43,406 bases of DNA from Alphaproteobacteria bacterium (GTDB lineage: Bacteria > Pseudomonadota > Alphaproteobacteria > DSM-16000 > Inquilinaceae). The notes under the pieces are model-generated. The model searched no databases. It saw only the letters and a list, made by a program, of their open reading frames with translations, and was not told the origin of the DNA. This document shows, piece by piece, positions 1 to 43,406 of the stretch; positions within the stretch are counted from its first letter, which is position 1; each line of letters opens with the position of its first letter. Made by a program: the position numbers and the translations under genes. The DNA lies in contig JANQKE010000146.1 in the NCBI GenBank assembly GCA_028281265.1, positions 1 to 43,406 on the forward strand, read 5' to 3'.

Positions 1-21
1 TCGTCGAATAGGCCCCGGCAT
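1..21 (-). CDS. Start of a gene running off the left edge (partial)
   Basis: Seven codons (MPGPIRR) run off the window edge on the minus strand. They are preceded by a near-perfect Shine-Dalgarno sequence, AGGAGGAAGGAC, directly before the ATG at 21, which is why I call a gene here. It lies 73 bp downstream of hprK on the same strand. In many alphaproteobacteria hprK is followed by rapZ, a P-loop RNase adapter protein, so rapZ is the natural guess, but seven residues cannot prove it. Confidence 0.5.
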
Positions 22-94
22 GTCCTTCCTCCTCGCTCCTGGCATCAGGGCCCATCCCCCTCGGCAGATCGGCCCGATAGTCCCTGAAAACGCT

Positions 95-577
95 CTAGAC
101 TCTCTCCAGCGCCGCCAGAATCCGGGCAGCGAAACACGGGTCCGGCCAGGCCATACGGACGAGCGGCACCGGACAACCGACCAGGATCGCCGTCTCCGGC
201 TCAGGGATCCTGTCCGACGACTCGACCGTTTCAGGCGGAACCATATCGACAGCCAGCGCCACCGTCACCGGGGCACGATAGGGTGTCCGCACGATGCCCA
301 GGCCGCGCACCTCGATCAGACCAGCCAAGGATGCGGGCGGCAGGGCCAGCGGTCCGGTGCCGGCGGGCAGGAGCAGCACCCGGTCGTCTGCGACTAGCCG
401 GGCGTCGGCCGCCTGGATCAACGCCAGCGCGGCCGACGATTTGCCCACGGCCGAGGGACCGCGCAGCAGCACGCCCCGCCAGCACGGCGTCCCGCGGCCC
501 CCCGTCGGCGGCAGGGCCACGCAACTGGCATGGACCGGCGGAACCGAACCCGGTACGGCGGCATCGTTCGGCGTCAC
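95..577 (-). CDS. hprK: HPr kinase/phosphorylase, short alphaproteobacterial form
   Basis: 160-residue P-loop protein related to the catalytic domain of HPr kinase/phosphorylase, which phosphorylates and dephosphorylates a serine of HPr in the regulatory PTS. The Walker A motif GPSAVGKS is at residues 40-47, followed by VADDRVLLL, and the family's GLIEVRGLGI stretch comes later. It lacks the N-terminal domain of Firmicutes enzymes, as is usual in alphaproteobacteria, where it belongs to a regulatory rather than sugar-uptake PTS. The GTG start overlaps the stop of the upstream gene (GTGA), so translation is probably coupled. The usual upstream chvI/chvG two-component genes are absent and a secreted-protein gene takes their place. 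Confidence 0.85.
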   Translation of the reverse strand: MTPNDAAVPGSVPPVHASCVALPPTGGRGTPCWRGVLLRGPSAVGKSSAALALIQAADARLVADDRVLLLPAGTGPLALPPASLAGLIEVRGLGIVRTPYRAPVTVALAVDMVPPETVESSDRIPEPETAILVGCPVPLVRMAWPDPCFAARILAALERV

Positions 578-2001
578 TGGCCTTCGGCCACCGTCAGCTC
601 GTAACCCGACGGCGTGCCGAACGCGTAGACCCGGACGATCAGATCGCCCCCGTCGCCCTCGATCGTGACGCTGTCGGCCTCGGTTTCGAAGTTGAACGAG
701 CCCGACAGATAGGTGTTGGCGGCGTCATAGACTTCGAGATCCAGATCGGTCTCGAACGGCTGCAGCGTGATCGTCACCGGACCCGGCCCGCTCGGGGTGA
801 TCCGGAAATAGTCGTCGCTGTCGTCGGGGCCGACGAACTCGGTGACCGTTACCGGGCCGGCTCCGGCCAGCGCGATCGGCATCGCCGCCTCGGCCGTGTT
901 GCCGGCGGTGTCGTCCGGGCCGGCATCCTGATCGGCCTGTGTCTCTGCGGTATCGGTCCCGCCGACGGTCTCGACCGACAGGGTGAAGGCGGACGCCCCG
1001 CTGAACGGATACACGAAGACGTAGAAGGTGCCGGCGGCCAGGTCGGCCTCGATCAGCTCGGGATCGGAGCCGCCCGCGGCCGATGATCCGAGCACTGAGC
1101 CGAAATCGTCCAGCAGCTCGACATCGACATCCGATTCCAGACCGGAGAGGCGGACGGCAACGCTGGCATCCGTCGGCACGCGGAAGCGGAACATGTCGCC
1201 GTCATCGGCCAGACCGACGAAGTCGCTGACCTCCAGCCGGCCATCGAGTGCGCCGAGATCGAATGCGGTCTCCAGCGTGTCGCCGGCGATGTCGGGCGGC
1301 GGCGGGTCCGCGGGGAAGGTCTCGACGACGAGATCGTAGAAGCTGTTGCCTTCGAAGACATAGACCTCGATGAAGTATTCGCCCGGGCCGACGACCGCTT
1401 CCATGAACTCGTCGGACGATCCGCCGGCCAGGCTCTCGGCCAGATAGTTTCCGTCGGGATCGATCAGCGCGATATCGATATCGCTCGACAGCCCGGTCAT
1501 GGTGATCTGGACCCGGGTCCACGCCTCGACATCGAAAGACCAGACATCGCTGGCGTCCGCCTCGCCGACGCCGCCGCCGACGGTGGCCGGGAATTCGGTG
1601 ATCGGCGTTGCGCTGGCGAAGTCGTTGTCGTCGGTAACGGGGATGGCGTCCGCCGCATCGGTGCCATCGTCCGGCCCCGTCGCCGGGACGTCCGGACCGC
1701 CGATGATCATCGGCGCCAGCACCTCCAGCCACACATACCCGACTTGACCGTCGGGCAGCGCGACGCGGAACCAGTCACCGCCGGCGACCTCCCCGGTGAC
1801 GGTCACCTGCGTGCCGAACGGCAGGGTCGCCAGGAGGTCCGACGTCGCGTCGGGTGCCGTCCGGACATTGGCGGACGCCCAGGTGACGTAGAAGGGCGCG
1901 TCGATGACGAAGGCGATCGGCGGTTCGTCCTGGGCCGACACGGCCAGCGGCAACATCAGACCGGCGGCCAGCACCCCGGCGGCCAGATAGCGGTGGGACA
2001 T
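574..2001 (-). CDS. Secreted SH3-domain protein with three PPC-like repeats
   Basis: 475 residues. An N-terminal signal peptide (about 1-23, ending AVSAQ) is followed by a bacterial SH3-type domain (about 37-96; ANVRTAP...GDWFRVALPDGQVGYVWLEV). Three repeats of about 80-100 residues follow (roughly 127-228, 240-345, 368-472) that resemble bacterial pre-peptidase C-terminal (PPC) beta-sandwich domains: each has D-x-F/W-x-F near its start, a D-x-D-(I/V/L) strand and a closing G-x-(Y/F)-x-(I/V)-x-V-x strand. Linkers are rich in Asp, Gly and Pro. I start at 2001 because the signal peptide begins there and an AGGGAG ribosome site lies just upstream; the open frame further upstream looks non-coding. 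It is probably periplasmic or extracellular, perhaps binding cell wall or glycan. No catalytic domain is seen. It is translationally coupled to hprK. Confidence 0.8.
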   Translation of the reverse strand: MSHRYLAAGVLAAGLMLPLAVSAQDEPPIAFVIDAPFYVTWASANVRTAPDATSDLLATLPFGTQVTVTGEVAGGDWFRVALPDGQVGYVWLEVLAPMIIGGPDVPATGPDDGTDAADAIPVTDDNDFASATPITEFPATVGGGVGEADASDVWSFDVEAWTRVQITMTGLSSDIDIALIDPDGNYLAESLAGGSSDEFMEAVVGPGEYFIEVYVFEGNSFYDLVVETFPADPPPPDIAGDTLETAFDLGALDGRLEVSDFVGLADDGDMFRFRVPTDASVAVRLSGLESDVDVELLDDFGSVLGSSAAGGSDPELIEADLAAGTFYVFVYPFSGASAFTLSVETVGGTDTAETQADQDAGPDDTAGNTAEAAMPIALAGAGPVTVTEFVGPDDSDDYFRITPSGPGPVTITLQPFETDLDLEVYDAANTYLSGSFNFETEADSVTIEGDGGDLIVRVYAFGTPSGYELTVAEGQ

Positions 2002-2238
2002 GGTGGTGGATGCTCCCTGTTGATGGCGACCCCGAGGACCGCGTTTGCGTATCGTCCGTGATCGCGGAACGATCCGTCCGCCGGCCGGTCCGCGGGGGCG
2101 ACGATCCCCACAGCCCCAGCCCGACGACGATCGACGAGAGCTTCCTACCACAGCGCCCGTGGCATCGGCCATGGAGAAGCCATGGCTTATCTGTGGTCTT
2201 GATCGGGCGTCGAGCCGATGTCGGGAGATCCTGCGAAC

Positions 2239-2278
2239 GACACCACCCCCGGAGACGGTGCCTCCGGGGGGTGGTGTC
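2239..2278. other. Long GC-rich hairpin
   Basis: Arms GACACCACCCCCGGAG and CTCCGGGGGGTGGTGTC pair over 16 bp with one bulged G and a loop of about 7 nt. It lies 100 bp downstream of amt and upstream of the SH3/PPC gene. It has no T run on either side, so it may be a second transcript-end hairpin or a repeat element rather than a classic terminator. Confidence 0.5.
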
Positions 2279-2294
2279 ACGAACCGAAATCAAG

Positions 2295-2334
2295 ACCGGG
2301 AGCGGCCGGCGGCGCAGCGCCGGCCGCTCCCGGT
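2295..2334 (-). terminator. Probable rho-independent terminator of glnK-amt
   Basis: Perfect 17-bp stem (2295-2311 with 2318-2334; one arm is ACCGGGAGCGGCCGGCG) and a 6-nt loop, beginning 6 bp after the amt stop codon. On the minus strand it is followed by CTTGATTTCGG, a modest T-containing tail. Position and strength suggest the end of the glnK-amt transcript. Confidence 0.6.
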
Positions 2335-2340
2335 TGGTGG

Positions 2341-3720
<1,380 letters not shown>

Positions 3721-3734
3721 CAGTCCCCTGCTCC

Positions 3735-5687
<1,953 letters not shown>

Positions 5688-5709
5688 ACACCCGAGGTCC
5701 GCGGGGGGC

Positions 5710-6342
5710 TCACGCAGGTGTGGTGAACCGGGCCCGCTCGGCCGTACACGCGTCGCGCACCCAGCAGCCATCCAGATGGTCGTTGACGATGCCGACCGAT
5801 TGCATGAACGCGTACATCGTCGTCGGGCCGACGAAGCTCCATCCGCGCTTCTTGAGGTCCTTGCTCAGCGCCGTCGACGCCGGGGTCTTGGCCAGCGCGG
5901 ACAGCGTGGCCTTGTCGAACCGGGTCGGCCGGTCGGCCGGTGCCGGCTCGAACCGCCAGACATAGGCCGCAATCGAACCGAACTCGGCCGCCAGCTCCAC
6001 CGCCCGGCGGGCATTGTTGATGGTCGATTCGATCTTGCCGCGGTGCCGGACGATCCCGGCATCGGCCAGCAGGCGGGCGACATCGGCCGCATCGAACCCG
6101 GCCACCCGCGCGACGTCGAACCCGGCGAAGCCGGCACGGAAATTCTGCCGCTTGCGCAAGATGGTCAGCCAGCTCAACCCGGACTGAAACCCCTCCAGGC
6201 ACAGCTTTTCGAACAGGCGGGTGTCGTCGGCGACCGGCCGGCCCCATTCCGTGTCGTGATAGTGCCGGTAGTCGGGCAGGCCGCCCTGCCACCAGCAGCG
6301 GCAGCGCCCGTCTTCGCCCCGCTCCAACCCGTCATCGGTCAT
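5710..6342 (-). CDS. tag: DNA-3-methyladenine glycosylase I
   Basis: 210-residue base-excision repair enzyme that removes 3-methyladenine from alkylated DNA. It matches the Tag family throughout: YHDTEWG near residue 28, CLEGFQSGLSW with the catalytic-type Glu at 50, DAGIVRHRGKI, SKDLKKRGWSFVGPTT and the C-terminal NDHLDGC. Zinc ligands of the family are accounted for by C14 or C16, H29, H189 and C193. The start at 6342 follows GGAGACGGAC; an open frame continues upstream but has no family similarity. It converges with the UbiH-like gene, 22 bp apart. Confidence 0.95.
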   Translation of the reverse strand: MTDDGLERGEDGRCRCWWQGGLPDYRHYHDTEWGRPVADDTRLFEKLCLEGFQSGLSWLTILRKRQNFRAGFAGFDVARVAGFDAADVARLLADAGIVRHRGKIESTINNARRAVELAAEFGSIAAYVWRFEPAPADRPTRFDKATLSALAKTPASTALSKDLKKRGWSFVGPTTMYAFMQSVGIVNDHLDGCWVRDACTAERARFTTPA

Positions 6343-6407
6343 GTCCGTCTCCGATCCCGCCCGGAAACGGAACAGATCATGAACGGCCGGATACGTCAAG
6401 GCATGCG

Positions 6408-6480
6408 AGGCTGTCCCCGCACACGCTCGGACGCGCTCGCCACGTCGCGATGCGCCTTGCTCATCGCGACATGGCATAGG
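6408..6480. repeat. Dispersed repeat family 2, copy A
   Basis: Contains the inverted repeat GTCGCGATG (6444-6452) / CATCGCGAC (6462-6470), flanked on the left by GCGAGGCT and a GC-rich stretch ending GCGCTCGCCAC, and on the right by ATGGCATAGG. The same arrangement recurs at 27.2 kb (copy C) and in part at 15.2 kb (copy B). Its edge supplies the last codons and the stop (MSR-stop) of the minus-strand hydrolase. Confidence 0.7.
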
Positions 6481-7240
6481 CTGCGGTGGTGCGACCGCGG
6501 CCATCCGCTCCGGCCTCGACCGCCCGGCCGAAGGCCCGGAACAGGGCGCGGCTGTCCGGGTTCTCCCAGAACCGCCATTCCGGGTGCCATTGCACCGCCA
6601 GCGCGAAGCCCGGTGCATCGGTGACGCGCACCGCTTCGACCTGGCCGTCCTCGGCCACCGCCTCGATCGCCAGACCGTCGCCGACCCGGTCGATCCCTTG
6701 GCTGTGGATCGAGTTGACGGTGGTCTCGACCGTGCCGAACAGCCGCGCCAGCGTCCCATCGACGGTCAGCAGCACCCGATGCGCGGGCCCGTACTGCACC
6801 TCGGCGCCGCCGTCTTCATCGGCGCGATGGTCGAACCGGTCGTCGAGCTCATGGACGTTCTGGTGCAGCGTGCCGCCCCGGGCGACGTTGAGTTCCTGGA
6901 TGCCGCGGCAGATGAACAGCGACGGGATACCCCGGTCGAGCGCCCGGCGGATCAGCGGCAGGGTGGTCGAGTCCCGGTCGGGATCGTGGTGGGTCCCCTC
7001 CCGGCTCGCCGGGCCGGCATAGTGATGCGGTTCGACATTCGACGGGCTGCCGGTGAGCAGGAGCCCGTCCAGCCGGTCGAGCAGATCATCCGGATCGTAC
7101 CCGTCGCCCAAGGCCGGGACCAGCAGAGGCAGGGCTCCGGCCCCGTCGGCCACCGCCCGGATGTACTTGTCCCCGACGATGTGGAACGGGTGCAGGCCAA
7201 TCTGGCGAGTGCAGCACGGGATGCCGACGACCGGGCGCAT
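6461..7240 (-). CDS. Peptidase C26 / class-I glutamine amidotransferase-like hydrolase (PuuD-like)
   Basis: 259 residues. The family splits gamma-glutamyl amides such as gamma-glutamyl-GABA. The nucleophile elbow FICRGIQELNVARGG places the catalytic Cys at 111. QWHPEW supplies His219 and Glu221 of the triad. The N-terminus MRPVVGIPCCT is typical for the family and the start at 7240 needs no correction. Substrate is not certain: PuuD-type enzymes act in putrescine breakdown, but no other puu genes are nearby. The final codons fall inside repeat copy A, which suggests that the repeat inserted at, or shaped, the 3' end. It probably has its own promoter, since a palindromic repeat separates it from hisA. 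Confidence 0.8.
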   Translation of the reverse strand: MRPVVGIPCCTRQIGLHPFHIVGDKYIRAVADGAGALPLLVPALGDGYDPDDLLDRLDGLLLTGSPSNVEPHHYAGPASREGTHHDPDRDSTTLPLIRRALDRGIPSLFICRGIQELNVARGGTLHQNVHELDDRFDHRADEDGGAEVQYGPAHRVLLTVDGTLARLFGTVETTVNSIHSQGIDRVGDGLAIEAVAEDGQVEAVRVTDAPGFALAVQWHPEWRFWENPDSRALFRAFGRAVEAGADGRGRTTAAYAMSR

Positions 7241-7259
7241 GAGGAACGGCCTCCAACCG

Positions 7260-7348
7260 GATCGAGACTGCCCAGGGCGCAGTCTCGATCAGCTTATCCA
7301 CTTCAAAGCGTTAGAGCATCCTGCGTCCGTTCGGACCCAGGATGCTCT
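7260..7348. repeat. Dispersed palindromic repeat family 1, copy 1 (two hairpins)
   Basis: Hairpin one (7313-7348) pairs AGAGCATCCTGCGTCCG with CGGACCCAGGATGCTCT around a 2-nt loop, with a single mismatch. Hairpin two (7260-7290) pairs GATCGAGACTG with CAGTCTCGATC. The spacer, read on the minus strand, is CTAACGCTTTGAAGTGGATAAG and resembles the spacers at 28.1 and 43.2 kb. It sits between hisA and the PuuD-like gene, touching the hisA stop codon, so it may also end the his transcript. Confidence 0.8.
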
Positions 7349-8080
7349 CTAACCGTCGCCCGCCAGCACCGCCAGCGCCCGGGCCGGGTCCAGTCGGCCG
7401 TCGTACAGCGCCCGGCCGACGATCACCCCGGCGATGCCGGATGCCTCCTCGGCCTTCAGCCGTTGCAGATCGGCCAGGGTGCTGACCCCGCCCGAGGCGA
7501 TCACCGGGGTGGTCAGCGTAAAAGCGAGGTCGGCGGTGCTTTCGACGTTCAGCCCGCCCATCGCCCCGTCCCGGTCGATATCGGTGAAGATGATCGCCGC
7601 CGCCCCGGCATCCTCGAATTTGAGGGCGAGGTCCAGGGAGCGGACGGTACTGGTTTCCGCCCAGCCCTCCACGGCGACGAAGCCGCCGCGGGCATCGATG
7701 CCGATCGCCACCCGCCCGGGGAACGCCGCGCACGCCTCCCGCACCAGGGCCGGATGGCGCAAGGCGACGGTGCCGAGGACGACCCGGGACACGCCGCGGG
7801 ACAGCCAGTGCTCGATGGTGGCGAGATCGCGGATGCCGCCGCCGAGCTGGACCGGCAGGTCGACCCGATCGATCACCGCTTCGACCGCCGCGGCGTTCAC
7901 CGGCTTGCCGGCGAACGCGCCGTTGAGGTCGACGACATGGATCCAGGCGAAGCCTTGGGCCGCGAATGCCGCGGCCTGCTCGGCCGGGTCCAGATTGAAC
8001 ACCGTAGCCCGGTCCATGTCGCCACGGACCAAACGCACGCACTGGCCATCCTTCAGATCGATGGCGGGATACAGGATCAT
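7349..8080 (-). CDS. hisA: Phosphoribosylformimino-AICAR ribotide isomerase (histidine biosynthesis)
   Basis: 243-residue (beta/alpha)8 isomerase that converts ProFAR to PRFAR, fourth step of histidine synthesis. It begins [20 protein letters not shown] with the catalytic Asp8; the second catalytic Asp is D129 in AIGIDARGG. The phosphate-binding motifs [17 protein letters not shown] and ASGGVS are intact. The start at 8080 is fixed by the family N-terminus. Gene order is hisH - GNAT - hisA, with a gap of 41 bp after the GNAT gene. hisF, normally next, is not in the window: hisA is the last gene and runs straight into a palindromic repeat. Confidence 0.96.
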
Positions 8081-8121
8081 AGACGGGTTCTGTCGGAAAG
8101 GGTTGGAGAATAGGGTTCGGT

Positions 8122-8757
8122 TCACTGCGGGGTGGGGGCCCAGGTCACGCTGACGGCAGGATCCAGCACCTTGGCATAGCAATAGCCCCGGACGAAGCGG
8201 CCGCCGACCCGGGCGTAGACCGGATCGATCGCATAGCGGTGATAGCCCATGCTGTCGTACAGGCGGATCGCGGCCTGTTGGGTCTCCCGCACGTCGAGCT
8301 TGAGAACGGCGATCCCCTCGGCCTTGGCGGCGATCTCTACCGTTTCGGTCAGCCGGCGGGCCAGGCCGTAGCCGCGCGCCCAGGGTGCGATGAAGGCGCT
8401 CATCAGTTGGGCGGCGAAGGCTTGCGCCTCGTTGTTGCGGGTCGGCTTGATCAGTTGCGCCGAGCCGGCGATGACCCCGTCGAGCCGGGCGACGAACAGC
8501 CGCCGCACCGGGTTGGCGAGCACCCCCTGCCAGTACCGCTCCAAGGTCTCCCGCGGCGGCATCCGCAGCCAGCCGAAGCCGCCGCCATCCTCGATCGCCT
8601 TCTCCGTCGCATCGCACAGGTCTTCGAGGTCGACCCCTTTGAGGATACTGGCTTCCTCGGTCTGGACTTTGGGCTCCGGCGCTTCGGAGGCCAGCCGTTC
8701 GGCCGGGGTGATATCCTCGAACCGGCTGTCGCCCGGCTTGTCCGGGTCGCCGGTCAT
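8122..8757 (-). CDS. GNAT-family N-acetyltransferase inside the his cluster
   Basis: 211 residues. The first 50 or so are charged and probably flexible; the rest is a GNAT fold with the acetyl-CoA loop RGYGLARRL at about 128-136 and a late [19 protein letters not shown] strand typical of the family. The target is unknown. The start overlaps the end of hisH by four bases (ATGA), so it is translationally coupled to hisH, and hisA follows after 41 bp. A small gene often sits between hisH and hisA in alphaproteobacteria; here that place is taken by this acetyltransferase. Confidence 0.8.
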
Positions 8758-9395
8758 GGTCGCCACTCCAGGAAATTGCCGATCAGCGTCAGGCCCGTGC
8801 TTTGGCTCTTCTCCGGATGGAACTGGGTGCCGACGATGTTGTCGCGACCGACGATCGCGGTGACCGGGCCGGCATAATCCACATGTGCCAACACCTGGCC
8901 GGGATCGTCGGCGGTCAGCGCATAGCTGTGGACGAAATAGGCATGGTCCCCTGACCCCAGGCCGGCCAGCACCGGGTGCTCCCGGTCGATGGCGAGCGTG
9001 TTCCAGCCCATATGCGGGATCTTGGCGGTAGGCTCTGCCGGCGTGATCGGCCGGACCTCGCCCGGGATCCAGCCGAAGCCGGGATACCGGCCATGCTCGA
9101 CCCCGGTCGTCGCCATCAACTGCATGCCGACGCAAATCCCGAGAAACGGCCTGCCCTGGGCAATGACCGCCTGTTCGAGCGCAGGGCGCAGACCGGGCAC
9201 GGCCTCCACCCCGGCAAGACAATCGTGGAACGCGCCCACGCCCGGCAGCACCAGCCGGTCGGCGGTGGCCACCCGGTCGGGATCGGCGGTCACCTCGATC
9301 GCCACATCGAGCCCGCGTTCGGCCGCCATACGCTCGAACGCCTTGGCCGCAGACCGAAGATTGCCCGAGCCGTAGTCGATGATCACAAGGGACAT
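8754..9395 (-). CDS. hisH: Imidazole glycerol phosphate synthase, glutaminase subunit
   Basis: 213-residue class-I amidotransferase that feeds ammonia to HisF, making IGP and AICAR from PRFAR. Catalytic Cys88 lies in FLGICVGMQ; His193 and Glu195 are in [16 protein letters not shown] and PHMGWN are family hallmarks. The start at 9395 gives the standard N-terminus [15 protein letters not shown]; the longer open frame reaching 9485 is not conserved in character. The ribosome site is weak. It begins the hisH-GNAT-hisA operon; the partner hisF is missing from the window. Confidence 0.95.
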
Positions 9396-9518
9396 GGAAG
9401 TGGTATGGTCGGTTGCGGGCCGGGATGCAGGCGCGTGCCGCGCCGTAGCATGCAAGGTGCATCCGCCAAGTCCAGCGCAATCCACTCAGACCTTGGCCCT
9501 TCTTTGCGGTTCGGAGGA

Positions 9519-10052
9519 TCAGGTCGGTCGATCCTCGGTCAGCGGCAACCGCACGAACGCTCCGATCAGCCTGTCGACAGCCTCGCCGTTGTCCGACAAG
9601 GGGCACACCACCTGCTCATACTCGATCGTGTCATCGGCCCAGCGCTGAGTGGGGCCGACATAGCGGCCGCGATCCCACTGCAAACGCCCGCTGCGGATGG
9701 CGGCATAAGGGGCCTCGAGCAGGGCGGCGAAGCGATGGTCGGACTGCGGACAGGGCACCGGCCGGCCGGTGCAGTCCACACCGTAGAGGTCGACCAAGGC
9801 CGTCCCGATCAGCCGGTAGACCAGATGTCCGTCCGGCCCGACCGCCATGACGAACAGATGCGGCAGGATCCAGGTCGGCAGATGCTCCGGCAACAGCGCG
9901 TGCCGGCTCGGCAGCCGGTCGGCGAGACGGGTCGCCTGCCAGGCGTCCGCCAAGACCCGGCAGGCCGTACGCCCCTGATCGTCGGCAGATTTAGATAGAC
10001 TTGAGCCCCATGCCCCCAAGATAATCTCCACCGCCCGATTGGGAAAAAACAT
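9519..10052 (-). CDS. PAS_5-type domain protein
   Basis: 177 residues. The central part resembles the PAS_5 family of alphaproteobacteria: LPTWILPHLFVMAVGPDGHLVYRLIGTALVDLYGVDCTGRP is the usual core, with the RLIGT and G-x-D-x-TGR motifs. Such proteins are predicted sensors of unknown ligand, and no output domain is present. I prefer the ATG at 10052 (AAGG 9 bp upstream) over the TTG at 10067. It is transcribed toward hisH from an AT-richer upstream region. Function is not known. Confidence 0.65.
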   Translation of the reverse strand: MFFPNRAVEIILGAWGSSLSKSADDQGRTACRVLADAWQATRLADRLPSRHALLPEHLPTWILPHLFVMAVGPDGHLVYRLIGTALVDLYGVDCTGRPVPCPQSDHRFAALLEAPYAAIRSGRLQWDRGRYVGPTQRWADDTIEYEQVVCPLSDNGEAVDRLIGAFVRLPLTEDRPT

Positions 10053-10342
10053 GTTTACCTTACCCAATCCTTGAGAGGAAAGAAAAGCGAATCTGTCGAA
10101 GTCGACTCAAAGGACGTCCCTAAAACTCTGTGTTCATTTGACGAAAACCGTGAAATCTATGGGGTGAATCAAGTTTCCTTCGACCTGCTCGGATCCCCTT
10201 GGCAAACCATCGGACCGATCCGGACGGCGCCGGCCGCCGACGGCTGCAACCAGATCCGGCGACCGGTGGGCTGTGCCAATCGGCAGCCATGGCATGGCGG
10301 GCCCGTCGGTGACACCCGCCTGCGGGTGGTCCACTTGTCCCG

Positions 10343-10933
10343 TCAGAATCGGCGGTAGACCGTGCGCACCTTGGCGAGGAACCGCTGCAGGCTCTCCGGG
10401 GTCGCGGTGTCCATGTTGTAGTGGCACAGCCAGGAGGCCTCGGCGCGGGGCGCGCAGAGGATCTTCAGGCCGCGGAACAGCATCTTCTTGTTCGGGTGGC
10501 CCATGTAGAACCAGGTGAACCAGGCCGGCGCCCCGGCGGTAGTGACCACCCCGAACTTGGCGATGTTGGCGAGACCCGGGCGGATCGGGCCGCCGCCTTC
10601 GGGCAGATGAAAGGCGACCCCCGGCACCCAGACCCGGTCGAACCAGCCCTTCAGGATCGCCGGCAGACCGTACCACCAGGTCGGGAATACCAGGACCAGA
10701 GCCTCGCACCGGCGTAGCGCCGCCACATGATCCTCGACACCGGCGAGGTTGTCGGGAATGGTGTGGTAGCGGTGCCGTTCCTCGGCTGAGAGGGCTGCGG
10801 CAAACTCCTCCGCATAGAGGTCGCGCATCTCGACCGTATGCCCGGCCTCGGTCAGGCTCTCCACCACGGCGGCGTTGAGGGCGCCGTTGAAGCTTTCCGG
10901 TACCGGGTGGGCATGGATGACCAGAACGCGCAT
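10343..10933 (-). CDS. Flavodoxin-like NAD(P)H oxidoreductase (MdaB/NQO1 type), copy 1
   Basis: 196 residues. The flavodoxin-like fold begins MRVLVIHAHPVPESFNGAL with the FMN/FAD phosphate loop; FPTWWYGLPAILKGWFDRV at about 83-101 is the hallmark of NAD(P)H:quinone reductase-like and modulator-of-drug-activity proteins. It is expected to be a cytoplasmic two-electron reductase of quinones or similar compounds. It is a paralogue of the gene at 11665-12249, with shared motifs over the full length; the two flank a GNAT gene. A 290-bp non-coding stretch separates it from the PAS_5 gene. Confidence 0.8.
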   Translation of the reverse strand: MRVLVIHAHPVPESFNGALNAAVVESLTEAGHTVEMRDLYAEEFAAALSAEERHRYHTIPDNLAGVEDHVAALRRCEALVLVFPTWWYGLPAILKGWFDRVWVPGVAFHLPEGGGPIRPGLANIAKFGVVTTAGAPAWFTWFYMGHPNKKMLFRGLKILCAPRAEASWLCHYNMDTATPESLQRFLAKVRTVYRRF

Positions 10934-11107
10934 GGACAGACTCGCTTCGGATCGAAGGGGATCGGCGGTCGCATAGCCGTTCAGCGGCCACAGGGGTAGG
11001 CGGCCACCGGCCTAGCCGATTACGCTGATCGGCACGCTTACCATGGACACGGCCGGTCGCCGACCGGGACGGGTATTCGGCACACCACGCAGACGGACCG
11101 CCTGGAG

Positions 11108-11656
11108 ATGGATCTCACGCTCCGCGACGCTACGGAACGGGACTTCGGCACGCTGGTCGCCCTGCATGTGCGTAGCTGGCAGGACGCCTATCGCGGCTTG
11201 ATGCCCGACATGTTCCTCGACGACGGGCTGACGGCCAATCGCGAACGGTTCTGGCGGGACAAGTTCGACCAGCGGCAGCCGGCCGACGTGATCCTGATCG
11301 CCGAGGACGGGCAGCCGACGGCGGCCGGGTTGGTGGCGGTGCTGGTCGGACGGTCGGCGCATGACCGTCCGGCCTTCGTCGACAACCTGCACGTCCGGCC
11401 CGGCCTGCGCGGCGGCGGGCTGGGGCGCCGGCTGATGGCGGCCGCGGTGCGGCGGGTCCGGGACCGGGGGTTGGACGGGCTGTCCCTGGAGGTGATCGCC
11501 GGCAACACCCGAGCGGTCGATTTCTACCGCCGGCTGGGCGGCACCGTCAGCCCGGTCCGGACGGTCCAACTGTACGGGTTCGATGTCGACGAGCATGTCG
11601 TCACATGGGACGATCTGGACGCCCTGATCGCGGCCTGCGAGGGGGCCCGCGGCTGA
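11108..11656 (+). CDS. GNAT-family N-acetyltransferase
   Basis: 182 residues, a complete small GNAT protein. The early SWQDAYRGLMP motif is common in this branch, the acetyl-CoA loop is VRPGLRGGGLGRRLM (about 97-110), and the later LEVIAGNTRAVDFYRRLGG is the classic GNAT beta5-alpha4 motif. Substrate is unknown. It is the only plus-strand gene in this neighbourhood, lying between two paralogous flavodoxin-like reductases on the minus strand and converging with one of them across 8 bp. Confidence 0.8.
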   Translation: MDLTLRDATERDFGTLVALHVRSWQDAYRGLMPDMFLDDGLTANRERFWRDKFDQRQPADVILIAEDGQPTAAGLVAVLVGRSAHDRPAFVDNLHVRPGLRGGGLGRRLMAAAVRRVRDRGLDGLSLEVIAGNTRAVDFYRRLGGTVSPVRTVQLYGFDVDEHVVTWDDLDALIAACEGARG

Positions 11657-11664
11657 CCGCCCGG

Positions 11665-12249
11665 TCACCATGCCTGCAAGGTGTCCTGCACCCGGGCCAG
11701 ATGGGCCTCACGGTCGGCCGGGGAGTTGCCGTTCATGTCGTACAGCGCCAGCCAGTCGCAGGCCGCTCCGGCCGCGCACATCGGCCGCAATCCGCGGGTG
11801 ACCAGCTTCTTGACCGGGTGACCGACCACGAAGCGGACCATCCAGGCCTTCGCCCCGAACGTGGTGACCGCGGCCAGCCGGCGGATGTTGGTCAGCCCCG
11901 GTCGCAGCCCGGTCGGCCCCATATGGAAACCGATCCCGGGGATCAGCACCCGGTCGAACCAGCCCTTCAGGATGGCGGGAAACCCGAAATTCCAGGTCGG
12001 GAACACCAGGACTAGCGCCTCGGCCGCCCGCACCCGCTCGATATCGGCCGCGACCGTCGCCCGATTGCGGGTCACGTCGTGGTAGTGCCGGCGCTCTTCG
12101 GCCGACAAGGCGGGCCGAAAGCCTTCCCGGTACAAGTCCCACAGGTCGACCGCATGGCCGGACCCCTGCAAGGCGTCCACCGCAGCCCGGCACAAGGCGG
12201 CGGAGTAGCTGTCCTCCAGCGGATGGGCCCAGACCACGAGGACCCGCAT
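11665..12249 (-). CDS. Flavodoxin-like NAD(P)H oxidoreductase, copy 2
   Basis: 194 residues. The same layout as the protein at 10343-10933: MRVLVVWAHPLEDSYSAAL at the start, LSAEERRHYHDV, then FPTWNFGFPAILKGWFDRV and GHPVKKL. The Trp-Trp of copy 1 is Trp-Asn here, so the substrate pocket may differ. The start codon shares one base with the stop of the cupin gene (TGATG), so the isochorismatase-cupin-reductase genes form one operon. A joint role in breaking down a nitrogen heterocycle or aromatic compound is possible but is inference only. Confidence 0.8.
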   Translation of the reverse strand: MRVLVVWAHPLEDSYSAALCRAAVDALQGSGHAVDLWDLYREGFRPALSAEERRHYHDVTRNRATVAADIERVRAAEALVLVFPTWNFGFPAILKGWFDRVLIPGIGFHMGPTGLRPGLTNIRRLAAVTTFGAKAWMVRFVVGHPVKKLVTRGLRPMCAAGAACDWLALYDMNGNSPADREAHLARVQDTLQAW

Positions 12250-12716
12250 CAGGCACTCCGGGCCGCGGCGCCGGCCGCCGCCGCGGCCATCGGTACGCCT
12301 GCCAGCACCGCCCGGTCCTCCTCATCCAACGGCACCTCGGTGCCGGCATGGATCATCTCGGCGAACGCCTCGTTCGGGACCATCAGGCACAGGGCGTAGA
12401 GCTTGCCCGGACCGGCATTGGCGATCACGTGCTCGGTGCCCGGCGGCAGCAGGACCGTATCGCCGGGGCCGATCGCCGCCTCGTGCCCGTCGCAATGGGC
12501 GCGGCCTCGGCCCTTGAGGATGAAGAACAGTTCATGTGCGCCGGCATGGCTGTTGGGCGGGGTCTTGCCCCCTTCGCCATAGACCTCGACGATCAGGGTG
12601 AAGCCGACGCCCGGATCGGCGATCGGATCGGCGATCGGGATCATGTAGTTGGTGTCGGCCGGGCTGATCCGATAGCCGCGATAGTCGTCGGGCCGCTTGA
12701 GGATCGGGGCGGTCAT
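12249..12716 (-). CDS. Single-domain cupin protein
   Basis: 155 residues. A small beta-barrel cupin with likely metal ligands in NSHAGAHELFFILKG (H57, H61, E62) and in GTEHVIAN (H96); the turn AIGPGDTVLLPPGTEH is typical. Cupins may be dioxygenases, isomerases or simple binding proteins; nothing here decides. The C-terminus is Ala-rich. It starts 29 bp after the isochorismatase gene and overlaps the reductase start, so it belongs to their operon. Confidence 0.75.
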   Translation of the reverse strand: MTAPILKRPDDYRGYRISPADTNYMIPIADPIADPGVGFTLIVEVYGEGGKTPPNSHAGAHELFFILKGRGRAHCDGHEAAIGPGDTVLLPPGTEHVIANAGPGKLYALCLMVPNEAFAEMIHAGTEVPLDEEDRAVLAGVPMAAAAAGAAARSA

Positions 12717-12745
12717 GGCGGGTGCTCCTGTCGGCCGGCTCGGGC

Positions 12746-13510
12746 TCACGCCGCCTCGATGGCGGCGATCAGATCCGGACCCCGGCAGGTGAACCCGAAG
12801 ATCTGCCGCACATTGTACAGCGTCGCCTGCCAGCAATAATCGGGTGAGGTGGTGGCCGTAGCGTCCTCCACCATCAGCGTGTCGTAGCCCAGAAAGTTCG
12901 CGTCGGCGAGGGTATGGAGCACGCATTGGTCGGCATTGACCCCGCCGAACAGGACGGTCGTCACCCCGAGCGTGCGCAGGACGCTGTCGAGCGGCGTGTC
13001 CCAGAACCCGCTCATGCGGTACTTGGACATACGGATGTCGCCATCCTCGACCGGCAGGTCGTCGACCACCGCGGCCGCCCAGCTCCCTTCGGTCAGGACC
13101 GGGGCACCCGACGTGGGCAGCGGGTCGCCGATTCCGACCGATCGGCCGTCGGGATTGTAGACATGCAACAGGGCCGGGGAGAGGTTGAGCCGGTCCGGCC
13201 GGTTGCCCCAGTTCAGCCAGACGATCGGCACCCCGGCCCCGCGCAGCACGGGCAGAAGCCGTTGCAACGGGCCGATCGGCGCCCGCGCCGGCGTGACGTC
13301 GACGCCGATGCCGGCCAGCCAGCCTTCGGGATGGCAGAAGTCGTTCTGCATATCGACCACGACCACCGCCGTGCGGGCGAGGTCGAGGGTGACGGGCTTG
13401 GGCACGGCATCGAGGGTGATCGGCCGGGCCGGCACCGCAGGGCGCACCAGATCGGCCCGTTCGGCGCTGACCTGCCAGGCGGTGTTCGGGGCGGAACCCA
13501 GTCGGATCAT
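12746..13510 (-). CDS. Isochorismatase-family cysteine hydrolase (RutB-like)
   Basis: 254 residues. The triad of the family is visible: Asp53 in VVVDMQNDFCHP, Lys163 in RMSKYRMSGFWDT and Cys196 in GVNADQCVLHT. The longer N-terminus and the DMQNDFC and SKYRMSGFWDT motifs resemble RutB (ureidoacrylate amidohydrolase) and related C-N hydrolases more than true isochorismatases. The other rut genes are absent, so pyrimidine breakdown cannot be claimed. It is the first gene of a three-gene minus operon with a cupin and a flavodoxin-like reductase; its promoter should lie in the 193 bp before tyrS. Confidence 0.8.
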   Translation of the reverse strand: MIRLGSAPNTAWQVSAERADLVRPAVPARPITLDAVPKPVTLDLARTAVVVVDMQNDFCHPEGWLAGIGVDVTPARAPIGPLQRLLPVLRGAGVPIVWLNWGNRPDRLNLSPALLHVYNPDGRSVGIGDPLPTSGAPVLTEGSWAAAVVDDLPVEDGDIRMSKYRMSGFWDTPLDSVLRTLGVTTVLFGGVNADQCVLHTLADANFLGYDTLMVEDATATTSPDYCWQATLYNVRQIFGFTCRGPDLIAAIEAA

Positions 13511-13703
13511 GGCCGAACCTTCATGCTACGGAGCGCCGGTCGACAAGGGCCGGCGTCGACCGTTGCCCGGACATCTGGATACCAAGCATCGGCCATGCCA
13601 AGCCCGTCGCCCGAGTGTCCGGCGACCGGCCACTCCTCGCCCGCCTACCGATGAGGCATATGCTCGACGTAGGGGCATGACCGGGGCAGGATCGGCCATT
13701 CCG

Positions 13704-14957
13704 TCAGGCGGTGCGAATGAGACCGTGGCGCTTCTTGCCGGCGGACAGCTTGATCACCCCATCGGGACCCAGATCGTCTGCCGTCAGCGGCCGATCGGCA
13801 TCCTCGGCGACCTCGTCGTTGATCCGGGCACCGCCGCCCTTGACCAAGCGCCGAGCTTCGCCGCCGCTCGCCACCAGGCCGAGTTCGCGCATCGCCTGGA
13901 ACAGCGGGATGCCCGCGGCGAGACGGTCGGCCGGCACGTCGAGGGTCGGCAGCCCTTCCGCCGCAGCACCCTGCTCGAACGCCTGACGCGCGGTCTCCGC
14001 CACCCGATCGGCGGCGGCGCGGCCATGGCACAGCGCCGTCACCTCGGTTGCCAGGATCTTCTTGGCCTCGTTGATCTCCGCGCCGCCAAGGGCTTCGAGC
14101 CGGGCGATCTCGCCCAGTGGCAACACGGTGAACAGCTTGAGGAACCGGCCGACATCCGCATCGGCGGTGTTGCGCCAGTACTGCCAGTAGTCGAAGACCG
14201 ACAGCCGATCGGGGTTCAGCCACACCGCCCCGGCGGCCGTCTTGCCCATCTTGGCCCCGGACGCGGTGGTGATCAGGGGTGTGGTCAGGCCGTACAGCTC
14301 CACCCCGCGCATCCGCCGGCCGAGTTCGATACCGTTGACGATGTTGCCCCATTGGTCGGAACCGCCGAGCTGCAGCCGGCAGCCGGTCAACTCGTTCAGC
14401 TTCATGAAGTCGAAGGCCTGGAGGATCATGTAGTTGAACTCCAGGAAGGTCAGCGGCTGCTCCCGCTCCAGCCGCAGCTTCACACTGTCGAAGGTCAGCA
14501 TGCGGTTGATAGTGAAATGCCGGCCGACATCGCGCAGCAGCGCGACATACATCAACGTGTCCAGCCAGTCGGCATTGTTCAGCATCAGCGCGTCGCCGGC
14601 ACCGTCCCCGAAGCGCAGGAACGCATCGAAGGACGTGCGGATGCTGGCGATGTTGGCGTCGATCGCCTCCACCGTCAGCAGCTTGCGGCTTTCGTCCTTG
14701 CCGGAGGGGTCGCCCACCTTGGTGGTGCCGCCCCCCATCAGGGCGATCGGGCGATGACCGGTCCGCTGCAGCCAGTACAGCATCATGATCTGGGTCAGAT
14801 GGCCGATATGCAGGCTGTCCGCGGTCGCATCGAAGCCGATATAGCCCGTCACCCGCTCCCGATAGGCCAGATCGTCCAGGCCCGTCTCATCGGTGACTTG
14901 GTGGATGAAGCCGCGGGCATGCAGGGTCTGCAGCAGATCGGACTTGAATGCGCTCAT
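13704..14957 (-). CDS. tyrS: Tyrosyl-tRNA synthetase
   Basis: 417 residues, full length. Class-I synthetase signatures: SLHIGHL at about 48-54 and KMGKT at 236-240, the alphaproteobacterial variant of KMSKS. The tyrosine-binding stretch [12 protein letters not shown] and [15 protein letters not shown] are intact. A C-terminal S4-type RNA-binding segment begins near residue 350 ([19 protein letters not shown]). It charges tRNA-Tyr in the cytoplasm. The start at 14957 matches the family. A single-gene unit is likely; repeat copy B lies upstream between it and the hydrolase. Confidence 0.97.
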
Positions 14958-15098
14958 CGTCTCGTCGGCCCTCGGACCGGTGGGGGTGGCGGTTTTGCGG
15001 AAACGCCGGCAGCATAGAAAACGGCGGGCGGTGCCGACAGCCCCGCCCGCCGCAATGGTGGATCGTCCGGAAGGGCTCCGAACCGCCCGCCGAGACCG

Positions 15099-15232
15099 GT
15101 TTGCGCCGAGGCGACCTCATCTCACCTCGTGTTTGCGTTCAGGCGTCCTGCGCGGTCCGCATCCGCCTCGCAAGACGCTCCTGGCACGCGGTCGCGCTTG
15201 CTACCTCGCGATGAGCCTCGCTCATCGCGAGG
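15099..15232. repeat. Dispersed repeat family 2, copy B
   Basis: About 134 bp similar to copy C at 27126-27252. Both begin GTTTGC-CCGA, continue GCGA-CTCATCTCA with TCGT close behind, pass through a GC-rich middle, and end in GCGCTTGC followed by the hairpin. The hairpin here is perfect: ACCTCGCGATGAGC (15203-15216) with GCTCATCGCGAGGT (15220-15233). It starts 5 bp after the stop codon of the alpha/beta hydrolase. Confidence 0.75.
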
Positions 15233-15238
15233 TGGGTG

Positions 15239-15907
15239 CTACTCGGCGACTTCCGCCATCGGTGTGGGCATCCGGCGATCGACATAGGCTCCCACCTCGC
15301 CCAGCATCGCTTCGAGATGGGCGGGTGTGTTCCAGTAGTGGTTCGCCCCGGCGACGCCGTCGAGATCGATGACGATGTCGCGCTGCTGCTGCAGCTTGGC
15401 GGTCAGCTTCCTGACCGAGTCGATCGGCACGGCCGTATCGTCGGCGCCGTGCACAAACAGGCCGGAGGACGGGCACGGGGCCAGAAAGGTGAAGTCGTAG
15501 TCCTTGGCCGGCGCGGATACCGAGATGAACGAGAAGATCTCCGGCCGCCGCATCAGAAGCTGCATGCCGATCCAGGCCCCGAAGCTGTAGCCGGCCACCC
15601 AGCAATGGCTGGCGTTGGGATAGGTCGCCTGCAGCCAATCCAAAGCCGAGGCGGCATCGGACAACTCCCCCTCGCCCCGGTCGTATTCGCCCTGGCTGCG
15701 GCCGACGCCGCGAAAGTTGAACCGCATGACCGCAAACCCCCGCTTGGCGAATAGCTGGTAGAGGGAGAATACGATGCGGTTGTTCATCGTTCCACCGAAT
15801 GCCGGATGCGGATGCAGCACCAGAGCCAGCGGCGAATCCACGCGCGCCCCGGGCTGATAACGGCCTTCCAAACGGCCTTCCGGGCCGTTGAAAATCACTT
15901 CCGGCAT
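15239..15907 (-). CDS. Alpha/beta hydrolase (dienelactone-hydrolase-like)
   Basis: 222 residues. Alpha/beta fold with the oxyanion stretch VLHPHPAFGGTMNN, RFNFRGVGRSQGEYD, the nucleophile elbow GYSFGAW (Ser at the centre), HGADDTAVP with the acid, and a late GANHYW histidine. This is the pattern of the widespread bacterial proteins annotated as alpha/beta hydrolase/KANL3-Tex30 or dienelactone-hydrolase-like. Substrate is unknown. The start at 15907 (MPEVIFNGPEGRLEGRY) is the family N-terminus. It is divergent from iscR, and its 3' end abuts repeat copy B. Confidence 0.85.
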   Translation of the reverse strand: MPEVIFNGPEGRLEGRYQPGARVDSPLALVLHPHPAFGGTMNNRIVFSLYQLFAKRGFAVMRFNFRGVGRSQGEYDRGEGELSDAASALDWLQATYPNASHCWVAGYSFGAWIGMQLLMRRPEIFSFISVSAPAKDYDFTFLAPCPSSGLFVHGADDTAVPIDSVRKLTAKLQQQRDIVIDLDGVAGANHYWNTPAHLEAMLGEVGAYVDRRMPTPMAEVAE

Positions 15908-16268
15908 AAGGGGTTCGCTCCTTGTCTGGGGGTCCGGCACACGGCGAGAGCAGCCGGTCTCACCGATGCCCGACATATTCTTGTTACCGCAAGGGTCGAC
16001 AGTACTTGATCCCACAGGTCGGGTATCTATATGTCGTCCCAAGGTCTCCGACACGGGTACGTGTGTCCGTACCGGCTATCCTCCGGGTACACGACACCAG
16101 CATGGTATATCAGCTGGTGACGGCCGGTTTTCAAGCTGGCGGCCGGTGCGACCGCCACCCGGCCGGTGCCGGGCACACCCGGCGATTGCCGGCGACGGGC
16201 ACCGCATCCGATCTGTCGGCCAGGGGGGTTTGGCGGCGCGGGTGGCAAGCACAGGGGGTACGACCATC
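15908..16268. other. Divergent regulatory region hydrolase / iscR
   Basis: 361 bp without a gene. It contains the candidate IscR box at 16002-16026 overlapping a possible promoter (-35 TTGATC at 16006, -10 TATATG at 16028, spacer 16). A GGTAC/GTACC inverted repeat follows near 16057-16073. If the promoter is right, iscR has a leader of roughly 230 nt. Confidence 0.5.
16002..16026. promoter_or_regulatory. Candidate IscR-binding site upstream of iscR (type-1-like)
   Basis: Left half GTACTTGAT and right half GTCGGGTAT are separated by 7 bp. Against the known type-1 IscR consensus halves ATASYYGAC and GTCRRSTAT, 7 of 9 and 9 of 9 positions match. The site covers a possible -35 element and the spacer, the place expected for autorepression by [2Fe-2S]-IscR. 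The consensus comes from gammaproteobacteria, so use in this lineage is inference. Confidence 0.6.
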
Positions 16269-16778
16269 ATGCGTTTGAGCACAAAGGGACGCTACGCCGT
16301 CATGGCCATGGTGGATCTGGCGCGCAACGGCCGGGGCAGCCCGATCGCCCTGGCCGATATCGCCGACCGTCAGGAAATCTCCCTGTCCTATCTCGAACAG
16401 TTGTTCGCCAAGCTGCGCCGCGGCGGGCTGGTGAAGTCGGTGCGCGGGCCCGGCGGCGGCTATCTTCTCGCCCGCGATCCCGATCAGACCCGGATCTCGG
16501 ACGTCATCCTCGCGGTGGACGAGCCCATCCGAGCGACCCGGTGCGAACCGAACTCGCCTGTGGGCTGCCACACCGACAAGAGCCGCTGCTTGACCCACGA
16601 TCTGTGGGAGGAGTTGGGCAACCAGATCCACCTCTATCTCAGCTCCGTCACCCTGGACGATGTCGTCAACCGGCGCATTCTCGGCTCCAGCCGGGTGTTC
16701 CAGCAGCCGCATTTCGTCTCGATCGACGACGGCGCGCGCAAGCCGGCTCGGGAGGCGATGCCCCTCGCGGCCGAATGA
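16269..16778 (+). CDS. iscR: Rrf2-family Fe-S cluster regulator IscR
   Basis: 169 residues. An N-terminal winged helix (MRLSTKGRYAVMAMVDLA...EISLSYLEQLFAKLRRGGLV) is typical of Rrf2 proteins. Three cysteines C92, C100 and C107 followed by LTH at 108-110 match the cluster-binding C-C-C-H set of IscR (92, 98, 104, 107 in E. coli), with slightly longer spacing. It should sense Fe-S status and repress the downstream genes when holding a [2Fe-2S] cluster. I start at the ATG at 16269, the family N-terminus. It heads the cluster iscR-nifS-nifS-fdx-sufB. A strong imperfect hairpin (16801-16836) lies between it and the next gene. Confidence 0.9.
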   Translation: MRLSTKGRYAVMAMVDLARNGRGSPIALADIADRQEISLSYLEQLFAKLRRGGLVKSVRGPGGGYLLARDPDQTRISDVILAVDEPIRATRCEPNSPVGCHTDKSRCLTHDLWEELGNQIHLYLSSVTLDDVVNRRILGSSRVFQQPHFVSIDDGARKPAREAMPLAAE

Positions 16779-16800
16779 GCCGTCGCGGCGGCGGATCGGA

Positions 16801-16836
16801 CCGGTCGGCCTGCCGGGTGAGCCGGCGGCCGACCGG
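16801..16836 (+). other. Hairpin between iscR and the first cysteine desulfurase
   Basis: Arms CCGGTCGGCCTGCCGG and CCGGCGGCCGACCGG pair over 15 bp with one bulge. There is no T run after it. It could reduce readthrough from iscR into the desulfurase genes or stabilise the upstream message; this is inference from position only. Confidence 0.4.
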
Positions 16837-16962
16837 CATGAGGCGCGGCCGCGCGGTCGGATCCGCCTCTACGTCCCGTTTCATCCGCCGGTGGCTGGCC
16901 TGGTCCGGGACCACCGCCCCGGCGGTTGATTGGCGCTGACGGAAATCGACAGGGAGCCGCGT

Positions 16963-18078
16963 GTGCCGCGCCCCCCGGCTTACCTCGACTACAACGCGAC
17001 CACGCCGCTCCGGCCTGCTGCCCGGGACGCGCTGACGGCGGCGCTGGACGTGTACGGCAACCCCTCCTCGGTGCACGGCGCCGGCCGCGCCGCACGCCGC
17101 CTGGTCGAAGACGCGCGCGGCCAGGTGGCCGCGGTGCTGGGCACCCTCCCTGCCCAGATCGTGTTCACAGGCGGGGCGACCGAAGCCAACAACACCGTCC
17201 TGGCCGGAACCGACGGTGTGATCCTGGTCGCAGCGACCGAGCATGACAGCGTCCTGGCCGCGGTTCCGGAGGCCGAACGGATCCCGGTGACAGCGGACGG
17301 TGTGGTCGACCTGGCCTGGCTCGACGATCGGCTCGCCGGAAGCGCTGCCCCCTCCCTGATCGCGGTCCAGGCGGTCAACAACGAGACCGGGGTGATCCAG
17401 CCGGTCACCGACATCGTCGCCCGCGCCCGCACGGTCGGTGCTCGGGTGCATTGCGACGCCGTCCAGGCGGTCGGCCGGATGGCGATGGATTTCGACACCC
17501 TCGGCGTCGACTATCTCAGCCTGTCCGCTCACAAGCTGGGCGGTCCCAAGGGGGTGGGGGCGCTGGTCGTGCGCGACGGCGTGCCGGTCCCGAAGCTGAT
17601 GACCGGCGGCGGCCAGGAACGGCGGCGGCGGGCGGGCACCGAAAACGTGCCCGCCATCGCCGGGTTCGGGGCGGCGATCGCCGACGCGGCCGCCTCCCTC
17701 ACCGACGGGGACCGGATCCGCGGCCTGCGCGAGCGGCTGGAGACCGCGCTTCGCGCGCGGCGGCCCGACGCGCCGATCTACGGGGCCGCAGCGGATCGCG
17801 TGGCCAACACGGTGTGCGTCGGGCTCCCCGGTGTGCGGTCGGAGACCCAGCTCATGGCCTTCGATCTCGACGGGGTCGCGGTCAGCGCCGGGGCGGCCTG
17901 TTCGTCCGGCAAGATCGCGGCAAGTCATGTGCTGCTGGCGATGGGCGTGCCGGTCGACGCGGCCGGGGAGGCGATCCGTGCCAGCCTGGGCTGGGGGACG
18001 ACCGAAGACGATCTCGACCGGTTCCTGACGACCTGGACGCGCCTGGCCGCGGGCGGGCCGAGCCGACGGGTCGCCTAG
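16963..18078 (+). CDS. Cysteine desulfurase, NifS/IscS type, copy 1
   Basis: 371 residues. A class-V PLP enzyme that takes sulfur from cysteine for Fe-S clusters. It begins [35 protein letters not shown] and the PLP lysine in SLSAHKLGGPKG are all present, and the mobile loop AVSAGAACSSGK carries the catalytic Cys. I choose the GTG at 16963, with AGGGAG 6 bp before it, rather than the TTG at 16930, because the family N-terminus begins there. It is 5 bp from a second NifS-like gene, so the two are clearly one operon. Confidence 0.9.
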   Translation: MPRPPAYLDYNATTPLRPAARDALTAALDVYGNPSSVHGAGRAARRLVEDARGQVAAVLGTLPAQIVFTGGATEANNTVLAGTDGVILVAATEHDSVLAAVPEAERIPVTADGVVDLAWLDDRLAGSAAPSLIAVQAVNNETGVIQPVTDIVARARTVGARVHCDAVQAVGRMAMDFDTLGVDYLSLSAHKLGGPKGVGALVVRDGVPVPKLMTGGGQERRRRAGTENVPAIAGFGAAIADAAASLTDGDRIRGLRERLETALRARRPDAPIYGAAADRVANTVCVGLPGVRSETQLMAFDLDGVAVSAGAACSSGKIAASHVLLAMGVPVDAAGEAIRASLGWGTTEDDLDRFLTTWTRLAAGGPSRRVA

Positions 18079-18083
18079 CCGCC

Positions 18084-19373
18084 ATGCCGCCGGTGTATCT
18101 CGATCACGCGGCCACCGCGCCGCTGCGGCCGGTCGCCCGGGCGGCGATGATGGCGGCCCTGGACGCCGGCCCGGCCAACCCGCATGCCAACCAGCACGCG
18201 CCCGGCCTGGCAGCGGCCCGCCGCCTCAAGGCCGACCGCGCGCACCTCGCGCAGGCGGTCGGCTGCGTGCCGGCCGAGGTGATCCTGACCGGCGGCGCCA
18301 CCGAGGCCAACAACCTGGCGATCAAAGGCCTGGCCCTGGCCGGCCGGGATCGGGGCCGACACCGGGTGCTGATCGGGGCGACCGAACATGCCTGCGTGCG
18401 GGAGAGTGCCGCCTGGCTCACGACCCTGGGCTTCGCCGTCGAACCGCTGCCCGTGACGGCCGACGGTGTGCTCGACCTCACGGCGCTCGCAGCCGCATTG
18501 GACGACCGTGCGGCCGTGGTCGCGGCCATGGCGGTCAACAACGAAACGGGGGTTCGGCATCCGATCGAGGCGATCGCCGCCATCACCCGCCGGGCCGGCG
18601 CGGCGCTGCACTGCGACGCCGCCCAGGCACCGGGACGCATCCCCATCCCCTGGTCCCCGTCCGGCCCGACAACGCTCAGCCTGTCCGCCCACAAGGTCGG
18701 CGGACCGGTCGGCATCGGTGCGCTGATCCTGCGGCGCGATCCGCCGACCGCCCTGTCCACCCAGATGCATGGTGGCGGACAAGAGCGGGGCTTGCGCGCG
18801 GGCACCGTACCGGTCGCCCTGGCCGCAGGCTTCGCCGCCGCCCTGGAGGAAGCCGTGGCGGAAACCGGTCACCGGGCCGCCCACGCGCGGCTGCTGGAAC
18901 AGCGCCTGCTGGCCGGGCTCGATCGGGCCGGCATCCCCTTCGTCCACAACGGGGCCGGGGCACCCCGAACCCCCGGGATCATCAGTCTGACCCTGGACCA
19001 GCCGGCCGAGATGGTGATGGATGCGTGCCCCGATCTGGCCCTGTCCTCGGGGGCGGCGTGCCAGACCGTCGACGATGGCCCCTCCCGGACGTTGCTGGCC
19101 ATGGGTCTCTGTGCCGAGGCGGCGGACCGGACCGTGCGGATAAGCCTCGGCCCGGATACCACCGCAGCGGACATCGACCATGCCGTCGGAGCCCTTGTCC
19201 GCGCTCTCGGGGACCGTACATGCGGCACGGCGGGACACCCTGACATGACCGGCATGCATCAGGCCCCGCCGGCTCAACACCGCCAGCAGGATCGCCTAGA
19301 AGCGTCGGCCTCCGCCGGTGCCGCGGATCCCGGTGCCGGCGTTCCGTCCATCGGCGGCCCGGCCGCCCCGTAA
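18084..19373 (+). CDS. Cysteine desulfurase, NifS/IscS type, copy 2
   Basis: 429 residues. The same fold as the preceding gene: [36 protein letters not shown] lysine in [24 protein letters not shown], and the catalytic Cys in [17 protein letters not shown]. All key residues look intact. It differs clearly from copy 1 in sequence, so this is not a recent duplication. After about residue 375 comes a Pro/Ala/Gln-rich tail of about 50 residues with no family match. It could be a dedicated partner of the ferredoxin that follows 41 bp downstream. With sufS it makes three desulfurases in one cluster. Confidence 0.88.
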
Positions 19374-19414
19374 GCCCGTGCGGACCGTCTCAACGACAAG
19401 GACCAGACCTGCCC

Positions 19415-19744
19415 ATGCCCCGGATCACCTTTCTTGATCCCGACGGAACCCGCCATGAGATCGACGCCCCGGTCGGCCTGTCGATCCTGGAGGTCGCACA
19501 CCAGAACGACATAGACCTCGAAGGCGCCTGCGAGGGCTCGCTGGCCTGCTCCACCTGCCATGTGGTCGTCGATGATGCCTGGTTCGACAAATTGCCGGAG
19601 ATCAAGGAAGACGAGGAAGACATGCTCGACCTTGCCTTCGGATTGACCAGGACATCGCGGCTGGGCTGCCAGATCATCGTCACCGAGGAACTCGACGGGC
19701 TGACCCTGAAGCTGCCGGTGGGCAGCAGCAACATGATGCTCTGA
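19415..19744 (+). CDS. fdx: [2Fe-2S] ferredoxin, adrenodoxin/ISC type
   Basis: 109 residues. Cluster ligands C39, C45, C48 and C85 are in [10 protein letters not shown] and RLGCQ, the adrenodoxin-type spacing C-x5-C-x2-C...C. The acidic stretch [13 protein letters not shown] is the partner-docking helix of this type. ISC ferredoxins give electrons for cluster assembly. Its place after two NifS-like genes and before sufB makes the locus a hybrid of ISC and SUF elements. A 281-bp gap with an IscR-like site follows. Confidence 0.92.
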
Positions 19745-19820
19745 GCGGGCTGTTGGCCTCGACCGGTCGGCTCAATCCCGAGTTCACATCGCGGTTTTTG
19801 TGAGGCTTCGATCATGCTAC

Positions 19821-19845
19821 AAATCCGACCGGGCTGGTCAGATAA
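19821..19845. promoter_or_regulatory. Second candidate IscR site, upstream of sufB
   Basis: Halves AAATCCGAC and GTCAGATAA, 7 bp apart, each match 7 of 9 positions of the type-1 IscR consensus. The total length of 25 bp equals that of the site before iscR. It overlaps GATAAT (19841-19846), a good -10 candidate, though no good -35 is visible. It implies a separate, IscR-controlled promoter for sufB and onward. Confidence 0.45.
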
Positions 19846-20025
19846 TCCGTCGCACGGTCTGGACGGTTCTGACATTGTGCTTATCTGGTCGGCTGAGGAA
19901 GGGGCGATGCCGCGTGTCGGCGATCGTCCGAATAACTGAGCAGAACACTGAGAGATCGGATCGCTGCCGCCACCGGATAACGGAACCGGCACACGATCCG
20001 AACCCCGTGGGGAGAACAAGAGCCG

Positions 20026-21483
20026 ATGGCTGCCGTTGCCGAGACGATCGAACAGGTCCGCTCCGTTGCCGAAGAACGGTACAAATACGGGTTCGTGACC
20101 GACATCGAGCAGGAGCGCGCCCCCAAGGGCCTCAACGAGGACATCATCCGCTTCATCTCCGCCAAGAAGGAGGAGCCGGAGTGGATGCTGGAATGGCGGC
20201 TGAAGGCCTACCATACCTGGCTGGAGATGACCGAGCCGTCCTGGGCCAAGGTGCATTTCCCCACCATCGACTATCAGGACGCCTACTACTTCGCCGCACC
20301 GAAGCAGAAGGTCGCGCCGAAGAGCCTGGACGAGGTCGATCCCGAGCTGCTGCGCACCTATGAGAAGCTGGGCATTCCGCTCAACGAGCAGAAGATGCTG
20401 GCCGGCGTGGTGGCGGTCGACGCGGTGTTCGACAGCGTGTCCGTGGCCACCACCTTCAAGACCAAGCTGCGCGAAGCGGGCGTCATCTTCTGCTCCATGT
20501 CCGAGGCGATCCGGGACTATCCGGATCTCGTACGGAAGTATCTCGCCTCGGTCGTACCGGTCAGCGACAACTATTTCGCCGCGCTCAACAGTGCGGTGTT
20601 CACGGATGGCTCTTTCGTCTACATCCCCGAGGGGGTGCGCTGCCCGATGGAGCTGTCGACCTACTTCCGCATCAATGCCGAGAATACCGGCCAGTTCGAG
20701 CGGACTCTGATCATCGCCGACAAGGGATCGTACGTCTCCTATCTCGAAGGCTGTACCGCCCCGATGCGGGACGAAAACCAACTGCATGCCGCGGTGGTCG
20801 AACTGGTCGCCCTCGACGATTCCGAGATCAAGTATTCCACCGTCCAGAACTGGTACCCGGGCGACGAAGAGGGCAAGGGTGGCATCTACAATTTCGTCAC
20901 CAAGCGGGCCGCCTGCCGGGGCCGGAACGCCAAGGTAAGCTGGACCCAGGTGGAGACCGGCTCGGCGATCACGTGGAAATACCCGTCCTGCATCCTGCAG
21001 GGCGACAACAGCCAGGGTGAGTTCTACTCGGTCGCCATCACCAACAACCGCCAGCAGGCCGATACCGGGACCAAGATGATCCATATCGGCAAGAACACCC
21101 GGTCGCGGATCATCTCCAAGGGGATTTCTGCCGGCAAGTCGGACAACACCTATCGCGGGCTGGTGCGGGTGCTGCCGGGCGCCGATGGCGCGCGCAACTT
21201 CACCCAGTGCGACAGCCTGCTCGTCGGCGACAAATGCGGGGCGCACACCGTGCCCTATATCGAAAGCCGCAACCCCTCCGCCCAGATCGAGCACGAGGCC
21301 ACCACCTCCAAGGTGTCCGAGGACCAGCTATTCTACTGCCGACAGCGTGGCATCGGCGAGGAAGAGGCGCTGGCCCTGATCGTCAACGGCTTCGTCCGGG
21401 ACGTCTTGCAGGAACTGCCGATGGAGTTCGCCGTGGAGGCGCAGAAGCTGGTCGGCATCAGCCTCGAAGGCAGCGTGGGCTGA
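20026..21483 (+). CDS. sufB: Fe-S cluster assembly scaffold SufB
   Basis: 485 residues, normal length. It is the core scaffold that builds Fe-S clusters with SufC and SufD. Family blocks: [19 protein letters not shown], the long beta-helix region with YLEGCTAP and [14 protein letters not shown], then [20 protein letters not shown], which holds the conserved functional cysteine region, and [18 protein letters not shown] near the end. The start at 20026 follows GGGGAGAACAAGAGCCG. It is separated from fdx by a gap with a possible promoter and followed 25 bp later by a DUF29 gene instead of sufC. Confidence 0.97.
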
Positions 21484-21508
21484 ACCGGACCCGCTGCTGA
21501 GCGTCGCC

Positions 21509-22003
21509 ATGCCGACCATCACCAAGCCCGCACACAACGGCGACCTGTACGACCGCGACCCCATCGCCTGGGCCCGACGGCAGGCCGACTTGCTGCGCGC
21601 CGGCCACTGGCAGGCAGTGGACCTGGACCATCTGATCGCGGAGCTCGACGGGGTGGGACGGTCGGACTGGCGCGCGGCGCAATCGTATCTCGCCCTGGTG
21701 CTGGAGCATCTGCTCAAGCTCGCCGTCTCCCCGGCCGAGGCACCGCGCAGGGAGTGGCGCCAGGCGGTGATCCGTCACCGCATCGCCCTGTCGGACCAGC
21801 TCGAGGAGACACCGTCCCTCAAGGCACGGCTCGATCTGGTCAAGGCCTACGCCCTGGCCGCCCGGACCGCGCGCGCCGGGCTGGCCGACCATGACGGACC
21901 GGCGGTGGCGGATCGGGTCCCCCAAGACTGTCCCGTCACGCTGGCGCAAGCGCTGGACATGGCCTGGTGGCCGACGACAGTTGGAAAGGGGGGGCAGCCC
22001 TGA
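21509..22003 (+). CDS. DUF29-family protein between sufB and sufC
   Basis: 164 residues. It matches the DUF29 pattern: LYDRDPIAWARRQADLLRAG, an acidic LDHLIAELDGVGRSDWRAAQSYLALVLEHLLK core, SLKARLDL, and the C-terminal CPVTLAQALDMAWWP. DUF29 proteins are small, helical and of unknown function, common in cyanobacteria and some proteobacteria. Its position inside the suf operon, 25 bp after sufB, is unusual and may be chance insertion or a real link. Its stop shares a base with the next start (TGATG). Confidence 0.75.
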   Translation: MPTITKPAHNGDLYDRDPIAWARRQADLLRAGHWQAVDLDHLIAELDGVGRSDWRAAQSYLALVLEHLLKLAVSPAEAPRREWRQAVIRHRIALSDQLEETPSLKARLDLVKAYALAARTARAGLADHDGPAVADRVPQDCPVTLAQALDMAWWPTTVGKGGQP

Positions 22004-22203
22004 TGCGGATCCTGCGGCGCAGCCCTTCGATCGCCGCCCGGATCGACCTCGCCGGCGTCTACGCCGACGCAAAGCTGCTGGCCGGCCGCTCGTTGCGGGA
22101 TGTCGACGGCCTCGACCCGGCGATGGTGCCGGGGAGATGTCCCTTCACCCTGGCCCAGGCCATGGGCACGGGGTGGTGGCCCGCGCCGGAGACCGACGGC
22201 TGA
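22003..22203 (+). CDS. Truncated DUF29-like protein (C-terminal part only)
   Basis: 66 residues when started at the ATG at 22003, which overlaps the preceding stop (TGATG). The sequence SPSIAARIDLAGVYADAKLLA and CPFTLAQAMGTGWWP lines up with the last third of the neighbouring DUF29 protein (SLKARLDLVKAYALAARTA; CPVTLAQALDMAWWP). It therefore looks like a tandem duplicate that has lost its N-terminal half. It may be a relic or a short interacting partner; an in-frame start at 21967 is possible. Confidence 0.6.
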   Translation: MRILRRSPSIAARIDLAGVYADAKLLAGRSLRDVDGLDPAMVPGRCPFTLAQAMGTGWWPAPETDG

Positions 22204-22290
22204 CGCACAAGACCCAATGGCGGCCCCGGACCCCCACCCGGCCGGACCGCCCAAAGACAACACACGCTTGAGAGACAAGGATCGCGAAAG

Positions 22291-23040
22291 ATGTTGGAGA
22301 TCAAGGACCTGCATGTCGAGGTCGACGGCCGGATGATCCTCAAGGGGATCGACCTGACCCTCGCGGACGGCGAGGTCAGCGCGATCATGGGCCCCAACGG
22401 TTCCGGCAAGTCCACCTTGTCCTACGTGATCGCCGGCCGCGACGGCTATGAGGTCACCCAAGGCGACATCCGGCTCAACGGCGAGAGCATCCTGGAGATG
22501 GAGCCCGAGGAGCGGTCGCGCGCAGGCCTGTTCCTGGCCCTGCAATACCCGATCGAGATCCCCGGCGTGGCGATGATGACCTTCCTGCGCGAGGCCGTGA
22601 ACGCCCACCGCATCGACCGCGGGGAGGACGAGCTCGATCCGCTGAGCTTCGCCAAGCTGGTCCGCGCCAAGGCGCGCGAGCTGAAGATGACCGACGAGAT
22701 GCTCAAGCGGCAGGTCAATTCCGGCTTCTCCGGCGGGGAGAAGAAGCGGGCCGAGATCCTGCAGATGACGCTGCTGGAGCCGTCGATCTGCGTGCTCGAC
22801 GAGACCGACAGTGGCCTGGACATCGACGCGCTGCGGATCGTCTCCGAAGGCGTCAACGCGATGCGGTCGCCGACCCGCGCGATCCTGGTGATCACCCACT
22901 ATCAGCGGCTGTTGAACCACATCGTGCCGGACAGGATCCACGTCCTGGCCGATGGCCGCGTCATCCGCTCCGGCGGCAAGAACCTCGCCCACGAGTTGGA
23001 GGAACACGGCTATGAGGGGTTGTTGGACGACGCGGCGTAG
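22291..23040 (+). CDS. sufC: Fe-S assembly ATPase SufC
   Basis: 249 residues. An ABC-type ATPase without membrane partner that drives the SufBCD scaffold. Walker A is GPNGSGKSTLSYVIAG, the signature FSGGEKKRAEILQM, Walker B CVLDETDSGLDIDAL and the switch His in ITHYQRLL; these match SufC precisely. The start at 22291 has GAGAGACAAGGA upstream. It follows the DUF29 fragment by 87 bp and precedes sufD by 53 bp. Confidence 0.97.
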   Translation: MLEIKDLHVEVDGRMILKGIDLTLADGEVSAIMGPNGSGKSTLSYVIAGRDGYEVTQGDIRLNGESILEMEPEERSRAGLFLALQYPIEIPGVAMMTFLREAVNAHRIDRGEDELDPLSFAKLVRAKARELKMTDEMLKRQVNSGFSGGEKKRAEILQMTLLEPSICVLDETDSGLDIDALRIVSEGVNAMRSPTRAILVITHYQRLLNHIVPDRIHVLADGRVIRSGGKNLAHELEEHGYEGLLDDAA

Positions 23041-23093
23041 CGTCGCCCTCAGCCCCTCCGCCGACCCGACCCGTTGCCCGCGATCGTCCGACC

Positions 23094-24464
23094 ATGGCTA
23101 CTGCCGACCTCGTCACCCCGTTCATCGACCGCTACCATGCCGCCCGCACGGCCGGGCTGCCCGGCGAGGATCTGCCGTGGCTCGAGCAGTTGCGGGCCGA
23201 CGGCATCGCCCGGCTGAAGACCCTGGGCCTGCCCACCCGCCGGGTGGAGGAATGGAAGTTCACCGATATCCGGAAACTGGCGGCGGCGGACTTCCAGCCG
23301 GCTCCGGCGATCGACGGGGCGCTGCATCCCGATTTGGCATACGTGCTGGCCGAGGAGACCGCCGACGTCACCGCCGTCCTGGTGTTCGTCAACGGACGCT
23401 TCCGCGCCGACCTCTCGCGGACCGACGGCCTCCCCGCCGGGGTCACGCTGGGGCCGTTGAGCACCGCGCTCGCCAAGGGGGATCCGGCCGTGGCCACACA
23501 TTTCGGCCGGGTGCTGCCGGATGTGGAGCGGATCGCCGCTAGCGGCTTCCTCGGCCTCAGCACGGCCATGGCATCCGAAGGCGCGGTGCTGTGCGTCCCC
23601 GACGGGGTGACCGTCGACGGGGTGATCGCCGCCGTCTTCCTCAGCGACAATCCGGGCGAAAATCCCGTGATCACGCATCCGCGGCTGCTGTCGGTAATCG
23701 GCGCCAACGCCGAGGCGACGGTGGTGGAAACCCATGCCGGGCGGGACGGCGCGGGCCCGACGCTGACCAACTTCGCCAGTGAACTCGCGGTCGGCGACGG
23801 TGCCCGCTACCACCATTACCGGCTGATCCGGGACGGCGCGCGCGGCTACCATCTGGCCAACAGCCATGTCCGGGTCGGCCGGGACGCGCATACCGATACG
23901 TTCGTGCTGACCCTGACAGGTGCTCTCACCCGGTCGGAGGTCAACGCCCGGCTGATCGGCTGCGGCGGCGATCTGCGCGTCAGCGGCGGCTATGTCGGCG
24001 ACGGCCGCCGGCATATCGACAACACCTCCCTGATCGACCACGCGGTTCCGGACTGCCGCTCCCGCCAGGTGTTCAAGGGGGTGCTGGACGATGCCAGCCG
24101 CGGTGTCTTCCAGGGCAAGATCATCGTCCGCCGGGATGCCCAGCGTACCGATGGCTATCAGCTCAATCGGGCATTGCTGCTGACCCGCAAGGCGGAGATC
24201 GACAGCAAGCCGGAACTCGAAATCTACGCCGACGACGTCAAGTGCAGCCACGGGGCGACGGCCGGGGAGATCGACAACGACGCGCTGTTCTACTTGCGCG
24301 CCCGCGGCATTCCCGAGCGTACCGCCCGTCGCCTGCTGGTCGAGGCCTTCCTGGCGGAGGTCCTCGAGGAGATCGGCGCCGAGCCGGTGCGGGAACGGTT
24401 CACCGCCCTGGCCGCGCAACGCCTGAACGCCCATGCTCAGCCCGTGCTGGAGGAGGCCGCCTGA
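23094..24464 (+). CDS. sufD: Fe-S assembly scaffold subunit SufD
   Basis: 456 residues, the SufB paralogue of the SufBCD complex. Features: LPTRRVEEWKFTDIRKL near the N-terminus, NGRF, the beta-helix core, FQGKIIV, LLLTRKAEIDSKPELEIYADDVKCSHGATAGEID with the conserved functional His in CSHGAT, and LFYLRARGIPERTARRLLVEAFL. The stop overlaps the sufS start by one base (TGATG). Nothing is missing. Confidence 0.96.
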   Translation: MATADLVTPFIDRYHAARTAGLPGEDLPWLEQLRADGIARLKTLGLPTRRVEEWKFTDIRKLAAADFQPAPAIDGALHPDLAYVLAEETADVTAVLVFVNGRFRADLSRTDGLPAGVTLGPLSTALAKGDPAVATHFGRVLPDVERIAASGFLGLSTAMASEGAVLCVPDGVTVDGVIAAVFLSDNPGENPVITHPRLLSVIGANAEATVVETHAGRDGAGPTLTNFASELAVGDGARYHHYRLIRDGARGYHLANSHVRVGRDAHTDTFVLTLTGALTRSEVNARLIGCGGDLRVSGGYVGDGRRHIDNTSLIDHAVPDCRSRQVFKGVLDDASRGVFQGKIIVRRDAQRTDGYQLNRALLLTRKAEIDSKPELEIYADDVKCSHGATAGEIDNDALFYLRARGIPERTARRLLVEAFLAEVLEEIGAEPVRERFTALAAQRLNAHAQPVLEEAA

Positions 24465-25723
24465 TGCCCGACACCGCCGCGCCGCTGCTGCACACCAGTG
24501 CGGTCAACGACTACGACATCGAGGCGATCCGCCGCGATTTCCCGATCCTGTCCCGACGGGTGCACGGCAAGCCGCTGGTCTATCTCGACACCGCCAATTC
24601 GGCCCAGAAACCACAAGCGGTGATCGACGCGGTCAGCCGGCTGTATGCGGAGGACTACGCCAATGTCCATCGCGGCCTGCACAGCCTGTCGATGGCCACG
24701 ACCGATCTGTTCGAAGCCGCGCGGGAGAAGGTGCGGGCGTTCGTCAACGCCGCCTCGGACAAGGAAATCGTCTTCACCCGCGGCGGGACGGCCTCGATCA
24801 ACCTGGTCGCGAACAGCTTCGGCCGGTCGCTCGGCCCCGGGGACGAGGTGATCATCAGCCATCTCGAGCATCACTCCAACATCGTGCCCTGGCAGATGCT
24901 GCGGGACGACCGGGGGGTGACCCTCAAGGTCATCCCGATGCATGAGGACGGCAGCCTCGACCTCGATGCCTATGCCGACCTGCTGACCGAGAACACCGAA
25001 CTGGTCGCGGTCACCCATATGTCGAACGCGTTGGGCACGATCGTCCCGATCAAGGAGATGGCGGCCCAGGCCCATGCCGTCGGTGCCAAGATGCTGGTCG
25101 ACGGCTGCCAATCGATCATGCACATGCCGATCGACGTGCAGGATCTCGACTGCGATTTCTTCGTCTTCTCCGGCCACAAGCTCTACGGCCCGTCCGGCAT
25201 CGGCGTGCTGTACGGCAAGCGGGATCTGCTCGACGCGATGCCGCCCTATCAGGGCGGTGGCGACATGATCAAGACCGTCACCTTCGAGAAGACCGTCTAT
25301 GCCGACCTGCCGGCCAAGCACGAAGCCGGGACCCCGCCGATCGCCCAAGCCGTCGGTCTCGGGGCGGCGATCGACTATCTCACCGGCATCGGCATGGACC
25401 GGGTCGCGGCTCACGAGGCCGATGTGAGCGCCTATGCGGCCGAGCGGCTGCAGGCCGTGCCGGGCCTCACCCTGGTCGGCACGGCGCCCGAACGGATGGC
25501 GGTGGTCTCCTTCACCCTCGACTGCGCCCATCCGCACGACATCGGCACCCTGGTCGATCTCGACGGGGTGGCGGTGCGGGCCGGTCATCATTGCGCCCAG
25601 CCGGTGATGCAGCGGCTCGACCTGCCGGCAACCGTTCGAGCCTCGTTCGGGATGTATACCAGCCGGGCCGAGATCGACGTCCTGGCGCGGGCGCTGGAGA
25701 CCGTGCGTAAGATGTTCGCCTGA
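24464..25723 (+). CDS. sufS: Cysteine desulfurase SufS
   Basis: 419 residues. A group II desulfurase acting with SufE. YLDTANSAQKPQAVIDA, NVHRGLHSLS, TRGGTASINLVA, the PLP lysine in FVFSGHKLYGPSGIGVLYG, and the short active-site loop VAVRAGHHCAQPVM with the persulfide Cys are all present. It differs from the two NifS/IscS-type enzymes upstream by this RAGHHCAQP loop. The start is at 24464, translationally coupled to sufD; sufE follows. Confidence 0.96.
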   Translation: MPDTAAPLLHTSAVNDYDIEAIRRDFPILSRRVHGKPLVYLDTANSAQKPQAVIDAVSRLYAEDYANVHRGLHSLSMATTDLFEAAREKVRAFVNAASDKEIVFTRGGTASINLVANSFGRSLGPGDEVIISHLEHHSNIVPWQMLRDDRGVTLKVIPMHEDGSLDLDAYADLLTENTELVAVTHMSNALGTIVPIKEMAAQAHAVGAKMLVDGCQSIMHMPIDVQDLDCDFFVFSGHKLYGPSGIGVLYGKRDLLDAMPPYQGGGDMIKTVTFEKTVYADLPAKHEAGTPPIAQAVGLGAAIDYLTGIGMDRVAAHEADVSAYAAERLQAVPGLTLVGTAPERMAVVSFTLDCAHPHDIGTLVDLDGVAVRAGHHCAQPVMQRLDLPATVRASFGMYTSRAEIDVLARALETVRKMFA

Positions 25724-25776
25724 CCCTTGTGCCAGGGTCGATCGCCGCCCTCCCTTCCGCCACCCGCTCCAAGGCC

Positions 25777-26310
25777 ATGACCGAGACCCAGCCGGCCGCC
25801 CCGCCCGAGACCACGATCGACGAGACCATGGACGACCTCGTCGACGATCTCGCCTTCTTCGACGACTGGCAGGACAAGTACCAGCAGATCATCCATATGG
25901 GCCGTGCCCTGCCGGCCTTCCCGGAGCCCTGGAAGACGGCGGAACACGAGGTCCATGGTTGCATGGCCCGGGTCTGGATGAAGGGGCGCTGGCAGGATGA
26001 CCGTTTGCGCCTGTACGCGACCTCGAACGCGATCATCGTCTCCGGCCTGATCGCCATGCTGCTCAAGGTCTACGACAACCGCACCGCCGAAGAGATCCTG
26101 TCCCACCCGCCGACCTTCATCGAGCGGATCGGCATGGACAGCCACTTCTCCCAACAGCGCTCGACCGGCCTTGCGGCGATGAAGAACGCCATCTTCGAGA
26201 TCGCCCGCCAGGGCCCGGCGGACGGAAGCCAGGGGATGGGAACCGGGAGCCAGGCACCGGGCGCCGGGAACCGGGAACCGGGCGCCGAGGAGGTCGGCCG
26301 TGCCGAGTGA
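25777..26310 (+). CDS. sufE: Sulfur acceptor SufE
   Basis: 177 residues from the ATG at 25777. SufE takes sulfane sulfur from SufS and stimulates it. DDLAFFDDWQDKYQQIIHMG is the family N-terminus, HEVHGCMARVWM holds the acceptor Cys, and GLIAMLLKVYDNRTAEEIL and the GMDSHFSQQRSTGLAAM helix follow. After about residue 145 the protein ends in a repetitive Gly/Ser/Pro/Glu tail encoded by short GGGAACC-like units (26237-26287), absent in ordinary SufE; probably an expansion that moved the stop codon. Confidence 0.9.
   Translation: MTETQPAAPPETTIDETMDDLVDDLAFFDDWQDKYQQIIHMGRALPAFPEPWKTAEHEVHGCMARVWMKGRWQDDRLRLYATSNAIIVSGLIAMLLKVYDNRTAEEILSHPPTFIERIGMDSHFSQQRSTGLAAMKNAIFEIARQGPADGSQGMGTGSQAPGAGNREPGAEEVGRAE
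26237..26287 (+). repeat. Short imperfect tandem repeat in the sufE tail
   Basis: Units of about 7 bp (GGGAACC, GGGAGCC, GGGCGCC and degenerate forms) run head to tail. They encode the low-complexity tail of SufE. Such units can expand and shrink by slippage, so the tail length may vary between strains. Confidence 0.7.
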
Positions 26311-26583
26311 CGGGTGCCGCTCCCTCCGGCCGCACAGCCGCAGCAGGGGTCGCCGGCCATTCAGTCGTCTGCGGTCTGTGATCGTCAGCCGCCCGGCCCG
26401 CATCGCCCGTTCCGGTGCCGTATCGGTCGCCGGCTGCGCGCTACCCGGAATGGCCGCCGCGGCCGCGCCAGGCCGATGGGGCGACCAGCCATGCCTGTCC
26501 CAGCCCAGCCGCCGGTCGTGCGCCGCCGAAGCGGCGGCTGCGGCTGTTCCTCCGACCCCGATAACGCCAGCGGAGCTCTTGCG

Positions 26584-27012
26584 ATGATGCCGCCCCGCCA
26601 GATCCCCGGTCCCGGGCTCGACTTCTTCCTGCAGCAGGACCTGCATGTCGAGGAGCCGGACTGGGTCCACGTCAAGACCGCCGGCAACGACCCCGAGCCG
26701 CCGATCGACATCGAGGCGGCGAAATCGGCGATCATCGACAATCTGACCCTGATCCACGACCCCGAGATCCCGATCAACATCTACGATCTCGGCCTGATCT
26801 ACGGGCTGGAGGTGACCGCGGACGGGGCCGCCAAGGTCACCATGACCCTGACCGCCCCCAATTGCCCGGTGGCCGGGTCGATGCCGGCGATGGTGGAAAA
26901 GGGCGTGATGAACGTCCCCGGCATCCGCCAGGCCGAGGTCGAACTGACCTGGGAACCCGCCTGGACGATCGAAAAAGCCTCCGAAGACGCCCGCTTCGCG
27001 CTGGGGATGTGA
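26584..27012 (+). CDS. sufT: SufT / MIP18-family (DUF59) Fe-S protein maturation factor
   Basis: 142 residues. The DUF59 core is DPEIPINIYDLGLIYGLEV, with TLTAPNCPVAGSMP holding the conserved Cys and a late GIRQAEVELTWEPAW. SufT proteins help pass Fe-S clusters to targets and close many suf operons. The ATG at 26584 has AGCGGAGC upstream; a longer open frame back to 26314 is Arg/Pro-rich and not conserved in character. A 273-bp gap separates it from sufE. No A-type carrier (SufA) gene follows, unlike many alphaproteobacterial suf operons. Confidence 0.9.
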   Translation: MMPPRQIPGPGLDFFLQQDLHVEEPDWVHVKTAGNDPEPPIDIEAAKSAIIDNLTLIHDPEIPINIYDLGLIYGLEVTADGAAKVTMTLTAPNCPVAGSMPAMVEKGVMNVPGIRQAEVELTWEPAWTIEKASEDARFALGM

Positions 27013-27125
27013 GCGGGCCAGAGCACGATGACACGGAGGCCGGATCACCCCGGTGTCACCGTACTCTCTCGGTCTTCAGGATGAGAGCGGGATCCGGACG
27101 GGATATGGGATCGCACTCCATACCA

Positions 27126-27252
27126 GTTTGCACCGAAGAGGCGATCTCATCTCAAATCGTTTTGCGATCGAGCGCCCCGCGAGGCTTGCCTCGCACAGGC
27201 GCGGGCGCGTGGGCGCGCTTGCCAAGTCGCGATGAGCCTTGTTCATCGCGAC
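27126..27252. repeat. Dispersed repeat family 2, copy C
   Basis: About 127 bp, similar to copy B along its length and to copy A over its right half. The hairpin is GTCGCGATGA (27226-27235) with TCATCGCGAC (27243-27252). It lies in the convergent gap between sufT and bhcR, ending 6 bp from the bhcR stop codon. A weaker inverted repeat (TGACAC/GTGTCA, 27029-27058) just after sufT may help end the suf transcript. Confidence 0.75.
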
Positions 27253-27258
27253 ACGGCA

Positions 27259-28098
27259 TCAGGCGACGTCGGCCAGATGCGGCTCGCCGCCGAGCCGGCG
27301 GGTGATCTCGGCCGCGGCGCGACGGACCTGGGGGCCGACCTCGGCGATCACCAGGTGCGAGAACCGCACCGTCGGCCCGGAGACCGACAGACCCGCCACG
27401 GCCCGGCCGCGGGCATCCCATATGGCTGCGGCCACGCACCGCATGCCGGCATACCGTTCCTCATCGTCCAGGGCCCAGCCGCGCTGGCGGATCCGTTCGA
27501 GATCGGCGAACAGCGCCTGCGGCGTAGCGTGGGTGGTGCGGGTGAACTCCGGCAGGCCGGTGCGCTGCACCAGCGCTTCCACCGCCGCCTGGGACCGGGC
27601 CGCCAGCAGCGCCTTGCCGATCCCCGAGGCGTGCATCGGTGCCCGCGTGCCGGTCTGGAACAGCGCCCGGATCGGGTTCGCCGTCTCCTCCTGGCCGACG
27701 AATACCACCTCGTCGGCATGGGGCACGGCGAGGTTCGCGGTCTCCCCGGTCGCGGCGACCAGATCCCGCATCACCTCCCGCGCCACCTCGGCCACATGGG
27801 CCCGCCGGATGAACGACGCCCCGGTGCGGAAGCTCTCGACCCCGATCGACCATTCGCCGGTGGCCTCGTCGAAATCGACATAGCCGTGCGCCTGCAGGGT
27901 GGTGAGCGTCCGATGCGCCGAGGATGGCGGCATGCCGGTCCGATAGGCGAGATCGGTCAAGGTCGCCTGGTCGCGCTTGGCCAGCGCCGTCAGCAAGGTC
28001 AGACCCCGGTCCAGCGCCTGCACCGTACCCGTGCCCTTGTCCGGCGCCGATCCCCGCGGCCGGCCGCGGGTGCGTTTGGGGTGGGGGATGTCCTGCAT
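27259..28098 (-). CDS. bhcR: IclR-family regulator of the beta-hydroxyaspartate genes
   Basis: 279 residues. An N-terminal winged helix-turn-helix (GTVQALDRGLTLLTALAKRD...MPPSSAHRTLTTLQAHGYVD) follows a basic leader (KRTRGRPRG), and a C-terminal IclR effector domain contains MHASGIGKALLAA and GWALDDEERYAGMRCVAAA. It is divergent from bhcA-bhcB-bhcC, the arrangement of BhcR in Paracoccus denitrificans, where the regulator responds to glyoxylate. The symbol rests on this context plus family. The operator is probably in the AT-rich part of the 410-bp gap. Its 3' end abuts repeat copy C. Confidence 0.82.
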   Translation of the reverse strand: MQDIPHPKRTRGRPRGSAPDKGTGTVQALDRGLTLLTALAKRDQATLTDLAYRTGMPPSSAHRTLTTLQAHGYVDFDEATGEWSIGVESFRTGASFIRRAHVAEVAREVMRDLVAATGETANLAVPHADEVVFVGQEETANPIRALFQTGTRAPMHASGIGKALLAARSQAAVEALVQRTGLPEFTRTTHATPQALFADLERIRQRGWALDDEERYAGMRCVAAAIWDARGRAVAGLSVSGPTVRFSHLVIAEVGPQVRRAAAEITRRLGGEPHLADVA

Positions 28099-28131
28099 GC
28101 CGGTCTTCCGGTTCCGTCGGAGCCTCGCCGC

Positions 28132-28179
28132 CTAGAGCATCTTATCTGCGTCCGACCGGACGCAGATAAGATGCTCTAG
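28132..28179. repeat. Dispersed palindromic repeat family 1, copy 2, main hairpin
   Basis: Perfect palindrome: 23-bp arms (28132-28154 and 28157-28179) with only AC between them. The outer part CTAGAGCAT and inner part CTGCGTCCG are shared with the copies at 7.3 and 43.2 kb; an extra CTTAT lies between. It is followed by the conserved spacer ATCTTTGAAATAGATCAACTTG and then a second, decayed hairpin. Confidence 0.85.
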
Positions 28180-28212
28180 ATCTTTGAAATAGATCAACTT
28201 GTCTACGTCATA

Positions 28213-28258
28213 GAGCGAGAGCCGCTTATCTGCGTCCGGTCGGATACGGGATGCTCTT
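28213..28258. repeat. Family 1, copy 2, second (decayed) hairpin
   Basis: Begins with AGAGC, repeats CTTATCTGCGTCCG and ends GGATGCTCT, so it shares words with the main hairpin, but the arms pair imperfectly (CGTCCG against CGGATACG, with mismatched flanks). It looks like a degenerating partner hairpin, giving the two-hairpin-plus-spacer layout also seen at 7.3 and 43.2 kb. Confidence 0.6.
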
Positions 28259-28444
28259 ATTCTCACCTTGGAGAGCAAACTTCAGGCATGGGGGTGCGTC
28301 ACCCTCATGCCCTCTTGCTCTAGCGTACCAAGACGGAAAAACTTTTCAATCACCTTTCGCGGATGCGGTATGGAAAAGCATTCTGTCTTTCTTATCAGTA
28401 TGTTGAATGCGAAAATAAGATAATGAAAAAACATTTCGAGAAAA

Positions 28445-28472
28445 TTGCAATCCGGATCCGCAGTGCTACACT
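28445..28472 (+). promoter_or_regulatory. Candidate promoter of bhcA-bhcB-bhcC
   Basis: TTGCAA (28445-28450), a 16-bp spacer and TACACT (28467-28472), placing transcription start near 28479, 30 nt before the bhcA ATG. The spacer begins with the palindromic ATCCGGAT word, a possible regulator contact. This is a consensus match by eye only. Confidence 0.4.
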
Positions 28473-28508
28473 CCCTTATGTCATCCACCAGAAGGGGAGG
28501 GGGCGGCC

Positions 28509-29699
28509 ATGGTCGGTCAGAACCCGGTCTTCATCCCCGGTCCGACCAACATTCCGGATCGGCTGCGTCAGGCGATGAGCCTCCAGACCGCGGACCATCG
28601 GGCCCCCGATTTCGTGGATCTCCTGGGTCCGCTGCTGGAGGACCTGAAGGGTATCTTCAAGACCGGCACCGGGCGGGTCATCACCTTCCCGGCCAGCGGT
28701 ACGGGTGGCTGGGAAGCGGCGATCACCAACACCCTGTCACCCGGCGACACGGTGCTGGTCGCCCGCTACGGCATGTTCAGCCACCGCTGGATCGACATGT
28801 GCCGGCGCCACGGCCTGGACGTCGAGGTGCTCGACCGGCCCTGGGGGAGCGGGGCGCCGGCCGACCTGTTCGCCGAGCGGCTGGCCGCCGACAGGGCCCG
28901 CACCATCAAGGCCGTCCTGGTCACCCATAACGAGACCGCGACCGGTGTCAGAAGTGACGTCGCGGCCGTGCGCCGCGCGATCGATGGCGCCGACCATCCG
29001 GCGCTGCTGCTGGTCGACTGCGTCAGCTCGCTCGCCTCGATGGACTTCCAGATGGACGCCTGGGGGGTGGATATCGCCGTCACCGGCTCCCAGAAAGGGT
29101 TCATGCTGCCGACCGGGATGGCGATCGTCGGGGTCAGCGACAAGGCGATGGCGGCCATCCCGTCCGCCCGCTGCCCGCGCTGCTTCTTCGACTTCCGCGA
29201 CATGGTCGCCGCCAACGATGAGGGCGGCTATCCCTACACCCCACCATTGCCGCTGCTGCACGGCTTGCGTGCCAGCGTGGCGATGCTGGGCGAGGAAGGG
29301 CTGGAGGCCGTGTTCGCCCGGCATTTCCGCATCGCCGAGGGCATCCGCCGGGCGATCGCGGCCTGGGGGATGACCCTGGTGGCCCACAGCCCCGACCTCT
29401 ATTCCGACACCGTCAGCGCCATCCACGTGCCGCCGGGTTTCGACAGCAACACCCTGACCGATCACGCCTACCACACTTATGGTGTATCCTACGGCATCGG
29501 TCTCGGTCCGCTGGACGGCAAGGTGTTCCGCATCGGCCATCTCGGCTCGATGACCGACGTGATGGCGCTCAGCGGCGTGGCGACGCTGGAGATGGCGATG
29601 GCCGATCTCGGCTATCCGATCACGCTGGGCGCCGGCGTCGCCGCCGCCCAGGACTACTACCGCGCCACCGTCACCATCCCGAAGCAGAAGGCTGCGTGA
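28509..29699 (+). CDS. bhcA: Aspartate-glyoxylate aminotransferase of the beta-hydroxyaspartate cycle
   Basis: 396 residues. A class-V aminotransferase of the serine/alanine-glyoxylate type: FIPGPTNIPDRLRQAM at the N-terminus, FPASGTGGWEAAI, THNETATGV, LVDCVSSL with PLP-contacting Asp170, and the PLP lysine K196 in VTGSQKGFMLPTGMA. In this gene context it is expected to convert glyoxylate plus aspartate into glycine plus oxaloacetate. A serine-glyoxylate aminotransferase of the serine cycle is the main alternative, but the bhcB and bhcC neighbours favour bhcA. The ribosome site is GGGGAGGGGGCGG. It is 3 bp from bhcB. Confidence 0.88.
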   Translation: MVGQNPVFIPGPTNIPDRLRQAMSLQTADHRAPDFVDLLGPLLEDLKGIFKTGTGRVITFPASGTGGWEAAITNTLSPGDTVLVARYGMFSHRWIDMCRRHGLDVEVLDRPWGSGAPADLFAERLAADRARTIKAVLVTHNETATGVRSDVAAVRRAIDGADHPALLLVDCVSSLASMDFQMDAWGVDIAVTGSQKGFMLPTGMAIVGVSDKAMAAIPSARCPRCFFDFRDMVAANDEGGYPYTPPLPLLHGLRASVAMLGEEGLEAVFARHFRIAEGIRRAIAAWGMTLVAHSPDLYSDTVSAIHVPPGFDSNTLTDHAYHTYGVSYGIGLGPLDGKVFRIGHLGSMTDVMALSGVATLEMAMADLGYPITLGAGVAAAQDYYRATVTIPKQKAA

Positions 29700-29702
29700 G
29701 TT

Positions 29703-30671
29703 ATGCCCCGCGACCCCGATCCGCCGGCCGTTCCAACCTTCAGTGACGTGCTGGTGGCCCATGACCGGATCCGCCGGCATATCCACCGCACGCCGATCCT
29801 GACCAGCGCGACCTTCGACCGCATGGTCGGGGCCGAGCTGTTCTTCAAATGCGAGAACTTCCAGAAGGCCGGCGCGTTCAAGGTCCGGGGGGCGAGCAAC
29901 GCGGTGTTCGGCCTGACCGACGATCGGGCCGCCAAGGGGGTCGCCACCCACAGCTCCGGCAATCACGGCCTGTCGCTCAGCTACGCCGCCGGCCGCCGGG
30001 GCATCCCGGCCAAGGTGGTGATGCCGCGCACCGCGCCGGAGGCGAAGAAGGCCGCCGTCCGCGGCTACGGGGCGGAGGTGATCGAATGCGAGCCCAGCAT
30101 CTCGTCGCGGGAGGCGGCGCTGGCCGACCTGGTGGCCGAAACCGGGGCGGAGTTCGTGCACCCCTACGACGATCCGCGCGTCATCGCCGGCCAGGCCACC
30201 TGCGCGAAGGAGATGATCGAGGATCTCGGCGCCCTGGACATCATCGTCGCGCCGATCGGCGGCGGCGGCATGATCTCCGGCACCTGCCTGACCTGCTCGA
30301 CCATCGCTCCGGACACGCAAGTAATCGCCGCCGAGCCGGAGGCCGCCGATGACGCCTACCAATCGTTCAAATCCGGCGCCATCGTCGCCTATGACGCGCC
30401 GCAGACCATCGCCGACGGCCTCAAGGTCCCGCTCAAGGAGCTGACCTGGCATTTCGTGTCGACAGGCGTGTCCGACGTGCTGCTGGCGAGCGAGCAGGAG
30501 ATCGTCGACGCGATGCGCCTGACCTGGGAGCGGATGAAGATCGTCATCGAGCCGTCCTGCGCGGTGCCGCTGGCCGCGATCCTGAAGAACAGGGACCGGT
30601 TCGCCGGCAAGCGGGTCGGCGTGATCGTCACCGGCGGCAATGTCGACCTCGACAAGCTGCCCTGGCTCTGA
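29703..30671 (+). CDS. bhcB: Beta-hydroxyaspartate dehydratase (threonine/serine dehydratase family)
   Basis: 322 residues. A fold-type II PLP enzyme: CENFQKAGAFKVRGASNAV with the PLP lysine K60, the substrate loop SSGNHG at 84-89 and the phosphate loop PIGGGGMISG. It resembles serine racemase and threonine/hydroxyaspartate dehydratases. In the cycle it removes water from (2R,3S)-beta-hydroxyaspartate to give iminosuccinate. The assignment rests on its place between bhcA and bhcC; alone it would read only as a threonine/serine dehydratase. A 71-bp gap follows. Confidence 0.85.
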   Translation: MPRDPDPPAVPTFSDVLVAHDRIRRHIHRTPILTSATFDRMVGAELFFKCENFQKAGAFKVRGASNAVFGLTDDRAAKGVATHSSGNHGLSLSYAAGRRGIPAKVVMPRTAPEAKKAAVRGYGAEVIECEPSISSREAALADLVAETGAEFVHPYDDPRVIAGQATCAKEMIEDLGALDIIVAPIGGGGMISGTCLTCSTIAPDTQVIAAEPEAADDAYQSFKSGAIVAYDAPQTIADGLKVPLKELTWHFVSTGVSDVLLASEQEIVDAMRLTWERMKIVIEPSCAVPLAAILKNRDRFAGKRVGVIVTGGNVDLDKLPWL

Positions 30672-30742
30672 CGCCGCTCCGACGCGCCGGACCTTCTCGA
30701 CCGCCGCGGCCGGCCCCACGCAAGTCACCAAGGACCCGACCG

Positions 30743-31897
30743 ATGACCTATATGAGCCGTATCGAAGCCCCGATCGTCGGCCTGACCGTGCCGGCGGAGA
30801 TCGGCATGTCGATCGACGAAGTCAGCACACCCGCCCTGATCGTCGATCTCGACGCCTTCGAGCGTAACGTCGCCCGGATGAAGGCGTTCATCGAACACAA
30901 CGGCCTCCGCCTCCGTGCCCATGCGAAAACCCACAAATCGGCCGACATCGCGCTGTACCAGATGGGCGAGGGCGGGGCCTGCGGGGTGTGCTGCCAAAAG
31001 GTGGCCGAAGCCGAGGGGCTGGTCGCCGCCGGAGTGACCGACGTCCTGGTGTCGAACGAAGTCGTCGATCCGAAGAAGATCGACCGGCTGGCCCGGATGG
31101 CGGCCAAGGCCCGCGTTCTGGTCTGCGTCGACGATCTCGGCAATGTCGACGACCTGTCGGCCGCCGCCGTCAAGCACGGTGTCACCCTCGAATGCCTGGT
31201 GGAGATCGATGTCGGTGCCGGCCGCTGCGGGGTGCAGCCGGGCGAGGCCGCGGTGGCGATCGCCAAGAAGATCGACGCCGCCCCGGGGCTCACCTTCTCC
31301 GGCCTGCAGGCCTATCAGGGGGCGGCCCAGCACGTCCCCGATTTCGGCGAGCGCAAGGCCAAGATCGACGCCGCCATCGGCATGGTGAAGGACACCGTCG
31401 ACCTCCTGACGACCGAGGGCCTCGACTGCGCCATCGTCGGCGGGGCCGGCACCGGCAGCTATTACTTCGAAGGCACCAGCGGCGTGTACAACGAGTTGCA
31501 GTGCGGTTCCTACATCTTCATGGATGCCGACTACCAGCGGGTGAAGGACGACACCGGCGCCTTCATCACCGACTTCGAGAACAGCCTGTTCATCCTGACC
31601 TCGGTGATGTCCCACACCAAGGCCGACAAGGCGATCTGCGACGCCGGGCTCAAGGCCCAGAGTGTGGACAGCGGCTTGCCGACGGTCTTCGGCCGGGACG
31701 ATGTCACCTACATCAAATGCTCCGACGAGCATGGGGTGATCGCCGACCCCGATGGCGTGCTGAAGCTCAACGACAAGCTCAAGCTCGTCCCCGGCCACTG
31801 CGATCCGACCTGCAACGTCCATGACTGGTATGTCGGCGTCCGCAACGGCACGGTTGAATGCCTGTGGCCGGTAACCTCCCGCGGGCTGGCTTACTGA
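30743..31897 (+). CDS. bhcC: Beta-hydroxyaspartate aldolase (DSD1/D-threonine aldolase-like)
   Basis: 384 residues. A fold-type III PLP enzyme: STPALIVDLDAFERNV near the N-terminus and RAHAKTHKSADIA with the likely PLP lysine at 62. The C-terminal metal site is PGHCDPTCNVHDWYV (H352, D354 region), as in D-threonine aldolases. In the cycle it joins glycine and glyoxylate into beta-hydroxyaspartate. AAGGAC precedes the ATG at 30743; a second in-frame ATG is three codons on. It is the last plus-strand gene of this unit: where bhcD would usually follow there is a short gap and a convergent transporter gene. Confidence 0.88.
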   Translation: MTYMSRIEAPIVGLTVPAEIGMSIDEVSTPALIVDLDAFERNVARMKAFIEHNGLRLRAHAKTHKSADIALYQMGEGGACGVCCQKVAEAEGLVAAGVTDVLVSNEVVDPKKIDRLARMAAKARVLVCVDDLGNVDDLSAAAVKHGVTLECLVEIDVGAGRCGVQPGEAAVAIAKKIDAAPGLTFSGLQAYQGAAQHVPDFGERKAKIDAAIGMVKDTVDLLTTEGLDCAIVGGAGTGSYYFEGTSGVYNELQCGSYIFMDADYQRVKDDTGAFITDFENSLFILTSVMSHTKADKAICDAGLKAQSVDSGLPTVFGRDDVTYIKCSDEHGVIADPDGVLKLNDKLKLVPGHCDPTCNVHDWYVGVRNGTVECLWPVTSRGLAY

Positions 31898-31945
31898 TCG
31901 GCCGATCGCGGGCCGGCGGCGTCCAGGACGACGGAGCGGCGCAGG

Positions 31946-31985
31946 CTGGGGTGAGTGCAACGAAACCCAAGCGGTTCACCCCCAG
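31946..31985. terminator. Hairpin between convergent bhcC and lysE-like gene
   Basis: CTGGGGTGA (31946-31954) pairs with TCACCCCCAG (31976-31985) around a 21-nt loop containing AACGAAACCCAAGC. There is no T run. The position suits a two-way transcription barrier. The loop and arm words resemble the widespread proteobacterial palindromes built on TTGGGTTTCGTT, so it may also be a repeat relic (from memory, not checked). Confidence 0.4.
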
Positions 31986-32003
31986 GCAGGGCGTCGCTGC
32001 GCT

Positions 32004-32624
32004 CTAACGGGCTGCGATGGCGACGGCTGCCGAGCCCATCACGCCGCCGGTGATCCGGTTGAGGAGTTTGAGCGCCCGCGGGGTCTTGAACAGCCGGCGG
32101 GCCCGGGTCGCCAGCGCCATGTAACCGCCGAACACCACCGCCAGCACCGCCAGTGTGACCAGCGACAGCTCCAGATAGCCCAGCCACGACACCGCCGTGA
32201 TGTCGAGAAGGGTCGGCAGCAGCGCCAGATAGAACATCATCACCTTGGGGTTGCCCATGGTCACGGCCAGACCGGTCGCGAACAGGCGCACCGGTCGATT
32301 CTCGCCCGCCGCCGCCTCGGCGACCGTATCGAGCGGCCGGACCGGCGCGGTCCACAGCTTCCAGGCCAGGTACATCAGATAGGCCGCTCCCAGATATTTC
32401 AGCATCAGGAACACCCAGTGGAACGCTTCGGCCAGTGCTGCCAGTCCGGCGATGGCAAAGCCCAGCCAGACCACGTCACCCACCGCCAGGCCGGCGGTGA
32501 ACGCCATCGCCCCTTGGGTGCCCCGGCCCAGGACCCGGGCGACGAGAGCGGCGATCCCCGGGCCCGGAGAGGCGGCGGCGACGAACAGGGCGGCGGCGAA
32601 GGTAACCAAACCGATGATGTCCAC
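32004..32624 (-). CDS. LysE/RhtB-family amino-acid exporter
   Basis: 206 residues, six predicted hydrophobic segments. It begins MDIIGLVTFAAALFVAAASPGPGIAALVARVLGRG, where the SPGPG motif is the family hallmark; FATGLAVTMGNPKVMMFYLALLP and LNRITGGVMGSAAVAIAA are also typical. Such inner-membrane proteins export amino acids such as lysine, threonine or homoserine lactones. The GTG at 32624 follows GGAGGACC and fits the family N-terminus. It converges with bhcC and is divergent from fdsG. A role in exporting excess cycle amino acids is possible but not shown. Confidence 0.85.
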   Translation of the reverse strand: MDIIGLVTFAAALFVAAASPGPGIAALVARVLGRGTQGAMAFTAGLAVGDVVWLGFAIAGLAALAEAFHWVFLMLKYLGAAYLMYLAWKLWTAPVRPLDTVAEAAAGENRPVRLFATGLAVTMGNPKVMMFYLALLPTLLDITAVSWLGYLELSLVTLAVLAVVFGGYMALATRARRLFKTPRALKLLNRITGGVMGSAAVAIAAR

Positions 32625-32923
32625 GCGGACGGTCCTCCCGACGGGCAGGAAACGGTGTGCGGTGGCATCCCCACCGCTCGGCCCCGACGATAGCCTGCCG
32701 CGACGGGATTTCCGAGGCATGTCGCCGCAACGGCGGTCTTCGACGACCGGCAGCCGCCGTCTCGCGCAGCCTGCCGCGGCCGGAGCATTCGCTGTCGTTC
32801 TGGGGACGGAGCCGATGGCCAACCGGCCGGACCCTGATCCATGACAAACAAAAGTCCAAGAGCTGTGCTTAGACTAAAGTGCCGGACTGTTCCCACAACG
32901 ATAACGAACCGGGGGGAAACCGG

Positions 32924-33442
32924 ATGGCCCAGGCTTGGGGGACGCTGCACCCCCCAACCCCGCAACCCGTGTCGGCGGCGGCATGCCCCGACATCGCCAC
33001 GCTGTGCGCCCGGCACGGCGGGCGTGCCGATGCGGTGATCGAAGTGCTGCTCGACCTCCAGCACGCCAAGGGGTGCGTGAGCGATGCCGATGTCGCCGCG
33101 GTCGCCCTCGCCCTCAACCTCTCCCGGGCGGAGGTGCATGGTGTCCGCTCCTTCTACACCGATCTGACCCCCGAACCGGTGGCCCACCGCCGGATCCGGC
33201 TGTGCCGGGCGGAAGCCTGCCAGTCGGTCGGCGCCGAGCGGTTGCGGGTGGCGCTGGAGGTGCGGCTTGGCACCGCCATCGATCAGGCGGGGCCGGACGC
33301 CGAGGTGGCGCTGGAGACGGTCTATTGCCTGGGCAACTGCGCGCTGGGGCCGGGCGTGATGGTCGGCGACCGGCTGGTCGGCCGGGCCACCGTCGACCGG
33401 GTGCTCGCCGCCCTTCCGGCGGGGGAGGACGGCGATCCGTGA
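32924..33442 (+). CDS. fdsG: NAD-dependent formate dehydrogenase, gamma subunit (NuoE-like)
   Basis: 172 residues. A thioredoxin-like [2Fe-2S] subunit: ligands C94 and C99 (LCRAEACQSVGA) and C135 and C139 (YCLGNCALGP), the standard C-x4-C...C-x3-C. VHGVRSFYTDLTPEPV is also a NuoE/FdsG feature. It passes electrons toward the FMN/NAD site on FdsB. I start at the ATG at 32924, with GGGGGGAAACC upstream, rather than the frame opening at 32879. The fds promoter should be in the 299 bp shared with lysE; I see no clear elements. The stop overlaps the fdsB GTG. Confidence 0.92.
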   Translation: MAQAWGTLHPPTPQPVSAAACPDIATLCARHGGRADAVIEVLLDLQHAKGCVSDADVAAVALALNLSRAEVHGVRSFYTDLTPEPVAHRRIRLCRAEACQSVGAERLRVALEVRLGTAIDQAGPDAEVALETVYCLGNCALGPGVMVGDRLVGRATVDRVLAALPAGEDGDP

Positions 33443-35031
33443 CCACACCGTTGACCCTCTTCATCCCCCGCGACGCCGCGGCCCGGTCGGTCGGTGCCGA
33501 TGCTGTTGCGCGGGCCGTGGCGGCGGAGGGTGAGCGCCGCGGTCTCGATCTGACCATCATCCGCACCGGCAGCCGCGGGCTGTTCTGGCTGGAGCCGCTG
33601 GTCGAGGTGGTCCGGGACGGTGTCCGATACGGCTTCGGCCCGGTGACGCCCGACGCCGTGTCCGGGCTGCTGGCCGGTGTCGCGGCGGGCCGTGACGATC
33701 ACCCCACCGCCCTGGGGCCGGTCGAAGCGATCCCCTACCTCGCTCGACAGCGACGGATCACCTTCGCCCGCTGCGGGCTGGCCGACCCGCTCGATCTCGA
33801 CGCCTACCGAACCCTGGGCGGCCTGAAGGGGCTGCACGCCGCAGCCCGCCTGTCGCCGGAGGCGATCGTCGACGCGGTGACGGAGTCGGGCCTGCGTGGC
33901 CGGGGCGGGGCCGGTTTCCCGGCCGGGATCAAGTGGAAGACGGTGCTCCAGCAGCCGGACGCGCCGAAATACGTCTGCTGCAACGCCGATGAGGGGGACA
34001 GCGGCACCTTCGCCGACCGGATGCTGATGGAAGGCGACCCGTTCACCCTGCTCGAAGGCATGGCGATCGCCGGCATGGCGACCGGCGCGACCCAAGGCTT
34101 CGTCTATGTCCGCTCGGAGTATCCGGCGGCCATCGCGACGCTGTCGGCCGCGCTGGCGGTGTGGCGCCGGCATGGGCTGCTGGGTGCGGATATCCTGGGC
34201 TCGGGCCGGGCCTTCGACATCACCCTGCGCCGCGGCGCCGGCGCCTATATCTGCGGCGAAGAGAGCGCGATGCTCGAAAGCCTGGAGGGCAAGCGCGGCC
34301 AGGTGCGGATCAAGCCGCCGATCCCGGCCATCGCCGGGCTGTTCGGCCGGCCGACGGTGGTCAACAACGTGCTGACGCTCGCCACCGTGCCGATGATCCT
34401 CGCCGCGGCCGGCGGCGAGACCCCCCCGTATCAGACGCTCGGCGTGGGGCGGTCGACCGGCACCCAAGCCTTCCAGCTCGCCGGCAACATCCGGCACGGC
34501 GGGCTGGTCGAACTGCCCTTCGGTGTCAGCTTGCGCACCCTGATCGAGGCGTTCGGCGGCGGCACCCGCAGCGGCCGGCCGGTTCGCGCCGTCCAGGTCG
34601 GCGGCCCCTTGGGCGCGTTCCTGCCGGCCGGCGCCCTGGACGTGCCGATGACGTATGAGGCTCTGGCCGAGGCCGGGGCGATGCTGGGCCATGGCGGCAT
34701 CGTCGTGTTCGACGACACCGTCGATATGGCCGCGCAGGCCGAATTCTCCTTCCACTTCTGTGCGGAGGAGTCCTGCGGCAAGTGCACGCCGTGCCGGATC
34801 GGTGCGGTCCGCGGGGCGGAGACCGTCGCCAAGATCCGCCGCGGCCAGGAGGTGGAGGCGAACCTCACCCTGGTCGCCGATCTGTGCGAGTTGATGACCG
34901 ACGGGTCGCTGTGCGCCATGGGCGGGCTGACGCCGATGCCGGTCCTGAGCGCCATCCGCCATTTCCCCGAAGACTTCCGGGCGCAGCCGCCGACTGCCGC
35001 CCATCCCCACCTCGAGGAGGTGACGCCATGA
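33439..35031 (+). CDS. fdsB: Formate dehydrogenase, beta subunit (NuoF-like, FMN/NAD)
   Basis: 530 residues. The N-terminal 130 residues form a thioredoxin-like region without cluster cysteines, as in other FdsB. Then comes the NuoF core: SGLRGRGGAGFPAGIKW (FMN/NADH), CNADEGDSGTFADR, GAYICGEESAMLESLEG, and the [4Fe-4S] ligands in ESCGKCTPCRIG plus a later Cys near SLCAMG. This subunit reduces NAD+. The GTG start overlaps fdsG by four bases and the stop overlaps fdsA by four (ATGA), so the whole operon is translationally coupled. Confidence 0.95.
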   Translation: MTTPLTLFIPRDAAARSVGADAVARAVAAEGERRGLDLTIIRTGSRGLFWLEPLVEVVRDGVRYGFGPVTPDAVSGLLAGVAAGRDDHPTALGPVEAIPYLARQRRITFARCGLADPLDLDAYRTLGGLKGLHAAARLSPEAIVDAVTESGLRGRGGAGFPAGIKWKTVLQQPDAPKYVCCNADEGDSGTFADRMLMEGDPFTLLEGMAIAGMATGATQGFVYVRSEYPAAIATLSAALAVWRRHGLLGADILGSGRAFDITLRRGAGAYICGEESAMLESLEGKRGQVRIKPPIPAIAGLFGRPTVVNNVLTLATVPMILAAAGGETPPYQTLGVGRSTGTQAFQLAGNIRHGGLVELPFGVSLRTLIEAFGGGTRSGRPVRAVQVGGPLGAFLPAGALDVPMTYEALAEAGAMLGHGGIVVFDDTVDMAAQAEFSFHFCAEESCGKCTPCRIGAVRGAETVAKIRRGQEVEANLTLVADLCELMTDGSLCAMGGLTPMPVLSAIRHFPEDFRAQPPTAAHPHLEEVTP

Positions 35032-37871
35032 CCCCGCGTGACGGCACCGGCGCCGAAGGTCTGTACCCGAGCCTCGACTACGACGACGACCACGACTACG
35101 GCACCATGCCGGTCGGCGGCGCGGCGACCGTCACCGTCCGCATCGATGGGGCGGGGATCACGGTGCCGCCCGGCACCTCGGTGATGCGGGCGGCGGCACT
35201 CGCCGGCCGGGACATCCCCAAGCTCTGCGCCACCGACAGCCTGGAGGCCTTCGGCTCGTGCCGGCTCTGCCTGGTGGAGATCGACGGGCGCAAGGGCACG
35301 CCGGCCTCCTGCACTACCCCGGTTGCCGAGGGCATGGTGGTGCACACCCAGACCGAGCGTCTGGCGAAGCTGCGCCGCGGGGTGATGGAGCTCTACATCT
35401 CCGACCACCCGCTCGATTGCCTGACCTGTGCCGCCAACGGCGATTGCGAGCTGCAGGACCGGGCCGGGGAGGTGGGCCTGCGCGACGTCCGCTACGGCTA
35501 TGCCGGGGACAACCATGGCGGCCTGCCCAAGGACCGGAGCAACCCCTATTTCGACTTCGACCCGTCGAAATGCATCGTCTGCTCCCGCTGCGTGCGGGCG
35601 TGCGACGAGATCCAGGGCACGCTGGCGCTGACGGTCCAGGGCCGCGGCTTCGCCTCCTCGATCGCCGCCGGCATCGACGAGGCGTTCTTCGAGTCCGAAT
35701 GCGTGTCCTGCGGCGCGTGCGTGCAGGCCTGCCCGACCGCGACCCTGGTCGAGAAATCGGTGGTCGATCACGGCCAGCCGAGCCGGGAGGTCCTGACCAC
35801 CTGCGCCTATTGCGGTGTGGGCTGTTCGTTCAAGGCGGAGCTCAAGGGCGACACCCTGGTGCGCATGACGCCGCACAAGAACGGCGGCGCCAATGAGGGC
35901 CATTCGTGCGTGAAGGGCCGGTTCGCCTGGGGCTACGCGACGCATCCGGACCGGGTGCTGTCCCCGATGATCCGGGAGTCGATCGACCGGCCCTGGCAAC
36001 CGGTCGATTGGGACACCGCGATCGCCTACACGGCCGACAGGTTCCGCGCCATCCAGGTCGAATACGGACAAGGCGCGATCGGCGGGGTCACCTCCTCCCG
36101 CTGCACCAACGAAGAGGTCTTCGTGGTGCAGAAGATGATCCGGGCGGCGTTCCACAACAACAACGTCGATACTTGCGCCCGGGTCTGCCACTCGCCGACC
36201 GGCTACGGCCTCAAGCAGACCTTCGGCACCTCGGCCGGCACGCAGGATTTCCGCTCGGTCGCCCACAGCGACGTGATCCTGGTGGTCGGCGCCAACCCGA
36301 CCGATGCCCATCCGGTGTTCGCCGCCCGGATGAAGCGCCGGCTGCGGCAGGGGGCGAAGCTGATCGTCATCGACCCGCGGCGGATCGATCTCGTCCGCAG
36401 CCCGCATATCGAAGCCGCCTATCACCTCCCGCTCCAGCCCGGGACCAATGTCGCGCTGATCAACGCGATCGCCCATGTGATCGTCACCGAGGATCTGGTC
36501 GACCGCACCTTCGTTGCGGCCCGGTGCGAGGACGAGAGCTTCCGCCGCTGGGCCGCCTTCGTGGCCGACCCGGCCAACGGCCCGGACGCGATGGCCGCGG
36601 TGACCGGCGTGCCGGCGGATCTGGTGCGAGGGGCGGCCCGGCTCTACGCCACCGGCGGCAACGCCGCGATCTACTATGGTCTCGGCGTGACGGAGCACAG
36701 CCAGGGCTCCTCCATGGTGATGGGCCTGGCGAACCTCGCCATGGCGACCGGGAACGTCGGCCGCGACGGGGTCGGCGTGAACCCGCTGAGGGGCCAGAAC
36801 AACGTGCAGGGGTCCTGCGACATGGGCTCCTTCCCGCATGAGCTGGCGGGCTACCGCCACGTCTCCGACGACGCGGCCCGGACGATGTTCGAAAGCCTGT
36901 GGGGCGTGCCGATCCTGCCGGAGCCGGGCTTGCGCATCCCCAACATGCTGGCCAAGGCCCGCAACGGCGATTTCCGCGGCATCTTCATCCAGGGCGAGGA
37001 CCTGGCCCAGTCCGACCCCAACACCCAGCATGTGACCGAGGCGCTCAAGGCGATGGATCTGGTCGTCGTCCAGGATCTGTTCCTGAACGAGACGGCGGCC
37101 TTCGCCCATGTCTTCCTGCCGGGTACCGCGTTCCTGGAGAAGGACGGCACCTTCACCAACGCCGAACGGCGGATCAATCGGGTCCGGCCGGTGGCCCCGC
37201 CCCGGCAAGGCCTGTCGGAGTGGGAGACGGTATGCCGGCTCGCCACCGCCCTGGGCTATCCGATGCACTACCCCGACGCCGCGGCGATCATGGCGGAGAT
37301 CGCCTCGGTGACCCCGACCTTCCGCGGGGTCAGCTTCGACCTCCTCGACCGGGTCGGCTCGGTCCAGTGGCCGTGCAACGACGCCGCCCCGACCGGCACG
37401 CCGGTGATGCACGCCGACGGCTTCGTCCGCGGCAAGGGCCGGTTCATGCTGACCCAGTTCGTGCCGACCGAGGAACGGACGACCCGCAAATACCCGCTGC
37501 TGCTGACCACCGGACGCATCCTGACCCAGTACAATGTCGGCGCGCAGACCCGGCGCACGCCGAACCATCTCTGGCACGGGGCCGACACGCTGGAGATCCA
37601 TCCGGCCGATGCGGAGGCCCGCGGCATCGGCGAGGGCGATCCGGTCACGCTGGCCAGCCGCATCGGCCGCATCTCGCTGCAGGCGGAGATCAGCGACCGG
37701 CTGCCGCCCGGCGTGGTCTACACCACCTTCCACCACCCGGTGACCGGTGCGAACGTGGTCACGACCGAGCTCTCCGACTGGGCCACCAACTGCCCGGAAT
37801 ACAAGGTGACGGCCGTCGAGGTCTCCCCGGCGGTAACGGCGGAGACGGCCCATCGGGAGGCGGCGGAATGA
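35028..37871 (+). CDS. fdsA: Formate dehydrogenase, catalytic alpha subunit (Mo-bisMGD)
   Basis: 947 residues. Order: [2Fe-2S] domain (C67, C78, C81, C95); His-Cys3 cluster (H127, C131, C134, C140); two ferredoxin-type [4Fe-4S] clusters (C182/185/188/192 and C225/228/231/235); catalytic-domain [4Fe-4S] (C259, C262, C266, C294); then the Mo-bisMGD domain. The molybdenum ligand is Cys387 in CARVCHSPT, followed by the conserved His388: the Cys, not selenocysteine, form. It oxidises formate to CO2 in the cytoplasm. The start at 35028 overlaps fdsB. The Asp-rich N-terminal stretch DYDDDHDYG is a small oddity. Confidence 0.97.
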   Translation: MTPRDGTGAEGLYPSLDYDDDHDYGTMPVGGAATVTVRIDGAGITVPPGTSVMRAAALAGRDIPKLCATDSLEAFGSCRLCLVEIDGRKGTPASCTTPVAEGMVVHTQTERLAKLRRGVMELYISDHPLDCLTCAANGDCELQDRAGEVGLRDVRYGYAGDNHGGLPKDRSNPYFDFDPSKCIVCSRCVRACDEIQGTLALTVQGRGFASSIAAGIDEAFFESECVSCGACVQACPTATLVEKSVVDHGQPSREVLTTCAYCGVGCSFKAELKGDTLVRMTPHKNGGANEGHSCVKGRFAWGYATHPDRVLSPMIRESIDRPWQPVDWDTAIAYTADRFRAIQVEYGQGAIGGVTSSRCTNEEVFVVQKMIRAAFHNNNVDTCARVCHSPTGYGLKQTFGTSAGTQDFRSVAHSDVILVVGANPTDAHPVFAARMKRRLRQGAKLIVIDPRRIDLVRSPHIEAAYHLPLQPGTNVALINAIAHVIVTEDLVDRTFVAARCEDESFRRWAAFVADPANGPDAMAAVTGVPADLVRGAARLYATGGNAAIYYGLGVTEHSQGSSMVMGLANLAMATGNVGRDGVGVNPLRGQNNVQGSCDMGSFPHELAGYRHVSDDAARTMFESLWGVPILPEPGLRIPNMLAKARNGDFRGIFIQGEDLAQSDPNTQHVTEALKAMDLVVVQDLFLNETAAFAHVFLPGTAFLEKDGTFTNAERRINRVRPVAPPRQGLSEWETVCRLATALGYPMHYPDAAAIMAEIASVTPTFRGVSFDLLDRVGSVQWPCNDAAPTGTPVMHADGFVRGKGRFMLTQFVPTEERTTRKYPLLLTTGRILTQYNVGAQTRRTPNHLWHGADTLEIHPADAEARGIGEGDPVTLASRIGRISLQAEISDRLPPGVVYTTFHHPVTGANVVTTELSDWATNCPEYKVTAVEVSPAVTAETAHREAAE

Positions 37872-38674
37872 CCCGGGCCGAAGACCGCCCCCGGCTCGCG
37901 GTCCACCGCACGGTCCGGATCCGTCCGTCCGCCGGGCCCCCGGTCGCCTGGGGGATCGCCGAGGAGGTGCCGGTCCAGATCGGCTTCAACGGGGCGGCCT
38001 GGATGGTGATGATGGCCACGCCGCGGGATCTCGAGGATCTCGCGGTGGGCCTGGCGATCACCGAGGACGCGCTGGACGCGGCCGGTCAGATCGATGCCGT
38101 CACCCTGACGGAGACCGCTGACGGCGTCGTCGCCGACCTGTCCGTCGATCCCGAGGTGTTGGATGCCTGCGCCCTGCGGCGCCACGCCCAGACCGGCGGC
38201 ACGAGCTGCGGGCTGTGCGGCGTTGCCACCCTGGCCGAGGCGATCCGCCGGCCCGATACGTCGGCCGGGGGCCGGCCGGGGGTCGGCACGGCGGCGATCG
38301 CCCGCGCTTTCGCCGGCCTGTCCGACCATCAGCCGATCAACGCCGCCACCCACAGCGTGCACGCCGCGGCCTGGTGCGCGCTCGACGGCACGATCCGCCT
38401 GGTGCGGGAGGATGTCGGCCGCCACAACGCGCTCGACAAGCTGATCGGGGCGTTGGCCCGCTCGACCGGGCTCGACGGTCGCGGCTTTCTGACCTTGTCG
38501 AGCCGGTGCAGTTTCGAGCTGGTCACCAAGGCCGCCCACACCGCCGCCTCGGCGCTGGCCACCGTCTCCGCCCCCACTGGCACGGCCCTGGATCTGGCGG
38601 CCGAGATCGGCCTGCCGCTGGCTTGCCGTGGCCCCGGCGGCGCGGTGATCCGCTTCGATGCGGCGGGCGCCTGA
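37868..38674 (+). CDS. fdhD: Formate dehydrogenase accessory sulfurtransferase FdhD
   Basis: 268 residues. FdhD (also called FdsC in this operon) passes sulfur from a desulfurase to the Mo-bisMGD cofactor before insertion into the catalytic subunit. The key cysteines are C114 and C117 in TSCGLCGVATL. EEVPVQIGFNG, HSVHAAAW, REDVGRHNALDKLIG, LSSRCSFELVTKAA and PTGTALDLA are family blocks. The ATG overlaps the fdsA stop by four bases. The desulfurases at 17-25 kb are possible sulfur sources. Confidence 0.94.
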   Translation: MTRAEDRPRLAVHRTVRIRPSAGPPVAWGIAEEVPVQIGFNGAAWMVMMATPRDLEDLAVGLAITEDALDAAGQIDAVTLTETADGVVADLSVDPEVLDACALRRHAQTGGTSCGLCGVATLAEAIRRPDTSAGGRPGVGTAAIARAFAGLSDHQPINAATHSVHAAAWCALDGTIRLVREDVGRHNALDKLIGALARSTGLDGRGFLTLSSRCSFELVTKAAHTAASALATVSAPTGTALDLAAEIGLPLACRGPGGAVIRFDAAGA

Positions 38675-38683
38675 GACGATCCG

Positions 38684-38899
38684 ATGCGCGACGCCGATCT
38701 GATCCGCATGACCCGCCAGATCGCGGCGTTCTACGAGCCCTATCCGGAGGCCGAGGCGGTGGCCGGGATCGCCACCCATCTGCGCTCCTTCTGGGATCCG
38801 GCGATGCGGGCCCAGCTCGACGCGCTGGCCGAGACCGACCCCGACCGCTTCGCCGCCCGCGTCCTTGCCGCCGTCCGGAGTTTACGGGCGCCCACCTGA
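38684..38899 (+). CDS. fdsD: Formate dehydrogenase, delta subunit
   Basis: 71 residues, the small delta subunit that ends fds operons. It begins with RDADLIRMTRQIAAFYEPYP and contains AVAGIATHLRSFWDPAMRAQL, the family's conserved I-A-x-H-x-x-x-F-W-x-P-x-M-R motif. It has no cofactor site and is thought to help assembly or stability of the complex. It is 9 bp after fdhD. Confidence 0.9.
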   Translation: MRDADLIRMTRQIAAFYEPYPEAEAVAGIATHLRSFWDPAMRAQLDALAETDPDRFAARVLAAVRSLRAPT

Positions 38900-38993
38900 C
38901 CGGGGTCGGCCACAGCCGCTGGTCGATCTTGCGGCACCCATGATCGCGTGCTGAGTTTCACCCCCTGGGCCCGAAGCGGGGGGAGGGGGCGGT

Positions 38994-41900
38994 GTGATCG
39001 CACCGATGCGGTACGGGGTTTGCGCGGTCCTGGCGGTTCTGCTGGTCATCCTGGTCCAGCCGGCCGATCCTCCCACCCTCCTGTTGGTCGCGATCCTTGC
39101 GGGCCTGGCGCTATGGGCCCTGCTCGCCGTGCCGGCCTCCCAGGTCGCGGTTCTGGGCGCAGGGCTGATCCTGCCCGCCCTGATCGCGGTCTTCCTGCCG
39201 GGGATCGCCGTGGCCTGGGTGGCGGCGGCTCTGCTCTTGGGGGGGACGGTGTATCGGATCGCAGACCTCAGGCTCACGCTCATCAGGACGATCGCCGGCT
39301 GGCCGACGGGGTGGATCGTGGCGACGATCGCTTTGGCCCTGCTGGCCTTTGCCGCCGGCGCGCTGAGCTTCACGGAGCGGTACGACACCTATTGCGCGCC
39401 GGTCGACACCGCGGACCGGCCGGTGCTGCTGGGACGATCGGTTACCTGCCTGGTCGACAACCTGCATCGGGCCGGGGCGCTGTTCGCGCTCGGCGCCGAC
39501 TGGGCGTTCGAGACCCGGCCGGGCATCGACCCGGTGCCGTTCGGCTGGGAGGTGCAGATCCTGCGCATCGTCATGCCGCTGGTCGCGGTCGGCGGCATTC
39601 TGCTGCTGGTCCTGCGCTGGCTGGGCTGGCGCCTGCACGAGGTGACGATGCCGCGGCGGGGCCATACGGTCGTCGCCGGGCTGGGGCAGGCCGGAGGCAT
39701 CCTCGCAAGCCACTGGGACATCCGCCGCGACGGCCCGGTGCTGTTCGTCGACCGCAACCCGGACCCGGCGATCGCCCGGCGGACCCGGCGCCGCGGCATC
39801 CCGGTGATCGTCGGCGACGTGCTGCGGGACGACCGGGTGCTCAAGCGCACCAAGGCGCATCGCGCCGCCCGGGTGATCTGTCTGTTGCCCGAGGACGGCG
39901 CCAATATCGATATGGCGCTGAGCGTCCAGCGGCTGTGCGACCGGGGCGGCAGGCGGGGCACAGGCGGGCCGGCCGGGCGCCGGTCCTTCTGGGACACGTT
40001 GCATCGCCGGCTGCGCCGGGCGGCCGTCGGGCCGGACTTCGAGGCTCGCACCCGGCCGGACCCGGTGATCCAGGTCCATGTCGATCATCCGCAACTGGTC
40101 GGCCGGCTGGAGTATTACGAGAAGATCACGCATATGAGCGCGATCGATGTCCGGTTCCTGAACCTCTATACCGAAGCCGCGATCGGGCTGCTCCTGGACA
40201 ACCCGCCGGCCCTGTTCGCCGACCTGCAAGGCCAGGCCCGGGTGCATCTGGCGATCTACGGCTTCGGCTTCATGGGCCGGCAGGTGCTGGCGGAGGCCTT
40301 GCGCCATTGCCACTACCGCAATGCCAGCCGGCCGCTGATCAGCATCGTCGACCACGAGGCTGCGCGGGTCGCCGGCCTGCTGCGGCGGGAGGCGCCGGAG
40401 CTCGACCAGGTGGCCGACATCGCGGTCTACGAGCACACCTTCTTCCGGGCGGCCCTGTCGCTCGACGCGCTGTCCGAAGCAGCACCGGCCGGGACGTTCG
40501 GACAGCCGCCGGAGCGGGATAGCCGGACGAAGGCACAGCCTTTCGGCGCGCCGGTCACCGCCCACATCCTGTGTTTCGATGACGAGGTGCGGGCGCTCGG
40601 CTTGGGGCTGGCGCTGCGGGAACAGCTTCTGATCCCGCCCAAGGCCAACGCGCCGATCTTCGTCCGGCTCAAGCGGCAGGCGGGGCTGGCCGCCCTCTTG
40701 GCGAGCCACGCCGGCCGGAAGGAGTTGCCCGACGGCCTCTACCCGTTCGGGATGTTGGACACCGTGCTGACCCCCGATGCGCTCAAGGACGCGCGGATCG
40801 ATGCGCTCGCCCAAGGCATCCATTTCGCCTATCAGGAGAAGCGGCGCGACGAGGGCGCGCATATCCCGGTCAAACCCTGGCCGGAGCTCGAAGACACCCA
40901 CCGACGGACCAGCCGCCGCGCCGCCGTGCATGCGTTCGCCAAGCTGACCGGGTTCGACTACGACATCCGGCCGCCCGATCGGTCGACCCCGCTGCCGGCG
41001 GCCCCGGCGACGATCGACGCGACGGATCGGGAGCGTCTGGCCGAGCTCGAGCACCGGCGGTTCATGGCCTCCCACCGGATGGCCGGGCATGTGCGGGCCG
41101 ACCGCCGGTCGGACGCGCTGAAGCGGCACGCCCAGCTCGTCGACTGGTCCGACCTGAGTGAGTCGATGCGGGACAATGACCGGCGGCTGACCGCATCGCT
41201 GCCGGGCCTGATGGCCGCGGACCGCCGGACGTTGGAAGGGCTGGCAGCCCAGCAGGATCAGAAGCCGTCCGATATCGACACGGTGTGGGCGGCCCTCAAG
41301 CCGGTGGCCCTGTCGGTCCGGCCGATCCGCCGGCTGGGGGTGATCGCGCTGCCCGACGGCGACCCCGACGTCATGGCCTTGCGCGAGGCTCGGCCCCTGA
41401 CCGCGACCGATCTGTCCGCCGCGGCGGACCGGCTGGTCCGCGACAGGCTCACCGTCCGGGGATCGGTGGCCGGGGGCTCGATGTCGACCCCGAGGGTCGT
41501 GCCGCAGCAAGGTGCCGGTGACGCGCTGGTCGTCGAGGCCGGGGAGGCGGTGCATCTCTGGACCACCCTGACCACCGGGGCGGAGCGGGCGGTGGCCGAG
41601 GCGGTGGCGGCGCGGCGGGGCTGGCCGCTGGTGGCCGAGACGAAGCGGGACAGCGTGGTGCGCGGCGTCGCCGTGTCGCCGCCGCCGCCCTTCTGGGCGC
41701 CGCGGATCACCGCGCTGTTACCCCTGCCGCATGAGCTGTGGGAGCGCGGATCGATCTTCGCCCCGCCCGACGGCGGCGAGACCGCGCCCCGGGAGGCCCA
41801 GACGGCGTTCACCGAGTTGATCGGCAGCCAGGAGGTGCGCTACGTCGAACTGCCGATGCTCGACGCCGACGGCGGCCTGGCCCTGGCCGGCTGGGGAGAG

Positions 41901-42239
41901 GCGCCGACCGGGAGCAGCACTGACGGGGAGCGGGCGGCAGCGGCGGCCATTGAGGCCGAGCGTATCGAGGCCCAGCGCCGGCAATGGCTGCTGGCCCTGG
42001 CCCATCTGCGGCGCGCCTGCGCCCCGGTCTGGCTGCTGGTCCGCTGCGACGCGGAGTTCGATCTGGTGAACACCTGGTGGTCCCGGCACGCGCCGACGAT
42101 CCGATCGGACCTGGTCCCGGCCCCCCAGGCCCTGCTGCCCGTCAAGGACCTGACCGCTGATCTCCTGACCGACCGGCTGACGGTCTGTCCGATAGGCGAC
42201 TTCTCTGCAGAGAGCATGAACGAGATCGCCCCGTCATGA
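38994..42239 (+). CDS. Membrane protein with two TrkA-N-like Rossmann domains and a RyR domain
   Basis: 1081 residues. N-terminal hydrophobic segments lie at about 8-23, 28-46, 50-85, 107-125 and 188-210. Then a Rossmann unit like TrkA-N/RCK (GHTVVAGLGQAGG, VLFVDRNPD, VIVGDVLRDD; about 223-310) and a second (VHLAIYGFGFMGRQVL, SIVDHEA; about 417-465). A RyR-type domain follows at about 628-740 (WPELEDTHRRTSRRAAVHAFAKL..., LAELEHRRFMASHRMAGHVRAD..., VDWSDLSES...NDRRLTASLPGLM). Residues 741-1081 have no domain I recognise. No K+ filter (TVGYG) is seen, so it is not a plain potassium channel. RyR repeats in bacteria have been suggested to sense nucleotides. The GTG at 38994 follows GGGGGGAGGGGG; it lies 94 bp after fdsD and may be a separate unit. 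Confidence 0.7.
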   Translation: MIAPMRYGVCAVLAVLLVILVQPADPPTLLLVAILAGLALWALLAVPASQVAVLGAGLILPALIAVFLPGIAVAWVAAALLLGGTVYRIADLRLTLIRTIAGWPTGWIVATIALALLAFAAGALSFTERYDTYCAPVDTADRPVLLGRSVTCLVDNLHRAGALFALGADWAFETRPGIDPVPFGWEVQILRIVMPLVAVGGILLLVLRWLGWRLHEVTMPRRGHTVVAGLGQAGGILASHWDIRRDGPVLFVDRNPDPAIARRTRRRGIPVIVGDVLRDDRVLKRTKAHRAARVICLLPEDGANIDMALSVQRLCDRGGRRGTGGPAGRRSFWDTLHRRLRRAAVGPDFEARTRPDPVIQVHVDHPQLVGRLEYYEKITHMSAIDVRFLNLYTEAAIGLLLDNPPALFADLQGQARVHLAIYGFGFMGRQVLAEALRHCHYRNASRPLISIVDHEAARVAGLLRREAPELDQVADIAVYEHTFFRAALSLDALSEAAPAGTFGQPPERDSRTKAQPFGAPVTAHILCFDDEVRALGLGLALREQLLIPPKANAPIFVRLKRQAGLAALLASHAGRKELPDGLYPFGMLDTVLTPDALKDARIDALAQGIHFAYQEKRRDEGAHIPVKPWPELEDTHRRTSRRAAVHAFAKLTGFDYDIRPPDRSTPLPAAPATIDATDRERLAELEHRRFMASHRMAGHVRADRRSDALKRHAQLVDWSDLSESMRDNDRRLTASLPGLMAADRRTLEGLAAQQDQKPSDIDTVWAALKPVALSVRPIRRLGVIALPDGDPDVMALREARPLTATDLSAAADRLVRDRLTVRGSVAGGSMSTPRVVPQQGAGDALVVEAGEAVHLWTTLTTGAERAVAEAVAARRGWPLVAETKRDSVVRGVAVSPPPPFWAPRITALLPLPHELWERGSIFAPPDGGETAPREAQTAFTELIGSQEVRYVELPMLDADGGLALAGWGEAPTGSSTDGERAAAAAIEAERIEAQRRQWLLALAHLRRACAPVWLLVRCDAEFDLVNTWWSRHAPTIRSDLVPAPQALLPVKDLTADLLTDRLTVCPIGDFSAESMNEIAPS

Positions 42240-42293
42240 CGGCAGAACCGGCGCTGCCTCGTGGGACGGCCGCGCCGGGGCTCCCGCCCGTCG

Positions 42294-42773
42294 CTACACC
42301 AGCGTGGTGCGGATGCCGGGCCAGTTGGCGTCGGCCTGGCGGATGAAGCCGGCGCGGTTTTGGTCCCAGCGGTCGCGGACCCGCAGGTCGAAGTTCAGAT
42401 AGAGCTTGCCGCCGTCCGGCGTCCAGGCCTCGGGGACGGTCGGGGCGACGTAGCCCTGCGCCATCGCGAACGCGCAATAGCCGCCATATTGCGGTGCCCA
42501 GCGGGTGGGCTCGGCCAGGAACCGGTCGCGGTTCGCGGCCGTGGCGAAGCGCCAGACCGCACCGTCCCAGTCGGCGGTGATGTCCGGCCGACCGGCGACG
42601 GGGCCGTTGCCGTCGAAATAGGCGACCGTGTCGCTGCCGTCGATGGCGATCCGGTCCTCGACATAGACCGGGCTGGCGGCAGCGGGGCGAAGGGGCACCA
42701 GGGCGGGTACCGCCAGGGCAGCGGCGGTCAGCGCCAGGGTGCGGCGGCGGGTAAGATGCGGGGCGGTCGACAT
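42294..42773 (-). CDS. Exported YHS-domain protein
   Basis: 159 residues. A twin-arginine-like signal (RRRTLALTAAALAVPALVPL) ends near AAASP. A YHS-type domain covers about residues 45-105: DGSDTVAYFDGNGPVAGRPD, WRFATAANRDRFLAEPTRWAPQYGGYCAFAMAQG, the usual pattern of small periplasmic YHS proteins. The rest (YLNFDLRVRDRWDQN...NWPGI) also fits this group, of unknown function, often linked to metal handling. I choose the ATG at 42773 with GGAGGAC upstream. It converges with the RyR/TrkA-N gene, 54 bp apart. Confidence 0.85.
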   Translation of the reverse strand: MSTAPHLTRRRTLALTAAALAVPALVPLRPAAASPVYVEDRIAIDGSDTVAYFDGNGPVAGRPDITADWDGAVWRFATAANRDRFLAEPTRWAPQYGGYCAFAMAQGYVAPTVPEAWTPDGGKLYLNFDLRVRDRWDQNRAGFIRQADANWPGIRTTLV

Positions 42774-43212
42774 GGAAGACAGTCCTCCGGCATGCGGGGT
42801 CGGCATCGGGATCGGAAACCGGCGGGATCGCAGTCCCGTCCGGTCCCGTCCCCACAGATGGTCGCTTGTCCGCCACGATCGAAATCACCCCGCTTCACAG
42901 CCCGGCGATCGACCGGCGAGCGGTCAGATAGGGAGCCTCACCAGGATGTCCCCGTATGGGGGCCGTTTCCCGGCATTGGGGACGTCCAGGGCAGCGAAGC
43001 CACGGCACCAAGGGTCACCCTTGACGTTTCGAACGCCCGGAAAAGACAGACCCGCAAGAGCGTCGGAGACGCTGGGGAGAGCGTGAACGAACCCCGGCAC
43101 GCGGGGTTCGCCCGCACTGCTCAGATCGCCATGGACCGGCGCAAGCGCCCGCTGGTCGAGATGGGTTACGCCGTTGATCTGGCGAACGGCCAAATACGGG
43201 CACCCCGCGATC
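42774..43212. other. Gene-poor region with several small hairpins
   Basis: 439 bp. No reading frame has a recognisable domain. Inverted repeats: CCCCGTATGGGG (42950-42961) within a wider GTCCCC/GGGGAC pair (42948-42983), GCGTCGGAGACGC (43060-43072), and GAACCCCG/CGGGGTTC (43089-43109). A minus-strand frame at 42924-43193 (89 codons) is open but looks unlike a normal protein. Dense local pairing could mean a structured RNA or a repeat relic. Confidence 0.4.
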
Positions 43213-43252
43213 TTAGAGCATCCTGCGTCCGAACGGACGCAGGATGCTCTAA
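43213..43252. repeat. Dispersed palindromic repeat family 1, copy 3, hairpin one
   Basis: Perfect 40-bp palindrome: arms TTAGAGCATCCTGCGTCCG (43213-43231) and its exact complement (43234-43252), with AA between. It shares AGAGCATC and TGCGTCCG with the copies at 7.3 and 28.1 kb. The spacer TTCTTTAAACTAGATCAT leads to hairpin two. Confidence 0.85.
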
Positions 43253-43262
43253 TTCTTTAAAC

Positions 43263-43310
43263 TAGATCATCCTGCGTTCAGATGAGTCCATCTGAACGCA
43301 GGATGATCTA
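43263..43310. repeat. Family 1, copy 3, hairpin two
   Basis: Perfect 22-bp arms (43263-43284 and 43289-43310; outer part TAGATCATCCTGCGTTCAG) with an AGTC loop. It ends at CTA, directly at the edge of the insertion sequence. The stem shares ATCCTGCGT with hairpin one but then diverges, so the two hairpins are related but not copies. Confidence 0.85.
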
Positions 43311-43311
43311 A

Positions 43312-43406
43312 GAGGCCGTTTCGAAAGTGGTTGAGTGGTCGAGGCTCATCTGATTCCAAGGAGTTGCGAAGCTTCCTGGAGATTGTCATGTGGACCCCGA
43401 CCACCC
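43312..43406 (+). mobile_element. Left end of an IS5-family-like insertion sequence (truncated by the window)
   Basis: After CTAA (43308-43311) comes GAGGCCGTTTCGAAAGTGG, a plausible terminal inverted repeat; 76 bp on, an ATG opens a frame reading MWTPTT, the usual beginning of IS5-family transposases in alphaproteobacteria. IS5 relatives prefer CTAA/TNA-type targets, which fits. The right end lies outside the window, so the boundary and target duplication are unproven. Confidence 0.6.
43388..43406 (+). CDS. Transposase N-terminus, IS5 family (partial)
   Basis: Six codons (MWTPTT) and one base before the window ends. The N-terminus MWTPTTR is common in IS5-type transposases. AAGGAG lies 28 bp upstream and CTGGAG 13 bp upstream of the ATG. 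Identification rests on this short start plus the terminal-repeat-like sequence before it. Confidence 0.5.

What the first reader, a model, noticed from the sequence alone, without database searches (positions are those of the whole stretch)
38994..42239. Large membrane protein joining TrkA-N-like domains, a RyR domain and an unknown C-terminus
Membrane segments, two Rossmann units with GxGxxG-like loops, a RyR-type domain and a 340-residue C-terminal region with no recognised family form an unusual architecture. Bacterial RyR domains have been proposed from comparative genomics to sense nucleotides in signalling or conflict systems; here the domain sits in a protein shaped like an ion-channel or transport regulator but without a K+ filter. 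It stands beside metabolic genes, not a recognisable defence island, so its trigger and output are open.
Basis: partly seen in the sequence, partly recalled or inferred. Interest (0 to 1): 0.7.

Follow-up and report, generated by a model that had tools for sequence, protein, structure and literature searches.

The report
Bacterial channel with animal-type RyR sensor
This bacterial gene encodes a membrane protein built like a nucleotide-gated ion channel that carries the ligand-binding module of animal ryanodine receptors, and because its relatives sit again and again beside TIR immune enzymes, it is probably a channel switched by NAD-derived alarm signals.

Summary
The 1081-residue protein has membrane helices with a pore-helix segment, two RCK (TrkA-N-type) Rossmann units with GxGxxG loops, a complete two-repeat RyR domain (600-744) and a 337-residue orphan C-terminus. 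The RyR placement passes Pfam's cut-off on the domain alone. The four residues with which phage RyDEP binds or cleaves 2'/3'cADPR (H75, W78, H100, D117) fall on H687, F690, H712 and D729 with one constant offset. It belongs to a patchy family: about 24 members found, in Pseudomonadota and Bacteroidota. The pore descends from 2TM-RCK K+ channels, but the TxG[YF] filter is lost in every member whose pore was aligned. In 10 of 18 member genomes a TIR gene lies within 10 kb (0.2 expected), often in the same operon; the nine TIR domains checked keep the catalytic glutamate. Five further loci carry SLOG-SLATT and/or patatin genes. I infer a channel gated by NAD-derived nucleotides, an effector of TIR-type immunity. 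The window copy is a lone, divergent member behind a formate dehydrogenase operon, in a genome without a TIR match, so its own signal is unknown. New variant of a known kind; nothing was tested at the bench.

The parts
38994..42239 (+). Whole gene, 1081 codons plus stop, GTG start
   Evidence: homologues in the same frame
38994..39239 (+). N-terminal extension (residues 1-82), three to four hydrophobic helices, not present in most relatives
39309..39647 (+). Pore module (residues 106-218): helix, pore-type helix, helix; no TxG[YF] filter
   Evidence: the family profile aligns here with 2TM-RCK K+ channels
39657..40223 (+). RCK1 (about residues 222-410), TrkA_N at 226-315, loop GLGQAG
40239..40787 (+). 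RCK2 (about residues 416-598), loop GFGFMG
40791..40958 (+). RyR repeat 1 (about residues 600-655) with H610 and Y613
   Evidence: two RyR stretches on residues 593-744; invariant H610, Y613
41019..41225 (+). RyR repeat 2 (residues 676-744) with H687, F690, H712, D729 at the spacing of RyDEP H75, W78, H100, D117
41226..42236 (+). Orphan C-terminal region (residues 745-1081), no recognised fold
38684..38899 (+). fdsD, last gene of the formate dehydrogenase group upstream; 94 nt gap to the channel gene; context, not a proposed partner

Best explanation
The protein is a ligand-gated membrane channel of a scattered bacterial family (pore - RCK - RCK - RyR). Shown by sequence: the pore and gating ring are related to RCK-type K+ channels, the K+ filter is gone, and an RyR domain with the cADPR-contacting residues is fused behind the gating ring. 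Inferred: four subunits form a pore with an RCK ring; an NAD-derived nucleotide (2'/3'cADPR, ADPR or a kin molecule) binds the RyR pocket and possibly the RCK Rossmann folds; the ring moves and opens the pore; the ion leak depolarises or halts the cell. In many relatives the nucleotide would be made by the neighbouring TIR enzyme upon phage infection, which makes the channel the effector of a TIR immune pair. The window copy is a stand-alone, divergent member; its nucleotide would have to come from an enzyme not encoded nearby.
For: RyR domain over Pfam's cut-off on 593-744, profile to animal RyRs E 3e-28 and to the K+ channel GsuK E 6e-14; fold match to DMI1/CASTOR/GsuK gating rings (Z 16-19) and RyR3 Repeat12 (Z 13.2). 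RyDEP ligand/catalytic residues H75, W78, H100, D117 (PMC13232231) map to H687, F690, H712, D729 with one offset. TIR_2 within 10 kb in 10 of 18 member genomes, 0.21 expected, P 4e-16; gaps of 5-38 nt or overlaps in G048, L026, G683, G672, G886; catalytic Glu kept in 9 of 9 TIRs. Five further loci with SLOG-SLATT and/or patatin. GsuK is activated by NAD+ and ADP (PMC3510474).
Against: No TIR_2 or ThsB_TIR match in the window's genome, and no defence gene beside the window copy. Trp78 is Phe in the query. A clade in Sphingomonadales/Caulobacterales and a few others have no such neighbour. Membrane part modelled poorly (pLDDT about 45-55); ion conduction, tetramer and ligand are not shown. The query's tree position is weak.
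Confidence: 0.55

Rival explanations
1. Housekeeping channel or transport regulator: a GsuK-like RCK channel that reads the NAD/ADP state of the cell, the RyR domain being an extra adenine-nucleotide sensor with no role in immunity. This may fit the window copy and the Sphingomonadales clade better than the TIR-paired members.
For: GsuK is opened by NAD+ and ADP; both GxGxxG loops are intact in the query; the window copy follows an NAD-linked formate dehydrogenase group and its genome has no TIR match; in two Sphingomonadales genomes the gene lies in the same place beside dnaJ and transporter genes.
Against: Patchy distribution (1 of 17 genomes in the order); strong TIR enrichment in relatives; no conserved gene after fdsD in sister genomes.
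Confidence: 0.2
2. The RyR domain is a signal-degrading enzyme or sponge rather than a gate: as in phage RyDEP and its homologues it hydrolyses or traps cADPR isomers, so the protein is a membrane-bound off-switch that limits TIR signalling.
For: Both RyDEP catalytic residues, His75 and Asp117, are kept (H687, D729); RyDEP is an enzyme and several homologues only bind.
Against: An off-switch needs no pore module or tandem RCK ring, yet these are kept in most members; in the RyDEP study the other tested homologues did not cleave.
Confidence: 0.15
3. Not a channel: the membrane helices only anchor an RCK-RyR sensor that talks to a partner protein.
For: No K+ filter in any aligned member; one tandem copy in L018 (492 aa) has no membrane part.
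Against: Helix - pore helix - helix is kept across distant members and aligns with ordinary K+ channels; CASTOR/DMI1-type channels also have non-canonical filters (own knowledge, not tested).
Confidence: 0.1

Closest known systems
GsuK, tandem-RCK K+ channel of Geobacter sulfurreducens (PMC3510474; PDB 4gx0-4gx5)
   Same: Pore module followed by two RCK units in one chain; gating by NAD+ and ADP is published; profile E 6e-14, Z about 16
   Different: GsuK has a K+ filter and no RyR domain
CASTOR / DMI1 (POLLUX) plant channels
   Same: Gating ring of two RCK units in one chain, best structural match (Z 17-19); non-canonical filter (own knowledge)
   Different: No RyR domain; no sequence relation tested beyond fold
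Animal ryanodine receptor Repeat12 domain and bacterial RyR proteins (PF02026; PDB 9l91, 6uhi, 3nrt)
   Same: Two-repeat RyR fold, Z 13, shared ligand residues
   Different: Animal RyRs have an unrelated pore and many other domains
Phage RyDEP proteins (PMC13232231)
   Same: RyR domain with the same four ligand/catalytic positions; cADPR isomers as ligands there
   Different: Stand-alone phage anti-defence proteins; no membrane or RCK part; in query Trp78 is Phe
Thoeris (ThsB TIR + ThsA effector)
   Same: In relatives a TIR enzyme gene lies beside a probable nucleotide-sensing effector
   Different: Effector is an RCK-RyR channel instead of SIR2-SLOG or macro-TM; window copy has no TIR partner
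SLOG/SLATT/RyR nucleotide networks of Burroughs et al. 2015 (from memory; paper not held)
   Same: Proposed SLOG, SLATT, TIR and, as recalled, RyR domains as a signalling network; SLOG-SLATT neighbours are seen here
   Different: Could not check whether the RCK-RyR channel or its TIR pairing was described there

Membership tests
RyR domain (PF02026) | Profile score over the curated cut-off | tested here: met
   30.7 bits against 27.4 on residues 593-744; whole protein only 23.0 bits; 11 of 12 family members match
RyR domain (PF02026) | Repeat12-type fold of two repeats | tested here: met
   RyR3 Repeat12 Z 13.2 over 145 residues at 3.6 A, Bt-hRyR chimera Z 13.1
cADPR-binding RyR protein (RyDEP-like) | Ligand residues His, Trp, His, Asp at RyDEP 75, 78, 100, 117 | tested here: inconclusive
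   H687, H712, D729 kept at identical spacing; W78 is F690 in the query, Trp in the relatives
cADPR-binding RyR protein (RyDEP-like) | Measured binding or cleavage of 2'/3'cADPR | not testable with these tools
   needs purified protein
Tandem-RCK channel | Two RCK Rossmann units in one chain forming a gating-ring fold | tested here: met
   TrkA_N E 4.3e-9; DMI1, CASTOR, GsuK gating rings Z 16-19
Tandem-RCK channel | Two-helix pore with pore helix before RCK1 | tested here: inconclusive
   Profile alignment with 2TM-RCK K+ channels; model of this part is poor
K+-selective channel | TxG[YF] selectivity filter | tested here: not met
   absent in the query and in all aligned relatives
Thoeris | TIR (ThsB) gene beside the effector | tested here: not met
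   none beside the window copy, none in its genome; met in 10 of 18 member genomes
Thoeris | Effector of a known ThsA type | tested here: not met
   no SIR2, SLOG or macro domain in Pfam, no PADLOC match
SLOG sensor domain (C-terminus) | Profile similarity to SLOG domains | tested here: inconclusive
   hhalign E 0.21 over 18 residues; no Pfam match; AF2 pLDDT 39

The most novel reading that the evidence does not exclude
Bacteria use an ion channel gated by TIR-made cyclic ADP-ribose isomers through a ryanodine-receptor domain as an antiviral effector: a prokaryotic TIR - cADPR - channel circuit that would give the animal RyR ligand module a bacterial immune counterpart.
Probability: 0.4. Interest if true: 0.85.

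Novelty: new variant of a known kind. Interest (0 to 1): 0.62.

Why it matters
RyR domains were tied to cADPR isomers in a 2026 preprint, in phage proteins that disarm Thoeris. The same domain, with nearly the same ligand residues, fused to a bacterial channel whose relatives lie next to TIR enzymes gives a concrete, testable receptor for those signals on the host side. It suggests ion flux as an output of TIR immunity in bacteria, and offers an evolutionary handle on whether RyR channels sense cADPR through Repeat12.

Tried and rejected
Plasmid and phage collections by tblastn: no match. Viral contigs by profile: 7 pattern hits, none a relative. NCBIfam: none. PADLOC: none. C-terminus: no Pfam, PDB or homologue in 385 Alphaproteobacteria genomes; model alone pLDDT 39, so not searched further; the SLOG reading, suggested by eye (TGAERAVAEAV, LPLP), is not significant. 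The PF02026 search of the window's own genome missed even the window gene and no control genome rang, so it says nothing on other RyR proteins there. Literature: Burroughs 2015 not held; no held paper found that joins RyR with TrkA or SLOG. Considered and dropped: conserved operon with formate dehydrogenase; recent transfer judged by composition (gene GC 0.718, window 0.685, neighbours 0.69-0.75). The tree does not place the query firmly. The TIR enrichment counts related genomes (G683/G704); without G704 and the query genome it is 9 of 16, P 2e-14.

Full report
WHAT IS THERE. The ORF 38994-42239 (+) is one uninterrupted frame of 1081 codons with strong third-position GC bias. From the N-terminus it carries: three to four hydrophobic helices (1-82); a helix, a pore-type helix and a helix running into the cytosolic part (106-218); a first Rossmann unit (TrkA_N 226-315, E 4.3e-9; GLGQAG); a second Rossmann unit (from 416; GFGFMG); two RyR repeats (about 600-655 and 676-744); and a 337-residue tail. 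The whole-protein RyR score (23.0 bits) falls short of Pfam's cut-off, but residues 593-744 alone reach 30.7 bits (cut-off 27.4) with two stretches. A profile of 12 homologues finds animal ryanodine receptors at E 3e-28 and the K+ channel GsuK at E 6e-14 among PDB sequences.

STRUCTURE. AlphaFold2 with 12 sequences gives mostly confident RCK1, RCK2 and RyR parts (block pLDDT largely 70-89, with dips in loops) but poor membrane helices (about 45-55) and an unusable tail (about 30-50). The closest folds are the gating rings of plant DMI1 and CASTOR (Z 18.8 and 17.7, about 325-335 residues), KtrA, GsuK (Z 16.2) and TrkA; the RyR part matches human RyR3 Repeat12 (Z 13.2, 145 residues, 3.6 A) and a Bacteroides-human RyR chimera (Z 13.1, 20% identity). 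The tail folded alone reaches pLDDT 39 only.

THE FAMILY. Searches with the RCK2-RyR profile found relatives with the same order in Alphaproteobacteria, other Pseudomonadota and Bacteroidota, about 24 proteins in all, mostly under 30% identical to the query. It is rare: 7 of 398 sampled Pseudomonadota, and in 296 Bacteroidota five full-length members plus the more distant G759. In the window's own order (17 genomes) only the window's genome has it. Columns invariant in 12 members include RCK glycines and, in RyR, A683, E686, H687, R689, R705, H712 and D729.

LIGAND SITE. The 2026 RyDEP preprint (PMC13232231; [quoted passage not shown] In the query the corresponding residues are H687, F690, H712 and D729: the same offset of 612 for all four, hence the same spacing. 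The pattern H, +3 W, +25 H, +42 D holds in most of the 24 members. The query's Phe for Trp is the one departure. The mapping rests on spacing and motif, not on an alignment with the RyDEP sequence itself, which was not at hand.

PORE. The profile's membrane plus RCK1 part hits ordinary 350-residue 2TM-RCK K+ channels of Bacteroidota with a TLTTIGF filter. Aligned with them, the RyR family keeps the first helix, the pore helix and the second helix, but none of the aligned members has TxG[YF]. So the pore most likely comes from a K+ channel that lost its canonical filter; what it passes, if anything, cannot be told from sequence.

NEIGHBOURHOODS. Beside relatives lie: TIR-nSTAND1-TPR 38 nt upstream (G048); TIR-TPR overlapping by 4 nt with more TIR genes on both sides (L026, Rhizobium); TIR-WD40 overlapping (G683; G704 alike, its TIR frame broken); TIR 24 nt upstream (G672); TIR 5 nt upstream (G886); TIR-WD40 convergent (G131); TIR divergent (L025/G668); TIR a few genes upstream (G759); caspase-type gene upstream and a TIR-nSTAND gene two genes downstream (G410); SLOG-SLATT (G209, in two frames; G351); patatin with SLOG-SLATT (G550, G085); patatin (L021). 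The SLOG call on those neighbours is by motif; Pfam names only the SLATT/DUF4231 part. TIR_2 lies within 10 kb in 10 of 18 member genomes where 0.21 would be expected from the number of TIR genes per genome (P 4e-16). Nine of nine TIR domains checked keep a glutamate at the NADase catalytic position. G048 and L026 have channels 74% identical, yet L026 has only an 84-residue remnant of the G048-type TIR and a different TIR protein in its place: the channel keeps company with a TIR even when the TIR is exchanged. A Sphingomonadales/Caulobacterales clade, L023, G466 and the window copy have no such neighbour.

THE WINDOW COPY. It follows fdsA-fdhD-fdsD by 94 nt on the same strand, but in three sister genomes the fds group is followed by unrelated genes, so the place is probably incidental. 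The genome (99.4% complete) has no TIR_2 or ThsB_TIR match. On the tree it is a long branch with weak attachment near G550, G209, G410 and G359. It has extra N-terminal helices and an orphan tail.

MECHANISM. Shown: domain content, loss of filter, conserved ligand-type residues, enrichment of the family beside TIR genes. Inferred: oligomer, ligand gating, ion leak, immune role. GsuK, the nearest characterised relative of the pore-ring part, is opened by NAD+ and ADP (PMC3510474), which makes adenine-nucleotide gating plausible even without RyR; RyR would add or narrow the signal. I put 0.55 on an NAD-nucleotide-gated channel acting, in the family, as effector of TIR-type immunity (for the window copy: the same kind of channel with an unknown signal source), 0.2 on a housekeeping NAD/ADP-gated channel, 0.15 on a signal-removing RyR enzyme or sponge, and 0.1 on a non-channel sensor.

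NOVELTY. PADLOC 2023 has no model that matches the channel, and no held paper was found that joins RyR with TrkA or SLOG. The 2015 Burroughs paper, which as recalled proposed bacterial RyR domains in nucleotide networks, is not held, so priority for the architecture is open. I therefore rate it a new variant of a known kind.

Noticed in passing
L042-L050, L052, L054 (Bacteroidota): A separate, common type of protein: an AAA-type NTPase (GPPGSGKS) followed by RyR repeats at the C-terminus, about 900 aa, without membrane or RCK part.
   Followed up: no
L018 2043-3521 and 7282-9060; L022 8948-10987: Sphingomonadales carry the RyR gene in a conserved place beside dnaJ and transporter genes; L018 has two copies, one without membrane helices, and L022 looks degraded at its N-terminus.
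   Followed up: partly
L029 3327-8742: Apparent three-gene operon: RyR channel, patatin-like phospholipase, SLOG-SLATT-like membrane protein.
   Followed up: partly
L007 9614-12346 and L026 9203-11938: The channel proteins of these two loci end in a SLOG-like domain (GVVGHRDL ... GADQ ... GGTVETV), a possible second nucleotide sensor; Pfam support is weak (YAcAr E 0.03).
   Followed up: partly
window 42294-42806 (-): Short gene with a twin-arginine-like leader and a YHS-like look (by eye), no Pfam match.
   Followed up: no
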